DNA from: Bradyrhizobium japonicum USDA 6
GTDB lineage: Bacteria; Pseudomonadota; Alphaproteobacteria; Rhizobiales; Xanthobacteraceae
Reading direction: 5' to 3'
NCBI RefSeq assembly: GCF_000284375.1
Contig: NC_017249.1
Coordinates: 3,264,001 to 3,328,000 of the forward strand
DNA length: 64,000 nt
Part shown: positions 1-64,000 of the stretch, one piece after another
Layout: each line of letters begins with the position of its first letter
Numbering within the stretch: the first letter of the stretch is position 1
The notes under the pieces: generated by a model
What the model saw: only the letters and a program-made list of their open reading frames with translations
Databases searched by the model: none
Told to the model about the DNA's origin: nothing
Made by a program: the position numbers and the translations under genes

Positions 1-1
1 C

Positions 2-898
2 TACAATCAGGCCGGTGACGATTACGTTTCTTATGCCGACGGTGATCCTGCGCAGCCGTTTTCCTTTGACGGAGCACATGCCTATGCGGATCGACGGGTC
101 TGGGCCGTACTCGACGCAAAACTGGCTGACCTGCGGGCCTCCGGGGCGAAATCCGTCAGGTTTCTCGATGCGGGCTGTGGGCCCGGTACGTGGCTGCGGC
201 GACTGATCACACGCGCGCACGCGCTTGGGTTCAGCGGCATTACCGCGCGTGGATTTGACATTGCGCAGGCACAGATCCAGCGGGCCCGACTGGCGGCTGG
301 AAATCTCTCCAGCCTTCCCGGCGTGGATCTCACGTTCGACGTCGCAGACCTTATGGACCGGTTGCCGGAGCCCGATTCCTCGGTCGATATCACCCTATGC
401 CTGTATAGCGCTCTCAGCCATCTGCCTGTTGAAAGGCTGACGGATGTCTCGGCAGAGATCGCATGCGTTACGTCGAGGCATTTCGTGACCACTGTGCGTC
501 CGGTTGGCAGCACTCCAACGGCCTTCGTGGAATCTGCAGAGAACGTCCGCCGCTTGAAACATGATCACCTCAAGGACCGGTGTGAAATCTACCTTGGCGA
601 CGGTCGACATATGGTATTCGGCTTTCACCTTTTTACTGCAGTCGAATTGCGAAGCCACTTCGCTCGGCATTTCGACGTCGAAGATCTGCGGGGCCTCGAC
701 CTGTTCCACAATCGATTCATGCCGGACGCTCGGTGGAATCCAGTGTCGTCGGCGCATGATAGTCATGTCGCCGATGAACTCGATCGGCTTGAGAGGACGT
801 ATGACGCGATCCTGGAGTTCATGGATCGGGCCACCCATCTCCTGCTTGTGGCGCGCGGCCGGCGAGGCTTGACACGTGAATCGTCGGGCAGGGCTTAG
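2..898 (+). CDS. Class I SAM-dependent methyltransferase, 5' end outside window
   Basis: The open frame runs in from the left edge, so the N-terminus is missing. Around codon 50 it reads FLDAGCGPGTW, the glycine-rich SAM-binding motif I of class I methyltransferases. It is followed by an acidic FDIAQ segment (motif II position) and VDITLCLYSALSHL (motif IV-like). The C-terminal third (LHLLLVARG-type ending) keeps the usual beta-strand pattern. The substrate cannot be told from sequence. It converges on hflX, 60 bp downstream on the other strand. Confidence 0.8.
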   Translation, partial: YNQAGDDYVSYADGDPAQPFSFDGAHAYADRRVWAVLDAKLADLRASGAKSVRFLDAGCGPGTWLRRLITRAHALGFSGITARGFDIAQAQIQRARLAAGNLSSLPGVDLTFDVADLMDRLPEPDSSVDITLCLYSALSHLPVERLTDVSAEIACVTSRHFVTTVRPVGSTPTAFVESAENVRRLKHDHLKDRCEIYLGDGRHMVFGFHLFTAVELRSHFARHFDVEDLRGLDLFHNRFMPDARWNPVSSAHDSHVADELDRLERTYDAILEFMDRATHLLLVARGRRGLTRESSGRA

Positions 899-958
899 AT
901 ACCCGCCTCGCGCTGCAGGCATTCGGCGTCGATCGAATTCATCTGTTTCAGGTTGGGC

Positions 959-2365
959 TCAGGACAAGGAAAGGGTTCTTCGTAGGCGCGCGATTACACC
1001 GGGGAAGCCGCGCACCTTTATGATCCGGCCCGTGGCGTCGTAGGTTTCGGACAGCACGTGCGCATGCTGATACACGTCGCTGAGCATCCCCTGTTTCGCA
1101 TAGGGCACCACGAACTCCTCCTCCACCATCGCAACTTCGAAGAATGTGGTGATCGTCTCACGCAGCGCCGCCAGGTCCGCCGGTGACCTTGCGGAGAGCA
1201 GGATCGCGTCGGGGTGCTTTGCGCGGAGCGTGGTGCGGTCCGCCTCGCTAACGCGATCGATCTTGTTGAGGAGGAGGCGCGAAGGAACGATCTCCGCGCC
1301 GATCTCGCGCAGTACGTTGTGGGTCACCTCAAGCTGGGATTCGTACGTCGGATCGGATGCGTCGACCACGAATAGCAGAAGGGATGCTTCCAGCGCCTCT
1401 GCAAGCGTGGATCGAAACGACACCACGAGGTCGTGCGGCAGTTTCTTGATAAATCCCACTGTATCAGAGACGAGTATGCGCGGTTTGGTCTCCGGCTGCA
1501 GAGCGCGCACCGTCGTATCGAGCGTCGCGAAGAGCTTGTCGGCGACCAGGACCTCGCCATCCGTGAGGGCTTGCATAAGCGACGACTTGCCGGCGTTTGT
1601 GTACCCGACCAGCGCGACCCGAGGTTGATCGCGGCGTGCGTCGCGACGATGGTCGCTATCCCGCCGGATCGCCTCCAGTTGCTCCTTCAACTCGGCAATG
1701 CGGTCGCGGATCTTGCGTCGCTCGAGTTCGAGATCGGATTCTCCCGCACCGTAGCCCTGCCGCCGCTCCCCGGCCGACGACGATTCCCTCAAGCGCGGTC
1801 CGATGTACTTCAGCCGCGCCATCTCGACCTGCAACCTCGCCTCCCGGCTATGCGCATGGCGATGGAAAATCTCCACGATCACGCCGGTCCGGTCCAGGAC
1901 CTGTGCGCCAGTGGCACGTTCGATGTTGCGTGCCTGGTTCGGTGAAATGTCGTGATCGACGATCACAAACGCCGGCTTCGGCGGTGGCTCCAGATCAGGC
2001 TCGATTTGCTCGACATTCGGTTTCTTCCTGTCGGCACCTTCAAAGCGCTCGCGGGCCTTTGACTGGCGGACATGTGCCACCGGTCCGACAACGCCGGTCC
2101 CGCCAGTGATCGCAGCGAGCTCCTCGAGCCGTCCCTTGCCCAGCACCGTTGCGCCGTCGAGTTCGTCGCGCTTCTGTGATATCGTGCCGACAACCTCGTG
2201 CCCGAGCGTATTTGCCAATCGGCCCAACTCTGCAAGGCTCGCGGCATGTGCGTCGTCATCGACGCCCGGGGTCTGGACGCCGACGAGGATCGCACCCGCA
2301 ACATGCGGCACGGTTCTTGAGATGCGGCGCTCCTCGGCACCGTGGCTGTCTGCGGTCATTGCCAT
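959..2365 (-). CDS. hflX: GTPase HflX
   Basis: Ribosome-associated GTPase of the Obg-HflX superfamily; known members bind the 50S subunit and rescue stalled ribosomes. The 468-residue protein has the HflX N-terminal domain (with the VLGKGRLEEL signature), then the coiled linker with SSAGERRQGYGAGE, then the G domain: G1 GYTNAGKSS, G3 DTVGFIKKLPHDLV, G4 NKID. I start at the ATG at 2365 (MAMTADSHG). The open frame extends 32 codons further upstream, but that extension is Arg/Pro-rich without family similarity. No hfq lies next to it, unlike the usual arrangement, so this may be an extra copy. Confidence 0.93.
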   Translation of the reverse strand: MAMTADSHGAEERRISRTVPHVAGAILVGVQTPGVDDDAHAASLAELGRLANTLGHEVVGTISQKRDELDGATVLGKGRLEELAAITGGTGVVGPVAHVRQSKARERFEGADRKKPNVEQIEPDLEPPPKPAFVIVDHDISPNQARNIERATGAQVLDRTGVIVEIFHRHAHSREARLQVEMARLKYIGPRLRESSSAGERRQGYGAGESDLELERRKIRDRIAELKEQLEAIRRDSDHRRDARRDQPRVALVGYTNAGKSSLMQALTDGEVLVADKLFATLDTTVRALQPETKPRILVSDTVGFIKKLPHDLVVSFRSTLAEALEASLLLFVVDASDPTYESQLEVTHNVLREIGAEIVPSRLLLNKIDRVSEADRTTLRAKHPDAILLSARSPADLAALRETITTFFEVAMVEEEFVVPYAKQGMLSDVYQHAHVLSETYDATGRIIKVRGFPGVIARLRRTLSLS

Positions 2366-2863
2366 TGGCCTTATCCTGTGCGTGAGGTTCGATCGCCTGA
2401 CGGAATGCATCGGACAGGTGTCATGATCCCGCCATTCTGGACGATCCGTTGTTGACCCCAACGCGGGCTGGGACGGCTGATCGCGTCTCGCGCACGCCGG
2501 GCCGCGCGTTGAACGTGGAACGATCGCTGTCGCGAGCCCTGCCTGCTGGTGCCGATTTAAGAATCCCTGGAACTGCGGATCAGTGTATGGGGATCAGTGT
2601 CTGGCGTGAGGGTCTTCGCATGCCGAACGAGCCCTCCATGCGATCGGAGGATTATCGCGTCTGAAACGGGGCGGCATGACACGATCTCACTTGAGAAACA
2701 AACGGGCCGGCAGCGTCCACAACATAGGTGAAGCGACAGAAGGAAGCGAGGCGGACAGAGAGGCTCCGATATAATGGCCGTATGAATGAACCCCGGCGAG
2801 GGCGAGCGGACCTGTCGGCAAGGGGTATGTCGGCCGGCACATGGCGAAGGTGATGGGCAGACC
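2366..2863. other. Intergenic stretch, no gene supported
   Basis: About 500 bp between hflX and the next minus-strand gene. Short frames exist on both strands but have no recognisable composition, ribosome site or family similarity. I see no strong hairpin. Confidence 0.5.
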
Positions 2864-3298
2864 TCATTTCGTCAGAAATCTGTAGGCGGCGATCAGAGCC
2901 ACCATGGCTGCGAAAATCAGCAGGGCTGGCACGGATCGTCGGGCGGCTGGCCGGTCGGGAGGGGACGCGGCCAACCGGGCCGGCGGAGGCTCGCCTGGTC
3001 GCTCAGGCCGCACGACGGTGTTATCCGCGGATGTCGCGAGGGCTTCCAGTTGCGGCGCCGCGCCAAGACCTCCCATCTCGCTATAATAGCTGGCGTAGAC
3101 CTCGCGCACCGCCAATACTGTCGACTCGGCTTCGCTCATCCGCTCGAGCCTGGCCCGATAGCTAAGCAAGAACCCTTGCGCATTTGGAGGCAAGTCATCG
3201 AAGCTGCCAAGCTTGGCCATCATGAGCCATGTGGCAAAATCCGACTCTGCTTTGGAGCGGGCTTTTCGGGCGATGCGGACGCTTGGGCGTGAGGCCAT
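2864..3298 (-). CDS. Hypothetical protein with C-terminal membrane anchor
   Basis: About 144 residues when started at MASRPSVRIARKAR. The N-terminal two thirds is helical and polar (a segment with FLLSYRARLERMSEAES). A Pro/Ala/Arg-rich linker follows, then one hydrophobic helix (ALLIFAAMVALIAAYRF) four residues before the stop, the layout of a tail-anchored protein. Family not recognised. Confidence 0.6.
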   Translation of the reverse strand: MASRPSVRIARKARSKAESDFATWLMMAKLGSFDDLPPNAQGFLLSYRARLERMSEAESTVLAVREVYASYYSEMGGLGAAPQLEALATSADNTVVRPERPGEPPPARLAASPPDRPAARRSVPALLIFAAMVALIAAYRFLTK

Positions 3299-3497
3299 AA
3301 TTGTCTGATCGAGTTGCGATGCAAAACCCCGCGCATTCACGGCGTTCGTTGGACGGTTCGCCTAGATGTGCGAGTTGTCTAAACTGGCGTCAAGCGCCTT
3401 CACTTTGGGGTTCGCTTGCGTAGCTCCGAAGCGCCCGACGCTTATTATTCTCCTATAATGTTAGCGTAACCCCCATCTGGAAAACATGTTTTGCAAC

Positions 3498-3620
3498 ATG
3501 CAGCCAAGCGTTATTGTTGTTGATCCATCGCAAGCTTCCTTCCTGGACCGCAAGGATCGTCCTGGAGACAAACGCGACAAAGAACCATTTCGATGTTGTC
3601 ATGCAGTCGTTAAAGCATGA
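3498..3620 (+). CDS. Possible 40-residue ORF ending in a repeat
   Basis: ATG at 3498 opens a short frame beginning MQPSVIVVDPSQ. It stops inside the dispersed repeat at 3614. No convincing ribosome site, and it may be chance. Confidence 0.2.
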   Translation: MQPSVIVVDPSQASFLDRKDRPGDKRDKEPFRCCHAVVKA

Positions 3621-3719
3621 TCCGGACTCCGAAGGGCCGCGTTAGCGCAAAGTGCGCAACGGTTTTCCGAAAAGATCATGCTCAAACAACAACCTAAAGC
3701 GCGGTGACGATTCATCCCA
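3614..3719. repeat. Dispersed gcatgatcc...gatcatgctc palindromic repeat, copy 1
   Basis: Begins agcatgatccgg and ends gtgacgattcatccc, with gatcatgctcaaacaacaac inside. The outer gcatgatc and gatcatgc are inverted, giving a hairpin potential. A second copy lies at 6738. From memory this element is common between genes in Bradyrhizobium genomes. Confidence 0.75.
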
Positions 3720-4010
3720 ATCTGCAAGCTTCGCCGCATCGGTAGACGTTTGGGCCGCCTTCGCTTGCCCTGCGCCCATTCTGTACGTGACAAATGGACA
3801 GACAAGTCCAACAACAAGCGCGACGAGAGCGCAACGGCTGATGACGGTGTCGTCAAGAATGGCTGCAAGGCACTTATCAATCCGCCGCGCAGCGATGCGG
3901 CTACGAAGTGTCCGGCCACAAAGCCTCGCGACGGCTGGCATACAGGCAGCGAAAATGCTCTTTTGCTCGTTGTTGCCCGCCTCCGCCGGGTGCCTGCTGG
4001 CAAGTAGCAC
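3642..4010 (-). CDS. Doubtful hypothetical protein with one hydrophobic segment
   Basis: The frame contains ISRCALVALVVGLVCPFV, a plausible membrane helix, followed by a polar tail. Its 3' end runs through the dispersed repeat at 3614-3719, which often supplies chance coding tails. The start is unclear. Could equally be noncoding. Confidence 0.3.
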   Translation of the reverse strand: MLLASRHPAEAGNNEQKSIFAACMPAVARLCGRTLRSRIAARRIDKCLAAILDDTVISRCALVALVVGLVCPFVTYRMGAGQAKAAQTSTDAAKLADWDESSPRFRLLFEHDLFGKPLRTLR

Positions 4011-4230
4011 CGATGATTGTACCCGGAATTGGCCAAAATATTAAGTTGCCGCCTGATCCTGCTTGTCCGGGCAGCCGATCGAGCGACCCGTAGTTCGATG
4101 CGATAGCCAAGTGCAGGCAGCCCGGCTTGATCTCGGCACGTTGCCTGTAGTGACAACGAAGGTTGTGAAGCGGTCCGCGAAACGGTCCGCCGCAAAAATG
4201 GACGTTACGCCAAATATTTGAACTCATCGG

Positions 4231-4303
4231 TGGGCCGGCAGGACTCGAACCTGCAACCAGACCGTTATGAGCGGCCGGCTCTAACCATTGAGCTACAGGC
4301 CAC
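4231..4303 (-). tRNA. tRNA with anticodon CAT (Met or Ile2), acceptor stem damaged
   Basis: Read on the minus strand: D arm GCTC-AATGGTTA-GAGC, anticodon stem GGCCG/CGGTC around loop CTCATAA (anticodon CAT), and T arm GCAGG-TTCGAGT-CCTGC, all well paired. The loop and stem resemble the alphaproteobacterial CAT tRNA that reads AUA. The acceptor strands TGGCCTG and CGGCCCA leave a C-C mismatch in the middle, as if one G had been lost on each side. No CCA follows (CCG instead). It may be a decaying copy. Confidence 0.65.
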
Positions 4304-4463
4304 GCGAAAGCGGCCGGAGCTATTGAGTGCACTCCCCTTGTCTGCGCAATCATCTCGCCTGCGGCCAAAATGAATCCACGGCGTTGCCGGATTTAAGTCG
4401 CATTGCAACCCAGATCACGGCCAACGCTCGTGGTCGGGCAGGGGCGCAACACCGGGGGTTTCC

Positions 4464-5294
4464 ATGTCCGGTCATTTGCGAATTTGTTTTGCCGCTTTTG
4501 TATGTCTTGCCGGTCTGTCGACGACGTCTGCGTCGTCGAACACATTTTCCGCATTCCTCAATGCTGATCCCGCGCCAGCCCCCGCGCCCAGTTCCGCGGA
4601 AGTGGAGTGCTTGTCGCGGCCCGGCAAGTCGACCGCCGACGGCCAGCACTGGGTCTATCGGGTGGAAGGCCGGCGCAGATGCTGGTACCAGCGCGCCGAA
4701 GGGACAGAGACGGTGAAGAAGTCGGTCCAGTATCGCACCGCGAGACATCGCGTCGCGATGGCCGAAGAGAACAAGACCGCAGCTCGCAAGCGGAAGGCGG
4801 TGGTGGATGCGCGTGCGGAGCTGCAGCGCTCCGCACCCGAGGATACGTCTCGGCCGAGCCCGTCCGCGCCCGTGCAGGTGGTTGATGCCGGTCCCGTCCT
4901 TGCGACCGGGACCGCGACCCGCGTGTCGCCGGTCCCCCTTTTCAAGCGCGACCGCCTCACGGCCGACGGTATCACGCCGCGCCAGGTCGGCGTCCATGCT
5001 GACGTCCAAGTCGACGTGGAGGCAATGCTGGCCGCCACGCCGGCCGTCAGCGACGTGGTCGCCGCTTCGGCGACGCCGCTCGCCTTTTCCATCGCCGGCG
5101 ATGACGGGCAGGGCTGGACCTGGCTTGGCACGCTGCTGATGGTTTTCGGGTTTCTTTCCGTCTTGAGCGCGAGTCGAACCATTCGGTGGGCCGTGCTGCT
5201 GCACCAGTTGAGGTCATCATTCGTTCGCCAGGGGCTGCTGCCGGTCAAAGCGCGACCTCGCGGGGAGGTGGTGCGAAGCGGGCATTCGGCCTGA
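4464..5294 (+). CDS. Exported hypothetical protein with C-terminal membrane helix
   Basis: 276 residues. An N-terminal signal-like segment (LRICFAAFVCLAGLSTTSA) precedes a conserved-looking motif with two cysteines, VECLSRPGKS...RRRCWYQ, around residues 47-74. A long Ala/Val/Asp-rich region follows, then one membrane helix near residue 225 (WLGTLLMVFGFLSVLSA) and a basic tail. The GQHWVYRVEGRRRCWY pattern is, to my knowledge, typical of rhizobial exported proteins of unknown function. Confidence 0.75.
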   Translation: MSGHLRICFAAFVCLAGLSTTSASSNTFSAFLNADPAPAPAPSSAEVECLSRPGKSTADGQHWVYRVEGRRRCWYQRAEGTETVKKSVQYRTARHRVAMAEENKTAARKRKAVVDARAELQRSAPEDTSRPSPSAPVQVVDAGPVLATGTATRVSPVPLFKRDRLTADGITPRQVGVHADVQVDVEAMLAATPAVSDVVAASATPLAFSIAGDDGQGWTWLGTLLMVFGFLSVLSASRTIRWAVLLHQLRSSFVRQGLLPVKARPRGEVVRSGHSA

Positions 5295-5521
5295 ACCGCA
5301 CGTTTCGGATCGGCTCGAGGCGTCCGCTTTCGGAGATGATGTGAGGGGGCATGATGGAGGACGCCGATGCCCCCTTGATCTGGCTCAAAGCCGACTCCCG
5401 CGAGATCATGGCTCGCTGACGGTGCAGCTAGGGTCCGTATCCGCCCAGCTGCTGAACGGCTGGTCGATTGCTTGCCGCTGTTGTCTCAGCGGTTGCGTCG
5501 ACCAACCGGGGAGCGTGGCCC

Positions 5522-5755
5522 ATGAGTAAGACTTGTTTGCTTGCCGTCCTTTGCGCCCTCGATCTGGCTGTGGCGACGCCCGCCTTTGCCAAGAGGTCGC
5601 GTACAAAAGTAGTTACGATCGCCGGTGCTCACCAAGCTGCGTCTCCGGCGGCGAGCTGCAGGATTATCTGCAGGCAGGACCTGTTCGATCGCAACAACAG
5701 GAACAACGTGCGGTCCGGTTGGCCTGGTCCCCCGGCTCAACCGGCGCAATTCTAA
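5522..5755 (+). CDS. Small exported protein
   Basis: 77 residues from the ATG at 5522. A signal peptide (LLAVLCALDLAVATPAFA) has a clean Ala-X-Ala cleavage site. The mature part is basic, with SCRIICRQDLFDRNN and a Pro/Gly-rich end. The frame stays open upstream, but that extension would bury the signal peptide, so I do not use it. Function unknown. Confidence 0.7.
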   Translation: MSKTCLLAVLCALDLAVATPAFAKRSRTKVVTIAGAHQAASPAASCRIICRQDLFDRNNRNNVRSGWPGPPAQPAQF

Positions 5756-5832
5756 CGCAGTCTCGTGACGGCATTTCAAGGTGGTTCAATTGCAGAGGCT
5801 GAACGAGCAACTCCGCCGATTTTAGGGGTGAA

Positions 5833-6213
5833 CTATCTCACCTTGGATGGATCGCCAGCGGTCCGCATGAGGCGATCCGCCTTCACCAGCACGCGATCGT
5901 CAGTCGCCTGCGGCCGCAATGAGAAGCTGACAGCGACAAAAGCGACGCAGAGCACTATGCCCACCGCCATGGTGCGCTGAAAGGTTGGCCTATCAGCATT
6001 TTGAAATGAGGGGAGGTTGCTCCTCTTCGCCAGCTGTTCAAATCCAGCCTGGGAAAGCCTTTGCAATTGTTCGGCTTCGCGATGCTCGATGGAAAGCGCG
6101 CGGCAGTGAGCGGCCATCTCACGATAGTGTTCTCGTGATGAAAGATCGATCGCCGTCGCAGCGCGTTTTTCGAACGCTCGGGCTCGGTCGGCAAGCTCTT
6201 TTGCTTTTGACAT
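5833..6213 (-). CDS. Hypothetical protein, coiled N-terminus and one membrane helix
   Basis: 126 residues starting MSKAKELADRARAFEKRA. Residues 1-60 form a charged helix (LADRARAFEKRAATA...REMAAHCRALSIEHREAEQL), then a single membrane helix (MAVGIVLCVAFVAVSFSL) and a short tail. Several Bradyrhizobium small proteins share the LADRARAFEKRA opening (recalled, not searched). Convergent with 5522. Confidence 0.7.
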   Translation of the reverse strand: MSKAKELADRARAFEKRAATAIDLSSREHYREMAAHCRALSIEHREAEQLQRLSQAGFEQLAKRSNLPSFQNADRPTFQRTMAVGIVLCVAFVAVSFSLRPQATDDRVLVKADRLMRTAGDPSKVR

Positions 6214-6524
6214 CGGGCACCTCATTCAAAGGTGGTCCGCTGGACACCATTTCATAGGTCGGCCGACGTCTCAATTCGGTTCAACGCTCGGACGGCTCCC
6301 TTTCACCTTGGTGGACCTCTCAGCTGGTACGATGCGAACGAACTGACAAATATCTCCAGCTTCGATTGCTCTTCGTCCCGACAGGGCTCGACGTCTGTCC
6401 CGTGCTCACCTTGCCCGCCGCCGGCGGGGTTGGGGCAGGGACCATGCCCCATCGTGCCGTAATAACTTCACAGTTTGAGGAACCAATACCCATGCTGGCT
6501 GGGGGATCAGCGCATGGGGGAGCC

Positions 6525-6710
6525 ATGACTGACAGCGATTGGAAGGAGCGCTGGCACGATGTCGAGCGCTTTCGTTTGATGGCGCATGAAACGACAGACC
6601 CAGTGGCAGCGGCTCTGCTTCGCGATATCGTGTTGGACTTGGAAGCGGACCTGAATGAGTTGGTCGACGTAGAGGCGCAAGGGCTGCCATGGCTTGGAGC
6701 AGCGGCATGA
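6525..6710 (+). CDS. Small acidic hypothetical protein
   Basis: 61 residues from MTDSDWKERWHDVERFR. A longer frame starts at 6366, but its first 53 residues look noncoding and gggggagcc precedes the ATG at 6525. The helical, Leu/Asp/Glu-rich C-terminus (ALLRDIVLDLEADLNELVD) suggests a small structured protein. No known domain. Confidence 0.6.
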   Translation: MTDSDWKERWHDVERFRLMAHETTDPVAAALLRDIVLDLEADLNELVDVEAQGLPWLGAAA

Positions 6711-6737
6711 GTGAAGGCCTCGTCGATCGATCCGCCT

Positions 6738-6887
6738 AGAGCATGATCCGGACCCGAAGGGCGGCGTTAGCGTAAAGTGCACCAACGGTTTTCCCTCGCG
6801 ACAAACGCGGAACGCGTTTGCGCGGAGATCATGCTCAAACAACAACCTAAAGCGCGATGACGATTCTCCTGACTTTATCGCGCTTTA
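6738..6887. repeat. Dispersed gcatgatcc...gatcatgctc repeat, copy 2
   Basis: Same element as at 3614, with an extra internal palindrome (gcgacaaacgcgg-aacgcgtttgcg) between the outer arms. It ends gatgacgattctcctgac and is followed by a short inverted echo, atcgcgctttag. Confidence 0.75.
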
Positions 6888-7137
6888 GGCAACCGGTGTC
6901 TGCTCGACCAGCAACTCGCCACCGTCACCGTAATTCCAAAAGGCCTCGCCGAGGTGGATGTCCAGGTCGTTTGACACTGCCGATCGGGGCTCAATCGTTC
7001 CCTATGACCATCCCGGAGCACGCCGTTTCCAGCGGCGAAGGCCCCGGCCGGTGTTCGGTCACGGACGCGCGCGATTACTCGCGTAAGACGGCGTGCCGGT
7101 CGTCTGTCGCGGTTCACCGGGTGCAAGGTCCGCCCCC
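6888..7137. other. Intergenic, possible remnant
   Basis: No gene I can support. A 30-residue minus-strand frame near 6890-6985 (DLDIHLGEAFWNYGDGG) looks protein-like but has no start or partner and may be a gene tail. Confidence 0.3.
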
Positions 7138-7302
7138 TCACTGCGGCCAATCCTTGCAGAGCGTGATGCCGATCATGATCAGGGAGCCGATTGCGACCAC
7201 CATCGGGCAGACAAACGGCAACTCTTCCAGCACGCAGATGACGACCGCCCGGACGCGGAGGGTTTTCTTCGTTTGCGCAAAGCGCCAGCCTGCCACACCC
7301 AT
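7138..7302 (-). CDS. Small membrane protein under shared 5' element
   Basis: 54 residues (MGVAGWRFAQTKKTLRVRA, then one membrane helix VVAIGSLIMIGITLC, ending DWPQ). The ATG at 7302 has ggagacg 7 nt upstream. Directly upstream lies the 5' element that also precedes the genes at 22381 and 47305. It is absent from a long-ORF view because of its size. Function unknown. Confidence 0.55.
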   Translation of the reverse strand: MGVAGWRFAQTKKTLRVRAVVICVLEELPFVCPMVVAIGSLIMIGITLCKDWPQ

Positions 7303-7416
7303 CGGACGTCTCCGTTTGGCCCCCAGCAGCGGCGGTCTTACTCTTCAGCACGAAGCGATTTCCGGCTATCGCCCATTCGGATGTATCCCTGGATCAAGGT
7401 GAAGGAACCCTTGCGC
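7303..7416 (-). promoter_or_regulatory. Shared 5' element, copy A
   Basis: About 114 bp ending just before the start codon at 7302. Read on the minus strand it contains gttccttcaccttgatcc, then cgcttcgtgctgaagagt, then gctgctgggggccaaacgg and ggagac. The same order occurs upstream of 22381. Likely a promoter with its untranslated leader. Confidence 0.6.
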
Positions 7417-7552
7417 TAGCCATGGCGCCAGCGGATTGATGCGAGTAGATTGCTGCCTGTCGTGGCAAGCCACGCGGCTTTGATTGGAAACCGCGCACGC
7501 CGTGGCCCGTGATGTGATCCCAAGTTATTCGCCTTGCCAGGAATATCGCAGC

Positions 7553-7813
7553 ATGTGGAATTGGATGATGCTGGGGCTAGAAAGCAATCGCGTGATTGGG
7601 CTGCGGATTGCGAAGCTGATGCGCGGCGGCAAAGCTGCCCAACGTGAAGCCCACCGCATGGTCAGTGAAAAAATGCTCGCGGCGGCGAAGGCCAGCACCA
7701 GCCTGATGGCGGGCGCTTCCGGCGACAAGATTGTTGAGCAATATCGAAGAAAGGTGGCGGCAAACGCCAAACGGCTCAGTCGCAAGCGAACGCGCAAACG
7801 AAAGTCGCGCTGA
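7553..7813 (+). CDS. Hypothetical protein, convergent with phasin genes
   Basis: 86 residues from MWNWMMLGLESNRVIGLR. Helical, with an Arg/Lys-rich C-terminus (KRLSRKRTRKRKSR). The motif IGLRIAKLMRGG...AQREAHRMVSEKM resembles small proteins encoded beside phasins in Bradyrhizobium (recalled). The neighbouring phasin locus supports a role around polyhydroxybutyrate granules, but that is inference. Confidence 0.65.
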   Translation: MWNWMMLGLESNRVIGLRIAKLMRGGKAAQREAHRMVSEKMLAAAKASTSLMAGASGDKIVEQYRRKVAANAKRLSRKRTRKRKSR

Positions 7814-7874
7814 ATTCGCCGGGGCGGCAAGAGCGGCTTGCCCTAGCCGCTCTCTCCGTTCTAGTCCGCCCCGC

Positions 7875-8258
7875 TTAGCGTGGGATCTGATCCATAGTTT
7901 GTTTAATTTTCTTCCCGGTATCGTCGACCATTTTGAGCGACAAGTCGGCGATACGACGGCTGCTTTCCAGAGCGGTCTCCACGGTCTCCCGCACCATATC
8001 ACTCTGCACCGCTGTAAAGTCCTGTGGAGTTCGGCACGTCCACAACCTGTTCAAGTGGTCGATGTGCTTCTCAAATTGTTGCCGAACCATCTGGAGGTAC
8101 TCTTGGGACTTTCCCCCCATCGCTTTGGCGGCGGCTGTACCACTGTAAAGGAGCGTCTGTGCGTTGCGAGCTGACCGTTCGGTTGCCGCCGTTGTCTTTT
8201 GCGCATCTTCTTCAGATAAGCCAAGCGTGCGACTAAACTGCTCGCTTGACCGTCCCAT
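7875..8258 (-). CDS. Phasin family protein, C-terminal portion of a split gene
   Basis: 127 residues starting MGRSSEQFSRTLGLSEEDA. It has the phasin-like helical body (YSGTAAAKAMGGKSQEY, QFEKHIDHLNRLW, ESSRRIADLSLKMVDDTGKK). Phasins coat polyhydroxyalkanoate granules. The ATG overlaps the stop of the upstream half as TAATG. One extra base at this point would join both halves in one frame (S-V-M-G-R), so it is either a frameshifted phasin or a translationally coupled pair. Confidence 0.8.
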   Translation of the reverse strand: MGRSSEQFSRTLGLSEEDAQKTTAATERSARNAQTLLYSGTAAAKAMGGKSQEYLQMVRQQFEKHIDHLNRLWTCRTPQDFTAVQSDMVRETVETALESSRRIADLSLKMVDDTGKKIKQTMDQIPR

Positions 8259-8473
8259 TACGAGGTCGCCGCTTCGAGGCTGGAGCGCCAGGTCTGCTGT
8301 AACGTCTCAACGTTTTGCTTGGGCATATCAGCGCTGGCCCGCGCCACTTCCTCGCCGGCTTCAGCCGCAGCTTGCCCGATGCGCGTAGTCTGCTCCGCAG
8401 CCCTCTCGCCTGTACGGCGGGCTGCGTCTTCCATGTTTTGTGTCGATCTCTCTTCCGGACGCGGGTTTGCCAT
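8258..8473 (-). CDS. Phasin family protein, N-terminal portion of a split gene
   Basis: 71 residues, MANPRPEERSTQNMEDAARR to SLEAATS. It supplies the amphipathic N-terminal part expected before the downstream half. The stop TAA at 8258-8260 overlaps the next ATG. The frame is open upstream to 8677, but that part is unlike phasins. Start chosen at MANPRPEE. Confidence 0.75.
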   Translation of the reverse strand: MANPRPEERSTQNMEDAARRTGERAAEQTTRIGQAAAEAGEEVARASADMPKQNVETLQQTWRSSLEAATS

Positions 8474-8848
8474 CTTTAGTTCGTCGATGACTGCCCTCAG
8501 CCTATTGTGCAGAAACGCGATCTTGATGAGACCGTTCCTCTCGCAAAGGCGGTGCGCGGTGTGGCGCAATGCCGTCGTCCGACGTTGTGTGTGAGCGCTT
8601 CCGGTTTTTGCGCAAACCGGACATTCGGCCGGACCCACAAGTCTGAGAGGCGCCAACAACAGACATCGCTGGCGCAAATTCTAAAATACAAACTTGCGCA
8701 GTCGATTGATCAACAGCGCTAACGCAACTAGATCGCGTGTTGCCATTTTTTCCTGAGTGTTGCCGCGTAGGCACACCGCATACTGACCCCATCAGCTACG
8801 CTCAATAAGATCGATCCTAGACTCGTCTCTAGCAGCAACGGGGGCCTC
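8474..8848. other. Intergenic with degenerate repeat
   Basis: Contains ttttgcgcaaaccggacattcggcc near 8608, in the style of other decayed intergenic repeats in this window. No gene supported. Confidence 0.4.
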
Positions 8849-9034
8849 ATGCTGAAATTCGGAATCGTTGGCATTGCATCGTTGGCTTTGGTGGGAACGG
8901 CGGTCGCGGCGGACCTTCCTCGCCCGCAGCCAGTTGTCCAGACTGCGCCAGTTGGTAAGTGGCCCGTCGGCAAAACCCCGGTCGGCAAATACCCGATCGG
9001 CAAAGCTCCGGCCCCGGTAGTAACCAAGGGCTAA
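8849..9034 (+). CDS. Small exported protein with Pro-Val-Gly-Lys repeats
   Basis: 61 residues. The signal peptide FGIVGIASLALVGTAVA is followed by AADLPRPQP and then four tandem tetrapeptide-like units (PVGKW, PVGKT, PVGKY, PIGKA) and a PAPVVTKG end. Gly-Lys pairs spaced every five residues make the mature part about 40 residues of basic repeat. Ends in the envelope or outside. Function unknown. Confidence 0.7.
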   Translation: MLKFGIVGIASLALVGTAVAADLPRPQPVVQTAPVGKWPVGKTPVGKYPIGKAPAPVVTKG

Positions 9035-9386
9035 TCTGAAGATTGGAGCGCCTTCGGCTCTTTGAGGCCGAGGGCGTTCGTCTGACAACGCCGAACAAAC
9101 ACGACCTCCGATCGCCTCAGTCTTCAGAGATGGACATAATCCTCCCGAGGTCTGCGGTGGGTCAAAGGGAGACCTCGTCGGCCACTCTGCTATCTGTCCG
9201 CGATATCCCCTCTAGCGGACATCCGAGCGTTCAGCCCAAATCTCAGCAATGGGCCAACAGGGGAAACAGCGCGGCTTGACCATCGACTGAACAAGCACGT
9301 CCTCATGGCGTTCGGCGCGGTCAAGCCTGGAATGCCTCAGCGACAAGATGAGAAAAAGCCGCCGCCGGTTTGGAACGGCGACGACT

Positions 9387-9820
9387 TCTTTACGCGCTCA
9401 GACGGCAGCGACTACCCGCCGCGTCGCATGAAGGAAACGGTTAGCGGGCGCTGCGACGCCATCAATTGGATGACGCTCCTGTTTGCGCAATTCATCGACT
9501 AGACGTTCGAGGTAGGGCGGCAGAGGCGAGGCTTCGAGAGATAAGCTCTGTTGCAATCTGTCACCCACCTCGTCACAGATCGACCGGGCAGTCTTCAGGT
9601 CGACGTGGTCCGATATTCGATTGGTCGGTTCCATATCGCGACCTTTCGATAGGCCCCACGATTAATTTAAGTTACAGGGATGCGAAAATGTTTCGCGCAC
9701 CTTCGAAAAATGCCGGTGGTTCCATTTAGTGGAACGAAGACGCTATGCGTCAGACCGATCGCCATTGTCAGCGCTGATACCAGCAACCCGCCGAGTTAGT
9801 GAAACTCCTGGGGCGCGACT
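9387..9820. repeat. Dispersed 430-bp repeat, copy 1
   Basis: Nearly identical to 49675-50109. Both begin ttctttacgcgctcagacgg and end at gcgcgact. It carries a small minus-strand gene (9398-9634) and the first codons of a plus-strand gene. The copies differ by scattered substitutions and small indels. Confidence 0.9.
9398..9634 (-). CDS. Small hypothetical protein, intact copy in the repeat
   Basis: 78 residues, MEPTNRISDHVDLKTARSIC..., with LPPYLERLVDELRKQERHP near the end. Predicted helical and soluble. Its twin at 49.7-49.9 kb is frameshifted. No known domain. The DHVDLKTARSICDEVGDRLQ core looks under protein-level constraint, because most differences from the twin upstream of its frameshift are conservative. 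Confidence 0.65.
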   Translation of the reverse strand: MEPTNRISDHVDLKTARSICDEVGDRLQQSLSLEASPLPPYLERLVDELRKQERHPIDGVAAPANRFLHATRRVVAAV

Positions 9821-10024
9821 TTCTTGGTCGAGCTGCACAACGCAACGCGTTCAGAGGCTCGCGCGAGCCGCGAGGACGATCTTCGTGCCTCCCTTCGCTG
9901 CGACCACCACTTCAGGGTTGCGATGCGATGCTACGAACGCCCGTGTGAGTGGACGCAAGATGAGTGCTGGCAGATTCTTGACACCATTGCGGCCGATCGT
10001 GCGGGATTGATTGGATGGGCATGA
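9799..10024 (+). pseudogene. Small hypothetical gene, probable one-base insertion
   Basis: GTG at 9799 opens VKLLGRDF, then the frame changes to LVELHNATRSEARASRE... ending LIGWA at 10024. The repeat copy at 50 kb reads VKLLARDSLV in one frame, so an extra T near 9820-9825 breaks this one. If a TTG at 9824 is used, a 66-residue protein results. Overlaps the next gene by 10 bases. Confidence 0.45.
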
Positions 10025-10263
10025 TCATGGATGTCGATACGCGAACGACTATCGACCAACCGGACGATCATGGAGACGTTGTTGCGGCCCTGAAGCAGAC
10101 GATCGAACAATTGCTGGCACGAGTTGTGGAACTCGAGCAGCCTGGCCTTCTCGGGGGCCGGCCCGTAATCCCCCTTGTGACCGCTGAGGCACCCGCCAAC
10201 GTCGCCTGTTGGCGCGAAGCGGCGTTCGACCGTGACCGCTCGAACTTCGGGTGCTCGGCGTGA
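10015..10263 (+). CDS. Hypothetical coiled-coil protein
   Basis: Up to 82 residues. MDVDTRTTIDQPDDHGD is followed by a heptad-like helix, VVAALKQTIEQLLARVVELEQ, then an unstructured tail. Its start overlaps the preceding frame. No known family. Confidence 0.45.
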   Translation: MGMIMDVDTRTTIDQPDDHGDVVAALKQTIEQLLARVVELEQPGLLGGRPVIPLVTAEAPANVACWREAAFDRDRSNFGCSA

Positions 10264-10410
10264 AGCAGAAATCTTTTGCTCGACACGAGCCTTACCGCTT
10301 CTGCCCGAGCGGACTGTCCTCCCAATACAGGATAAGAGTGCGCAATTGGGCCTGTCGCAGTTTGTTCGTGCTGGCGCGCTGGGCTCGCGCGGAGTATTTC
10401 TGTATGTAGA

Positions 10411-11604
10411 ATGCGGAACAATCCCATCATTGTGCAAAAATACGGCGGCACCTGTCTTGAAACGCCGGAAAAAATCCGCGCGGTCGCGAGCGGTCTCGCC
10501 GACCTGCACAGGCGTGGTTATCGGGTCGTAGCGATCGTTTCAGCGATCGGCAAGACCACCGACGAACTTGTCAAGCTGGCCTATCAAGTAAGCCCGCATC
10601 CCAATCGCCGTGAGCTTGATATGTTGCTAACCACCGGTGAGCGCATCAGCATGTCTTTAATGAGCATGGCGCTGTCCGATCTCGGCACACCGGCGATCAG
10701 TTTCACCGGAAGTCAAGCCGGAGTGATGACCGACGACTCGCACTCTTCCGCGCGCATTTTAGATGTGCGGCCGATTCGCGTGCGCGAGGAGCTCGACCGC
10801 GGACGCATCGTGGTTTTGGCCGGCTTTCAAGGCGTGAATCCCGCAACTAAAGAAATCACCACGCTGGGCCGAGGCGGCAGCGACACCACTGCGGTCGCCA
10901 TGGCAGCTGCGCTAAAAGCCGAATGTTGTCAGATCATCAAAGAGGTCGACGGAGTTTGCTCGGCCGATCCGCGCATCGTGGCGAATTCAAAACTCTTGCG
11001 TCAGCTGGATTTTACTTCGCTGTCGGAGATGTGTTTTTGGGGCGCCAAGGTCTTGCATTGTCGCTGCGTGGAGCTGGCACAAAGCCAAAACGTTCCCTTG
11101 GTTCTGAAGAAACTGGGCGGCGCCGAACAAACCACGCGAGTGATGAGAGAGGTTATTGGGATGGAAAGCGGAAAGGTTTTGGCCGTCAACTCAATAACTC
11201 GCATTGAGCATGTGGAGATCGATTCCGCGGATCTCAATCAGGGCTTCGAGAAATTCGCGCGGCATCTTAAACAAAACGGCTTATCCTGGCCGCAGCTCCT
11301 CGCGTCGGCTTGCGCCGGCGGAAAAACCCGCATCATGATGACTTCCGATTCGGAGTCGCTCGACGCGTTGCTGCGCACGCTGGAGAAGAGCAAAGACTTG
11401 CGCCAACAGTGTGAGGCCTTGAGTTCGGTGAGCCTCACTTGCTTTGGCGGCGTTTCTTCAGACTTGCCGTTTAAGGCGATTCAGGTTCTGCAACATCACG
11501 GGATTGTCGCCGACAAATGCGTTTTGTCACCGCATTCTGTGAATCTGATCATTCCTGCGGAGAACCGCGAGGCCGCGATCAAGGCTTTGCATTCGCTGAT
11601 CTAA
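10411..11604 (+). CDS. lysC: Aspartate kinase, isolated and possibly foreign
   Basis: Phosphorylates L-aspartate, the first step to lysine, threonine and methionine. 397 residues: N-terminal kinase motif [15 protein letters not shown] (most relatives have KFGGT), LLTTGERIS near residue 75, [20 protein letters not shown] near 150 and [11 protein letters not shown] near 190. The C-terminal third (from about 270) fits paired ACT domains but is divergent. It stands alone with no lysine or threonine genes. AT-ending codons (aaa, gaa, aat) look commoner than in its neighbours by eye, so transfer is likely. Confidence 0.88.
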
Positions 11605-11732
11605 TTGATTGTCTTGCCTAGAATATAGGGGCACTCCGCGCGAGACACCCTGCGTGAGAAACTCGGCGTGAGGTTGTCGCCCGAGCGGTCACATTGGCGC
11701 AGAGCGGAGGGCACGCTCGATCTTCGGACAAG

Positions 11733-12563
11733 TCACATCTTGACCGCGTTCGCGAATAGCGTGTCACCCCACTCGTACAAGGGGCGCATGAAGTCAGATT
11801 GAGTGTGGATTGCTCGACCTTTGCGATCCCGCCATTTTCGTCCGTAGGTATCGAACGGAAAGTGTCGCATGTAGTAGTCGCAAGTCTCCTCCCAATGTTC
11901 GACCGACAATGACTTGCCGTAGTGTTGGCAATACAGACTGGTCGCCACGCGTTCTACACCGACCGGCTCTCGCCCATTCGCGAAGGCGACCCCCGACCGG
12001 TTTCGCCACAACATCAGAATATCCCGCTGTTCCGGGCCGAAGAAACGACGAAAGTGCAGTAGTTCGCAATCGGCACGATAGGGCGCGTCATCGCCACGAG
12101 TCATATAGGCGTCAAACAGCTGAACCCGCACGCCGTCATAGACGCTGGAATGAGTTCGTTCGACGTATCCGCGCAGATCTCCGGTAACACGCTCATCCGG
12201 ATCGAAGCAAAACGTCCAGTCGAACTGCAATTGTTCGCGCGCGGTCTGCAGCAAAATTCCGCGATGTCGACGCTCGGCAATCCGGCGCGCCTCGATGTCC
12301 GCTTCCCACGACCGATTTGTCACAATTAGAGCGACTTTCGGGTGCCCGCCAAGAATCTCCAGCGTTCGATCCGTACTCGCGTCATCATAGGCGATTATCG
12401 CATCCACGTGCTTCCCGACGTAGTCCAGTGCATCTCGGAGAATAAGTGCTTCATTGCGAACGCGGGTGATTCCGATCAAAAAGTGCCGATGACCGACGAG
12501 GCCTCTGTTGCAAACAATGATTTGCTCACCGTCGCGGAGCTGCCAACTGCTCGTGCCCGACAT
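11733..12563 (-). CDS. Glycosyltransferase family 2-like protein
   Basis: 276 residues from MSGTSSWQLRDGEQ. The opening FLIGITRVRNEALILRDAL matches the nucleotide-sugar binding strand of GT-A enzymes of the Glyco_tranf_2_4 type. AYDDASTDRTLEIL follows, then FDPDERVTGDL, the metal-binding acidic motif region. The C-terminal part is rich in His/Trp/Arg. Acceptor unknown. The longer open frame upstream of 12563 is not protein-like. No other polysaccharide genes are nearby. Confidence 0.82.
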   Translation of the reverse strand: MSGTSSWQLRDGEQIIVCNRGLVGHRHFLIGITRVRNEALILRDALDYVGKHVDAIIAYDDASTDRTLEILGGHPKVALIVTNRSWEADIEARRIAERRHRGILLQTAREQLQFDWTFCFDPDERVTGDLRGYVERTHSSVYDGVRVQLFDAYMTRGDDAPYRADCELLHFRRFFGPEQRDILMLWRNRSGVAFANGREPVGVERVATSLYCQHYGKSLSVEHWEETCDYYMRHFPFDTYGRKWRDRKGRAIHTQSDFMRPLYEWGDTLFANAVKM

Positions 12564-12994
12564 GGTCACCACCTGACTGCGACAAAGAATTGGCACTAAT
12601 GATGGTGGGCGGGCGCAGTAACCGCAAGAGTCAAAAATTGTAGGGCTGATGCTGCCAGCGGTACGCCGCCAACGCGACATTGGGGACAGCCACTCCGGTG
12701 GCCCGTTTGGGAGGCTCCCGAAATGGAATGTCGCCTGTTGGCCAGTAGCTGAACAGCCGACTGGGCGTGGCAACGTCGCCTGTCGAGGATCAACCAGACA
12801 TAAGAAACTTCGCGCCCGACCGCTGCTTTTGACCCGAAGCAGGTATGGCCGGAAATGACGCGCCGCGCGATTGGTAGCCGCTCGCGAAGCGCCCGCATGT
12901 TGTTTTCAGCGAAGCTTTACAATAGTCGTTTTCAGTGAACGCTACTTTTGGTAGTCTTTACCATGTAGGTTTTAGAGCGATTTGGGGGAAAGCT
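12564..12994. other. Intergenic with decayed repeat
   Basis: About 430 bp holding one copy of the dispersed cttttgacccgaagc fragment (12822-12840) and the short phrase gtcgcctgttggccagtagctg partly repeated. No gene supported. Confidence 0.45.
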
Positions 12995-13345
12995 GTGAGG
13001 GCACCACTGTATCTTGCGTTGCTGCTGTTTAGCTGCTCGGGCCTGCGGGCGGCCAGTGTGGACCCGTCCGTTCTCGACAACGCGGTCTATCGGGTTGGAC
13101 AAGATGAAGCTCTCATAATGCAGGTTGAGGGCGCTGGAACAGCTCCTTGCAGTCGTAACACTCCGGTTGGGGCAACATGTTACTGCAACAAAGGGGTCAG
13201 AAGAGGGCATCCGGTACTTGGCTGGACCGCATCGACAGCTGATTTAACAAATGATGGAGCAGGACACTACATGCGACCAGGCTGGCACGTCTCGGCAACC
13301 AAGGGGATGCACGGCGGAATGAAGTTCTGCCACCGCGATCAATGA
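12995..13345 (+). CDS. Exported cysteine-containing protein, GTG start
   Basis: 116 residues from GTG at 12995, which has ggggga 6 nt upstream. A signal peptide (LYLALLLFSCSGLRAAS) precedes a mature domain with CSRNTPVGATCYCNKG and a late Cys near HGGMKFCHRDQ, suggesting disulfides in the periplasm. The upstream in-frame ATG at 12935 would place 20 polar residues ahead of the signal. Function unknown. Confidence 0.65.
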   Translation: MRAPLYLALLLFSCSGLRAASVDPSVLDNAVYRVGQDEALIMQVEGAGTAPCSRNTPVGATCYCNKGVRRGHPVLGWTASTADLTNDGAGHYMRPGWHVSATKGMHGGMKFCHRDQ

Positions 13346-13713
13346 TGCTCATTGTTGTTGCAGGTTGAGGTGGAGGCAGATCCTTTAAGTTCTGCTTCTG
13401 GCCCATCAGCGAAGTGGCGACACCCTCACTGAGGTCAGCTTAGTGGGGCTTAGCGGACGAGATTTGCTCACGCTGAGTTCTTCGCCTTTTGACCCAAAGG
13501 CGACGTCATTGCTCCGGTGGGCACTTGCGTTGTGCAAAGACACGGCGGGCGGTGGTTCCCCGCCGGTGCACAATTGGTCTGCTCGACTCACCATTGATCT
13601 GAGTCAATCTCCTCAGTGTCCTCCCGGTGAAATGATTTCGACTGCAGCATACAAGTAATAGGACGGCTCCGGCGCAATCCTGCCGAAACTTTCCCGCGAG
13701 GGAGGAGGCCTCC
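13346..13713. other. Intergenic with decayed repeat
   Basis: Holds another cttttgaccc fragment (13481-13500) and a purine-rich ribosome-site region, cgagggaggaggcc, just before 13714. No gene supported. Confidence 0.45.
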
Positions 13714-15501
13714 ATGGCTGACCATTCCACCGTTTCAACTGAATCCAGCCTGGCGTCGCCGGGCCTGTCGACCGCGATCACTCGCCGCTCTCTGCTTGGC
13801 GGGACCGGCATTGCGGTTGGCGCCGCCGTGCTTGCGTCTCCGCCGAGCATGCCCGGGTTCGCCCCGGCGCTGGCGCAGCCTGTGAACGCAGACACCCGAC
13901 CGCTCGACGCGGCGTTCAAGCACCGAGCCTTCGGAGTCCGCGTGGTCTGTGCGAGCAACAACGAGAAAATTCCCATCGCGCCCCACCCTGCGAATGGCGA
14001 CGAGGCCCGCTACAGTAACAAGATCGGTTCCGATTCACGGGGCCTGCCGCACGACAAACGCGGCGAAGTGACACCAGAGGCATGGCAGGCTCTCTATACC
14101 GCCTGCCAGTCGGGCGATCCCGCCGATTTCGAGAAGATTCCGCTCGGCGGCACTCGCAAGCTGGTCAATCCCTTGGGCACGCAGGCCGTCAGTCTCAGCG
14201 GCATAAACCCTACTCAGATTGGAATACCCCCGGCACCGGCTCTCGCAAGTGCAGAGCGCGCCGGCGAGGCGGTTGAGGTATATTGGCAATCCCTGCTTCG
14301 TGATGTCCCGCTTACCGAGTTGCGCGACGACACCTCCAATCGGGACGTGCTCGCAGCAACCGAGGAGATCAACAAGCTTGCCGATTTCCGAGGGCCGAAG
14401 TCTGGTGGGCGGGTCACGCCCGGTACACTGTTTCGCGCCAATGCGCTTTATTTCGACGCAGGCGACCCGAAGGGCCGTTCCGTGACGCCTCCAGGCGTTT
14501 TGGACGGTCCGCTAATCTCGCAGTTCCTGCTCAGGGACACGCCCTATGCCTCACAGTGGATCAGTGCTCAAATTCGTACCGCGTCGCCCGCCAGCGAATT
14601 CTTGACCGACTACGAGGAGTGGCTGGCGATTCAGAATGGCGCCGCACCGAAGCGCCAGCTGCAGTTCGACGCGACACCGCGATACATCACGACGGGAAGA
14701 GATATCGCAGAGTATATCCACACTGGTCCTGCACTTGGGTGGGCGGCAGCGCTGCTCCTTGCAACCCCAGGAGGCGGGCCGGACAAGCGCTACTCCGGGA
14801 TCTATCCACCGGCAGAGCCCGTGTCCTACCCCTCGAACCCGTATCGGAAATCGAAAACCCAGGGGCCCGGTGGTGGCACCTTCGGGTTGCCCTACGTGCA
14901 GGCACTGCTCGCCACGGGGATCAGTAACTCCGTCCGCGCGTCTTATTGGCAAAAGTATTTCGTGCACCGGGCTGTGCGACCGGAAGCCTACGGCGCTCTG
15001 GCGCACCATCGCCTCGCCAATGGCGTGAGCGACTACCCACTGCATGATGATTTTCTGAAGTCGGAGGGCCTCGCTCGCAGCAAGGCCAAATACGGCACTT
15101 ATTTGTTGTCGCAAACCTATCCGGAGGGCGCGCCCTTCCACTCCACCTATCCCGGCGGGGCCACGAGCGTTGGTGCCGTCACGGCTACCATGTTGAAGGC
15201 GTTCTTCGATGAGAGCCGCGTCATCGCCAACCCGGTGCAGCCCGATCCGGCTGACCCGACAAGGCTCGTGCCCTATGACGGCTCACCGCTCACGGTCGGC
15301 GGAGAGTTGAACAAGCTCGCCGTGAATTTCGGTTTCGGACGGAATTGGGCGGGCATCCACTGGCGTTCCGACGCGTCCGCCTCGATGGCGATCGGCGAGG
15401 AAGTGGCTATCTGTATGTTGCGGGACGAGCGCGCTACTCTTCGCGAGCCGTTCGACGGCTTCTCCTTTACACGTTTCGACGGCAGCCGCGTGACGATCTG
15501 A
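13714..15501 (+). CDS. Vanadium-dependent haloperoxidase-like protein, Tat-exported
   Basis: 595 residues. A twin-arginine signal, TRRSLLGGTGIAVGAAVLAS, points to folded export. Three C-terminal motifs match the algal-type haloperoxidase/acid phosphatase fold: KYFVHRAVRPEAYGAL (Lys and Arg eight apart), PFHSTYPGGATSVGA, and FGRNWAGIHWRSD with the vanadate-ligand His. The middle motif normally reads SxPSGHA; here Ser is Gly and the His codon is absent, so classical acid-base catalysis would be lost. Strong ribosome site gggaggaggcctcc. Monocistronic. Could oxidise halides, act as a phosphatase, or be inactive. Confidence 0.85.
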   Translation: MADHSTVSTESSLASPGLSTAITRRSLLGGTGIAVGAAVLASPPSMPGFAPALAQPVNADTRPLDAAFKHRAFGVRVVCASNNEKIPIAPHPANGDEARYSNKIGSDSRGLPHDKRGEVTPEAWQALYTACQSGDPADFEKIPLGGTRKLVNPLGTQAVSLSGINPTQIGIPPAPALASAERAGEAVEVYWQSLLRDVPLTELRDDTSNRDVLAATEEINKLADFRGPKSGGRVTPGTLFRANALYFDAGDPKGRSVTPPGVLDGPLISQFLLRDTPYASQWISAQIRTASPASEFLTDYEEWLAIQNGAAPKRQLQFDATPRYITTGRDIAEYIHTGPALGWAAALLLATPGGGPDKRYSGIYPPAEPVSYPSNPYRKSKTQGPGGGTFGLPYVQALLATGISNSVRASYWQKYFVHRAVRPEAYGALAHHRLANGVSDYPLHDDFLKSEGLARSKAKYGTYLLSQTYPEGAPFHSTYPGGATSVGAVTATMLKAFFDESRVIANPVQPDPADPTRLVPYDGSPLTVGGELNKLAVNFGFGRNWAGIHWRSDASASMAIGEEVAICMLRDERATLREPFDGFSFTRFDGSRVTI

Positions 15502-16075
15502 CAGCAGACGGGCGGCACCCTGCCGTGAGGCGCCGGTGCACATGAGCGGAAGGGTTTATGCTTGACGGCCTGCCGGTGAAGGCCCAGCGCCTCGGCTGCT
15601 AAATTGACGTTGGCCCCGAAGGCGGCCTCGTTCTGATCATCTTGCGATGCGCGTTGGATCGACCTGGCCCTTAACCCGTAAGAGCGTTTAAGACCAATGG
15701 GGGTCTCGCTCCACGCGGGACCCGACACTAAGCGCGACATGACTACAAGATGATCGGGTGTGGCGAGCACTTCCGGTTATGGCCATAGCAGACCGATCGT
15801 GCCTCTTGGCGCGATGTCGGCTTATGACCCCCAACGGACCTCCCCAGCAAAGGTTCGCGCTGCCGATTTGATCCCAACAAGGCTGCGAGATGTCCGTATC
15901 CCCAAGTGCCCTAAGTTGAAATTTGGAGTGCAGTTTGCTGCACCGCAGCGACGATTGATAGCAACCGATCGGGTTCCCAACCGTTAGCAGCCATCACCGG
16001 GTGGCCCTTGGCATTTGCCGGTGACCGAGAGACCAATAGCGCTCCCGCTCCACTCTAACAGGGAAGGAGAGCGCC
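15502..16075. other. Intergenic with repeat remnants
   Basis: About 570 bp. Contains the phrase gcgatgtcggcttatgaccc (15811-15830), another decayed dispersed repeat, then a leader (gcgctcccgctccactctaacagg) for the gene at 16076. No other gene supported. Confidence 0.5.
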
Positions 16076-16252
16076 ATGAGACGCCGCTCAAAGCCCCACC
16101 CATTCGCAGAGAGACTAGCCGCCGAGAAAGTGCGCCTTGAGCAAGAGGCGGCGAAGCTGACAGCCGGCCGCGAACTGGAAGGCATTCTCAGCAAAATCCG
16201 CCAGATCGACGTAGCGTCCGACATCCATGAATGGCTCGAAGCGTCCGCCTAG
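16076..16252 (+). CDS. Small RR-family protein, member 1
   Basis: 58 residues, MRRRSKPHPFAERLAAEK...HEWLEASA. Basic N-terminus, one long amphipathic helix with a KIRQIDVASDIHEWL end. It aligns with proteins at 16947, 31745 and 47963: an RR start, a helix, then (K/A)xRQxxxxSxIxxWL. Leader ends aagGAGAGcgccATG like the others. Soluble, function unknown. Confidence 0.7.
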   Translation: MRRRSKPHPFAERLAAEKVRLEQEAAKLTAGRELEGILSKIRQIDVASDIHEWLEASA

Positions 16253-16320
16253 CAAAGCAAGGGAGGGTGTCATGACCGAGCAGCCCCATATCGATTTGTA
16301 TTCATCCGCCGACATCTGTG

Positions 16321-16566
16321 ATGAACAAAGCCTCGGAGAATGTCGCAACATCGTCGCAGGACGCGCAACGCCAGATGCAGAGCGAGCCTACCGCTGCCGA
16401 GCAACCAAAGAAGATCGAGCCCGCACCCTCCTCGCAGTCACCGGATCGGACGGCAGGCACGGTCGAGCAGACCCGTCCCGCACCCACTGAACAGTCAAAG
16501 AAAATGACAGCCGGTGAGGCCGAGCAAGCGCCGTCCCAGCAAAAGGTGGGCCAGGACTGCGATTAA
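16321..16566 (+). CDS. Doubtful low-complexity hydrophilic protein
   Basis: 81 residues rich in Gln, Glu, Pro, Ala and Ser (QSEPTAAEQPKKIEPAPSS), with a repeated AEQPKK/TEQSKK theme. No clear ribosome site. An overlapping frame from 16273 also exists, so the reading is uncertain. Confidence 0.35.
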   Translation: MNKASENVATSSQDAQRQMQSEPTAAEQPKKIEPAPSSQSPDRTAGTVEQTRPAPTEQSKKMTAGEAEQAPSQQKVGQDCD

Positions 16567-16657
16567 GCGCCGGGACCATGACTCGATCTGCGATTAGGGG
16601 ACTGAAAGGCCCCTTTGAGAAGCTGATCGCGCTCCCGCAAGACCAAGCGGAGCGAGC

Positions 16658-16780
16658 ATGATCGACCCTGCTCATTTCAATACGTATTCAATCCAAGCAC
16701 GCGTCTGCCTTGGCGTTGCCGCCTTCGGCGCTGCGCTGCTGTTTGCTGGGGCGGTGGCGAGAATTTATTTCGTGCAGTAA
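16658..16780 (+). CDS. Membrane microprotein
   Basis: 40 residues, MIDPAHFNTYSIQARV then one membrane helix (LGVAAFGAALLFAGAVARIYF). Ribosome site ggagcgagc before the ATG, and a perfect GC palindrome right after the stop. Upstream gcgctcccgc matches the small-protein leaders. Confidence 0.5.
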   Translation: MIDPAHFNTYSIQARVCLGVAAFGAALLFAGAVARIYFVQ

Positions 16781-16794
16781 GGCCGCGCGCGGCC
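16781..16794 (+). terminator. GC palindrome after microprotein
   Basis: ggccgcgcgcggcc directly after the stop codon. No U tract follows, so termination is only possible. Confidence 0.35.
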
Positions 16795-16819
16795 TGCTGA
16801 GAGCCTCCACTTAAGTTTT

Positions 16820-16946
16820 GTTCTGGCGGCGCTCCGACTCCGGGTGCATACTGGTAGTATCACCGCACACGGCACCGTTGCTTCGAATCGGTGATCAGAA
16901 CGCCGGTTGCGCTCCTGCCCAATTCACTTAGGGAAGGGAGAGTACC
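16820..16946 (+). promoter_or_regulatory. Conserved leader of small RR-family, copy at 16.9 kb
   Basis: Matches 31746-31872 (opposite strand) almost throughout: ttgttctggcg..cgctc, tccgggtgcatactggt, cggcaccg, aacgccggttgcgctcc, gcccaattcac, then gagagtaccATG. The 47.9 kb copy keeps tcggtgatgagaac and tgcgctcccgcc. Confidence 0.7.
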
Positions 16947-17141
16947 ATGAGACGACGCTCACACTCCCACACATTTGACGACAATCTGAACGCGGAGAGA
17001 GCCCGCATTATCGCCGAACTGGAAAACACACAGCCGGGACAGCAACGTGATCTTCTAGAAAGCAAACTGCGCCAGCTCGAAACGGCGTCTTCTATAGACG
17101 GGTGGCTGACGTCGTCGGGCCTGCAACCTCCTGAAGAATAA
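16947..17141 (+). CDS. Small RR-family protein, member 2
   Basis: 64 residues, MRRRSHSHTFDDNLNAERAR, helix with IIAELENTQPGQQRDLLESK, ending WLTSSGLQPPEE. Closest relative is the minus-strand gene at 31745 (about four fifths identical by eye over the shared part). A terminator hairpin follows at once. Likely a small helical, possibly dimeric protein; function unknown. Confidence 0.75.
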   Translation: MRRRSHSHTFDDNLNAERARIIAELENTQPGQQRDLLESKLRQLETASSIDGWLTSSGLQPPEE

Positions 17142-17168
17142 GGCCGCCTCAGTTGGTGGCCTTTCGTT
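17141..17168 (+). terminator. Terminator hairpin, aggccgcc type, copy 1
   Basis: Stem aggccgcc / ggtggcct around tcagtt, then tttcgttt. Same stem and loop as at 17352 and 48811. Confidence 0.65.
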
Positions 17169-17179
17169 TGTGGCACCAG

Positions 17180-17353
17180 ATGCACGAGTACCGCGCTTAT
17201 CTCATGGGCCTCGACGGGCATATCGAGCGTCGCATCCAACTGATTTGCGAGGACGAAACCGAAGCCAGGAAGCGCGCCAAGGTCTTGGCTGACGGGTACG
17301 ACGTGGAGCTATGGCTTCAAGATCGAAAGGTCGCGGAATTTAAGAGTGAGTAA
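17180..17353 (+). CDS. Small hypothetical protein
   Basis: 57 residues from MHEYRAYLMGLDGHIERRI. Compact alpha/beta pattern: RAYLMGLDGHIERRIQLIC, ARKRAKVLADGYDVELW, DRKVAEF. I recall many Bradyrhizobium proteins with this YRAYLxGxDGHIxxR...DGxDVELWxxxRKI layout; no function known. The upstream in-frame start at 17153 lies inside the preceding terminator. Confidence 0.7.
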   Translation: MHEYRAYLMGLDGHIERRIQLICEDETEARKRAKVLADGYDVELWLQDRKVAEFKSE

Positions 17354-17378
17354 GGCCGCGTCAGTTGGCGGCCTCTGT
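17352..17378 (+). terminator. Terminator hairpin, aggccgcc type, copy 2
   Basis: aggccgcg-tcagtt-ggcggcct then ctgtcg directly after the stop codon. One stem mismatch. Confidence 0.6.
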
Positions 17379-17582
17379 CGTGCTCGTCATCCTGCTATGT
17401 TACCTGTTGGCCCTCACGCGAAGTCCGGCTGGCTCTGAAATCGTCAGCGTATTGGGGTAGACCGGAAGTGACTGGCCGACTTCCAAACCGCCGCTCATGA
17501 CCCGAAACGGACGTGGACTAGCCGGTCTTTTAGGGGGCGGCCGGGCCGTTCTCTCGAAGAGAGCCTAAGCGAAGAGTACCTG

Positions 17583-18094
17583 TTGAGGTCATGCAGGACG
17601 CGTCCGCCAGGGCTAGATTTGCGACAGGTTCTACCACCGATATTGCCCACGTTGGACTTGGTGTTGCTGTCCGCTCTGGCGCTCAAAGGCCTGACATCAG
17701 CACCGCTGACGCACTCAAGGCGACGCTGCTCAAGGCTCAGTCCATTGCCTCGATCCCGGAGAGTGCCACCGGCTATTCAATTGCAAAGGTATTTGATCGC
17801 CTCGGCATCGCCGAGCCAATGAAAGCGAAGATGAGGGCGCAGCCCAGCCCTGCGCAGGTCGTCGCGGCAGTTGCCAAGGGTGAAGCCGAATTGGGCGTTT
17901 TTCTTATCAACGTTCTTACCGCTCCGGGTTTGGATATCGTCGGTCCGTTTCCTGCCGAACTGCAAAAAACGTTTTATTCACCGCGGCTGTTGGATCGGAA
18001 ACTAGGGAAGCCATCGCTGCCAAAGCAATCATTGAATACCTTGAGTCCCGCGGCAGTTGGGATCATCAAATCGAATGGTATGAATCCGAGCTGA
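17583..18094 (+). pseudogene. Periplasmic substrate-binding (ModA-like) protein remnant
   Basis: The reading VGLGVAVRSGAQRPDIST, then SIASIPESATGYSIAKVFDRLGI, AKGEAELGVFLINVL, PGLDIVGPFPAELQ matches the C-terminal half of ModA-type binding proteins. The N-terminal half and signal peptide are missing. After Q the frame slips: LFTAAVGSETREAIAAKAII continues in another frame, and SPAAVGIIKSNGM returns to the first. At least two compensating indels are present. Confidence 0.7.
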
Positions 18095-18549
18095 TGGCGC
18101 TGATCAGCTCCTCGAGCGGCAGACGTTCGCGCGTGCTCACCAGCAGTGCCGCAGAAGAGAGATCGTCACAGCCGGTTATGGCCCGAGACTAGCTCGGTGG
18201 ACCGACGCGGTCCGCACTTGGGGGTAGATCGGACACGCGCCGAGCGCGCTCGGAGCGCCGCTTTTGACCCGAAGCCGAGATCGGCGAGCACAAGGTCGTG
18301 CGCTATTTGGTCGGTCCTCCCGGTGGTCGAATGAGGACATCAGATGGTGGACGTCTGCGTTTTGGGCCCATCGAAAAGCTTTCTTCAGGAATCGCTTGTG
18401 AGGGATCCGCACCCGCGCACGCAACAAGGCGGCGATGACGTCGTGTTCGATTTCTCCAAAAGGGTACGGCACGCCGTCACGTCGGATGACGTCGAGGACG
18501 CTTCGCGGCCATGGACCCGTCCTAAAGGGCGCCTGGGAAGCAGTGCTTC
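18095..18549. other. Intergenic with decayed repeat
   Basis: Contains cgcttttgacccgaagcc at 18260-18277 and surrounding low-value sequence. No gene supported. Confidence 0.4.
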
Positions 18550-18712
18550 AAGAGTTTGACGCAGAATGCGCTGTACGACCGCGAGCACATGGTATTCAAT
18601 CCCTGGAACTGTCTGCCTGGGCACGGGCCGCTCGGCAGCGTCAACTGGATGCGGCTCGACGTCTATCTTGCCTCGCGGCAGGTGCGGCGGAAAGTGAACT
18701 TGGTGGGTCATG
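18550..18712 (+). pseudogene. Possible catalase-like C-terminal fragment
   Basis: Reads TQNALYDREHMVFNPWNCLPGHGPLGSVNWMR then VYLASRQVRRKVN. The xxFNPWxxLPxHxPLGxxNxxRxxVY pattern is that of the end of catalase-like heme proteins. No N-terminal part precedes it. Weak assignment. Confidence 0.4.
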
Positions 18713-21700
18713 AGCAGCGAGCCGAAGCCCGATCGTTTGGGCGGACTTCAGCGGACACAGGGGCCGCCGAATGTCGAGAATGAGGCTCCGCATGCCGAAC
18801 GCCGCCAGCTCACCGTGACATTTATCGACGTCGTCGGTTCGACACCCCTGAGCGAGCGGATCGATCCCGAGGAGTTCTTCGCGATTATCAGAACTTACCG
18901 CGATATCTGCGACGAGCAGATTCGCCGCTACGGCGGTCATATCGCCAGGATGATTGGTGACGGGTTGCTCGCATTTTTGGCGTCCCGCAAGCACATGAAA
19001 ATGATCCTGAGCGCGCGGTCCGCGCCTCTCTGGCGATTGCCGCGGCGATCAAGGAACACAAGTTTCTGCTGTCGGACGGCAGCTTCGTTCGCCTGGGCGT
19101 GCGCATCGGGGTCAACACCGGGGTCGTCGTCGTCGGCAGCGTGCCCGGCGAGCCCCCCGATCGACGGGAAGTGTTCGGCAGTACGGCGCATGTCGCTGCC
19201 CGCCTGCAAGGACTCGCGAGTGAGAACGGTATCGTAGTTGGCTCGAGCACTTACGATCTGACCCGGAGAACCTTCAGCTATGTGCCGCTTGGCCGACAAG
19301 CTCTCAAGGGCGTGGAGGGGCCGGTCGAGGCTTGGCGTGCAGAGGCGCTTGGGTCAAACGAAAGCAGGTTCGACCGCGCGCGGAGGTCGCCTCTTGCCCC
19401 GATGATAAACCGAACCAGCGAAAGTGCGTTGCTTGCCGAGATGTGGCAGCAGACTCTCGCCGGCTCGGGGCAAGTTGGCGTCATTTCCGGCGAGCCCGGA
19501 ATCGGCAAGTCACGTTTGATCCGCCAGTTCCGCAGTTCGCTCGGTGCGTCTCCGCGTGATGTTCTGTCGCTGCAATGTTCACCGTTCCACATTAACACGC
19601 CGCTTGCCCCGGAAATCGAGCGCCTCATACGCGCGACCGGCATCCACGACACCGACAACGCGGAACTCGCGCTGGCAAAACTGCAATCGCTGTTGGCGAG
19701 CGCCGTCACCGATCTCAAGCAGGCGCTTCGTTACTACGGGGCGGTGCTATCGATCCCCGCATGCGCGGGATACGAGCCCGCGGATTTCGGATCTCCGTTT
19801 GAGCGCGAGCGTGCGTTCCAGGTGTTTGTCGATGCCCTCGTCGCCGCCTCGCGCAAGCAGCCGATCCTCGGAATCGTCGAGGACGTCCAGTGGATGGATC
19901 CGACCACCATCGAGCTGCTGGGACGCGTGATAGCCCCGCTGTCCTGGCGAACGGATAATGGTCCTGATCACGCATCGCGACGACTACAAGGCCGACTGGC
20001 TGTCGGGCCCGGCCATTCGACGGATCACCCTGCAGAAGCTGGCGGCGCATGAATGCGAGCAGATGGTCGCAGCCGTCGCGGGCAGCGATCTCGTACCGCG
20101 CCGGATCACCAGCCAGATCGTGGAGAGGACCGACGGCGTGCCGCTCTTCGTCGAGGAGTTCACGCGAGCCGTCGTCGACGCCGGCGCGGTCCCGCGGGCC
20201 GCAGAGAGCCCTGCGCCGAAGTTGCCGGAAACACTGGTGCCGGCAAGTATCCACGATTCACTGATGGAACGCCTCGACCGTCTCGGTCCCGCCAAGCGCG
20301 TCGCCCAGATCGCCTCCGTTTTCGGAAGGCGTTTCGACTATTCAGGCATTTTCAACGTGCTTCCGGACCAGAGCCAAACGCTGCCAAAAGCGCTGCGGGC
20401 TCTCGAGAGAGCGGGGATCGTGTATCGCACCAAGGAACCCCAGGGCGAGGTCTTCACGTTCAAGCACGCGATGATACAGGAAGTCGCCTACTCCTCGTTG
20501 CTCATGGAGGAAAGGCGTGAACTCCATGCGCGCGTCGCATCGTGGCTGCTCCAGGACACCTCCATTGAAGAAAGCAGCCAGCCAGCGGTGCTGGGCTATC
20601 ATTATGCGCGCGCGAGCAACGTTCCGGAGGCGATCGAGGCCTGGCTCCAGGCTGGCAAATCCGCGCTACGCAGATCTGCGACCAAGGAAGCCGTGGCTCA
20701 TCTTCGCGAAGGTCTCTCGCTGATCTCCAAGATGCCGGCGTCGCCACGGCGCTTCGAGGCTGAAATCGGACTGCAATCCAATCTGGCGATGGCGTACACG
20801 GCCAACGCCGGATGGTCCGACCCGAACGTCTATGGTCCCTACAGTCGTGCGCTCGAGCTTTGCGCGAGCCATGGCACCATTCGCGAGAAGGCGACGGTGC
20901 TGTGGGGAAGTACCATAGCCAAGCTGGTCAACTGCGAGCTCACCAAAGGCCTCGAACACGCGGAAAATTTCGTCCAGCGGGCAGAAGAGTGGCGCAACGA
21001 CGAGGCTGCCCTCATGGCCTACACCGCCGCCGTGATCGCCAATTTCTTCCTCGGTCGTTTGCAGCAGGCGAGTGAGCTCGCGGCTCTGGTCAGCGCTCGC
21101 TACAATCCGCGCGAGCACGGCAAGCTGGTCCAGATCTATCAGCATGATCCATTAATTGTATCGCTCGTCTATTCCGGACACATTGAATGGCTGTTGGGCC
21201 GGCCCTGCCGGGCCAGGGAGTGTTGCATGACGGCGCGGCAGCACGCGAACGAGATCGGGCATCCGTTCATGGTGGCCTTTGCCTCGATTCTCGGCGTTGC
21301 CGATCACTGGTATGAGGGCGATCTCGCGGAGAACCTTGCCAGCGTAAAGCGAGGCCTGAAGGTCGCTGATGAGTATGGTTATCCGATGTACCGGGTCATC
21401 GGCCCATTGTGGGCGACCGCCGCGTTGGCGGCACGAGGCCCCGCACCGGACGTGCTCGAACAACTATGTGGCTTGCTCGATAAGCTCCCCCCGAGAACCA
21501 GTGCATTCAGATGCCGCTCTATCGAATTCTGCTGGCCACGGAATTCGGACGGATCGGGCAGATAGAAAGGGCCCGGAGCTTCGCCGCTTCGGCTGCGACC
21601 CTGATGAAGCAAACCGGCGAACGCTGGGCTGCTCCCGAGATCTACCGGATCCACGGCACGCTGCTGTCTCGCGAACCGTTGCGGGACGACCGGGCTGCCA

Positions 21701-21924
21701 TGCGCATGTTCAAACGCTCGCTCGTCTCCGCCAGGCAGCTCGGGGCGGTTGGCTGGGAATTGCGCACGGCGATCAGCATCGCGCGCCTGGTCAGCGCAGG
21801 CGGGAGCGCATCCGGACGCACTGAGGCACAAGACCTGCTAATATCGACCCGGGCGAAATTCGCATCCGCGGAAACCTCCCGCGATCTGCGCGAGGCTGAT
21901 GATCTGGTGAGAGTGTTGAACTAG
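18710..21924 (+). pseudogene. Class III nucleotide cyclase / ATPase / TPR protein, three frameshifts
   Basis: Four collinear frames form one about 1070-residue protein. Part 1 (18710-about 18990): RRQLTVTFIDVVGSTPL...RYGGHIARMIGDG, a class III cyclase catalytic start. Part 2 (to about 19940): GVRIGVNTGVVVVG, FGSTAHVAARLQGLA, then P-loop GEPGIGKSRLIRQF and Walker B-like ILGIVEDVQWMD. Part 3 (to about 21490): VLITHRDDY and a helical TPR-like region. Part 4 ends in ADDLVRVLN. Breaks fall near 18985, 19938 and in a six-C run at 21487. Each is fixed by one base. Confidence 0.85.
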
Positions 21925-22036
21925 CATTGGCCTGAGGTCGGACCGTTGGAGCCGGTGATGCGCAGAGCCTGGAGGCCAAGATTCAGCCCAATCGCGCCGC
22001 GTCGTGCTGATGCGGAGCGCGATAAAAGAGCCTGTG

Positions 22037-22381
22037 TCAATCGGTCAGGTTGAGCGTCTTATCGGCGCAGACGTTGATGCCGGAGGCATCCGTCGACTGG
22101 CCGTCGTCGAACGTCCCGCGCAGATCGAAGCGGCAATCGCTGGCCTGTGGCAGTTTAGCCGACGCTTGCTTGCCGGATTTCAGCGGGCCCAGTACTTCCT
22201 TCCAGTCTGGCGACCCTGACTTGGCCGCCTCGAGCTGGACTAGATCCGCTTTGCGCGAGTTCGTCACGGTGACGGTGACCGCGCCCGCCTGTTTCGCCTT
22301 GGGCTTCGGCGCGGCCTGCGCGGCGGTAAGGCCGAACAGAGTTGCTCCCACGAGCGCTGCAGCAAGTGTCCGAGTGTTCAT
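22037..22381 (-). CDS. Small exported protein under shared 5' element
   Basis: 114 residues. Signal peptide TRTLAAALVGATLFGLTAAQA, then basic KPKAKQ, then a beta-rich domain (VTVTVTNSRKADLVQLEAA, SDCRFDLRGTFDDGQ, INVCADKTLNLTD) with two cysteines. Envelope protein of unknown role. The 5' element B (22382-22492) directly precedes its start. Confidence 0.75.
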   Translation of the reverse strand: MNTRTLAAALVGATLFGLTAAQAAPKPKAKQAGAVTVTVTNSRKADLVQLEAAKSGSPDWKEVLGPLKSGKQASAKLPQASDCRFDLRGTFDDGQSTDASGINVCADKTLNLTD

Positions 22382-22492
22382 CGGATTGTCTCCGTTTGGC
22401 CCCCAGCAGCGACGGTCTCATTCTTCAACGCGAAGCGGTCCCGGTTATGGCCAGTTCGCGTGTTCCATAGATCAAAGTGAAGGAACTCTTTC
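22382..22492 (-). promoter_or_regulatory. Shared 5' element, copy B
   Basis: Minus-strand order gagttccttcactttgatct, gaccgcttcgcgttgaagaa, gctgctgggggccaaacgg, ggagac, ATG. Parallels copy A at 7303 and the distal half of copy C at 47345. Confidence 0.6.
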
Positions 22493-22551
22493 AGCCCTGT
22501 AGCCCCGGTGCGCGCTGCCTGCCGTCCTGCGAGGTCGAACTGTCCGCGTTC

Positions 22552-23565
22552 TCAACGGCCGTCGCCCGCGCATTGTGAGGGGGCGCAGGATGACTTCTGC
22601 CGCACCATCGATGCGGCGCGCACGCCTGATGGCGTCTCGCCGAAGTGTCGGCGGAACGAGCGATTGAAATGAGAAACATCGCCAAAGCCGAGTGCAAACG
22701 CGATATCGATGATGGCCAAATGCAGATGGTGCGGGTCAGTCAACATCGCGAAGGCACGCTCAAGCCGACACGCTGCAAGGTGCTCGGTGAACGACTTTCC
22801 GGTCTCTTCGAGCAACTTTTGCACGTATCGCCGCGACATACCGAGCGCTCCAGCAACATTGTTCAGATCGAAATTGGGGTCGCAGAAGCGTCGCGCGACC
22901 TCCGTCAGGATCGCCTGCAGCTTGGCTGCCTTCACACCACGCTCCGTAACGAGGTTTGCAGCTTCGACGGTCGGCCCGAGCGTCGCGGCCACAAGATCGA
23001 GGAGATGTGTGCCGACGGTGGAGGCGAGTTTTGATGACGGAGGTTCTTTGAAGGATGCGAGCGATTGCAGGTAGAGGTGGAGCAGGCGAAGCGCCGGTCC
23101 AGGACGCACCGGCCGACCTGATAGATCTTCGGGCTGTGCAACCAGCGACCTAAGGGCGGCAGCCGGCACGGTCACGAATTTGACGCTGGCGCCACGCGAC
23201 CCAAATACTCGCAGCAGCCTTCCCCGGTCAACCAGACAAGCGGCGCCGGCATCATAGACATGTTCCTGGCCAGCATTTGCAAATTGGACCGGGCCAGCTT
23301 CGACGATGTTCAGTCCGAATTGGTCACGGCTATCCTTGAGGTGGCGTTTGTGACGGATAAACTCCACCGGCGTGGTGACAATGCTACAAACGCCAACCGG
23401 GCCGAGCGGCAAGTAGGTGACATTGATACGCGGGCGGCCGCCGCTGTGATCTATCACGTCCAAGGCGAGGTTCAGCCGCGTAAACTCTTCACGGAACGTG
23501 GAGAACCGTGTGCGCTCCGGCAGCATCTCAGTCGACCATCGCACAAGGGGAGATGACGTTGGCAT
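22552..23565 (-). CDS. AraC-family transcriptional regulator
   Basis: 337 residues from MPTSSPLVRWSTEMLPE. N-terminal effector domain of the AraC_binding_2 type (residues about 20-190), C-terminal double helix-turn-helix (NNVAGALGMSRRYVQKLLEE and IIDIAFALGFGDVSHFNRSF, ending FGETPSGVR). Likely controls a nearby or distant operon; the divergent side has no clear partner. A second AraC gene lies at 28.2 kb. Confidence 0.9.
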   Translation of the reverse strand: MPTSSPLVRWSTEMLPERTRFSTFREEFTRLNLALDVIDHSGGRPRINVTYLPLGPVGVCSIVTTPVEFIRHKRHLKDSRDQFGLNIVEAGPVQFANAGQEHVYDAGAACLVDRGRLLRVFGSRGASVKFVTVPAAALRSLVAQPEDLSGRPVRPGPALRLLHLYLQSLASFKEPPSSKLASTVGTHLLDLVAATLGPTVEAANLVTERGVKAAKLQAILTEVARRFCDPNFDLNNVAGALGMSRRYVQKLLEETGKSFTEHLAACRLERAFAMLTDPHHLHLAIIDIAFALGFGDVSHFNRSFRRHFGETPSGVRAASMVRQKSSCAPSQCAGDGR

Positions 23566-23949
23566 GCCGGCCTCCCGTTTCGGTGCCCAACCAGGCAAGA
23601 ACGACTGAGCGCCCGAACGAAATCCGCAAATTCCTCGAATGACGCCAAGACTGAGACAATATCGGACCGCAGCTTCGCTGCAGGTGTGAGGTGGATTACA
23701 AATGGAGGTAGGGACCTCAAGAAAATGATGAGGAATTTCCCGTCAGGCTTTCGATGCTGACACGGCTCGCATCGAGGTTGCTATGATGCGCGAAATGCCG
23801 CAAGGGCACGAAGAATTTGCGTGTGCAACTTTCAGGATGCGCATGTGTAATCCACAGCCGATACGACTGGCGTCACTCCTCAAAGGTGAAGAAAACGCCG
23901 TGCCTAAAGGCCGCCAACCGAGACGGCTTGCTTCTTTAGCAAGCCCACA
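23566..23949. other. Intergenic with possible recombinase fragment
   Basis: Mostly unassigned. Around 23940-24030 the plus strand reads IIRELRAAGKSGLRSIAEERN, resembling the linker of large serine recombinases (weak). Confidence 0.3.
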
Positions 23950-24231
23950 TCATCCGCGAGCTGCGGGCGGCCGGAAAATCCGGTCTACGTTCCATTGCGG
24001 AGGAGCGGAACGAAGCCGACAAGTCGGTTGCGCGCGCGGAAGGCTCGGTTTGCTCGGTTCGGCGGTTGCGAGTGTCTTGACCATCGCAAGATCGAATGGG
24101 GTTGGGATAGAAGCAGCGATGCGGGCCCGAATGGGATCGCCCAAAAATGTCACTGCAATCGTGATCATAACTACAGATACTAGGACTACGAGCACATCAG
24201 TCATGATTCGCTTCGAAAAGTGCTTCGTCAT
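23950..24231 (-). CDS. Doubtful membrane protein
   Basis: 93 residues from MTKHFSKRIMTDVL. One strong membrane helix (DVLVVLVSVVMITIAVTFLG). The tail beyond AMVKTLATA runs antisense to the recombinase-like fragment and may be read-through after lost stop. Confidence 0.45.
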   Translation of the reverse strand: MTKHFSKRIMTDVLVVLVSVVMITIAVTFLGDPIRARIAASIPTPFDLAMVKTLATAEPSKPSLPRAQPTCRLRSAPPQWNVDRIFRPPAARG

Positions 24232-24727
24232 GATTTGAACCCTCACAACCAATGACGCGCGCGTGCGCAGTTAAACTCAATTTCGCATGCAAATGGGTAT
24301 GTCAATGGGAGTCGCCGCACGTAGCGGATCGTCACCAACTATGTAGCAGCGATGCAGACCCAATTTAGCGGATGCGTCAAAACTGATGTCCTCGCAGGAC
24401 GCTATAGCTTCCACGTCGTGCATCGCACGGACACGACAGGATGGTCGAGGGTCCTATGGAGGGCGACGAAAAGCGCGGGGACCGTGCGACCGAACCTATC
24501 GAGAATATCTGGCGCAAGAAAATTTGTGGTTGCGGTTGCAGAGGACATGCATCTGTTTCGGACGCGCGCTCATATCATCGCGCTAGGCGGTATACCTTGA
24601 ACTGAGACATTGTGCCGCAACCGATTTGTAAACTGTGGTTGAGGTTCGTCTTGCGTGCCAATGTTCTCATCACGCCGGGCTCAAGCGACTGAGCTGATTA
24701 TTCCATCGAGATCGAGGAGTAAATTTC
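24232..24727. other. Region without supported gene
   Basis: About 500 bp. Short plus-strand frames at 24352 and 24386 overlap each other and lack family features. A ribosome site (gaggag) appears just before 24728. Confidence 0.4.
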
Positions 24728-25522
24728 ATGGCGCAAATTCTTGCTCATAACCTTAAACCCGCCGCGACTTGGGGTTCCGGCGGCGCGTCCTACGATACCG
24801 TGAGCCAAAGTATAGCGGACGCCATTGATCACGTCGTGAATCGAATCTGGCCGCAACCGGGAGAGCGTATCCTTGACGTTGCGACAGGCACGGGCTGGAC
24901 TGCGCGGCGGTTATCTAATCGAGGCGCAAAGGTGACTGGTATCGATATTGGTGAAGGCGTTATCGAGGCGGCGAAACTGATTGCACCGGAGATCGACTTC
25001 AAGGTCGGCGATGCCGAAGCGCTGGAATTTCCGGATCAAAGTTTTGACTGTGTGACTTCGACGTTCGGTGTCATGTTTGTCTCGCGCCCCGAGGCTGCAG
25101 CTGCCGAGTTGGCACGTGTCACGCGCAAGGGCGGGCGACTGGGGTTGGTCACTTGGCTGCCTGGCAGTGCGGTTGAAGAAATATTCCAGACAATGCGGCC
25201 ATACATGCCGCCACCGCCTGACAATCCTCCTCCTTCGCCATTTGCGTGGGGCCGGGAAGGCCGCGTTCGGGAATTGCTTGGCGATACATTCGATCTGGCC
25301 TTTGAACCTGGCACCACGGTACTCCGCATGCCGAGCGGCCAAACGGTATGGGACATATTTGTGACTGGCTATGGTCCGACAAAAACGCTGGCCGCATCGC
25401 TCGACCCTGAAAGGCGCACGGCACTTCAACGAGACTTCATCGCGATGCATGAGAAGCACCGCTCGCCGGTCGGGTTAGCCATGCCGCGCGACTATCTCTG
25501 TACGATTGGAACTCGAAAATAA
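24728..25522 (+). CDS. Class I SAM-dependent methyltransferase
   Basis: 264 residues, Methyltransf_11 type. Motif I ILDVATGTGWTAR (residues about 48-60), motif II VTGIDIGEGVIEAAK, post-I DAEALEFPDQSFDCVTS, then RVTRKGGRLGLVTWLPG. The C-terminal part has a Pro run (MPPPPDNPPPS) that likely forms a substrate lid. Small-molecule methylation is inferred. Stands alone between two AraC regulators. Confidence 0.88.
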   Translation: MAQILAHNLKPAATWGSGGASYDTVSQSIADAIDHVVNRIWPQPGERILDVATGTGWTARRLSNRGAKVTGIDIGEGVIEAAKLIAPEIDFKVGDAEALEFPDQSFDCVTSTFGVMFVSRPEAAAAELARVTRKGGRLGLVTWLPGSAVEEIFQTMRPYMPPPPDNPPPSPFAWGREGRVRELLGDTFDLAFEPGTTVLRMPSGQTVWDIFVTGYGPTKTLAASLDPERRTALQRDFIAMHEKHRSPVGLAMPRDYLCTIGTRK

Positions 25523-25772
25523 CGCACCCGGCACTGCGTGCCCATCAGCCATCCGCGCAACGCATCCGCAGTCGACCAAGCGTCCCATCATCGACCTCGA
25601 CGCGAGCGCGTCAACGCGGGGGCCTCCGTTGTGTCCGGCACGTTGTCCACCGCAATCGGTAGCGGCTTGCCTCTCCCGCTCGGGGCGGCGCATCGCCGCG
25701 CAGCTGGGGCTATCACCGAGGAGTAACACCAAACTTGAGGGGCACAACGGGTGGGGTTAGGCTTCCGGCGAA

Positions 25773-26591
25773 GTGAAGAAGCAATGGCCTGATAACCCGG
25801 CGGTGGTCTACATGCGCCATACGATTAAGACCGCTCCAAACGTCGTCATCCTCGAGGCGTCACACACGCGGCGGGGATTTGCAATTTCCTGGATCGCCCG
25901 AACCCTAGTCGCGGCGGCACTCATCGGGTTCTGTCTCAACGCCGACGTCGTCGCGTGTGTGGCGCGATACGCCACTCAGCAGGAGTTATCTAAGCTCATC
26001 ACGATCGTCCCGCCGGTCATGGCGCAACAGACGCCATTGTCGAAGGACGACGAGGCGGCGCAGCTCAAGCAGGCGGTCGACAGCGCGACAGCGGAACTGC
26101 GGCAGTCTCTGCAGCTAGAGCACGCCAGGGCTGAGGCGCTCGAAAAAGAACTTGTGAAGGCATGGCGGTACGTCGGGAAACTGCTGTCGATGCCAAACGG
26201 CGAGGCGCACCAGTTCAGCCAAGCGGTCGACAGCGCGACGGCGGTACTGTGGCAGTCTCTGCAGCAGGAGCACGACAGGGCCGAAGCGCTTGCAACCGAA
26301 CTGGCGGAGGCGCGGCGCTCCATGGAACAGAAACCTGCCGTTGTGGAAGAGAGGCGCGGTGTCTCCTTGCCTACCTGGGCAAACAGCTACGCCGCCTTCG
26401 TGAAGCCCGCCCAGACCGTAGGTCAACCGGACGTGGCCACGGAGAACCGCAAATCGGCAATTAAACCAGGCGAACCAGCTCGCGTTGAACACAAACCGCG
26501 CGGGGGCTACGGCTGCCAGCACTTTCAGACTTACGATCCGGCATCCGGAACTTACATCGGCTATGACGGACGGCGGCGTTCCTGCCCATAA
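25773..26591 (+). CDS. Membrane-anchored coiled-coil protein with BA14K-like tail
   Basis: Up to 272 residues; an internal ATG at 25812 is a possible start. One N-terminal helix (ISWIARTLVAAALIGFCL) anchors it. Then two near-identical coiled-coil repeats of about 45 residues, each with QAVDSATA.L.QSLQ.EH.RAEAL. The C-terminus GYGCQHFQTYDPASGTYIGY is the BA14K-type motif CxxxxxxYDPxxGTYxGYDGRRxxC. Probably periplasmic; function unknown. Confidence 0.75.
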   Translation: MKKQWPDNPAVVYMRHTIKTAPNVVILEASHTRRGFAISWIARTLVAAALIGFCLNADVVACVARYATQQELSKLITIVPPVMAQQTPLSKDDEAAQLKQAVDSATAELRQSLQLEHARAEALEKELVKAWRYVGKLLSMPNGEAHQFSQAVDSATAVLWQSLQQEHDRAEALATELAEARRSMEQKPAVVEERRGVSLPTWANSYAAFVKPAQTVGQPDVATENRKSAIKPGEPARVEHKPRGGYGCQHFQTYDPASGTYIGYDGRRRSCP

Positions 26592-26639
26592 GTGCGGGGG
26601 GTGTTTCGGCAACAAGTCTAGCTGACCTGCCGCTATGGG

Positions 26640-26876
26640 TAGCGAGATGCAGCCGCCCTCACTCGGCTGCTGCGGCTTCCTGACGACGTCACCGAACGTG
26701 TCGTCTTGTCGATCCATCCGAAGGCCATGCCGGTGATCTTGGCCACCGACGAAGAGCGAGACGTGTGGATGCGCGCACCGTGGGATGAGGCCAAGGCGCT
26801 GCAGCGGCCATTGCCGGACAACACGCTTAAGATCGTGATGCGGGGTGAGGATATGGAAAATCGCGTCGCCGCATAA
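26640..26876 (+). pseudogene. SRAP (YedK-like) C-terminal fragment
   Basis: Reads GFLTTSPN in one frame, then [49 protein letters not shown] in another. These are the end motifs of SOS-response-associated peptidases, which crosslink abasic sites. The catalytic N-terminal Cys part is absent. A second, longer remnant lies at 41.1 kb. Confidence 0.75.
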
Positions 26877-26969
26877 GCCCCAGCATTCGCTAAGAAAAAG
26901 GCGAATTAACCTTTCCTTAACCATAACCGTTCAGCCTCCTCTCGGGGCAGCTCGATGGAGTAACGGGCT

Positions 26970-27089
26970 ATGTCCGACCGAGCAGCAAAGCCTGATGGGA
27001 ATTTGCTTTCTGCGTTCGCGTTGATGATTGGTGGCACATTAGGTATCAGCCTGCCGATAACGCTGGTGATCATTTGGATTTGTGCCTAG
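26970..27089 (+). CDS. Membrane microprotein
   Basis: 39 residues, MSDRAAKPDGNLLSAFAL, then a helix GGTLGISLPITLVIIWI. Weak ribosome site (gatggagtaacgggct). Overlaps the start region of the nuclease gene, so coupling is possible. Confidence 0.45.
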   Translation: MSDRAAKPDGNLLSAFALMIGGTLGISLPITLVIIWICA

Positions 27090-27601
27090 CGGCTTTCCGA
27101 TATTGCGCCGCCGCCTTGTTGTCGCTCGTTGCGTGTACGAGCGCAGCTTTCACTGTTGACCTAATCGGCCAAGCCAGCATCGTCGACGGCGACACTCTTG
27201 AAATCCACGGAGCGCGCATCAGGCTCTGGGGTGTCGACGCTCCCGAGAGCAGCCAGCTTTGCCGGGGCGAGGACAGTCTGCAGTATCGGTGCGGCGCAAA
27301 AGCTGCGAACGAATTGGCGGCCTTCATTGGTGAACGGCCAGTGTCATGCGCGCCGACGAGCCTCGACCGCTACGGGCGCACGGTAGCTTCATGCGCAGTC
27401 GGTGGGACCGATCTTGCCGATTGGCTCGTGAGCCAGGGGCTGGCGCTGGACTGGCCGCGATACAGCCGCGGGCTCTATGCTGCGGCTCAGAATGATGCGC
27501 GAGGCCACGAGCGGGGCATATGGTCAGGCAGCTTCGTCGAGCCATGGCGCTATCGCGATTGCATCTGGCGCGGCGGGCAACCCGCAACCTGCTCAGACTA
27601 G
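27074..27601 (+). CDS. Secreted staphylococcal-nuclease-like protein
   Basis: 175 residues if started at TTG 27074; no ATG fits. Signal peptide (FRYCAAALLSLVACTSAA), then the SNase fold: IVDGDTLEIHGARIRLWGVD, APESSQLC, DRYGRTVASC and ARGHERGIW, which contain the expected Asp, Arg and Glu catalytic positions. Four or more Cys suggest disulfides outside the cytoplasm. Cleaves nucleic acid or has a scavenging role. Convergent with an OB-fold gene 29 bp away. Confidence 0.85.
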   Translation: MDLCLAAFRYCAAALLSLVACTSAAFTVDLIGQASIVDGDTLEIHGARIRLWGVDAPESSQLCRGEDSLQYRCGAKAANELAAFIGERPVSCAPTSLDRYGRTVASCAVGGTDLADWLVSQGLALDWPRYSRGLYAAAQNDARGHERGIWSGSFVEPWRYRDCIWRGGQPATCSD

Positions 27602-27629
27602 CTGCTGCCAGTTTGCCGCTCGGTCCACA

Positions 27630-27988
27630 TCATTCGCACCTTACCTGCGAAGGTGAGTTCAGGACGATCTCTGGCTTCCCCTTGTAGGGTTGAACTTGGC
27701 CTGTGATGCTGCACGTCTTGCTCGCCACGTTGGGCAATTCAGAAAAGGTGCTAGCGTTCTTGGTAGGTATCCAGCCAGTGAAAGCTTGGTTTGGATACGT
27801 GCCGCCCATATTGAGAAACCTGTTTCCTCGACCTGATGTCGTGTCAGCCGAGACAACGCCCTTCACCGTGACCAACTGGCCTTGATAGGTCGGGGCTTCT
27901 CTGGGCGAATGGTTTTGGCCGGAGGGTCTGCGAAGGCCGCCGGGACAACCCCAATCAACGCGAAAAACAAAACAACCATTTTGAGCAT
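27630..27988 (-). pseudogene. Exported OB-fold protein, one-base frameshift
   Basis: Frame 1 gives a signal peptide (LKMVVLFFALIGVVPAAFA) and ADPPAKTIRPE. Frame 2 continues EAPTYQGQLVTVKGVVSAD, FLNMGGTYPNQAFTGWI, TCSITGQVQPYKGKPEIVL, an OB-fold nucleic-acid-binding style domain. The frames join if one G is added in cagagaagc near 27905. It sits end-to-end with the nuclease gene. Confidence 0.65.
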
Positions 27989-28210
27989 TATTGTCCCCGT
28001 CACACGTGTTCCTACGAGAACTATGAAAGGACATTTGTCACGGTTCAACGGCCCGCGTCAGCCTGCAGCGTGTGACCTGCTTCGCGCCGTGCCTGCGACT
28101 GAACCTCGGTGAGTTGGACTGTCGCCTCGCGTAGTCATCATCGACGGCCTATGACCCAAGGCGGTCATTGGGCGACCGTCACGCGCACGCGCCAATCTGG
28201 GGCAGATGGA

Positions 28211-29188
28211 TCAGCTGGGATCCCTTCGGGCGCAACGAACGCCACGCGGCGAATCGCCGAAGCGAGCTCGGAACAAGCGATTGAAATGCGAAACATCCGA
28301 GAAGCCGACCTCTAGGGCGATATCGGAAATTAGCCGCGCGCTGGCGCTGGACTCGGTCAGCAGTTTGAGCGCTCGTTGGAGGCGTAACTCATTCATGTGC
28401 CCGGTGAACGATGATCCTGATGATGCCATGAGGCGTTGCAGATAGCGAGGTGAGATGCCTTGGCAACGAGCTACCATCTCGACGCTGAGCCCTGGTTCTT
28501 GAAAGTGTGTCTCGATGTAATCGAGGGCGGCGCCGTGGCGCGCATTCACGACAGCGCTCGCACTGCTCTCGCCCAAGGGGGCGCACTCGCCGATTGCGAG
28601 CGCCAGAAGATCGTGGATGTGAGCCACGACCGCATCTCGCAGCTTCGGGGTGGCCAGAACACTCTCAGTAAATGCCGACTTGAGATAAGCCATGAGAAGT
28701 CGGAGCGTTTCACTTCGGTGGGAAATCGGCCGCATGGCGCGGCTTTCGACGTTCGTCACGCGCTGTGCGAGGGCGTCGCGCGGTACGGCAAGACCGAATA
28801 GCAATCCGTCGACATAGGTGACGGTGGCCGGCTCGGAATGCAGAATTGCGATGGCGTCGCTGGCGTGAAGCTCGATTTCTTGACAGCGCTGCGATAGTTG
28901 ACTTTTGCCGGGAGAACAGAGGATGACTCCGATCGAGTCATCACCATCAGCGATGCTCGCCTGCAAGCGCTTGAAACGCATAGGGGAGCCTTTCAGCGCG
29001 AGCCTGCGCAAACCTCGGATCGATTGCAGCGTTGCGTAGGCCTGAAACGGTGCGTTCGATAGAGGCTCAATATCAGCGTGGACTATGCCTCGCCCAAAGT
29101 CCTCGCGCCATAGCGGGACTCGCATCCGCTCCGGAAACTCCCGCGTCGAGAAACGATGTGATACGAATTCGGCTGCGTCCATAGACAT
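28211..29188 (-). CDS. AraC-family transcriptional regulator
   Basis: 325 residues. N-terminal AraC_binding_2-like domain, C-terminal helix-turn-helix pair (VEMVARCQGISPRYLQRLMA and ISDIALEVGFSDVSHFNRLF, ending FGDSPRGVR). About 30-40% similar by eye to the regulator at 22552. Target unknown. Confidence 0.9.
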   Translation of the reverse strand: MSMDAAEFVSHRFSTREFPERMRVPLWREDFGRGIVHADIEPLSNAPFQAYATLQSIRGLRRLALKGSPMRFKRLQASIADGDDSIGVILCSPGKSQLSQRCQEIELHASDAIAILHSEPATVTYVDGLLFGLAVPRDALAQRVTNVESRAMRPISHRSETLRLLMAYLKSAFTESVLATPKLRDAVVAHIHDLLALAIGECAPLGESSASAVVNARHGAALDYIETHFQEPGLSVEMVARCQGISPRYLQRLMASSGSSFTGHMNELRLQRALKLLTESSASARLISDIALEVGFSDVSHFNRLFRARFGDSPRGVRCARRDPS

Positions 29189-29734
29189 GGGGACCTCCAG
29201 CCTTGTTGGACATCGGGATCAAATGCGACAAACTCACCAGTATCTGCATTTTGCAGCTCGCGCACCGAACTTGTTTGATCTGTGCGCAAGAGTCCAAGAA
29301 GCTACGCCATTGGCCTGCTAGTCTCGCTCAGCTAAGTTCAATGCTGATGTGAACTCGTTCACTTAGCGGCCAGAAATTAGGTCTATAGTGATTGCGAAGG
29401 CCGTGGCGTCAAAAAATCTCCTTTAAGAGGAGGCGGTGGTGATGGCTCTATTTCTGATTGCCGTTATCGGATCTAGTTTGGATATCCTTGGCGGGGTGAA
29501 CCCGTAAGCTCCGCTTCTATGATTCTCGCGATTGATCGAACTCAACGATCCGCGGACAGACTGTCCTTCAGCACTAGACGTTCTCTGATACCGATTTCGT
29601 GTCGCGCCTCGTCGGCCACATCGTCGTCATCCGAGTTCGTCGGACACAAACTACTCCGGCGCCGTTGATATTTACCGCCGGTTGAAATGGTCGAAATCTA
29701 TCGTCAATGGTGATGATCAAGCGAGGGTTCGATC
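29189..29734. other. Mostly intergenic
   Basis: Contains one strong purine-rich stretch, agaggaggcggtggtg, before a 21-codon frame at 29442. Otherwise nothing supported. Confidence 0.4.
29442..29507 (+). CDS. Possible 21-residue hydrophobic peptide
   Basis: MALFLIAVIGSSLDILGGVNP after a good ribosome site. Too short to judge. Confidence 0.25.
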   Translation: MALFLIAVIGSSLDILGGVNP

Positions 29735-29923
29735 ATGTCCACCCTAGTCGAGATGTTTTACCGTGAGTATTGCCGTGCCCGCCTCGCCGAAATGCGGAAG
29801 CAGCTTCTGATACCGGTTGCCAGCGACGGCATATTGCAAACGTTTTGGGAGGACGGCGAACCTTCCGGCCCAGGCAATCAAAGCGCCGGTTGGCGAACGA
29901 AAGAGCCTCCAACCATCAGGTAG
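29735..29923 (+). CDS. Small hypothetical protein
   Basis: 62 residues, MSTLVEMFYREYCRARLAEM... with a helical N-terminus and polar tail. Purine-rich gcgagggttcg precedes the ATG. Not recognised. Confidence 0.5.
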   Translation: MSTLVEMFYREYCRARLAEMRKQLLIPVASDGILQTFWEDGEPSGPGNQSAGWRTKEPPTIR

Positions 29924-30032
29924 CTCAGGCTCGTAACCGCATCGTTTGGTCGGATACCCCGCTCGGCCCCCCAGCCTGGAGCAGCGGAGCCTCTCATCGA
30001 CCGATGTGCGAGCACGCCGGCAGGTCAGACAG

Positions 30033-31256
30033 ATGCACGATCGAACTCACACCTCGAAGCGATTGATCGGCGAAACTCCGCCGGAGTTCTGGGGGGCTGG
30101 CCGCGACCTGCGCATCGATGTCTGTCGCGGGATCGCGCTATGGTGGATCTTTCTTGATCATGTTCCCAACAACATCGGAAGCTGGTTGACACCGCGCAAC
30201 TACGGCTTCTGCGATGCCGCCGAAATATTCATGTTCATTTCGGGCGTGACCTGCGCGCTGGCCTACGGCAGGGCACGTCAGCGCGAGGGCTGGAGCGGCA
30301 TGATTGGTCGTTCGCTGCGGCGGGGATGGGACATCTATGCCGCGTTTCTGCTGCTCACGCTCGCTTGCACCGTCCTCGTCTACCTCGCGGGCAGCGATCG
30401 GCTTGCCGACGAGAGCAATACGCGGATTCTGCTCGATCATCCGGGCGCGACGCTTGCGCATGTCGCAATCCTGCAATATCGCCCTGTCAACACCGACGTC
30501 TTGCCGACTTTCGTCATCTTTCACGTGTTGTTCGCGCCGCTGTTGTGGATGCTGCTGCGTGCACCAAACATTACGCTTGGTGTTTCGCTGTCGCTTTATG
30601 CACTCGTACACATCTTCGGCTGGAGCGTTCCAGCCTGGCCCAACGGCGCCTGGTTCTTCAACCCGTTGGCTTGGCAGCTTTTGATCGTGCTGGGCGCGTG
30701 GTGCGTCATCGAAGGGGAGAGGGTCTGGCCCTGGGTGACGTCGCGCACGACGCTTACTCTTGCTGTTGTCTATCTGGTTTTTGGCCTGGTCCTGACGCTG
30801 AGTTGCAGCGGCAAACCGCTGGTCCCGCAAAATTTGACGAACCTGCTCTTTCCGCTAGATAAATCGAATCTCAGTCCGTTCCGGCTGTTGCATTTCTTGG
30901 CTCTTGCAATTGTGGTGCTACGGTTCGTTCCTCACGATTGGCGCGGACTATCGACGCCAGTCATGCGCTGCGCGAGGTGCTGCGGCGAGAATTCGCTGCC
31001 AATCTATTGTCTCGGCGTCCTCCTGGCGCTGGCCTGCCACCTGACGCTGCTTGACATTTCGGACCGGCCTGCGATGCAGATCGTGCTCAGTCTTGCTGGA
31101 ATCCTGGCGATGATCGTCGTCGCGATACTGCTGAACCGGATCAGCCTCAGACGCGGTCATTACCCCGGGTGGACGCAGTCGACCGAGAAGATCGCACCGG
31201 TATTCTCTAGTTGGCAGGTTGCTGATGGAGTGCGGAGGGAAGCTCTTGGCCCTTAG
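30033..31256 (+). CDS. opgC: OpgC-type membrane acyltransferase
   Basis: 407 residues from MHDRTHTSKRLIGE. OpgC proteins succinylate periplasmic glucans. The opening RDLRIDVCRGIALWWIFLDH, then FCDAAEIFMFISGVTCALAYG, matches the OpgC_C family. About ten membrane helices follow, including PTFVIFHVLFAPLLWMLL and SPFRLLHFLALAIVVLRFV. The His in LDH and the Glu in AAEIF are the expected polar residues. The frame extends to 29946 upstream but without family similarity. Confidence 0.9.
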   Translation: MHDRTHTSKRLIGETPPEFWGAGRDLRIDVCRGIALWWIFLDHVPNNIGSWLTPRNYGFCDAAEIFMFISGVTCALAYGRARQREGWSGMIGRSLRRGWDIYAAFLLLTLACTVLVYLAGSDRLADESNTRILLDHPGATLAHVAILQYRPVNTDVLPTFVIFHVLFAPLLWMLLRAPNITLGVSLSLYALVHIFGWSVPAWPNGAWFFNPLAWQLLIVLGAWCVIEGERVWPWVTSRTTLTLAVVYLVFGLVLTLSCSGKPLVPQNLTNLLFPLDKSNLSPFRLLHFLALAIVVLRFVPHDWRGLSTPVMRCARCCGENSLPIYCLGVLLALACHLTLLDISDRPAMQIVLSLAGILAMIVVAILLNRISLRRGHYPGWTQSTEKIAPVFSSWQVADGVRREALGP

Positions 31257-31315
31257 CTGACGTATTGGGCACGGCGTCGGCTTTTGACCCGTTTTCGGAC
31301 GTGGACTAAGAGAGC

Positions 31316-31510
31316 CTAAGCAAAGAAGGGGTGCGGAGCGTCTCCCGTTCCTTTCGCCTTCATAAGCGCAACGCACTCATCGATCTGCTGGTCGGACACG
31401 TTTAGTCCTAATTCGCCGCGCAGCACGTCCCTGAACTCCCTTTCGGTCGCCAACCAGCGTTTCTCCGCGTGCCCGTCTGCGTCGCGCACGGTGACACGCG
31501 CGTTGTACAT
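31316..31510 (-). CDS. Small hypothetical protein
   Basis: 64 residues from MYNARVTVRDADGHAEKRW, with aggagc 9 nt upstream. A GTG 12 codons earlier is an alternative. Beta-hairpin then helices (EREFRDVLRGELGLNVSDQQ, IDECVALMKAKG). Follows the small RR-family gene and overlaps its extended tail. Confidence 0.6.
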   Translation of the reverse strand: MYNARVTVRDADGHAEKRWLATEREFRDVLRGELGLNVSDQQIDECVALMKAKGTGDAPHPFFA

Positions 31511-31745
31511 AGTGATCCGGCTCCTGTTCGGTCCCGGCTTTGCCACGATGATGTTGCTTTGGTATGGGTTGTAGGCCCGGCGACGTTAGCCACCCGTATA
31601 TATGAGAAGCGGTTTCGAGCTGCCGCAGTTTGCGTTCCAGGAGATCACGTTGCGGTCCTGGCTGCGTATTTTCCAGTTCCGCTATGATGCGGGCTCTTTC
31701 CGCGTTCAGATTGTCGTCAATGTGGGATAGCGAGCGTCGTCCCAT
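31377..31745 (-). CDS. Small RR-family protein, member 3, with lost stop
   Basis: Starts MGRRSLSHIDDNLNAERAR and matches member 2 through GWLTSPGLQP. There the others stop; here the frame runs on for over 60 residues antisense-free but in another frame of the next gene. A small deletion or insertion after GLQP likely removed the stop. The tail is probably not a genuine domain. Confidence 0.6.
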   Translation of the reverse strand: MGRRSLSHIDDNLNAERARIIAELENTQPGPQRDLLERKLRQLETASHIYGWLTSPGLQPIPKQHHRGKAGTEQEPDHYVQRACHRARRRRARGETLVGDRKGVQGRAARRIRTKRVRPADR

Positions 31746-31872
31746 GGCACTCTCCTTTCCCTGCGTGAATTGGGCGGGAGCGCAACCGGCGTTCTCATCA
31801 CCGATCAAAGCACGGTGCCGAGCGGTGCGGGAACCAGTATGCACCCGGAACCAGAGCGACGCCAGAACAAGA
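31746..31872 (-). promoter_or_regulatory. Conserved leader of small RR-family, copy at 31.7 kb
   Basis: Minus-strand twin of 16820-16946. Ends gcgctcccgcccaattcacg, then aaaggagagtgccATG. Confidence 0.7.
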
Positions 31873-31898
31873 GTTATCCCAGCAAACGTCTGCCGGGG

Positions 31899-32099
31899 TC
31901 AGAAGCGGACTTCAGCCCATCGGCCGGGATACGGCTGACGCGGTGGCGGTGCTCGCGGTGCGACGTAGAAACGCGCTTCGCATGCAACGCAAGTCAAGTG
32001 CTCCGCGATATCAACCCGCAGCCCGGATCGCAATTTATTCGATCCGCAATCCGGACACTTTCCGACGTTTAGTGCTTCAAGAATATCCGTCTCGCTCAT
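31899..32099 (-). CDS. Small zinc-ribbon protein
   Basis: 66 residues from MSETDILEALNVGKCPDCGS. Two CxxC pairs (CPDC and CVAC) 25 residues apart form a likely zinc ribbon, followed by a Pro-rich basic tail. The upstream frame extension overlaps the preceding microprotein. Role unknown. Confidence 0.7.
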   Translation of the reverse strand: MSETDILEALNVGKCPDCGSNKLRSGLRVDIAEHLTCVACEARFYVAPRAPPPRQPYPGRWAEVRF

Positions 32100-32112
32100 G
32101 AAGCCACGAACA

Positions 32113-32247
32113 TCAGACGCCGAACGAACGCGTGATGTGCTTCGCCATGACGATAACTGCGTCGGTATACTTGCCATTTGAAACTTGCTGATCGCACAGC
32201 ATCAGGAAAAGCAGGGCGAGAGCAGCAATCATGCAACCTTTGAGCAT
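32113..32247 (-). CDS. Small exported or membrane protein
   Basis: 44 residues, MLKGCMIAALALLFLMLCDQ... with ggagag 6 nt upstream. One hydrophobic N-terminal helix then SNGKYTDAVIVMAKHITRSF. Recalled as a frequent Bradyrhizobium small protein. In line with the zinc-ribbon gene 13 bp downstream. Confidence 0.6.
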   Translation of the reverse strand: MLKGCMIAALALLFLMLCDQQVSNGKYTDAVIVMAKHITRSFGV

Positions 32248-32296
32248 AACGGTCTCTCCATGAAGAGACTGCCAACCGAGCAGGTCCAGATGATAG

Positions 32297-32638
32297 TTAG
32301 CGAAACGGGTGTCGCCGCCGCGACGATTGCAATGGTCTCAACGTTGGCAATGATGCATTAACTTTCCGTAAAGCAGAACTAGAGAGGCAAGCGCCCCTGA
32401 TCTTCGGACCAATCAATAATCTCGAAGAATCGGACCAATCAATAATCTCGAAGAACATGCCCCGACGAAGCATCTCGGCCTCTAGATTGGCGGCATGCTC
32501 CCGCCAGTCAGGCGTTTCACGAACTTGGAAGCGAGGTTTCTCTCCGGCAGCCTTCTGGGCCTCGTCAGACGCGAGAGCGCCGCGAACACTCTCATACATC
32601 ATGGTGATGCTGTCGTTCGTGAAAGCTCGATAGTCCAT
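32297..32638 (-). CDS. Small hypothetical protein with C-terminus altered by tandem duplication
   Basis: 113 residues as read, MDYRAFTNDSITMMYESVRG..., then RFQVRETPDWREHAANLEAE and MFFEIIDWS. A perfect 26-bp tandem duplication here shifts the frame. Without it the protein would end EDQGRLPL after 77 residues or so. The conserved N-terminal part suggests the shorter form is ancestral. Confidence 0.7.
   Translation of the reverse strand: MDYRAFTNDSITMMYESVRGALASDEAQKAAGEKPRFQVRETPDWREHAANLEAEMLRRGMFFEIIDWSDSSRLLIGPKIRGACLSSSALRKVNASLPTLRPLQSSRRRHPFR
32404..32455. repeat. Perfect 26-bp tandem duplication
   Basis: tcggaccaatcaataatctc plus gaagaa occurs twice head to tail (32404-32429, 32430-32455) inside the 32297-32638 gene. 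Confidence 0.95.
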
Positions 32639-32832
32639 CGGTCCAACAAAAATTCCGTCGCGGGGTTGAGTTCGGCGACGGCTCAGGTGTGAGTTCGTAG
32701 ATATCGACTATGCGCTAGCCGGGATAATGATGGACGTTGGGGGTTAACGGGCCGTTGCTGCAAAACTAGTGGCAGGCGCAATATCGGAGAGCGGGCCCCG
32801 GCGTACGCTCGCTGCCTCGCCATGTGCTAAGC

Positions 32833-33130
32833 CTAAGCTCCGTGCCAGACGTTCAACGCGCCTTCGCGAAAGCCTTCAACGAACTGATCAGATACGTCTG
32901 GTGGCATAATTTGGGCTAAGATCATCGCGCTGTCGGAAAGCCTCGTCGGCAATGTTCGGCGATCTACCATCCGTCGATGCCGCCGGGCAGCCTGTCGTCG
33001 GTGATAATGCCTCTGCGCCATTCGTTGCGTGGACGACGTTGTATTCTTCCTCTCGCAAGGCCTCCACGACGAACTCGCGTATGAGGGCGTCGTCCTCGAC
33101 GAGAGGTATTCGCACTAGCGGCTCCTTCAA
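32833..33130 (-). pseudogene. CheY-like receiver domain remnant
   Basis: Opens with VRIPLVEDDALIREFVVEAL, the acidic pocket and first helix of a receiver. Later, ITDDRLPGGIDGW (phosphoacceptor region) appears in another frame, followed by a TAG, then IAEHCRRGFPT. The final switch residues are not found. Broken by at least one indel and a stop. Confidence 0.65.
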
Positions 33131-33207
33131 CCGAAGGTGGAGCGCTTCTGCCAGCAGGCGCGTTGACCGCCGCGGCAGGCCCGCTCTCGCGGGCTTGCCG
33201 GTAACCG

Positions 33208-33564
33208 TCAGAACCCGGAATAGTAGTCGTTCACGGCTCTCGCGCGTCCCGGGTCGTTCCAGTCCCAGGCATTGTCGTTGCCGTACTTCGGCGCACCCTG
33301 AAGCCTGTCCGCCGTGAGATTGGTTCGGTAGCCGCCGAGACCCGTGTCATACTTCAGCGATTGCCAGGGCAGCGGGTAGTGATCGTCCCCGATGCCGAGG
33401 AAGCCGCCGAAGCCGAGAACCGCGTACGACACTTGGCCGCTGACCTTGTCGATCATGACGCGCTCGATCGAACCGATCTTCTGGGCGTCTGACCCATAGA
33501 CCGCCGTGCCTTCGACCTTGTCGCTACCGATCAGCGTACCGGTTTCACGCCTGTCCGTTTCCAT
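33208..33564 (-). CDS. PRC-barrel domain protein
   Basis: 118 residues. LIGSDKVEGTAVYGSDAQKI, GSIERVMIDKVSGQVSYAVL and GFGGFLGIGDDHYPLPW fit the PRC-barrel fold seen in stress-related small proteins of rhizobia. C-terminal aromatic tail NDYYSGF. Cytosolic. Ribosome site aggaggag. Confidence 0.85.
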   Translation of the reverse strand: METDRRETGTLIGSDKVEGTAVYGSDAQKIGSIERVMIDKVSGQVSYAVLGFGGFLGIGDDHYPLPWQSLKYDTGLGGYRTNLTADRLQGAPKYGNDNAWDWNDPGRARAVNDYYSGF

Positions 33565-33781
33565 TGTCGTCTCCTCCTAAAAAACATGACGCACGACAAC
33601 TGTGATCGAGAGGCGATCGTTCCTACGTTTTAAAGGTTTCGGCGGGAGGCTATGGAAAGCGAGCGACGCGACAAAAACTGATCTCGTACTTCGCGCGTCG
33701 CGATGAATTCACCACCCCGACAACCGGCGCAGCGGAAGGTCACAGGATTTCCAGCCCGTGACCCTGAGCAGCAAAATGAGG
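33565..33781. other. Intergenic
   Basis: Promoter region of the PRC gene plus a short frame overlapping the next gene's 3' end. Nothing supported. Confidence 0.4.
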
Positions 33782-34666
33782 TTAAGGTAGTGGCCGAGGA
33801 TCCGCGACGCGGCCTTTGTGCCATCGATTGGAATGAGTCATCCATTCGGAAATCGGCTCGCCATCGCGATGCCGGCCTCCAGCTTCTGCGCCAGCCCAAG
33901 CCGCCGCGGCCCCGAACAGCAACGCTGCAGCCGCTGAGAAAGCGATGATGATGCTCGCCGCGCGAGCCCTCGAGATCGCGCTCTTTGCATTTGCCAACGT
34001 CGTGTCCACCCGCCTTTCAGCGTCCGATGCCGCAAGACCGGTCAGTGCCGTGACCTGCTGAACTAGATAAGTGCGATCTTCGGGAAGGACGCCGCCGTGG
34101 CTCGAAGCAGTTGCCAGAATGCGGGCGGCTTCAGCACGCTCACCTGTCAGGTCAACGTTCGGCGGCCTCCGGGGCGCACGGAAGAGATGATCAAGCTCGT
34201 AACTTAGGACCGACGGTTCGGTAGCGGACGGCGGCTGCGTCGTCGCGGACGGACGGTTTGCGGCGCCTGCTATCAACGCAGTTAGAACCGCTCCCATCAA
34301 GACCGCGAGCGCCCAGGCAGCAACGCCATGCAGTCCGTCGCGCGTCTCGATGTCATCGGTCGCGGAAGCGTAAGGCGGCCGCACGCGCCCGGCAAAATAG
34401 CCGCCGCAGCCAAAACTGATAAGGGACTGAAAGATCAGGTAGACGCCCGACAACAGCCATAGCGCAACGGAAGCATCTCTCCAGGTCGGCGCAGCGGAGG
34501 CCATGCCCAGTCCAAGCGCTGTTCCAAAGGAGATCAGTATCAGGGACAAACTCGTAGCGACGAAGGCTCCAACAACGATGGGTGTCCACTGCAAACCCCA
34601 GGGCCTGGTTAAGTTGGACGCGGTGGCTGTTTCGGATGCGATCCCGGAGATTGGTTCAATGGCCAT
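33782..34666 (-). CDS. Multi-pass membrane protein of unknown function
   Basis: 294 residues from MAIEPISGIASETATAS. Four helices: WTPIVVGAFVATSLSLILIS, LWLLSGVYLIFQSLISFGCG, GVAAWALAVLMGAVLTALIA and SIIIAFSAAAALLFGAAAAW. A soluble loop of about 90 residues sits between the third and fourth. Similar proteins accompany stress genes in Bradyrhizobium (recalled). Just downstream of a 24-residue microprotein. Confidence 0.75.
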   Translation of the reverse strand: MAIEPISGIASETATASNLTRPWGLQWTPIVVGAFVATSLSLILISFGTALGLGMASAAPTWRDASVALWLLSGVYLIFQSLISFGCGGYFAGRVRPPYASATDDIETRDGLHGVAAWALAVLMGAVLTALIAGAANRPSATTQPPSATEPSVLSYELDHLFRAPRRPPNVDLTGERAEAARILATASSHGGVLPEDRTYLVQQVTALTGLAASDAERRVDTTLANAKSAISRARAASIIIAFSAAAALLFGAAAAWAGAEAGGRHRDGEPISEWMTHSNRWHKGRVADPRPLP

Positions 34667-34671
34667 GGCGT

Positions 34672-34746
34672 CTACCGGAGACCGAGTAGAGACAAAATGA
34701 ACATGACGATTACGATCAGGCCAACGAGATAGATGATTCCATTCAT
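34672..34746 (-). CDS. Membrane microprotein
   Basis: 24 residues, MNGIIYLVGLIVIVMFILSL plus LGLR. Strong ribosome site agaggaggac 8 nt before ATG. A widely found rhizobial type, from memory. Sits 5 bp ahead of the next gene, so an operon. Confidence 0.7.
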   Translation of the reverse strand: MNGIIYLVGLIVIVMFILSLLGLR

Positions 34747-35354
34747 GCGAAGTCCTCCTCTTCGCCATTTCAATGCCAGGCGTGCGTAAGGGTTCCTCGA
34801 TCCAGACCCGCCAGGTGGCGCATCCGCGCGACTCCGGTCATAAAAAACAGCCGCGTTGCCGGGGCAAGACAACGCGGCTGGGAAGCAAATCCCCGGAGGA
34901 GCCAGGCTTACTTCCTGTTGCTTTTGGGGCCGGCCTGATCGCTGTCGGGAACCAGAGCCACCCTGGCCGGACGCGTCAGGCTTCATCATTCCGCCCTTGG
35001 TCATGCCGTAATTGTAAAATCCTCACATGCCGTTTCTCAAGGTCGGGGAGACGGCCCGGTTGGGGGCTTGGGGGCAAGTAGACCGGGGCCGCTCCGCCAG
35101 CATCGGCGGCGATGCTTGGCAGGTTCTCAATTGGCCTTCGGCGCTAGTTGTTCCGCGCCGCCCGATGCAGACGCAGATTCGGCGTCGGTCGCCGGTAGGA
35201 ATGCGAAGCTGGCAGTATATTTTCGCGTCTGGGATGCGCCGCGCATTGTCGTATCTCGGAATTGGTCTATGCGCGTCGCTGACTGCTTGGATGTCGATGA
35301 TGCTGTTCTATAGAAGTGGTTCTGCCGCAAATTTATCGATGCAGGCAACCCTTA
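34747..35354. other. Intergenic with terminator and possible small gene
   Basis: A minus-strand frame from 35004 begins MTKGGMMKPDASGQGGSGSR and could be a short Gly-rich protein ending near 34915 after a frame change. Otherwise nothing assigned. Confidence 0.35.
34842..34880 (-). terminator. Rho-independent terminator
   Basis: Minus strand: cagccgcgttg, loop, caacgcggctg, then tttttt. An 11-bp perfect stem with U tract. Confidence 0.85.
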
Positions 35355-35972
35355 CTAGCCAGGAGGGTCGTTTCCTTTCGGCTCTTGTAAGAGTTTCAGC
35401 ATGTGTCCCCGCGGTTCGCGATCACGTGGGGCAGGGCGCTCGGATGGGACGCGGCCAAGCTTCGGCTGCAGCTCGACGAGATCGGTAAAGACGTCGGCCT
35501 GGCGGCGCAGCTCGTCGGCGATCATCGGCGGCTGGGTGGCGATAGTGGAAATCACCGTGACTCGCACGCCGCGGCGCTGCACGGCTTCGACCAGTAAGCG
35601 GAAGTCGCCATCGCCCGAGAACAGCACCATCTGGTCGATGTGTTCGGCGAGCTCCATGGCGTCCACCGCGAGCTCGATATCCATGTTGCCCTTGATCTTG
35701 CGGCGGCCGGATGCATCGACAAACTCTTTAGTCGCCTTGGTGACGACCGTGAACCCGTTGTAGTCCAACCAATCAAGCAGGGGACGAATCGAGGAAAACT
35801 CCTGATCCTCGATGACTGCGGTGTAGTAGAAAGCCCGAAACAGTTCCCCGCGGCTCTGAAATTCCTCCAGCAGGCGTTTGTAATCAATGTCGAAGCCCAG
35901 TGCTTTCGCCGTCGCGTAAAGATTGGCGCCATCGATGAAAAGCGCAATCTTGTTAATCGAAGCGGATGACAT
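35355..35972 (-). CDS. NYN domain (LabA-like) nuclease-fold protein
   Basis: 205 residues. ALFIDGANLYATAKALGFDI carries the first catalytic Asp; KGNMDIELAVDAMEL and VLFSGDGDFRLLVEAVQRRG carry the others, as in NYN/PIN-like RNases. Ends with a basic Pro-rich tail. Probably a cytosolic endoribonuclease. Confidence 0.9.
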   Translation of the reverse strand: MSSASINKIALFIDGANLYATAKALGFDIDYKRLLEEFQSRGELFRAFYYTAVIEDQEFSSIRPLLDWLDYNGFTVVTKATKEFVDASGRRKIKGNMDIELAVDAMELAEHIDQMVLFSGDGDFRLLVEAVQRRGVRVTVISTIATQPPMIADELRRQADVFTDLVELQPKLGRVPSERPAPRDREPRGHMLKLLQEPKGNDPPG

Positions 35973-36192
35973 GACTTGCGGGCTTTCCAGAGCGCCGATT
36001 TAGGTCTTGGTCGAAGACCAGCAATTGAATCCTTGGCTCAATCTCGAAGGACTACGAAACGCGCGAAAAATACTTTAAGCTTCAAGCAATCGCATGGTGA
36101 GGAGGAACTCCGCCGCCACCAAAGAAGTTAGCCGATTTAAAATCGTTGAGTAATGTGGCTATTTTAGGTGGTCGTTTTGGAGTATGCGTCCC

Positions 36193-36462
36193 ATGAGCGA
36201 GATGGATTTTCCTGTCTTTGATAGTTCGATCACACGGCGCGGTCGCGGCTGGCGTTGGTGTGTTTCTGGCGAAGCCGGTAAAATCTTCCTGCAGGGTACT
36301 GAGCGCAGCCGACCAGCGGCACAGTATATGGCTGCGCGAGCGACTTTTTTGCTGCTCCTCACCGCGCCCTACTGGAGCCCCAGCAATGAGCTGCTTCCGG
36401 TTAACGGATATCCGGTTAAGCCAATTCCCACCGTGCGCCCGAACTCAACTGGCCTGAGATAG
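36193..36462 (+). CDS. Small hypothetical protein next to insertion sequence
   Basis: 89 residues, MSEMDFPVFDSSITRRGRGW... with a predicted beta domain then helix QYMAARATFLLLLTAPYWS. Its stop codon lies within the 4-bp target duplication (atag) of the adjacent insertion sequence, so the element may have truncated or just missed it. Confidence 0.6.
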   Translation: MSEMDFPVFDSSITRRGRGWRWCVSGEAGKIFLQGTERSRPAAQYMAARATFLLLLTAPYWSPSNELLPVNGYPVKPIPTVRPNSTGLR

Positions 36463-36523
36463 TGGACTGCACCCCTGAAGTGAGACACGATAATTTCAGT
36501 GACAGGCATTTCAAGGATGACCT

Positions 36524-36925
36524 GTGGCAGGACAAGGAAAGAACCGTCAGTTTCCGACGGCCTACAAGATAAAGGCGATCAAGCGGGTTGAGAGAGGCGA
36601 CGGCGTTCTGCCCGTAGCCCGTGAACTCGGAATTTCTCGCAAGATTCTCCACGACTGGATCAAGGCGTGGAAGGCCGATGGGCCAGACGGGTTGAACCGC
36701 AAGCGCGGACCCAAGCCTGGCCCCCGCAAGCTGAAGCCGCCAGCGACGTACAACGACAAGCGCTCGGCCCTCGTGCTCGCCAAAGCGCGTATCGCCGAGC
36801 TCGAAGGGCTGGTGGGTCGCCAGCAGATGGACCTCGATTTTTTTCGGCAAGCCTTGCGCGCCTTGGAGCGGCCGGCAGCGCAAGGCAAACCCGCATCCGC
36901 ATCATCGAAGTCATCCAAGCGATGA
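36524..36925 (+). CDS. IS3-family OrfA
   Basis: 133 residues. Helix-turn-helix DGVLPVARELGISRKILHDW and a C-terminal leucine-heptad helix (LVLAKARIAELEGLVGRQQ) for multimerisation. A run of seven T at 36838-36844, in the frame T-TTT-TTT, is a likely -1 slip site into OrfB. Confidence 0.9.
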   Translation: MAGQGKNRQFPTAYKIKAIKRVERGDGVLPVARELGISRKILHDWIKAWKADGPDGLNRKRGPKPGPRKLKPPATYNDKRSALVLAKARIAELEGLVGRQQMDLDFFRQALRALERPAAQGKPASASSKSSKR

Positions 36926-37779
36926 CTTCGCAAGCAACAGACTCAAACGTCGACGTGCAGCGACTATGCCGCCTCGCGGGCCTGCCGCGCGCTACGTATT
37001 ACCGTCATCTCGCCAAACGCAGCAGCGAGACAGCCGAGTGCGAGCTGCGCGACGTGATCCAGCGCATCTGCCTCAAGCACGTCTTCTACGGCTATCGGCG
37101 GGTGACCGCGGCTCTCCGGCGCCAAGGTATGGTGGTGAATGCCAAGAAAGTTCAGCGGCTTATGCGCCAGGATAATCTGCTCGCACAGCGCAGGACGCCG
37201 TTCCTGAAGCCGCCTGCAGAACGACCATCAAGCGTTCTCGTCATCCCCAATCTGGTCCGCGGCCTAGTGCCATCCGCACCCGATCAGATCTGGGTCGCCG
37301 ACATCACCTATGTCCATCTCGCCAAGACCTTTGCCTATCTCGCCGTCATTCTGGATGCCTTCTCGCGCAAGGCTGTCGGCTGGGCTTTTGAAGATACGCT
37401 CGATGCCTCACTCGCCATCGCTGCACTGGAGAAAGCCATCGACGCCCGGAAGCCGGCACCCGGCAGCCTGATCCATCACTCCGATCGCGGTGTGCAATAC
37501 GCGTCCATCGCCTATCGCCAGCGACTGGCCGATCGCGACATTACCATCAGCATGAGCAGGCCGGGCAATCCCTTCGACAACGCCAAGGCCGAAAGCTTCA
37601 TGAAAACGCTCAAGGTCGAGCAGGTCAACGGCAGGACCTTTACCGATCTGGGCGACGCCCGCCGCCACATCAACAGCTTTATCGCGGAGGTCTACAACAA
37701 AGAGCGCCTGCACTCGGCGCTCGGATATCAGTCGCCCCTTGAGTTCGAAGCCGCGTTCGCGCAAAACAAAGCGCGATAA
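36838..37779 (+). CDS. IS3-family OrfB, DDE transposase
   Basis: Read in the -1 frame after the T7 slip, or from MTSQATDSN at 36923. RNase H-like core with DDE residues: WVADITYVHLAKTFAYLAVI, HHSDRGVQYASIAY, and NAKAESFMKTLK. An HTH_21 region (KHVFYGYRRVTAALRRQG) precedes. Intact to QNKAR. Confidence 0.95.
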   Translation, partial: FFSASLARLGAAGSARQTRIRIIEVIQAMTSQATDSNVDVQRLCRLAGLPRATYYRHLAKRSSETAECELRDVIQRICLKHVFYGYRRVTAALRRQGMVVNAKKVQRLMRQDNLLAQRRTPFLKPPAERPSSVLVIPNLVRGLVPSAPDQIWVADITYVHLAKTFAYLAVILDAFSRKAVGWAFEDTLDASLAIAALEKAIDARKPAPGSLIHHSDRGVQYASIAYRQRLADRDITISMSRPGNPFDNAKAESFMKTLKVEQVNGRTFTDLGDARRHINSFIAEVYNKERLHSALGYQSPLEFEAAFAQNKAR

Positions 37780-38022
37780 CGCATCGTGACAACCCCGCTG
37801 TCACTGAAATTATCGTGTCTCACTTCAGGGGTGCAGTCCAATAGCCAAAGGCCGTGTGCGCTTGGATGCTCTCGGACTCTCGGAAAAGGCTCTCCATCGC
37901 GGCGTTCATGAGAGGGCTCGCAGTGTGGCGTGGCGCGTACGGATCTTCAAGAACCAATTCGTTGATTGGAAAAACGCTTCCTGTGAGTAAGCGCTGGGAG
38001 TTCTTGCGTCTGCGAGAACGAA

Positions 38023-38176
38023 CTACGCCGGCAACCCTATCACGTCGTACTCAAATGCCACCCCCTTGGGGGCATTCTCCTCGAACCGTTTCTGCGGCAT
38101 CGACACTCGCGAATACCTTGATTTGGTCGACGTCGCCGACATGTTTGGCGGTGTTCACGTAGACGAAGACGGTCAT
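38023..38176 (-). pseudogene. Small conserved protein, frameshifted
   Basis: Reads MTVFVYVNTAKHVGDVDQIK, VFASVDAAET, then changes frame to FEENAPKGVAFEYDV. The family I recall has ...ETWFEENDPEGVAFEYxV, so a two-base loss after ACG explains the break. Next to the insertion sequence. Confidence 0.65.
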
Positions 38177-38263
38177 TGATCCCTCTTCAGCTTGCGCCGG
38201 CTTGGGTCTTTGGAACGGATCGGACTTCCTGCGGGTTAAGCGCGACGACTCTGGGAGTTTGCC

Positions 38264-38560
38264 GTGAAACTAATCCTACTATTAGCAACCGGTTTGGTTG
38301 TCTCTATTGCTGCCGTGTCGGCGCAGCCTTCCGGCTCACCAAGCGGACGTGGGGCGGTCAATGGTGATCCCGCAGCCAGCTCGACGGCGCCGAGCAGAGA
38401 CCCGCGTGGCACCACTGGCATGTCGCCTGGTTCGAGTAGCGGAAGTGGTACGTCCACTTCTGGTGGCAAAGACGACAATGGTGATCAGGGTCGAGACAAA
38501 ATGCCGGACAGCAACAGGACTGTCCGGCCCGAGAACCAGCAGCCGGAAAAGCCGCACTAG
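38264..38560 (+). CDS. Exported Ser/Gly-rich protein
   Basis: 98 residues. Signal peptide LILLLATGLVVSIAAVSA, then a low-complexity mature region (SGSPSGRG, SPGSSSGSGTSTSGGK) with an acidic/basic end (RPENQQPEKPH). Like the exported protein at 52744. Unstructured envelope protein. Confidence 0.7.
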   Translation: MKLILLLATGLVVSIAAVSAQPSGSPSGRGAVNGDPAASSTAPSRDPRGTTGMSPGSSSGSGTSTSGGKDDNGDQGRDKMPDSNRTVRPENQQPEKPH

Positions 38561-38892
38561 CGCTTAAAATCCCGTGTGGATCGACTCTCGTCGAAGTTCT
38601 GGCGTCGCAATTCGGACGGAGCAAGATGAGCTGAGGCCGCTTGAGCTTCGGAACGGAGGCGAATCCAACCGACGCTCAGCGAGGGTAGGCGGCATCCACT
38701 CCCACGCATGGTCCACTTGTGAACAACGCCGCCGCGATGTTAGCGCGCGTGCTTTACGTCTCGTGAATGTCCTCCGTCTTGCGCGAAGCGCCTCGCGTTG
38801 AAGCTGGCGAATTTCGATAGGCTTCGGTATTTCACGGGGGTGTGCTTGGCGTCACCCAAAACTATGTTGCCGCGCTCTGAGCGAGTCTGGAA
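38561..38892. other. Intergenic
   Basis: No gene supported. Confidence 0.4.
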
Positions 38893-39057
38893 ATGACTGG
38901 CCGCCGCAACAAGGACAATCCGCCTATCCTCATGTGCCAAGAATGTAGGCGACGGATGGTGTATCTCGCTCCACTTCCAAAGATTGCTAGCCTGCCCGCA
39001 GCACACGCTTACTTGTGTCGACCATGTCAGCGGGTCGATAGCATTACGTTGAAGTAG
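38893..39057 (+). CDS. Small zinc-ribbon protein
   Basis: 54 residues, MTGRRNKDNPPILMCQECRR... CQEC and CRPC are 27 residues apart, typical of a compact zinc ribbon. No clear ribosome site. Function unknown. Confidence 0.6.
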   Translation: MTGRRNKDNPPILMCQECRRRMVYLAPLPKIASLPAAHAYLCRPCQRVDSITLK

Positions 39058-39080
39058 GGCCGACGCAGGCATCTTTTAAG

Positions 39081-39293
39081 CTAGCCGTCCTGGCACCGAA
39101 TGCCGAAATTGTCGCAGGTCAGCGCAAAGGCTTCCTTCGCCTTTGCATCCTCAAAGCAGAAGCGAGTGCCGATGTCTGCGCGATCGGCCCACCACCCCAA
39201 TTTGCTGCCCTTCGCAATGCGAGCAGCCTCTCCGCGCAGCAAATCCAACTGTTTTCCAGCCGCGTGAACGACTAAGCAATTTTCCTTTGTCAT
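39081..39293 (-). CDS. Small hypothetical protein
   Basis: 70 residues from MTKENCLVVHAAGKQLDLLR. Helix and aromatic core (KLGWWADRADIGTRFCFEDA, ALTCDNFGIRCQDG) with four Cys. Not recognised. Confidence 0.6.
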   Translation of the reverse strand: MTKENCLVVHAAGKQLDLLRGEAARIAKGSKLGWWADRADIGTRFCFEDAKAKEAFALTCDNFGIRCQDG

Positions 39294-39614
39294 GAATGCG
39301 GTCCTCAAAAATGAAGCAACGACACCATTTTGATTCCGACAAAAAATGAAAATAGTGTGGCGGCTCGGGTGCTAGAACGAAGGCCGCACCAGGGGGACTG
39401 CTGCGACCTCATTCTCGAAAAAATCGGGTGGAATGATCTAAGTGAAATATGCAGCCATCCCCGGTGATCAACAACCTACCGCAGCTCGGTCGCAGCGCAA
39501 TGTCAGCTAGGTCACACCTGGAAACCTATTTAATGCGCAGGCACGACTTACTCAGAAGCCCTTCGCTTAGGCAGTCTGGACTGCTTCGTCGCGCGCTCCT
39601 CGTCATGACAATCC
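39294..39614. other. Intergenic
   Basis: No gene or clear signal. Confidence 0.4.
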
Positions 39615-40811
39615 CTAATAATTCTTGACGGTCGGGCTAAACACCAGCCACAGTGCGATTGACACCAGCCCAAAGCAGCCGAGCAGCAGGAAGGTCGGGC
39701 CGTAGCCGATCCATTGCGCGATCCAGCCGCCGAGTGCGGGACTGAGGCTTGCGCCGATCCCCTGCACGGTGATCACGGCTCCCTGGCCGAGATTAATGCG
39801 CCCGCTGCCGTTGAGCGAGCGCGCGACCATGCCCGGGACAGCGACAGTCTGCAGTCCGGTCCCGATGCCGTCGAGCACCTGCATTGGTACAACACCCCAC
39901 CATCCCATGACGAAGAAAGCGAGCACGCCGCGAACAGGCAGCATCGTGAAAGAGACCAGCAGCACTGGCCAGTAGTTGCGCTTGCCCGCGACTTGCATGC
40001 CGACTAGCGATGTCGCGATCATCACGCCCTGCGCGATCACCACCGTGATTGCTACGAAGCTCGGACCGTCGGCCTGTGCTTCTGCGACGGCCGCAAGGCC
40101 ATAGAGCGGAACGATCGCGGCGTTGCCGAGATGGAAGATCGCCAGCGCCAGCGCCAGCACGAGCAGCGCCTTGTGCTTGAACAGGATGGACAGACCACTC
40201 GGCGGGCTATCCGGATCGTCCTCCTTGCCGCCGCGCGCGGCGCGATCGTCGATCGCCTTGGCCGGGATCATCAATACGCAAGCCACCGCGATGGCGCCAA
40301 AAATCGCGGCGAGTACGAACACGGTCACGTAGCCGAATTTGTAACCGAGATAGCCCGACAGTGCCGCGCCGACCATGTTGCCGGCATGGTTGAATGCCTG
40401 GTTGCGTCCGTTCAGCGCATTAAAACCTTTTTGATTAGCGATGCCGAGCGTGATGCCGGTTACTGCCGGCACAATCGCGGCACTCGCCAGCGATTGCGCA
40501 ACCTGCGAGAACGTCACCGCCCAGAAATTCTGTGAGATCAGGATGATTGCGGATGCCAGAACGACGCAGATGCCAGGGATGACGACCCACAGCCGCTTGT
40601 TGCGGCTAGAATCGATGAAGCCGCCGATCGGTGTCGTTACCAGCATGCCCGCGACATTGCCGAACGTCATCGCCGTGCCGATCAATCCGGTGGCCCAACC
40701 ACGCTCCTGCAGGAATACGCCCACGAACGGCCCGATGCCGGACTGCATGTCGGCCATGAAAAAGTTGACGGCGTAGAGGGGCCAGATGCGGGAAGGCGAG
40801 CGCGATATCAT
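39615..40811 (-). CDS. MFS transporter
   Basis: 398 residues from MISRSPSRIWPLYAVNFFMA. Twelve predicted helices in two six-helix halves. The loop after helix 2 has GGFIDSSRNKR, the usual GxxxDRxxRR position, and a charged central loop (DRAARGGKEDDPDSPPS). Substrate unknown; the family includes sugar and drug exporters. Intact. The in-frame upstream extension to 40910 lacks family similarity. Confidence 0.88.
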   Translation of the reverse strand: MISRSPSRIWPLYAVNFFMADMQSGIGPFVGVFLQERGWATGLIGTAMTFGNVAGMLVTTPIGGFIDSSRNKRLWVVIPGICVVLASAIILISQNFWAVTFSQVAQSLASAAIVPAVTGITLGIANQKGFNALNGRNQAFNHAGNMVGAALSGYLGYKFGYVTVFVLAAIFGAIAVACVLMIPAKAIDDRAARGGKEDDPDSPPSGLSILFKHKALLVLALALAIFHLGNAAIVPLYGLAAVAEAQADGPSFVAITVVIAQGVMIATSLVGMQVAGKRNYWPVLLVSFTMLPVRGVLAFFVMGWWGVVPMQVLDGIGTGLQTVAVPGMVARSLNGSGRINLGQGAVITVQGIGASLSPALGGWIAQWIGYGPTFLLLGCFGLVSIALWLVFSPTVKNY

Positions 40812-41123
40812 TTGAGAGGCCGAGCGTGAAGCTGCCGATCGAATAGAGTCTCGCGCAAGCGGACATGGCCCGCCGATTGGCCGGACTGGAAAATAACCTG
40901 TGCCCATCATGTTAGTTCCGCCGACCTTGGCGATTAGAGCGCAACGACGTCACCTCGCTAATGCCTCGCGCTCATTTCTGGATCTCTGCCATGCCTCTCT
41001 GGACCTGCGCGGCCCCTCCCATGCGCGGTCCGTTTCCCGGCGAGAGTTAGCTTATGGCGGCGAGCTCGAGGAGCTTCCGCGCGGTGGCCTTGGGTTCGGC
41101 GTTGGGATGTTCCCCGACGAGTT
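40812..41123. other. Intergenic, MFS upstream region
   Basis: Upstream of the MFS gene and downstream of the SRAP remnant. No gene supported. Confidence 0.4.
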
Positions 41124-41818
41124 TTATATTGCGGCCAAATCTTCTTTCACGCCACGTGCCACGATTCGCAACGCGCCGTCTGCAAGCGGACGCTGAAGTT
41201 CTTTGGCTTCATCCCAAGGCCCCTTCATCCAGGTCTCAACTGCACCCGGCGTCGTCAAAACAACGGCATCGCTTTCGGGTGGATGGCGTTTACCTCAAAG
41301 CTTGGTTTGGTAGTTAGAAATCCATAGAGGTCGTTGGTCGTCTCGCCTTCCCTGACTTTTCGCACCGAGGTCCAGTTTGCCCAGATGCCAGCGAAAGCAG
41401 GCGAGGGGACGGGTTTCGTCGAGCGCAAACCAGATGTCGCCGCCTTCGGCTTTGTTGAACTCGCTGAAGCTGGTGAACGGCACCAGACAGCGATTGTTCG
41501 GCCCGAGCCAGCGCTTCCAGTGGTCGCTATTTGTGTTGCGAATGTTGGTCGTGCCGCTGTCCGGCTCCATCCGGAGCAACTCCTTGAAGTGCACCGTTTT
41601 ACCTTTGGCCTCGAGTTTCTGGGCACGTTTCTTTGTCGCGTCCATAAGAGCCTCCGAGGAAGAAGGCATTCTCCATCGCGCCATGACAATCTCGCGTCCG
41701 TCTAGGGCATTGCGGACGATGGGGGCAGGGTAGTCGGGAAATATGCCGGGCATGCTGGGCAGATTGCCGACGCGACTGTTCAACGCTCCGAACAATTGAC
41801 GGAGTAGAGATTGCACAT
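41124..41818 (-). pseudogene. SRAP (YedK-like) DNA-crosslinking protein, several frameshifts
   Basis: Starts MCNLYSV with the catalytic Cys2. Frame changes then give [86 protein letters not shown] and [12 protein letters not shown]. At least three indels are needed, the last fixed by one G in ccgttgttt. The frame 3' to MCNLYSV is also shortened. The gene is near complete in content but not readable. Confidence 0.85.
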
Positions 41819-41821
41819 CGT

Positions 41822-42064
41822 CACATCTCGGAAGGAGCAGGCCGGGCGGTGCGCGAGCTGCAGCAGCGCCGCGGACGGCCAACGACCCGTCTTAGCACAT
41901 CGTAGCACCGGAGCCTGCCAGCTAGGTCATGGACAAAGGTCGTGGGAGGGTGCCGCAATGCAGCGAAATCAACATCACGCCGGTCTTGCAGCGGGAGCAT
42001 TCGATCTCCAGCCACGGATATACACGATGGCTTTCTCGGTCGATCACGCGGGCGATCAGGTAGT
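41822..42064 (-). pseudogene. Small zinc-ribbon protein, frameshifted
   Basis: WLEIECSRCKT in one frame joins RRDVDFAALRHPPTTFVHDL, AGRLRC in another. The family I recall reads LEIxCxRCKTRRxVDxAAL...HDLAxRLRCxxC. One base is missing near 41980. Confidence 0.55.
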
Positions 42065-42078
42065 GATCGCCGGACGTC

Positions 42079-42291
42079 TTAAACGACCCTAAACGTGTGG
42101 CGTCGATCGCGAGCTCTGACCTCCCGAGCGGATAATATCTCCGCAACTACGGCGTAGGCGCGCTCTTTGGGCACGCCTAGCGCGACCTTGCCCTTGATGA
42201 ACTCTTCGAGGCCGACCAAAAGTTTACGTTCAGCCTCTGTCATCTGTTGAATAGCGTCCGTTTCCTGCTTGAGTGCGTCGTCGTCAGACAT
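42079..42291 (-). CDS. Small hypothetical protein
   Basis: 70 residues, MSDDDALKQETDAIQQMTEA. All helical: EAERKLLVGLEEFIKGKVAL, ERAYAVVAEILSAREVRA. No recognised domain. Confidence 0.6.
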   Translation of the reverse strand: MSDDDALKQETDAIQQMTEAERKLLVGLEEFIKGKVALGVPKERAYAVVAEILSAREVRARDRRHTFRVV

Positions 42292-42793
42292 CAGTGCCTC
42301 ATCCTAGTGGTGGCTGCGGCGAGCCGGGACAAGTACGGCGCCGGGCTTAAATTGGCCCGGCGGCGGTAAGGTTCAATCTGTTGGGATGCCAACTCAAAGG
42401 CCCGCTGGTTCACTGGGGGCCTACCACCAATAAGCAACCCCTGCCGGTTTACGACAGGGGCTGCCGCGGATGGATGGCCTGAGGCTAGCGTCGGGGCGTC
42501 TAGGTGTCACGCCAAGGACCCGCTGAAAGTCAACGCCGCTCGGCGCCTCGCAGCTAGCAGATTTGTTAAGCAGCGCGCACAAATAAGCGGCTTGTTAGAC
42601 CGTGCGGGGTTTGATCACGTGCATCAAGATTGAAAACACGCTTTAGTTGCATCGATTGTTCTGCAGTACGCATTGCGATCACCATTCACGCTTAGCGGTT
42701 CGCCAGCTTGACCGATCGAAAAGCGGTCGCGCAAGCCGTGGTCCACCGACACACGGGCTTTTTAACTCAATGGTGCCGCGCTATTTTAAAGCC
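42292..42793. other. Intergenic with hairpin
   Basis: About 500 bp. An inverted repeat cccctgccggtttacgacaggg at 42427-42450 could be a terminator-like hairpin but lacks a U tract. No gene supported. Confidence 0.4.
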
Positions 42794-43051
42794 ATGCCGC
42801 GTAGCACAAACCGTAACCTGCCGAGATCTGCGGACCTATTGGCCGCCAAGGACGAGCTTCTTGCTGGTCGACGGATCGTCATTGCTGCTTTGGCTGGACC
42901 GCGTCTTAGCGGTAAGAAAGGCATCGTTCTTGGTCAGGGAGCGACGGCCACTCAGGTCAAGGTGCTCTTAGACGGTGCCAAGGGCTACGTGATTCTCCAT
43001 GCGCGATACGTTGATCTATTCGAGGATCGATCCGCTACCGAGGGGGTCTAG
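42794..43051 (+). CDS. Small hypothetical beta-rich protein
   Basis: 85 residues, MPRSTNRNLPRSADLLAAKD. GKKGIVLGQGATATQVKVLL resembles a KOW-like strand-turn-strand. Its stop is one base before the next ATG, so cotranslated. Confidence 0.6.
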   Translation: MPRSTNRNLPRSADLLAAKDELLAGRRIVIAALAGPRLSGKKGIVLGQGATATQVKVLLDGAKGYVILHARYVDLFEDRSATEGV

Positions 43052-43052
43052 A

Positions 43053-43490
43053 ATGACCGAAGCGAAGGCGCGGTACGTTGTTTGGTATGAGCGACCGGTA
43101 ACCGGCCGGTTCACCGTACTGGATCTTTCACTAGATGTGCCTGCGATCGGAAAAGGCGGGAAGCCTCTGTCTGGCTTGTCGCACTCCACTGCTGAAGCAG
43201 AGTCCGATAGACTGAACGCTGCCCGCAGCCGACCGAGGGGCCCAGAAAAGGGGATGGACGGAAAGGGGCAATTGAACCGCGGGCCCCGATTGCGCAGGAG
43301 GCGCGCGACCGAACGCTCAGCATTCTCGCGTCATTGCCGGATTGGTCCGGTTCTTCAACTTGATCCAGTCTTTCGAGCGGCCGGCGCCACAACGCCGGTC
43401 GCGGCGTTTCGAGACCAGGCCTCGAGGCCCATGCCACAGGCTGCCTTGAAAAGGTCCGGCCCAATCTCTCCCCCTCAAATGGTGCAATGA
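43053..43490 (+). CDS. Hypothetical protein, tail antisense to ligase remnant
   Basis: 145 residues as read. MTEAKARYVVWYERPVTGRF and VLDLSLDVPAIGKGGKPLSG look genuine, in an operon with 42794. The part beyond about residue 65 lies antisense to the ligase pseudogene and is low-complexity, so the natural end may have been lost. Confidence 0.45.
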   Translation: MTEAKARYVVWYERPVTGRFTVLDLSLDVPAIGKGGKPLSGLSHSTAEAESDRLNAARSRPRGPEKGMDGKGQLNRGPRLRRRRATERSAFSRHCRIGPVLQLDPVFRAAGATTPVAAFRDQASRPMPQAALKRSGPISPPQMVQ

Positions 43491-43905
43491 AGATGCCATC
43501 CGGTCGGCCGCGTAGCAGGCGCGACAGGTTGGTCTTGCGCATTGTCAGCGGCAGCTGGCGCAGATCTTCACCGCCGAGCGCCAGAATGTCGAACGCATAG
43601 AGCTGCACCTCTCCATCGTGCCGGCGCGAGTGTAGGGCGTTGAAGTCTGAGACGCCGTCCACGCCGAACACTACAGCCTCTCCGTCGATGACGAACTGCT
43701 GCTCACGGTTCTTCAGCGCCGCCTCGACGATCCAGGGGAAGCGGTCCGTCCGGTTGTGGCCGTTCTTGGTGAGCAGCCGAACGTCGCGCCCTTTGCGCTC
43801 GACGCGCAGGCGGTAGCCGTCATACTTGATTACGTGGATCCAGTCGGGGCTGGCCGGCATCACCTTGGCGGCCGTGGGCAGGCAGGACTCAAACGCTTTC
43901 GACAT
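43318..43905 (-). pseudogene. ATP-dependent DNA ligase (LigD-type domain), frameshifted
   Basis: MSKAFESCLPTAAKVMPASP, then WIHVIKYDGYRLRVER with the adenylated Lys (KYDG), RKGRDVRLLTKNGHNRTDRF, EQQFVIDGEAVVF and FDILALGGEDLRQLPLT match ligase motifs I, III and IIIa. Motifs IV-V continue in other frames: EIGPDLFKAACGMGLE and GLVSKRRD...GRSKDWIKLKNR. Single-base losses near 43470 and 43430 explain this. No polymerase or primase domain remains. Confidence 0.85.
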
Positions 43906-44040
43906 AGTCGACAGATAGGCGCGGTTTCGTAGATTGCGAATCCGGAACCGTCATGAATCAATATCGGCTTGACACTGTTAGTGGCGGCGGGTGTAAAAAA
44001 ACACGCGCAGCGTGCTGTTCGCCGGAGGCTACGAAACCGG

Positions 44041-44139
44041 ATGGACTGGATCGCTTATACGGTTATCGGGCTGTTGCTGCTCTTTGTGGCAGGTAAGTTG
44101 TTTTGGAAATGGCTCAACCGAGGGATCTGGCGGAGCTAA
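44041..44139 (+). CDS. Membrane microprotein
   Basis: 32 residues, MDWIAYTVIGLLLLFVAGKL plus FWKWLNRGIWRS. One helix and a basic tail. Purine-rich ccggaggc 12 nt upstream. Confidence 0.5.
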   Translation: MDWIAYTVIGLLLLFVAGKLFWKWLNRGIWRS

Positions 44140-44153
44140 ATTCCGAAACGACA

Positions 44154-44390
44154 TCAGTGCCGCCAGCCGTCCTTGTCGACCTCCACCTGAAATCTTTTCG
44201 GCATCCGCGGCACTTCACCTTCGCCAGTCACGTTGCAGGCCGGGCAGGGCGCGCCAGCGCCGCCACAGCTGCAAGCGCGCCGGCCATCCCAGGGGCGATC
44301 CGGGTGGTTCTCGCAAACCCAGCCAAGATCGTCGTAGTTGGTGCACGTTGTGGCGCATCCGCCGGCCAGCGGCTTTTCATCGCTGGACAT
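44154..44390 (-). CDS. Cysteine-rich small protein
   Basis: 78 residues from MSSDEKPLAGGCATTC. Eight Cys including CSCGGAGAPCPAC, suggesting zinc or Fe-S binding. Its start overlaps the stop of the upstream gene as ATGA-like, so coupled. Known to me only as a rhizobial hypothetical. Confidence 0.65.
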   Translation of the reverse strand: MSSDEKPLAGGCATTCTNYDDLGWVCENHPDRPWDGRRACSCGGAGAPCPACNVTGEGEVPRMPKRFQVEVDKDGWRH

Positions 44391-44752
44391 CAAGCAACCC
44401 CGCGCAAGGGAAACGCTAGCTGCATGTCGACGCGCCTTGTGGCGTTAGCGGCGATGAAGGCTTGTAGTGCAGAGGAGACCTCAGCGTCGGTGTCGGCTGC
44501 GCGCTGGGCCAGTGCGTCGGCGACCTCGGAAGTCGCATCCCGCGACCATCCCTCGACGGGATTGAAGGATACAATTCGGACCGGATAGGCGTACTGGCCG
44601 GACACGAGATTTTGCAGGATCGTCTCGAGGTCGGTGTCAGCCTCGTCCGTCTCGCGCCAAGCGCAACCAGCGCGCGCGCCGAAGTCTTCAAGCACCAGAT
44701 AGATGTCGCGGTCGAGGCGGTCGGCGGGCACGATCGAGGGCGAGGAACGCAT
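44390..44752 (-). CDS. Hypothetical protein
   Basis: 120 residues, MRSSPSIVPADRLDRDIYLV. Alpha/beta pattern (YLVLEDFGARAGCAWRETDE, TILQNLVSGQYAYPVRIVSF, SEVADALAQRAADTDAEVSS). First gene of the pair with 44154. Function unknown. Confidence 0.7.
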   Translation of the reverse strand: MRSSPSIVPADRLDRDIYLVLEDFGARAGCAWRETDEADTDLETILQNLVSGQYAYPVRIVSFNPVEGWSRDATSEVADALAQRAADTDAEVSSALQAFIAANATRRVDMQLAFPLRGVA

Positions 44753-44916
44753 ACGATACTCCGATACTACAAAAGCGAAGAGAACGGCCCCAGCTCCGGA
44801 GGGATCAGAGGGTAGGCCGAGGCCGTTCCGCCGGCCCGGCTAGGCAAGCGAGCCGCGACGATTCATATTTTCGGCTGCTCTTGTCGTTCCCCTTGAGTCC
44901 GCTGTCCCCGAAGAAA

Positions 44917-44953
44917 AGGGCCCCAGCTCAAATGAGGGATGAGCCGGGGGCCT
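44917..44953 (-). terminator. Terminator hairpin, copy 1
   Basis: Minus strand: agGCCCCCgGCTCA, loop, TGAGCtGGGGCcc then ttttcttcg. Homologous to 47461-47496. Confidence 0.7.
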
Positions 44954-45029
44954 AGAGGTTACCCTCGACGAGCCTCAAGGGCGTCGGGGAAACTTGGCAC
45001 TAGCCGCGATGTTCCTGCGCGATGGCTTG

Positions 45030-45102
45030 CTGGCGCCCGACTCGAACCGGCAATACACTGATTACAGGTCAGCCTCTCTACCACTGAGCTACAAGGGGCT
45101 CC
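45030..45102 (-). tRNA. Degenerate tRNA-like sequence, apparent anticodon TGT (Thr)
   Basis: Minus strand: TAGCTCAGTGGTAGAGA (D arm with one mismatch), anticodon stem GCTGA/TCAGT around CCTGTAA, T arm GCCGG-TTCGAGT-CGGGC with a G-G mismatch. The acceptor strands do not pair (CCCCTTG against GCCAGCA). Probably a tRNA-Thr remnant. Confidence 0.4.
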
Positions 45103-45247
45103 AGCCAGGCAGGGGGAGTGCAAGCTGGGGACGTGGCTTGTCGGCCACACGTCCGACTAAACCGAGACGGTTTGTCGGGATTCGGACAGACGAGCCAGCG
45201 CCATTTATTCAGCCTGTCAGCCATTGAAGTGGTGTGATCGGCGGATC

Positions 45248-45285
45248 AGCCCGGCGGTCTCCTCCAAGGGCCGCCGGGCTTTTCC
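45248..45285 (+). terminator. Rho-independent terminator
   Basis: AGCCCGGCGG, loop, CCGCCGGGCT, then TTTCC. Ten-bp perfect stem. Confidence 0.8.
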
Positions 45286-45337
45286 GGTTTGCCAGTGGCC
45301 AGGGGCTGACGCCGCTGAGTGAGTGGAGGCAAGTGGC

Positions 45338-45427
45338 TTGGATAAGGATCTTCATTTCAGGATTGCTGTCATCGCCCTTGGCGCGTTTACGACCGTCTTG
45401 GCTATCAGGCTGATATATCCTGTCTGA
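45338..45427 (+). CDS. Membrane microprotein, TTG start
   Basis: 29 residues (MDKDLHFRIAVIALGAFTTV ...RLIYPV). ggaggc sits 8 nt before the TTG. One membrane helix. Confidence 0.45.
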   Translation: MDKDLHFRIAVIALGAFTTVLAIRLIYPV

Positions 45428-45587
45428 CGTGTTCCTTCGATGGCGGTGCTTGTTCAGCCGCATCGATGGAACCGTGACTCCAAGCTGCATATCCCGCATG
45501 CAGCACCACGTCTGCCCCAACCGTGCAGACAATCGGCAGCCGGGAAAAATAGGAACCCCTAGTACTTATGCCGGTTCTTTCCGCCGC

Positions 45588-45818
45588 ATGCCCACCATCC
45601 ATTTCGACATTCTCAGTGATGCCGACACGATCATCGACGACGAGGGCGTCGAATTGCCGGACACCTGCGTGGCCCCGCAGATGGCTCTGGAATTGCTAGG
45701 TCAGGCGATTTTGGATGGATCGCGCCGTGGCACTCCGGGCGTGACCAAAATCGAATTGCGAGATCAGAACGGGCCTTTTCTGCGCGTGTCAGCCGCTGTC
45801 GTGATCGAGAAACTGTAG
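45588..45818 (+). CDS. DUF6894-like small protein
   Basis: 76 residues from MPTIHFDILSDADTIIDDEG. The opening xxxFDxxxDxxxxxDDEGxELP and helix APQMALELLGQAILDG match the DUF6894 pattern common in rhizobia. The longer upstream frame is not protein-like. Confidence 0.75.
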   Translation: MPTIHFDILSDADTIIDDEGVELPDTCVAPQMALELLGQAILDGSRRGTPGVTKIELRDQNGPFLRVSAAVVIEKL

Positions 45819-45860
45819 CGAGATCTCGGTGATCGTGCGCCCTTAAACGGACATTCATCA

Positions 45861-46085
45861 ATGAGCGATTTTCTAAGTCATTCTTCAGTCGATATGTCCG
45901 TCTTTCCGAGACGGGACGACCTGCTTAGTAGGACTGAGCAAACCTCGCCGGTCAACGACCGTCGATGGACTGATGGCTATCTGTTGCCAGTCGTATTCTT
46001 ATCCGTCGCCGGCGCGGCCTCGGTTGTGTGGTTCGGCGCCATCGGATGGACCAGTTGGCGCCTGATCAACTGGGTGATTTCATAA
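45861..46085 (+). CDS. Small membrane protein
   Basis: 74 residues, MSDFLSHSSVDMSVFPRRDD then helix LLPVVFLSVAGAASVVWFGA near the end. Tail-anchored type. Unknown. Confidence 0.6.
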   Translation: MSDFLSHSSVDMSVFPRRDDLLSRTEQTSPVNDRRWTDGYLLPVVFLSVAGAASVVWFGAIGWTSWRLINWVIS

Positions 46086-46202
46086 GCTGTCCAGCAACGA
46101 TAAGCCGCGCCGCCGCCCGGCTGCGAGCCCGCGAATTCGTGACCGTTGCAGCCTGGCCACGAACGGCTCGGCTAGGAACGTTCCCCGATTGAACAGGACA
46201 TC

Positions 46203-46376
46203 ATGGTCCGTGACCTTTTGCTCCTGCTCGCCGTTTCAATCGTGTTGAACGCATTTATCTGGAGCATCTTCGGAAATTCGAAAAAAAAGTCTCAGCATCC
46301 GCGAGGTGAAGCATTACTTTCCTTGAATGCCGCTCCGGATTTTTTTCAACCGACGTCTGAGTTCATCCGTATATGA
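46203..46376 (+). CDS. Small membrane protein, overlaps convergent gene
   Basis: 57 residues, MVRDLLLLLAVSIVLNAFIW, then GNSKKKSQHPRG. The last 20 residues lie antisense to the 46314 gene. The N-terminal helix and basic stretch look real. Confidence 0.5.
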   Translation: MVRDLLLLLAVSIVLNAFIWSIFGNSKKKSQHPRGEALLSLNAAPDFFQPTSEFIRI

Positions 46377-46595
46377 GGACCGAACGCTGACGCGTCCGTC
46401 GCCCGGCGCCCACTTCAGCGCAGGCAGGCCAGTCTTAAATCTCCTGCGCGCACTCTCGTGCGCCCAGCACGTTCTGCATAGGGTCAGCAGAGGATGGCTG
46501 TCGGGGTAGCTCCGGACCTCTCCTGCGGAGTAGCGGCACTTGCCGCTGTCGCAATTTGGATTGTTGTTTGGATTCTTCACATGGGCCCCGGTCAA
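46314..46595 (-). CDS. Small cysteine-containing hypothetical protein
   Basis: 93 residues. NCDSGKCRYSAGEV and LCRTCWAHESARRR give two Cys pairs, then a basic C-terminus. Possible zinc site. Confidence 0.55.
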   Translation of the reverse strand: MTGAHVKNPNNNPNCDSGKCRYSAGEVRSYPDSHPLLTLCRTCWAHESARRRFKTGLPALKWAPGDGRVSVRSSYTDELRRRLKKIRSGIQGK

Positions 46596-47119
46596 GTCGA
46601 GATCTGTCTAAAGTGAACGAAGATTGTGACGAGTGCATGCATGGGAAAAGCCTGAGCGCGCCGAAAAGGCGGCTCCAGCGGTAGGGTTGCGAGCGTGCTG
46701 GAGCCGCGCAGTCGCGATGTGCAAAGCGCTCTGGGACGAATTGGACTGGCCCGAAGCGTGATTCAAATGCTGTTCGAGCGCCAGCGTTCCTATTGAAGAC
46801 GTGTCGTGCGGGATACAACATTACGCCCGCCTTAAAGATCGGGAACAACCGGAAATGCGCGCTGATTCAACTGCGCCGAACGGCGTCAGCGTCCGGTTTC
46901 ACCCCCGGCGATGTGCGAGGCCGTTTCGTTGTGTGGCGCTGAGAAAAGCAAAAACGCCGCCCACTTAATATACCGCGGGCGGCTGCTTCCAGCCCTGGGA
47001 CGAATCAGCAAAATCCCGGATACCCACTAAGAGATGCGCGGCGAAAAGGTTCAGCCGCACCACGGGGGTGTTTGTGGGGATGGCGGATTTGGAGCGGGGC
47101 TGCCCAAGATGGCGGGGCG
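46596..47119. other. Intergenic with hairpin
   Basis: Contains a GC hairpin cgccgccc...gggcggc near 46955-46983, perhaps a terminator. No gene supported. Confidence 0.4.
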
Positions 47120-47305
47120 TCATTCGCGACGGCTCGCGGGCGCATAGCGCGTAGTCTTGGCAGCGCTCTCAATGTTGTGGTTTTCGGCCTCTGCTGGAGT
47201 TTCGAATGGCACCGCTACGACTTCGCCGGTCGGTGCAATCATCACGGCAAGGTACGGGAGCCCCAGCTGGGGCGGATTGTAAACAACGAAAGTTATGCCT
47301 GACAT
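47120..47305 (-). CDS. Small hypothetical protein under shared 5' element
   Basis: 61 residues from MSGITFVVYNPPQLGLPYLA. Beta-strand pattern with VMIAPTGEVVAVPFETPAEA. Upstream lies 5' element C (47345-47420). Function unknown. Confidence 0.55.
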   Translation of the reverse strand: MSGITFVVYNPPQLGLPYLAVMIAPTGEVVAVPFETPAEAENHNIESAAKTTRYAPASRRE

Positions 47306-47344
47306 TTTTGATGTATCTCGCATCCGAGGTAACGGCTGAGCGCC

Positions 47345-47420
47345 ATCTTCCACGCGAAGCGATCTGCCGCTATTGCCCAACCGGCCGTATCCCTAGATCA
47401 AGGTGAAGGAACTCTTGCGA
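47345..47420 (-). promoter_or_regulatory. Shared 5' element, copy C
   Basis: Minus strand: gagttccttcaccttgatct, agggatacggccg, atcgcttcgcgtggaag. Matches copies A and B in the distal half; the start-proximal part has diverged. Confidence 0.55.
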
Positions 47421-47460
47421 AACTTTTCGTCGTGCGGGCGCCTATACAATTCCCCAAAAA

Positions 47461-47496
47461 AGGGCCTCAGCTCAAATGGGGATGAGCCGAGGCCTA
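47461..47496 (-). terminator. Terminator hairpin, copy 2
   Basis: Minus strand: aggcctcggctca, loop, tgagctgaggccct then tttttgg. Homologous to 44917-44953, along with about 100 bp of flank. Confidence 0.75.
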
Positions 47497-47962
47497 TAGG
47501 TTGCCCTCGGCGAGCATCGTCGAGGGCGTCGAGAAAACTTGGCAAAAACCACGATGCTCCTGGCTCGGCAGAATCCCCGCGGCGCAAAACGTCAACGGTG
47601 CAGGGGGAGCACTAGCTGGACCCCGATCGGCTGATCGCGCGCTGTGTGAAACAAGCCACACGCAGGGGAGATTTAGAACTTGGCTGGGAACGTCTATGTC
47701 GCGCCCGGCTTGTGTTATGCGGTGACGGTCTCGGTCCCACGAGACAGAAGCCTGTCCGGAAGCCCCAGCATCATTACGCCCCCGGCCCGATGCTGGGGCC
47801 TCCACGGGCAGCATCCCACCAGCGGAGCTTTCCTCCACCTATTAGGACTCGCTTTCCAATGTTGGGAAGCGCACACTGAGACGTCGCCGCAGGGCTAGTG
47901 GCATACATCGGTGATGAGAACACCAATTTGCGCTCCCGCCTTCTCAGGAATGGAGTCGCGCC

Positions 47963-48166
47963 ATGCAGCGACGCCGTCTCAAGCAAACAACATCCCTTGA
48001 AGACCGCCTTGCCGCAGAGGCAAAACGCCTGCGCGAGGCGGCTGAATCGCTTCCACCAGGTATCGAGCGAGACCACGCGATCCGTAAAGCTCGCCAAGCC
48101 GAGACGGGCTCGCATATCAACGATTGGCTCAGATCCCCCGGGTTGCAGCCGCCAAGTGAGTGCTGA
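47963..48166 (+). CDS. Small RR-family protein, member 4
   Basis: 67 residues, MQRRRLKQTTSLEDRLAAEA. Most divergent member but keeps RR, the long helix, KARQAETGSHINDWL and RSPGLQPPS. Leader keeps tcggtgatgagaac and tgcgctcccgcc. Confidence 0.7.
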   Translation: MQRRRLKQTTSLEDRLAAEAKRLREAAESLPPGIERDHAIRKARQAETGSHINDWLRSPGLQPPSEC

Positions 48167-48228
48167 CAGCGCGCCTAAGGCTGTGGTAAAATCAGTCCCA
48201 GGGAAAAGTACGCGCGCCGGGGCGTGCT

Positions 48229-48414
48229 ATGCGGGACTATCAAGCGCAATTGGAAAAGCCGCGGACCGACGCGGCCGAGTGCGAGTTCATCAGCGATCTT
48301 GCCACTGATAAAGCCAAACGGGACTTGTTCGATAGGTTGGCCAGCCATCTTACGGTTCTTGCCGATCAGGTCGAAGCAGCCATGCTCGAGCGCAAGGTCC
48401 GCGACGGAACTTAA
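48229..48414 (+). CDS. Small helical hypothetical protein
   Basis: 61 residues, MRDYQAQLEKPRTDAAECEF; SDLATDKAKRDLFDRLASHL, LADQVEAAMLERK. Recalled from other Bradyrhizobium genomes. Function unknown. Confidence 0.65.
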   Translation: MRDYQAQLEKPRTDAAECEFISDLATDKAKRDLFDRLASHLTVLADQVEAAMLERKVRDGT

Positions 48415-48485
48415 AGTGGCACAATCTACATAGACCCCACTTCTAGTTAGTGCATAATTTTCCCTCAAATACGCGAGGGAGCGCC

Positions 48486-48572
48486 ATGACCGAGCGACTT
48501 ATTCAAGCGGCTATTGTCGCGGTAGGCACTCTCAACGCAGCGCTCGTCGTCTGGATGATCTTGAGGCTTTGA
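48486..48572 (+). CDS. Membrane microprotein
   Basis: 28 residues, MTERLIQAAIVAVGTLNAAL plus VVWMILRL. Purine-rich gcgagggagcgcc before ATG. Confidence 0.55.
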   Translation: MTERLIQAAIVAVGTLNAALVVWMILRL

Positions 48573-48666
48573 AGCCGCCCCAGTGGGCTAGAGCCGCCCC
48601 AAAAAAACTTCGGAACAGTTGTTCACTTTGGTACTTTGGAACATCGACACGGCCCGCGGTGATTCG

Positions 48667-48810
48667 ATGCTCCAAATGATTTTGATAATGGCAGGGCTTG
48701 GTACTGCGCTGATTGCCACCATCGTCATCCTGTTCGAGTGGCGCGCCTTGGTCGGGTACTGGCGCCTCAAGAGGCGGCCGCCCGCAAATATCTCAATCGA
48801 TGCAAAGTAA
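48667..48810 (+). CDS. Small membrane protein
   Basis: 47 residues from MLQMILIMAGLGTALIATIV. One helix then basic WRLKRRPPAN. Terminator follows directly. Confidence 0.55.
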   Translation: MLQMILIMAGLGTALIATIVILFEWRALVGYWRLKRRPPANISIDAK

Positions 48811-48838
48811 AGGCCGCCTCAGTTGGCGGCCTCTTTTC
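48811..48838 (+). terminator. Terminator hairpin, aggccgcc type, copy 3
   Basis: aggccgcc-tcagtt-ggcggcct then cttttc. Perfect 8-bp stem with U tract. Confidence 0.75.
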
Positions 48839-49079
48839 AGGGCGTGTACTCATAGATCCGCGATGTCCGCTTATTCGCCAACAGCGGCGCAGAGTCCGCA
48901 AAGGCCAACAGCGGATTCGTTCAGCGTCTCACTTGAACTTCACGACATCGTCTGGGATCCAGAAGTGAATGCACATCGGGCCGAAGCTGCCGGACGCTTG
49001 CGATGAAACCTTACGCCGCATTGCCGAGGTGCCCATCTCCTTGGTCTAATGGCTCCTGACGTTCATTCAGGGACTTGCC

Positions 49080-49505
49080 TTGAACAGTTTCCAGATAGGC
49101 GTTCATTTCGTCACGCTGGCGGCGGCGTTCGCGCTCGCCGTGCCGATTGGGTGGGACCGCGAAAAGCGGGCGCGCAGCGCGGGGCTCCGTACTTTTCCGC
49201 TGGTCGCGCTGGCTAGTTGCGGCTTCATCCAGGCCAGCGAACACCTCCTGGCGTCCTCGCCCGACGGAATGGCAAAGGTCATCGAAGGCCTAATCACCGG
49301 CATTGGCTTCATCGGCGGCGGCGCGATCCTCAAGCAGGGCAATATGGTACAGGGTACCGCTACCGCCGCGAGCCTGTGGGCCACCGGCGCGATCGGAGTC
49401 TCGGTCGGGCTCGGCAGCTACGATGTCGCGGTGACGATCGCGTTGTTCACCTTCCTGACGCTCCGGTTGTTAACCCTCGTCAAGGAAGAGGACGACCCTC
49501 AGTGA
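49080..49505 (+). CDS. MgtC/SapB-family membrane protein
   Basis: 141 residues from TTG at 49080, with aggga 6 nt upstream. Four helices; ALAVPIGWDREKRARSAGLR, FPLVALASCGFI, ITGIGFIGGGAILKQGNMVQ and GTATAASLWATGAIGVSVGL are MgtC family signatures. MgtC proteins modulate ATP synthase and magnesium homeostasis. The C-terminal soluble domain of MgtC proper is absent, as in many SapB-type members. Confidence 0.9.
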   Translation: MNSFQIGVHFVTLAAAFALAVPIGWDREKRARSAGLRTFPLVALASCGFIQASEHLLASSPDGMAKVIEGLITGIGFIGGGAILKQGNMVQGTATAASLWATGAIGVSVGLGSYDVAVTIALFTFLTLRLLTLVKEEDDPQ

Positions 49506-49674
49506 CATGTTTAGAGCCAAGCAGCCGCCGCGAGAGCCGCAATAGGCTGTAGGTTCAGCACAGCCCCATTCTCGAGGCTGGCGATATTGAAGCGATCTTG
49601 CAGATGTACGCCGATGACGCTGTGACCGAATGCGATTGTGACGGTGTGACCAGGTTGAGCGCGGCGACGGCATC

Positions 49675-50109
49675 TTCTTTACGCGCTCAGACGGCCGCGA
49701 CTACTCGTCGCGTCGCATGAAGGAAACGGTTAGCGGGCGCTGCGACGCCATCAATTGGATGACGCTCCTGTTTGCGCAATTCATCGACTAGACGTTCGAG
49801 GTACGGCGGCAGAGGCGAGGCTTCGAGAGATAAGTTCTGTTGCAATTGTCACCCACCTCGTCACAGATCGACCGGGCAGTCTGATGATCGATGTGGTCCG
49901 ATATTCTGCTGGCTGGTTCCATATCGCGACCTTTCGATTAGGCCCCACGATTAACTCAGGTTACAGGGATGCAAAAATGTTTCGCGCGCCTTCGAAGAAT
50001 GCCGATGGCTTCATTGAATGGAACGAAGACACTGTGCGTCAGGCCGATTGCCATTGTCAGCGCTGATACCTGCAACCCGCCGAGTTAGTGAAACTCTTGG
50101 CGCGCGACT
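49675..50109. repeat. Dispersed 430-bp repeat, copy 2
   Basis: Near-identical to 9387-9820. Carries a frameshifted copy of the small minus-strand gene and stops abruptly at gcgcgact, inside what is a gene in copy 1. Confidence 0.9.
49683..49922 (-). pseudogene. Frameshifted twin of the 9398 gene
   Basis: Starts MEPASRISDHIDHQTARSIC and shifts after DEVGDN because caatctgtc in copy 1 is caattgtc here. Confidence 0.8.
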
Positions 50110-50210
50110 CACTCGTCTGTTCCGGGTTAAAACCGGCAATAGTCTGGTTGAGCAGAGAATTCTGCTAAAATTCCAAAAGCCGACTTCAGCGCTTTTTATG
50201 AGTACGCGCC

Positions 50211-50504
50211 CTAGCCGATGTGCAATTTGCCAGTCAGCAGATCTTCACCGGGCGGCATCAGCTTCACGTAAGTGCCGCTCTCGTGCTTCGACAGCCAGCC
50301 GCGCTCGATCGCGAGTTTGAGCCCGGCGCCGAACTCGCTGCCACTGCCCTTCAGCTTGAACAAGAAGGGCGCGTTGATCCTCTCGATATATATGCGGCCG
50401 TCCCGGACAGCCTCGACGCTCGCTGCGAGCTCGACGAGCTTGCGCGCGGCCGCCTCCGGGTCGCATAGGGTCGTCTTTCGGTGTGCTTCATCGGCGTGTC
50501 CCAT
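50211..50504 (-). CDS. Hypothetical protein
   Basis: 97 residues from MGHADEAHRKTTLCDPEAAA. Winged-helix-like spacing: LVELAASVEAVRDGRIYIER, GAGLKLAIERGWLSKHESGT, YVKLMPPGEDLL. Could bind DNA. Overlaps the preceding partial gene by 17 bases. Confidence 0.65.
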   Translation of the reverse strand: MGHADEAHRKTTLCDPEAAARKLVELAASVEAVRDGRIYIERINAPFLFKLKGSGSEFGAGLKLAIERGWLSKHESGTYVKLMPPGEDLLTGKLHIG

Positions 50505-50790
50505 TGGCCGTATGCACGGCAGTGATGTGTGCGCGGTGCTGGTAGCTCTCCGCCGGCTTCCAGCTGTCGAATGTGGTGCCGCAGACGCAGCGCATTCGTG
50601 TGCTGCGGATCTCGCTATCGAGCTTCTCGCCGCGCGCGCGCTTGGCCGCAACCGCGGCCCGCCAGTCGCGATCGCTGCGCCATTCGGCGAAGGCATTATC
50701 GGGGATGCTCGGCTGTAGCTCCGACCATGCCGTCTCGAAAGCCTCGCGCGCGGCTTCGAAGGTCGCGGCTACCCTCCTCGAGTGGTCGAA
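50488..50790 (-). pseudogene. Zinc-finger-like protein lacking a start codon
   Basis: Reads TFEAAREAFETAWSELQPSI, AFAEWRSDRDWRAAVAAKRA, then MRCVCGTTFDSWKPAESYQH, a C-x-C...H pattern. I recall family members starting MTFEAAREAF; here GCG replaces ATG. It lies in the same frame directly after the rlpA stop at 50794-50796. Confidence 0.6.
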
Positions 50791-50793
50791 TGT

Positions 50794-51324
50794 TTACAAC
50801 ACCTCCGCATGAACCTGAGCCACGCCACGATCCGTAATACCCAAGCTCCGCGCCGCGGCCAACGAAAGGTCGAGGACACGACCGCGGACGAACGGACCGC
50901 GGTCATTGACTATGACGATGACGCTTCGGCTTCCGTGGGTGACGCGCAACTTGGTACCGAAGGGTAGGCGGCGGTGCGCTGCTGTTAGCCGATTACGATC
51001 AAACGATGAACCGCTCGCTGTCTTGCCTTTGGAATAAGAATAGTAGGAGGCCGTGCCGGAGAAGACTCGATTCTGAGATTGAGCTCCTGAACGATCTTTC
51101 GAGGGCTCTTCCGAAGTCTGAGGTTGCGTTTGCTGTGTGGTCGAAGGTTGCGTTTGCGTTTCGTCCTTCTTTGTCTGGTCGCTTCCTTCAGGAGCTGGCT
51201 CAGCGTGAGCTCTTGGAATGATGGACCACCTGTCATCGAAGGTTTGTCCGACAGCAGGAGTTGAGTAGATCGCCATCCAAGCTGGGATTGTTGCAATCGC
51301 GATCATTCTACCAAGAACTTGCAT
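50794..51324 (-). CDS. rlpA: RlpA-like septal ring lytic transglycosylase
   Basis: 176 residues. Hydrophobic export signal (MIAIATIPAWMAIYSTPAVG), Gln/Thr-rich linker, then the double-psi beta barrel: VFSGTASYYS, SGSSFDRNRLTAAHRRLPFG, TKLRV, VNDRGPFVRGRVLDLSLAA. These include the catalytic Asp region of RlpA. Cleaves peptidoglycan glycan strands lacking stem peptides. No SPOR domain. Confidence 0.88.
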   Translation of the reverse strand: MQVLGRMIAIATIPAWMAIYSTPAVGQTFDDRWSIIPRAHAEPAPEGSDQTKKDETQTQPSTTQQTQPQTSEEPSKDRSGAQSQNRVFSGTASYYSYSKGKTASGSSFDRNRLTAAHRRLPFGTKLRVTHGSRSVIVIVNDRGPFVRGRVLDLSLAAARSLGITDRGVAQVHAEVL

Positions 51325-51599
51325 GATCGGCCTCACGCACAAATGAAACTGATGGACAATGCGAACTCATCGGCCTGTGTTCCGGCACGCGCATCCACGT
51401 GCAGAACAAAGGTGAATGCATACCGATGGTCCGATGAGTGGTTCCAAGAGTGTTTAGACGCAGCGCAGCAGGCAGCTATCGCTGCGACGCATCACGCCGT
51501 AGAAGCCGCAAAACCGAAGGCACAAATCATATTCGCCTCCAGCAGCCGCTGCTTGGCTTCTACTCTGGTGGTGCAGTCTTTCGATCTCGAAATTGCTCA

Positions 51600-51850
51600 A
51601 GCGTTCGCTATTGCATTGGCCGCCACGCCACGTCTGGCGAGGTAGAGATCGATCACCTTCTGCGCCTTGTCGACGCTCCAGCATAGCGCCTCGGCGATCT
51701 CCGGGGCCGTTGCGCCGGCCTCAGCGGGCAGCGTCGCGGCTGTGCCGCGGTTATCGTGGAAATTGGCCAGCGCGCGGCGTTCTTGCCTTTGGCTTCGGCC
51801 TGGAAGGGCCTCACGTTCCTCCTGCTCGACGCCAAGGGCTGAGAGCGATC
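51600..51850 (-). pseudogene. Tyrosine integrase C-terminal remnant
   Basis: Reads ANFHDNRGTAATLPAEAGAT, APEIAEALCWSV, DKAQKVIDLYLARRG, equivalent to FHDLRGTAATxLAEAG...PEIAxxxGHS...YLAR of integrases. The N-terminal half is missing and the Leu after HD is Asn. Confidence 0.65.
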
Positions 51851-52058
51851 AACGGCGCGCCAATACATATCCAATCAGGAAGGCGATTCCGAGCGATGCG
51901 AGCGGAGCCTCGCGCGTTAGGTCGCTGACGATAGCCTTCCACTGGCCAGGCGGCTTGCCGTCGCCGAGCCCCTCGCGGACATCGTGTGCGACCTCGCGGA
52001 CCGTTTCGTTGGCGGCAGCGAAAGTTGAGGTTTGGGTTTGGGATGGCGTGTCAGTCAT
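51849..52058 (-). CDS. DUF883-like membrane-anchored protein
   Basis: 69 residues from MTDTPSQTQTSTFAAANETV. Helical REVAHDVREGLGDGK region and a C-terminal helix PLASLGIAFLIGYVLARR, as in ElaB/YqjD-type proteins that tether ribosomes to the membrane. Confidence 0.7.
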   Translation of the reverse strand: MTDTPSQTQTSTFAAANETVREVAHDVREGLGDGKPPGQWKAIVSDLTREAPLASLGIAFLIGYVLARR

Positions 52059-52224
52059 GGCTTCCTCCTCGGGCGACAATGAACCGTGGAGAGCCTGGTT
52101 CCTCCAAAACTGACGGGGTCTGCTTTACCGTGTGCGACAAGACGGCATGCTGTTCGTCTCACGCTTTAGGAACGAGGCAATAACGCAACGTATTGTCAGA
52201 GGAAGTGGCGGGCGGAGCCTTGCA

Positions 52225-52461
52225 ATGATCAGCGTGTCAAGGAAAGATCTGGAGCTGATAGCACTGCAGGAAATCCGGAGCTTTCCGGGGGGCGAGTTAG
52301 TTATCGCGGTCGAAATCGAATGCGACGAAGGTTATCCGAACGACATGAATTGGCGTTTGGACGTTACTGCGGCCGATAACGCCGACATAGATCGCATCGA
52401 GTATGCCGCTCGGACGACAACCGCAAGACTAAAACGTCGATACGTTTTCCGGCGGCACTGA
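52225..52461 (+). CDS. Small hypothetical protein
   Basis: 78 residues from MISVSRKDLELIALQEIRSF. Beta-alpha-beta pattern with ELVIAVEIECDEGYPNDMNW. Unknown. Confidence 0.65.
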   Translation: MISVSRKDLELIALQEIRSFPGGELVIAVEIECDEGYPNDMNWRLDVTAADNADIDRIEYAARTTTARLKRRYVFRRH

Positions 52462-52514
52462 AGATCGATCGCGAGAACTTATGGAGCAAGGTTTGCGCAA
52501 TAGGAGAAGCGACC

Positions 52515-52691
52515 ATGCCAAACCTAAGTCAGGAAGACATTCGTATTCGTGCCTACGAGCTTTGGCGTACTGCGGGCGAGCCAAGCGGCGACATGGAGGC
52601 CTTCTGGTTTGAAGCCGAGAAGCAGCTCCTGGTGGAACGGTCGCAACCTGATGAGCTTCCGCCCGGCATGACCGATAATTTGCCGGTATAA
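52515..52691 (+). CDS. DUF2934 protein
   Basis: 58 residues, MPNLSQEDIRIRAYELWRTA; AGEPSGDMEAFWFEAEKQLL. The IRxRAYxLWxxAGxPxGxxxxFWxxAExxL pattern is DUF2934, widespread in rhizobia. Confidence 0.9.
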   Translation: MPNLSQEDIRIRAYELWRTAGEPSGDMEAFWFEAEKQLLVERSQPDELPPGMTDNLPV

Positions 52692-52743
52692 GAGCAATCA
52701 AGGCGCGTGGCGATTACGCCACGCGCCTTCGAGCAACGAGCCG

Positions 52744-53124
52744 TCAACGTTTGGCGGGCGGCCCGCTCTTGTTTCCCGGCAGACCTTTGATATTCGATGA
52801 GTCCTGTTGCTGGGTCGTGGTGTTCTGACCGACAGTACCTTTAGGAGAGGGGCCGCTTGTGCTACCCGGTGCTCCGGCAATTCCTGTTCCTGAATTTTGA
52901 GCGCTTGGTGCCGTCGTCGTAGAATCGGCGCGCCCCGAGCTGCTGCCCGGCATCTGCGCTGCGGAACCTGGTCTGTCCTGTTCACCGACGTAACCCGACG
53001 CACCGGAGTTTTGAGTCTTGATGCCTTTATCGGCTTCGTTTTGCATGTTTGGCGAGGTCTGTTGAGCCGCCACGGGCGTCAAGCCAACGGCAACAACGAT
53101 TGCTGCAAGTGCGATGCGACGCAT
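52744..53124 (-). CDS. Exported low-complexity protein
   Basis: 126 residues. Signal peptide RRIALAAIVVAVGLTPVAA, then Ser/Gly/Thr/Gln-rich mature chain (PGSSSGRADSTTTAPSAQNS). Like the 38264 protein in style. Confidence 0.7.
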   Translation of the reverse strand: MRRIALAAIVVAVGLTPVAAQQTSPNMQNEADKGIKTQNSGASGYVGEQDRPGSAAQMPGSSSGRADSTTTAPSAQNSGTGIAGAPGSTSGPSPKGTVGQNTTTQQQDSSNIKGLPGNKSGPPAKR

Positions 53125-53396
53125 GAGTTCCTCCTTGGGTTGTTTCCTCAACAACGTGAGAAGGGCTCGCTGGCTCCTAGGTTCTTTTTTGATTCTTTGA
53201 AGGCCGATCGTATTCGCGCGCATTGCAAGAAGCTGTTCTTTGACTGATCGCAAGTGCCCGAACTATTTCGGCCTCGGCATTTTGAGCGACGAGTTTTTGT
53301 TTTCTTGGTTATGATTGCGCAATGCACCGTTGCTTATTGACCGCTTCAGGAGGACGGTATTCCGCACCGGAGCATGCGTCGGGTGATGTAAGGCGC

Positions 53397-54301
53397 CTAC
53401 ACGTTGATCTCGCCGGCGGCCCGCACAATCGCCGCGATGGCTGCCTTGGCCGCAGGCGACGAGGTTCTCCCTCGTAAACGCACGATGCCCGTGCTCGACG
53501 GCGGCGACAGCCACCCCGCACGACAAGCCGAACGAGAGCGCCGGATTCCAGCTCTTCCCGTACCGCCGCGTCCGTCGCACCCAGAACGGTATCCGTGGTG
53601 AGGGCGACTGTCTTGAGCATGCCATAGTTGTCGCACTCGAGCGCAATAGTGGCCTCCTGGCCCTCAGGCAGGCCCAGCAGGGCGGCCAGTTCAACCGTTG
53701 AGGGGCTCAGCAGCCTAGGTACCGCAAGCCCGTACGCCCAGACTTCCTGCAGCGTGTGCTCGCCCGCAGCCAGCGGATGGCCTCTCCGCACATACAGATT
53801 GGCCGGTTGTCCCCCGATCAGCTGGATGTCCAGCGCAGCATCCCCGGGCATGTCGCGCACATCGGCGGCAAAGAACTCGATGTTCTCGGTACGCAGACTC
53901 TCCAGCAACTGCGCCCAGTTGCCGACCTCCATGCGCAGCGCCACCTGCGGGTGCTGACGGCGTAGCGCCACAAGAGCGCGTGGCATCAGGGTGGCCGTCA
54001 ACAGCGGCCCTACGCCGAAGGCCGTGTCGCCGAGCTGGCCGTCGCGGTAAAGATCCACGTCGCGCTGCAGGCAACGTGCCTCGAACAGCAGCTTGCGCGC
54101 CCGCTCGATGACGAATTCGCCGGCCGGGGTGGGGCGGACATCACCAACGTCGCGGTCGAACAGGCGGATTCTCAAGTCGCTCTCGATGGCCTGGATGCTG
54201 CGGCTGAAGGCCGGCTGACTCAGGTGGACGGCTTCGGCGGCGCGGGCGAAGTGCAGGGTGTCAGCAAGAGCGACGACGTGCCTCAGTCGGCGCAAATCCA
54301 T
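53397..54301 (-). pseudogene. LysR-family regulator, one-base frameshift near the end
   Basis: MDLRRLRHVVALADTLHFAR, AAEAVHLSQPAFSRSIQAIE is a standard LysR helix-turn-helix; the effector domain runs to ESGALVRLVVRG. Then WLSPPSSTGIVRLRGRTSSP, AAKAAIAAIVRAAGEINV continues in another frame. Adding one G to the ggggtgg run near 53510 repairs it. As read, the C-terminus is replaced by an unrelated tail. Divergent from 54414, its likely target. Confidence 0.85.
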
Positions 54302-54324
54302 GGTATTGCGCTCCATGCATCAAG

Positions 54325-54338
54325 ATAATGAGAATTAT
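54325..54338. promoter_or_regulatory. Palindromic site upstream of LysR gene
   Basis: ataat-gaga-attat, a perfect inverted repeat 9 bp ahead of the 54316 start; the size suits a LysR half-site. Confidence 0.5.
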
Positions 54339-54375
54339 GCATTGGACGCATTGGTGATGATACTTCTAAATCGCC

Positions 54376-54395
54376 CTCACAATCAAAAATGTGAG
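54376..54395. promoter_or_regulatory. Inverted repeat upstream of hydroxylase gene
   Basis: ctcaca-atcaaaaa-tgtgag, a perfect 6-bp inverted repeat 19 bp ahead of the ATG at 54414. Confidence 0.45.
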
Positions 54396-54413
54396 CGATA
54401 GGAAACACCCAAC

Positions 54414-55310
54414 ATGAGCTTGCAAGTGCAATACCTCCTGATCGGCGCCTGCATCCTGGGCTTTGCCGCCATGGAGTTTATCACCCGGCGGTATCAAACC
54501 ACCGTGCAAGACAACGCGACAGCCAACGACGCCTGGCTTGAAGTGCTGATGTTCGTCAGCCTAATCGCCGTCACCCAGCCGATCGCACTGTTGGGTAGCA
54601 ACGCGCTGTGTAGCTGGCTCATGCCCGCGCAGCACAACGCCTGGGCCAACCTGCCGTGGTGGGCAATGTTCGGCCTGCTGCTGATCGGCGATGACCTCAC
54701 GCAGTATCTCTGGCACCGCGCCTCGCACACGCCGCTGCTATGGCCGTTGCACCGCGCGCACCACAGCGCAGCCTACATGAGCGTGCGCATTACCTACCGC
54801 AACAACTTCTTCTACTACCTGATGATGCCGGGCCTGTGGATCGGCGGCGTGGCGGTGTATCTTGGTTTCGGCCCGGTCTACGCGGCGTACCTGGTGATCA
54901 AGCTGGCGGTCATCCTGGGCGCGCACTGCGCCTGGGCGTGGGACGCGCCGCTGTACCGCATCCGCGCGCTGCATCCGCTGATGTGGGTGCTGGAGCGTAC
55001 CATCTCCACGCCGGCCACGCACCAGGCGCACCACGCGCTCACCAACGAAGACGGCATCGGCCACTACAAGGGCAACTTCGGCAACCTGCTGTTTTTCTGG
55101 GACGTGCTGTTCGGCACCGCGCATATCACACGCAAATATCCGGCCAAGGTCGGCCTGCAGGACGACATCTTGTTTGGCCCGGAGCGCTGGACGACGCAGA
55201 TGTTCTACCCGCTGGTCCATTCCGAGCGCGAGCATTCGGCGCTGCGCCCCGGCGGCTATGGCTTCACCGAAGCCGACCTAAAGACCGAAGCTAAACAGGA
55301 GGCAGCCTGA
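54414..55310 (+). CDS. Sterol desaturase / fatty acid hydroxylase-family membrane protein
   Basis: 298 residues. Membrane di-iron enzyme family with His clusters: LWHRASHTPLLWPLHRAHHS and TPATHQAHHALTNEDGIGHY. Four to five helices. Known members hydroxylate or desaturate lipids, carotenoids or sterols. Composition (gcgctg, ctgctg) looks more uniform in GC3 than the surroundings. Divergent from a LysR gene. Confidence 0.88.
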   Translation: MSLQVQYLLIGACILGFAAMEFITRRYQTTVQDNATANDAWLEVLMFVSLIAVTQPIALLGSNALCSWLMPAQHNAWANLPWWAMFGLLLIGDDLTQYLWHRASHTPLLWPLHRAHHSAAYMSVRITYRNNFFYYLMMPGLWIGGVAVYLGFGPVYAAYLVIKLAVILGAHCAWAWDAPLYRIRALHPLMWVLERTISTPATHQAHHALTNEDGIGHYKGNFGNLLFFWDVLFGTAHITRKYPAKVGLQDDILFGPERWTTQMFYPLVHSEREHSALRPGGYGFTEADLKTEAKQEAA

Positions 55311-55513
55311 ACGACCGAGCCAGGTTCGACTTGCCCCCGTGGGTAGCGCACTCGAAGCACTGCAGCAGGCGTTCGCGGTGCCTCGGAAGGAGCCGAAATG
55401 CGACACCATCTGGTCCGCGAGCGGCCTCTTGACTACGCCGAGGTGACCCGAATGGAAACTATCATGCTTGCGGCTGGGTGGAGCGCCGCGTTGGTATCGG
55501 TTGGGAGAAGGCG

Positions 55514-55711
55514 ATGATCGTCTGTTCTTGCAATGTGTTCAGCGACCATCAGGTGCGGTCAGTGGTTGCAAAAGAGGCACGATCGCCCCGTATGAGCGAG
55601 GTGTATGCCTGCCTCGGATGCAGCGCCCAGTGCGGCCGCTGCGCTCACGCTATCAAGCGGATCATGGGTGAAGGGCCCAGCTCCGCTCATGCGAATGCAA
55701 GCATGCATTGA
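55514..55711 (+). CDS. bfd: Bfd-like [2Fe-2S] ferredoxin
   Basis: 65 residues from MIVCSCNVFSDHQVRSVVAK. Four ligand Cys in CSC and CLGCSAQC. Bacterioferritin-associated ferredoxins release stored iron, but a role as electron donor to the nearby hydroxylase is possible. Ribosome site gggagaagg. Confidence 0.85.
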   Translation: MIVCSCNVFSDHQVRSVVAKEARSPRMSEVYACLGCSAQCGRCAHAIKRIMGEGPSSAHANASMH

Positions 55712-55794
55712 CTTGGAGTTGATAAAGTCACGGTTACGCGCGCCCTCGTTGTTCGCGTGGAGGACACGCGAACAACAGTGAGGAAGGGAACATC

Positions 55795-57240
55795 ATGAAC
55801 GTGCCTGTCAATTCCCGTTCGATCGACATTCCCACTGAATTTCAGTCCTGCTTTGACAAGCAGCGTGCGGCTTATGTGGCGACGCCGGAGCCATCCTATG
55901 CTCAGCGCATGGCTGACTTGAAGGCGCTGGCGCGGCTCCTGAAAGACAACAAGGACGAGTTCGTCGCAGCGATCAACGCCGACTATGGCAACCGGTCTGA
56001 ATTCGAGACCCTATTTGCCGAATACTTCGTTGTCCTCGAAACAATCGCCGACGCCGCCAAAAATTTGAAGAAGTGGATGAAACCACAGCGCAGACACGTC
56101 GACTTCATGACCTATCCGCTCGCGCGCAACCGTGTCATCCCGCAGCCGCTTGGCGTCGTCGGGGTCATCGTTCCCTGGAATTTTCCGCTTAATCTTAGCT
56201 TCTGCCCGCTTGCAGCGATTTTGGCCGCCGGCAATCGCGCGATGGTCAAGATGTCGGAAAATTCAAAAGCGCTCGCCCAGGTTCTGATGCGCGTTTCCCT
56301 AAAGTATTTTCCGATCGAGAAGCTTGCCTTTTTCGAGGATGGCGGCGGACGAGGACCGGGATTCTCGTCATTGCCCTTCGACCATCTGCTGTTCACGGGA
56401 TCCGGTGCTACCGGTCGCTCGGTCATGGCCAACGCGGCCCGCAACCTCACCCCTGTCACGCTTGAACTGGGCGGCAAGGCACCTGCGATTGTTGGGCCTG
56501 ACTTCCCGGTCAAAACAGCGGCGGAGCGCATTCTCTGGGTGAAGATGTTCAATGCCGGTCAGATCTGTACGAATGTCGACTACATGTTTCTGCCCAAAGG
56601 AAGTGAGGACGAGTTCGTCCGCCATTGCCGGCGACTGTTTGCCGACCGCTTCCCGGACATCAACGGCCCGGACTACACGTCGATCATCGATGAACGCTCT
56701 TTCACACGGCTGCAGGCGACGCTGCGGGATGCCCGTACAAAGGGCGCGGTCCTGGTCAACCTTGCGGAACAGCAGATTCCGGACGCGAAGCGTCGCAAAT
56801 TTGCACCGCATCTCGTGCTAAATCCGACGGAAGACATGATTGTCATGCAGCGCGAGATCTTTGGTCCGATCTTGCCGATCAAGACGTATGCAGATCGGCA
56901 GGAAGTCGCCGACTATATTAATAGTCACGACCGCCCGTTGGCAATCTATCCATTCACTCACAATGCCGAGCTGCGCGACTTCTACATCTCGCGGGTCATG
57001 TCGGGTGGCGTATCGGTTAATGAAGCTCTCCTGCACGTCGGCCAGCACGACTTGCCATTCGGTGGGGTCGGGGCGAGCGGCATGGGCCATTACCACGCGC
57101 GCGAGGGGTTCAACACCTTTTCAAAATTGCGCCCGGTCTTCTACCAGGGCCCTCTCTCGCCGATCCAAATGCTATTTCAGCCGCCCTACGCGGGCCGCCC
57201 AATGAGCATCCTGCAGACGATGATCAAGTGGAAGACGTGA
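55795..57240 (+). CDS. Coniferyl-aldehyde-dehydrogenase-like enzyme
   Basis: 481 residues. NAD(P)-dependent aldehyde dehydrogenase: VVGVIVPWNFPLNLS, FTGSGATGRSVMANAARNL, LELGGKAPAIVG with the general-base Glu, NAGQICTNVDY with the nucleophile Cys. The N- and C-terminal pattern (YGNRSEFETL, LPFGGVGASGMGHYHAREGF) resembles coniferyl aldehyde dehydrogenase. Oxidises aromatic or long-chain aldehydes. Followed by an SDR 54 bp on. Confidence 0.9.
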   Translation: MNVPVNSRSIDIPTEFQSCFDKQRAAYVATPEPSYAQRMADLKALARLLKDNKDEFVAAINADYGNRSEFETLFAEYFVVLETIADAAKNLKKWMKPQRRHVDFMTYPLARNRVIPQPLGVVGVIVPWNFPLNLSFCPLAAILAAGNRAMVKMSENSKALAQVLMRVSLKYFPIEKLAFFEDGGGRGPGFSSLPFDHLLFTGSGATGRSVMANAARNLTPVTLELGGKAPAIVGPDFPVKTAAERILWVKMFNAGQICTNVDYMFLPKGSEDEFVRHCRRLFADRFPDINGPDYTSIIDERSFTRLQATLRDARTKGAVLVNLAEQQIPDAKRRKFAPHLVLNPTEDMIVMQREIFGPILPIKTYADRQEVADYINSHDRPLAIYPFTHNAELRDFYISRVMSGGVSVNEALLHVGQHDLPFGGVGASGMGHYHAREGFNTFSKLRPVFYQGPLSPIQMLFQPPYAGRPMSILQTMIKWKT

Positions 57241-57294
57241 TGCGTGAAGTGAGCATTGCGGCCTTGATTCATTCTCGTTCACGCGGAGACCACC

Positions 57295-57975
57295 ATGAAG
57301 GGTAAAGTCGTTGTTATCACCGGCGCGTTAGGTGCGCTTGGCAAGGTGGTCGCCGAGGAAGCCCTTTCGCGCGGCGCGCACGTCGCGGGCATCGATCATG
57401 CTGCGTCGCAGCTCGCGGCAACAGCCCAGCGGATTGAACTCGGCCGCATCGACTTGACCGACGCGGCACAGGCGAAAAAGGCGATTGATGCCGCCGCCGC
57501 TCATTTCGGCGCGATCGACGCGCTGATCAATATTGCCGGCGGATTTACCTTCGAGACTATTGCCGACGGCGATCTCAGCGCCTGGCAGCGTATGTTCACG
57601 CTCAATGTCGAGACCGCGCTGAACGCCTCGCGCCCGGCGATCCCGCATCTTCTCAACTCGCGGGCGGCCCGCATCGTCAATATTGGCGCGATGGGCGCAC
57701 TGCAGGCCGGCTCCGGCATGGGTCCTTATGCGGCGTCGAAGGCGGGCGTGCATAAGCTGACGGAGTCACTTGCCGCCGAGCTGAAAGGCAAGATCACCGT
57801 GAATGCGGTGCTGCCCTCGATCATCGATACCACGGCAAATCGCGCCAGCATGCCGGAGGCCGATCCCGCCAAATGGGTCGCGCCGAAGGAACTCGCCGAT
57901 GTCATCCTTTTCCTGGCAAGCGACGCCGCCAGTGCCGTCACCGGCGCGCTGCTGCCGGTCAACGGACGGGTCTGA
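57295..57975 (+). CDS. Short-chain dehydrogenase/reductase
   Basis: 226 residues. GALGALG nucleotide-binding glycines, DLTDAAQ, NIAGG, and the YAASK catalytic pair with Ser upstream in NIGAMG. Probable NAD(P)H alcohol or keto reductase paired with the aldehyde dehydrogenase. Confidence 0.92.
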   Translation: MKGKVVVITGALGALGKVVAEEALSRGAHVAGIDHAASQLAATAQRIELGRIDLTDAAQAKKAIDAAAAHFGAIDALINIAGGFTFETIADGDLSAWQRMFTLNVETALNASRPAIPHLLNSRAARIVNIGAMGALQAGSGMGPYAASKAGVHKLTESLAAELKGKITVNAVLPSIIDTTANRASMPEADPAKWVAPKELADVILFLASDAASAVTGALLPVNGRV

Positions 57976-58375
57976 CGCGCGGTTACGCCGAAGCATGGCA
58001 GAAACCGAGTGCTCCGCTTGCCTGGGATTCGTCCGCCAGCATCTAGCCGAACGTGTCCTGCCTCCGTTCCGTGCGTATAAAAAGCCCCTTCAATGCGGGC
58101 CAGGGACGTAGGGTTCGCACAGGGCCGGCGGTTTTTGGCTAGGACGTGACCATCCGAACTAGGCTGCTCGCCAGTAAATAGAGATTCCGAAAGAATGGGT
58201 TTCGCGGTGTGGCGGACCTAACTCAAACCCCCGACGATTTACGATCCGCCCGCCCCCGCGCTATAGTCAGCCGAGCCCCGTCGTTCCGACAAAGAGAAAA
58301 TCCAATAAGGGTTCAATGCAGGTCTGACGGCCCGGTTGTCGGAATGGGCATTGAGTTTCCTGGCAAATCATACGC
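57976..58375. other. Intergenic up to att site
   Basis: About 400 bp. No gene supported. It does not contain the 5' half of the tRNA-Lys gene whose 3' end begins at 58376. Confidence 0.5.
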
Positions 58376-58421
58376 CTCTTAATCAGCGGGTCCCAGGTTC
58401 GAGCCCTGGTGCGCCCACCAT
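58376..58421 (+). repeat. att repeat: 3' end of tRNA-Lys(CTT), left copy
   Basis: Starts ctcttaatcagcgggtccc and ends cgcccaccat; anticodon loop, variable loop, T arm (cccaggttcgagccctgg) and CCA end of a tRNA-Lys. No 5' half precedes it. Identical to 62441-62486. Confidence 0.9.
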
Positions 58422-58459
58422 TTCAATAACTTAGCTAGGTCAACCGTTTGAGACGTCGT

Positions 58460-58472
58460 TTTTCAAACGGTG
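58460..58472. repeat. 13-bp repeat near left att
   Basis: ttttcaaacggtg, also at 62289-62301 beside the right att. Its inverse accgtttga lies at 58443. Candidate integrase arm site. Confidence 0.5.
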
Positions 58473-58598
58473 ATTTTCTCAGATCAAGCTGTCTCGCCGT
58501 CTCTTAGTTCGGCAAACGATCTCCTGATGCCTGTTTCTCAGTAGCGGAAGCCGAGCTGCTGCCTGGGACCTCTCAGTGCGGAAATCGCTCAACTGGTT

Positions 58599-58925
58599 TC
58601 AGGGAGCGTGGGGCTTTGGCGCAAGCGTGAGCGCGGCACCGAAAGCAAGACAAACACCAACGCCGATCACGCAAGCGGTCCATCCAAGTGAGTCAAAGAG
58701 TCGACCCAGAACGGCGGTCCCGACAAGTCCACCAAAGAAGTAGCAGGCCGCCGGGGTCACGCCGTAGCGGCGCGTCAAGGAAGGGAGGATCGCTTGCGTT
58801 GCGAACAGGTCGACAACGGTCAGGAATGCGGTCAGTCCGATCACGAGCGAGCGAAGCACGATACCCGGCGAATGCTCGTGCATCTCCATCGCGGTCGGCT
58901 TCATGCGGGCGGGCAAATCGGTCAT
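58599..58925 (-). pseudogene. MFS transporter with internal deletion
   Basis: 108 residues. Helix 1 region VLRSLVIGLTAFLTVVDLFA, ATQAILPSLTRRYGVTPAA is joined directly to terminal-helix sequence CYFFGGLVGTAVLGRLFDSL. About 300 residues are missing. In frame, so a mini-protein could be made. Confidence 0.65.
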
Positions 58926-59038
58926 TGCGCGGCGTCTCCTGGTGTTTGAAATGAGGATGTGACGCCCAGCGTGCGGGGCGGCACGGGGGATCCCGGGTCG
59001 TCACATCCAGCAACGAGGGCTGGGACTGGGGGCGCTCG

Positions 59039-59389
59039 CTACATGTTGTCGTCGTGCGGATCCTTGCGGACGTCGCCGACGTAGAGAATGACTGTCTCCT
59101 TGCCGAGGTTCTTCCACCAGTGCGAGGTACCGAAGACCTCGGGACGGAGATCGCCCGCCTTGTGCACGATCGGGTCGATGCAGTTGGAAGCGTATTCGAC
59201 GATCTCGCCCTGCTGCACGTAGATCAGGGCAGGACGGTCGTCATGGCTGTGCCAGGGCACGATACCGCCGGGCTCGATAGTCAGCTTGCGAAAACGCAGC
59301 TCGCGGTCCTTGATGTTGGCGGGCTGCTTTTCGAGGTTGATGGACCCGAGCGTGACGTCGGTGACGCCGACCGGCTTGTAGTCGACCAT
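59039..59389 (-). CDS. Cupin-domain protein, N-terminus possibly lost
   Basis: About 116 residues from MVDYKPVGVTDVTLG. Cupin motif 1 PGGIVPWHSHDDRP and motif 2-like HKAGDLRPEVFGTSHWW. Upstream in-frame NLAVGVTASTALSRPARQ looks like the end of a signal peptide whose start was replaced by the neighbouring DUF3616 fragment. Confidence 0.7.
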   Translation of the reverse strand: MVDYKPVGVTDVTLGSINLEKQPANIKDRELRFRKLTIEPGGIVPWHSHDDRPALIYVQQGEIVEYASNCIDPIVHKAGDLRPEVFGTSHWWKNLGKETVILYVGDVRKDPHDDNM

Positions 59390-59475
59390 CTGGCGTGCTG
59401 GCCGGGACAGTGCGGTCGAGGCGGTTACGCCGACTGCGAGATTGCGCGAGGCTATCTCGGCGGAACCCACGCTTG

Positions 59476-59951
59476 GCCGGTTTCTCGATAGGCGGCTTGA
59501 GAATAACGGCGTCACCATCGAAGGCATCGCGATACGCGAGGGCCGGCTGCTAGCCGGATTCCGGGGCCCGATGTTGGATGACGGGCGCGCCGCGATACTA
59601 TCCGTTTCGCTGGCCGCATTATTCGGCAACGGCGATCTCGATGCTAGGCTCCATCAATTGCGCCTCGGCGGCGGGCAAGGCGTGCGCGATCTTGCCGTCT
59701 ATGAGAGCGGGATACTTATCCTCTCCGGCCCGTCGGCCGATGGGCCGGGCTCATACGCCGTGTACTGGTGGAATGGCGGAAGTCCCACCGTGCGCCAACT
59801 TAAGGAGATCTCGTCCGTCATCAACGATGCGGAGTACAAGCCCGAAGCCATCCTGCCTCTCGATAAGGGGGCGTCGGGAATAAGATTGCTCGTGCTGTTC
59901 GACGGCGCGAAGGAAGGCAAGCCCGTTGTCGTCGACATACCGGAGCCTTAA
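59476..59951 (+). pseudogene. DUF3616 protein, 5'-truncated
   Basis: LENNGVTIEGIAIREGRLLA, GFRGPMLDDGRAAILSVSL, GGGQGVRDLAVYESGILILS, GPSADGPGSYAVYWW. Only the C-terminal half of the family is present, joined at about 59470 to the back of the cupin gene. Confidence 0.65.
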
Positions 59952-60371
59952 CGACCCAAACCGTACCTGTAGTGATACCGACATGCACCTCAATCTAGAA
60001 TGACTTCCACCGGAAAAGACGAAGAACAACATCGCGACGATTGGCGATCGCATTACTTTTTGCCTGGCCGCTCCTATTTCGCCTGTGCTCGCAGACGACC
60101 TGAAGACGAACACGTTTGATCGTCATGAACTGACGTCGACGATGCGAAGCTTCGTCAAATCCGGTTCGAGAAGCGCGGCAATGCAGCCGCATCGGCATTT
60201 ATCGAACGAGCCAGCACACAACTGCGGAGTGCGTAGCGCCGATAAGAATTGTTGCCTTGTGATTGATCTCGCCAAGCTCGCAGGAGTGGTCATGCGATGC
60301 TCGCATTGAATTGACGCGTTTCATCTGTGTGCTGCTGTCCGCCGCGATTGTTGGCAAAGCCAGCGCACTTA

Positions 60372-60890
60372 TAATGGCAACCTCGAACCTCGAGCATCTC
60401 GCGGAAGGACGGGGAGGGTTGTCGTCCTCGCACTGAGGCGTACTATGGCCTGCTCAGGAGCTGCGCGGAGCAGCTCAAGGCAGACATTGTCGCCGTGCAG
60501 GAAGTCGAGAGCGCCGGAGCGCTGGCGCTAGTATTTGGTCCAAAGACCTGGGCCATCGAAATATCTGCCGCTCCGCCGGAAGGCGAAAAGCGCGAATGTG
60601 CCGGTCTTCCCAGTCAGTTCATTACCAAACAGCTGACCGGCTTTGCGATCCGAAAATCGGTGGTTTATGTCCGCAATCCAGATGTTACCGACCTGGATAT
60701 CGGCGCTATCGGCCGGCACCGCTATGACGTGGATATCTCGCTCGACACGGGAGTCCCGCCTCGGCTGCTCTCCGTGCATCTCAAATCCGGCTGCCATTCG
60801 GTGCCGGAGACCTCGGCAAGGGAAGACTGCAGGGTTCTCTTTGAGCAGGCGCGGGAAGCTAGCTCAAACTTGCCCAGGTCCCGATTGGTC
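60372..60890 (+). pseudogene. Endonuclease/exonuclease/phosphatase-family remnant
   Basis: TSNLEHLAEGRGG, then after a frame change EAYYGLLRSCAEQLKADIVA, VQEVESAGALALV, HLKSGC, matching EEP motifs. Truncated at its 3' end by the integrase gene region. Confidence 0.65.
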
Positions 60891-62261
60891 AAGGGGCTGA
60901 GCCCCCTTGCTCAGTTTGGACAACGGGTTGGACCACACTCTGTTTGCCAGTGAAAATGATGCTCTGGATCGTACGCCGGTACGCGCCTCTCCCGAGCCAA
61001 CCCTGCAGCGCACGATGGGCAATTGATGTGCTCAACGCGGCAAATACCGCGCTGCTGATCGCCTGCTGCTGGCTGCGCAGATGGTCTTCGAGAAGCTTGT
61101 GCCGCGTAATATAGCCTCCGTTTACTCCAGGTATGGCATGGTTCATCAGGAGCTTAGCATCGACCTCCGACACGCCGGCCGCCGTTGCAATCGTGCGGAA
61201 GGTCTGACGCAGATCGTTGCCCCACTTCGACAGTATTTCCCGGTCCTCTTTTGTTTCTGCCAGATGCCCAGACCCGCTGTCAGCCGGAAAGGTCCACTCT
61301 TGTGCTTGCGTAGGATACATCTGCCTGCCGAACCGGATCGCGCGGATGAGGCAAAGGATCATCTGACGCGATAGCGGAATGTCGAAGGCCTTCTTCTTGC
61401 CTCCCTTTGGTTTTGGGATGTGCAGCGTGCGGCGCCGAAAATCGATGTGTTCCGGTTTGGCTTCCTGGAGCGCAGTGGGTCGAGAACCGCAAAGGAGAGT
61501 GAAGAGGTGGAACTCTCTGCGAATCGGGTTGTCGAGGACGGCGAGCTGCGCAAACCAGCCTTTCAGGTCGGCCGATCCCATCCCGGTGTTGCGGCGCTCC
61601 TCGACATTCCAGTCGACCGCATCGGCTGGGTTATCTGATGGCAGCGACCTGTTCGTCTTCCGAGCATGATGGTAGATGGCCCGCAGGGTCCGCATGCTGC
61701 CATTGGCCATGTATGGCCCGTTCTCACTTGTGATTTCATCGTGCTTCTTGGCCACCCGAGCTGGGTCGGTTGCGAGCTCATGGAGGGTGGTATCAAGCCA
61801 TTCCGCAAAAATTCGTTCGACGTGATCGCGGTAACCCTCGATAGTCTTTTCGCTGCGGTTCTTCCGGATCAGATGCGCCTCGAGATATCGTTCCCAGGCC
61901 TGCCTGAGAGTGATGTTCGCGACCGTCCCGCGACTTTCCATCGCCGGAGCTGGATTTTTCGGTTCGAGTTGCTTCTCATCCTTCGGATGCCGTCCCCGGC
62001 TAATCTGGGCCAGGTACTCCTTGGCAGTGGCACGCGCAGCTCGGGTCGACATCTCGTTGGCGTCACCAATGGAAACTCTAATGGATGAAGCCCGCTTACC
62101 GCCGCGCCTGAGGTCACCTTGGACAGTAAAGGTCCTCCGTCGCTTTCCAATGACCACGAAAAACCCTTCAATTCTGTATCTCGTGCGAGGTACCAGCCTT
62201 CCTTCGGAGCGGGCAATTGAGCGATTTTCTTGTCGGTGAGAGAAATTCGAATATCGGTCAT
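60889..62261 (-). pseudogene. Tyrosine integrase, one T missing near the N-terminus
   Basis: N-terminal arm-binding part ISLTDKKIAQLPAPKEGWYL, ARDTELKGF is in one frame and FFVVIGKRRRTFTVQGDLRR onward in another; a sixth T in gggtttttc near 62160 joins them. Catalytic region: CGSRPTALQ (Arg I), KPKGGKKKAF (Lys), GNDLRQTFRT where Asn replaces the usual His before Arg II, LLMNH, and GGYITRH (nucleophile Tyr). A start at 62295 would bypass the break but gives a non-family N-terminus. Confidence 0.85.
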
Positions 62262-62288
62262 AGCGAGAGTCCGGGGCCGCCAAAACGG

Positions 62289-62301
62289 TTTTCAAACGGT
62301 G
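62289..62301. repeat. 13-bp repeat near right att
   Basis: ttttcaaacggtg, identical to 58460-58472. Confidence 0.5.
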
Positions 62302-62440
62302 TTGGCGGATTGAGCAGTCGGAAGGGTTGAGTTCGACGGAGCGCGAAACTATGCGAGAAACACCTATAAAAAAGGGCTTCTCGAATCCTCATCGTAGCGC
62401 GGCGTGCATTCGGAAACTGCGGAGAAGCGATGTGGTCGAA

Positions 62441-62486
62441 CTCTTAATCAGCGGGTCCCAGGTTCGAGCCCTGGTGCGCCCACCAT
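62441..62486 (+). repeat. att repeat: 3' end of tRNA-Lys(CTT), right copy
   Basis: Perfect 46-bp match to 58376-58421. The integrase start lies 180 bp to the left. Confidence 0.9.
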
Positions 62487-62638
62487 ATCGAAAGCCCTTT
62501 TAGCGCAGGGTTTTTCCATTTCAGGCGACAGAGCAGAGCGCGTATCGTGCGACGCTTTGGTGTTCGGACATCGCACCGTGCGTCGACTTGGCGATGTTCG
62601 CGACATGTTCTTGCTGGTCCGCATCACCGTCGCGCTCC

Positions 62639-62932
62639 TCATCTCGCATGGTCGCCAGTATCGTCCATGACTTGTCGCACGCCCGTGACCATCATGTAGA
62701 CCGAGACTGGCCAGCTCGGGCCGCCACTCCACTGCACCAGCAGCGTCGGAATCAGTGGCGTAAAGCCGCCGACGACAACGCCGCTGACTTCTTTTGCGAA
62801 GACGAGACCAGTGTAGCGGATCCGCGAGTCGAACAGCTCCGAGTAGAACGCCGCGATGGATCCGGAGATCGATGCGACGCCGAAAGACAAGCCGACGATG
62901 CCTCTGTCGATTTCCGAATTACGGAATTTCAA
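62639..62932 (-). pseudogene. MFS (MHS-type) transporter fragment
   Basis: ELFDSRIRYTGLVFAKEVSG, VVVGGFTPLIPTLLVQWSGG, PSWPVSVYMM matches helices 10-12 of metabolite:H+ symporters. No earlier helices are found. Confidence 0.65.
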
Positions 62933-63272
62933 AGAGGTGGCGCGGGCGGAATATGGAAAGACGTCTTACCTAAAGAACGGCGGACTGTTCTGCGGCGCAA
63001 CACCCTCGCCGGGCCGCTCGATTGCTGCCGCCGCCGTCAAGCGGGCGATGACACAGCGCGCAGATTGACGGACACGTCTTCATAATCGCGCTTTCGACGA
63101 CCCGCATGCTGCTCCTTGCCTGCAACTCCTTGATTTGAATCAGTGAGCATCGCGCCGAATTTGGGATGCTCGGCACACGACGGGGATTGGCTGCCTAGAG
63201 GATTTCTACGTAGTGGCTTATACTGATTGTGCGGTCGGTGTGTCGCGGCGGTAGGCTAAATTTATCGGAGAG
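62933..63272. other. Intergenic
   Basis: No gene supported. Confidence 0.4.
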
Positions 63273-63335
63273 TTGTCTGCATATGCCAGGAAACTAGCGG
63301 TTCGAAAGTTAGCACTGCAGGAAGGCGAGTGTATC

Positions 63336-63530
63336 ATGTCCCTTCAGGAGACACCGGTCAGCCGACATGTTCGAAATGCCTCCGGAGGATCGAGGCATGC
63401 GCGCAAGGCGAATTCCGAACAGTTCGCTCTGCAGGAAGAAGGTCATCGTCAGATTGCTTCGGAGCTTCACGATTCAACGTGCCAGCATCTGGTGGCGGCG
63501 AGCCTCATTCTGGAGGCAGCCCTCTCATGA
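63336..63530 (+). CDS. Histidine kinase fragment (HisKA_3 type)
   Basis: 64 residues from MSLQETPVSRHVR. EEGHRQIASELHDSTCQHLV contains the phosphoacceptor His of HisKA_3 kinases. No ATPase domain follows. Its stop overlaps the next ATG (atga), so it is coupled to the response regulator. Confidence 0.65.
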   Translation: MSLQETPVSRHVRNASGGSRHARKANSEQFALQEEGHRQIASELHDSTCQHLVAASLILEAALS

Positions 63531-64000
63531 AACGAATTCTCATTGCTGATGATCATGATGCTGTTCGATCCGGGCTACGGGCTGTCCTCGAGCAGCGGCC
63601 GGGTTGGATGATTGTCGCCGAGGCCTCCGACGGAAAATCGGCATTTGAGGCCGCTCTCAAAGAGCGGCCCGATGTTGCGATCGTCGACTTCTTCATGCCG
63701 CGCATGACGGGACTGGAAATCACTCGAGGAATAAAAAAACATCTCCGCGAAACTGAGGTGCTGATCTTTACCGCGCACGAATCCGGAGTGCTGGCTCAAG
63801 AGGCGCTTCAGGCGGGTGCGCGCGCGTTCCTGGTCAAGTCGGACGCGAACAAGCTGCTGCTGGCTGCCGTTGAAGCGCTAATGGCGCGTAAGCCATTCGT
63901 CGGCGGACGATTTTGTGGTCAGTCGGGTCGAGAAGACGAAGCTGGCGAGGGGCATGCAAAGCTGTCTCCGCGAGAGCGGCTCGTTGTCAAACTCGTGGCC
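63527..64000 (+). CDS. NarL/FixJ-type response regulator, 3' end outside window
   Basis: Receiver domain: ILIADDHDAVRSGLRAVL, phosphoacceptor Asp in DVAIVDFFMPRMTG, Thr/Ala switch LIFTAHESG, Lys in FLVKSDANK. LSPRERLVVKLVA begins the LuxR-type helix-turn-helix where the window ends. Confidence 0.9.
   Translation, partial: MKRILIADDHDAVRSGLRAVLEQRPGWMIVAEASDGKSAFEAALKERPDVAIVDFFMPRMTGLEITRGIKKHLRETEVLIFTAHESGVLAQEALQAGARAFLVKSDANKLLLAAVEALMARKPFVGGRFCGQSGREDEAGEGHAKLSPRERLVVKLVA

Follow-up and report, generated by a model that had tools for sequence, protein, structure and literature searches.

A decayed genomic island with a frameshifted integrase at tRNA-Lys(CTT) of Bradyrhizobium japonicum USDA6T and the islands stacked beside it

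Two 3' ends of a tRNA-Lys(CTT) gene lie in the same orientation at either end of a 4.1-kb interval of the Bradyrhizobium japonicum USDA6T chromosome, which raises the question of how they arose and what the DNA between them is. The locus was analyzed within a window of 64,000 nucleotides, corresponding to genome positions 3264001–3328000 of a single 9,207,384-bp contig, a chromosome length also stated in PMC3927601. The interval itself is already known. Table 5 of PMC3927601 lists four islands, BJ6TGI04 to BJ6TGI07, at trnK-CTT of this strain: GI04 (3,118,227–3,192,248), GI05 (3,192,295–3,236,376), GI06 (3,236,423–3,322,375; 86 kb, no integrase), and GI07 (3,322,421–3,326,439; 4,019 bp, with a 45-bp duplication and integrase BJ6T32590). 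The interval, duplication, and integrase of BJ6TGI07 are those of the unit studied here, and repeated integration at trnK-CTT was already proposed in that paper. Its island section does not treat an empty site, arm classes, a relic core within GI06, or the stretch following GI07.

The interval very probably represents what is left of a single island that integrated site-specifically, one of about six stacked at the tRNA-Lys(CTT) of USDA6T. In such a stack, a tyrosine integrase would carry out recombination between the att site on a circular element and the segment of the tRNA gene from the anticodon loop to the CCA end; this would rebuild the tRNA at the near end and leave a 3' copy at the far end, and repeated integration would push older islands outward. 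We infer the recombination itself and the order of island arrival. The bases for reading the interval as an integrated island are observed, namely the core copies, the arm motifs, the integrases at att2, att3, and att5, an empty site in the relative G194, and the published annotation.

Copies of the tRNA-Lys(CTT) 3' end

The two window copies (58376–58424 and 62441–62489) matched at 98% over 49 nt, with the first 46 identical, and both extended from the anticodon loop, starting with its first base, to CCA. A search of the whole 9,207,384-bp genome with the 45-bp core, allowing up to three mismatches, yielded five copies, all exact and all on the plus strand (starts at 3118182, 3192250, 3236378, 3322376, and 3326441), compared to 0 matches for the reversed-pattern control. 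The window pair, att4 (58376–58420, plus strand) and att5 (62441–62485, plus strand), corresponds to copies 4 and 5, in line with the two tRNA-Lys(CTT) 3' ends that a preliminary description had placed at 58376 and 62441. ARAGORN located the intact tRNA-Lys(CTT) at 3118151–3118226, where it encloses the core copy 3118182–3118226 only. This is 204 kb upstream of the window copies and thus outside the interval, as had been expected. No tRNA-Lys was reported by ARAGORN in the window, the single tRNA gene there being another tRNA, nor at core copies 2–5, in agreement with the earlier view that neither window copy is a working tRNA. Neither window copy had a tRNA 5' half beside it, and core copies were not scattered at unrelated sites.

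In the 280 kb around the copies, a scan allowing 14 mismatches detected only one further tRNA-like stretch, and a search with short segments of the core detected a 14-nt relic core at genome position 3250462. As in tRNA-integrated islands, the array starts from an intact tRNA, and its other island ends carry 3' duplications; GC content dropped from 64% to 59% at the tRNA gene (4-kb bins). Of 265 genomes from the genus, 259 contained the core with up to two mismatches, in up to seven copies per genome (e.g., G212 and G217), and some of the copies belong to a second tRNA-Lys locus. With the core so frequent across the genus, stacking at tRNA-Lys is ordinary here.

Content of the 4.1-kb unit

Measured core to core, the unit is 4,065 bp long and contains an MFS transporter fragment (58599–58925, minus strand; positions 200–291 of 347 of the PF07690 profile, under its cut-off), an ORF with a nearly whole cupin domain (59039–59629, minus strand; PF07883, 3–67 of 70), a DUF3616 fragment (59442–59951, plus strand; PF12275, profile positions 145–315 of 327), and an ORF without a Pfam match (60495–60953, plus strand). 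The preliminary description had seen only fragments and a broken integrase between the copies, which is close to correct, the exception being the cupin domain. Near the right core, att5, lies the main frame of an A-type tyrosine integrase (60889–62295, minus strand; PF13356, phrog_1 'integrase'; BJ6T32590 in the published table). Its N-terminal approximately 34 codons are in another frame (62160–62261), with the switch near 62160–62172. The domain matches and the frame switch confirm that the integrase between the copies is broken; a site-specific integrase is nevertheless present near one island end, though frameshifted. Its body was 82–85% identical to the att3 integrase (461 aa) and 76% identical to the att2 integrase (452 aa), both of which are open frames.

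No transfer genes were found among the ORFs of the unit scanned with Pfam. The cores and the A arms are retained and the integrase is frameshifted, and the unit may be a CIME (cis-mobilizable element). The GC content of the unit (58.6%) did not contrast with that of the window (59.3%), since nearly all of the window consists of island DNA. The interval is a genomic island of the tRNA-integrated kind, now decayed, whose tyrosine integrase is frameshifted. Judging from its sequence, the unit would be unable to move with its own integrase, although the two related intact integrases might excise it in trans.

Arm families, the empty site, and the order of the stack

The sequences to the left of the cores all ended at the same base yet were of several kinds, and those to the right were likewise of several kinds. 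We classed each side of 90 distinct junctions (exact CTCTTAATCAGCGG; the named loci L154–L176 left out) from the own 280-kb region and from fetched relatives by BLAST to reference arms; the junctions were drawn from core, C-arm, and 14-nt-form searches, and their frequencies are not population estimates. The motif TTCAAACGG occurred in 5/5 left A and 15/16 right A arms, TTCCGACA in 32/35 left C and 10/13 right E arms, and GTGCGAC in 8/8 left D and 19/21 right B arms, where the reference arms themselves hold the motifs and the independent evidence is the left–right pairing only. Among 5000 background windows of 170 bp, the three motifs were present in 18, 37, and 118, respectively. None of the A, C, E, D, or B classes contained the motif of another family. 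The sides outside these classes numbered 15 on the left and, on the right, 16 following full cores and 22 following 14-nt cores. By these sequence comparisons, the arms beside the cores form three families that each have a distinct motif, present in left and right arms alike, and the motifs are putative integrase arm-binding sites.

In the window, att4 is preceded by a C-type left arm (58276–58375, plus strand), recognized by matches in relatives, with TTCCGACA at 58284 and TGTCGGAA at 58337; the region 58180–58375 had matches in 60 of 257 genomes, many of them stopping at the core. The unit itself is bounded by arms of the A family, a right arm following att4 (58421–58500, plus strand; TTCAAACGG at 58462; common to the right flanks of att1 and att2) and a left arm preceding att5 (62281–62440, plus strand; TTCAAACGG at 62291; common to the left flanks of att2 and att3). 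Its left neighbor, in contrast, ends in the C family. A B-type right arm follows att5 (62486–62615, plus strand; GTGCGAC at 62547; common to the att3 right flank and relatives). Allowing one mismatch, TTCAAACGGT was not enriched window-wide (5 found vs. 2.8 expected; 15 of 100 shuffles reached 5), which speaks against its being a signal in general, though its two exact copies in the window were located one in each arm of the unit. Cores of 14 nt followed by CTCYRTCGGAR were found in 39 of 257 genomes (46 matches), and the left arms at the 30 of these 46 loci examined were C in 10, D in 7, and outside the classes in 13. One such locus, L177, follows a degraded tRNA-Lys-like 5' half.

A counterpart without the unit was found in G194. 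There, BLAST (with the flanks joined in a script) showed the left arm to run through a single core directly into the right flank, without the 4.1 kb; identity was 85% in the 406 columns spanning the core and 94% in the 404 columns that follow. On the left, homology extended only approximately 160 bp from the core, beyond which the cargo differed with few scattered matching blocks, so that it is the arms, and not a common gene order, that demonstrate the empty site. On the right, identity was 91–97%, with short gaps, from att5 to genome position 3355774, 95 bp short of the next G194 core; the window thus ends in the start of a further D/B-type segment (62486–64000), which would continue beyond it to about this position. 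The C–core–B order of the empty site occurred in 8 of the 90 distinct junctions, all in relatives. That removal of the interval would match the order in a relative, as had been suggested beforehand, was borne out in G194, where both outer flanks are joined through one core, although what is restored is the junction of two other islands and not a core-genome gene order. Together with the stacked cores, the G194 site supports the earlier reading of the locus as a footprint of site-specific integration at tRNA-Lys. The unit may have been gained by USDA6T or lost by G194. Descent of the C/E island from a copy shared with G194 was considered and rejected, since only a few scattered blocks match, so that any order of arrival is tentative.

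Along the stack, the arm pairs were A...A, A...A, B...D, (type ii)...C, A...A, and B..., the D end of the last segment being visible only in G194. Read in this way, the stack would begin with the tRNA and att1, followed by an A-type segment of 74 kb, att2, an A-type segment of 44 kb, att3, a D/B-type segment of 14 kb, the relic core at 3250462, a C/E-type segment of 72 kb, att4, the A-type 4.1-kb unit, att5, and a D/B-type segment of at least 29 kb. Positions 1–58375 of the window would represent the right part of the C/E-type island, whose inferred extent from the relic core to att4, based on the arm classes at both ends, was published within BJ6TGI06. The islands are stacked, in line with the earlier supposition. 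By the arm code, GI06 probably consists of two islands meeting at 3250462, and the stack probably goes on for 29 kb beyond GI07. The weak point of this order is the left arm after the relic core (type ii), which contains part of the C/E motif only.

The order is also weakened by a second reading of the B-type sequence, which takes the DNA following att3 and att5 to be the chromosomal flank that the tRNA gene had originally, so that the array ends at att5 (or at att3 with a later rearrangement) and there is no sixth island. B directly followed the intact tRNA in 8 of the 90 distinct junctions and the B family has no linked recombinase, both of which favor this reading; B is, however, present twice in the USDA6T array, and the upstream contexts of the tRNA-Lys that it follows in relatives are of two kinds. 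Downstream of the tRNA, the relatives compared differed from one another, except for approximately 28 kb common to G007 and G013, which could be core genome; this favors a chromosomal flank for B and slightly lowers the standing of the mosaic reading discussed below. Against it, 8 kb of the G013 downstream DNA had a single match (73%) elsewhere in the USDA6T genome, G013 and G022 were alike for only approximately 250 bp past the core, GTGCGAC is common to B and D left arms, and the B-started segment of G194 ends 30.4 kb on, at a D arm and another core. We therefore regard a chromosomal flank as unlikely, though still to be reckoned with, and prefer a further D/B-type island after att5. The downstream DNA of G022 (20 kb) and G013 (8 kb), tried as the ancestral chromosomal flank, gave no syntenic continuation in the USDA6T genome. 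Another origin of the two copies, in which the tRNA 3' end was duplicated homologously or rearranged through an IS element instead of an integrase, would suit the degraded unit and its broken integrase but is highly improbable, given that all five copies begin at the same base, three of them with an adjoining integrase, that the left arms of the six array cores belong to known att-arm classes, and that G194 has one core where USDA6T has core–unit–core.

Recombinases beside the arms and comparison with other systems

An integrase adjoins att2, att3, and att5. Across the junctions, an A-type integrase was located within 1.5 kb of 5/5 A left arms, 0/85 other left sides, and 2/90 right sides. Similarly, members of the family of the E-arm protein P0001, several of them fragments, were located within 1.5 kb of 8/13 E right arms, compared to 0/77 other right sides and 1/90 left sides. 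P0001 itself lies outside the window. The protein is an open frame of 423 aa in G002, and the aligned frame in G010 has four stops. It matched no model in Pfam, NCBIfam, or PHROGs. Relatives numbered 1685 of 8000 scored candidates, and among the best 120 of these, those carrying a name from their source were called hypothetical protein. A distant relative with 27% identity (L230) also had no model over the cut-off, and 2 of its 120 listed relatives were called integrase. In 24 aligned family members, R250, K278, and R364 were invariant and H387 and Y396 were conserved in at least 90%; one of the 24 matched Phage_integrase in Pfam (E 0.093). Comparison by hhalign with a profile of 11 tyrosine recombinases (eight from the own genome and three from other records) gave a probability of 72.7% (E 3.2e-5, 248 columns), whereas a narrower first alignment gave no match; R364, H387, and Y396 fell, without gaps, on the R, H, and Y in the first sequence of the profile. 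Searches of the PDB with the family returned nothing credible, and sub-cut-off NCBIfam matches of integrases (EpsI, XerD) were set aside as evidence. Its sequence features make the E-arm protein a candidate tyrosine recombinase, an assignment that is probable but unproven.

For the D/B family, no recombinase was detected with PF13356 and PF00589 in the D/B stretches of the own genome, and Pfam revealed none among the ORFs scanned, which were 10 of the 22 listed for the 29-kb stretch and 9 of the 11 for the 14-kb stretch; a tenth protein scanned with the latter belongs to the next island. Searches of this family by tblastn with the A and E proteins returned one short E fragment at the edge of a G015 piece and two matches with E values of 0.06 and 0.6. 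Coding similarity was found in 2 of 406 pairs of arm-side sequences.

The USDA6T stack may work like two systems described elsewhere. In Dehalococcoides, as far as described in PMC3146451, integrase-bearing and integrase-less islands stand in tandem at ssrA with 3'-end repeats; several islands at one RNA gene, direct 3'-end repeats, and the lack of an integration module in some are shared features, whereas the gene there is a tmRNA gene and the integrase, DsiB, is of the serine type (Ccr-like). The account of CIME/IME accretion in PMC5704250 includes IME_Sag2603_tRNAlys of Streptococcus agalactiae and two distantly related integrases at tRNA-Lys. Decayed elements that keep their att sites and distantly related integrases using the same tRNA-Lys 3' end resemble the present case; hosts and integrases differ, and excision was tested there, whereas the USDA6T stack is read from sequence. 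Among the open-licence papers listed in literature searches, none dealt with these arm families or the E-arm protein, which is weak evidence of absence.

It is an evenly balanced proposition that in Bradyrhizobium the tRNA-Lys stacks combine three or more integration systems with one crossover core and different arm motifs. The first would use the A-type integrase, the second diverged tyrosine recombinases from a large family with almost no annotation, and the third, with conserved arms but no recombinase of its own, would have to borrow one. The arm motifs would then make the history of an array readable from sequence alone. As an island, the 4.1-kb unit is unexceptional, whereas the arm code and a possibly new recombinase family hold moderate interest. 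Beyond the published island, the present analysis adds an empty site showing the insertion, a code of motifs by which stacked islands can be read and the boundaries in print revised, with one listed island probably being two and one probably missed, and a candidate recombinase family missed by Pfam, NCBIfam, and PHROGs. If the E family is indeed a recombinase, some islands would appear integrase-less only because current models miss the enzyme.

Short form of the tRNA-Lys core

A 14-nt form of the tRNA-Lys(CTT) core, followed by CTCYRTCGGAR and without the remaining tRNA 3′ end, was found in 39 of the 257 genomes, often preceded by C or D arms (two families of left flanking sequence). It was present in USDA 6 itself at genome position 3250462 (locus L013) as a relic core, and also at loci L177–L206. 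In one related genome (G026:C1:1500108; L050, L102), a C arm and the 14-nt core lead into a 3′ end that belongs to another tRNA-like sequence, possibly a hybrid junction joining islands of two tRNA genes. A GroEL-type chaperonin gene (PF00118; genome 3252136–3253869) was located near the relic core in USDA 6, directly preceded by a GroES-like ORF, as judged by eye.

A tRNA with anticodon CAT and its partial copy

ARAGORN called a tRNA-Met with anticodon CAT at window 4229–4302 (minus strand), which the published annotation lists as trnI-CAU inside island BJ6TGI06 (PMC3927601). A copy of its 3′ part (92% over 50 nt), likewise on the minus strand, was located at genome 3263357–3263406, 4.9 kb from the tRNA and shortly before the start of the window. 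The pair possibly delimits a nested island, a candidate absent from Table 5 of that publication (PMC3927601).

Recombinase-like proteins adjoining the islands

Genes of a large protein family, with members at L128:2597–3868 (minus strand) and L230:2786–4189 (plus strand), adjoined tRNA-Lys islands. Among the relatives listed, annotation was hypothetical nearly without exception; judged from sequence, the family looks like diverged tyrosine recombinases.
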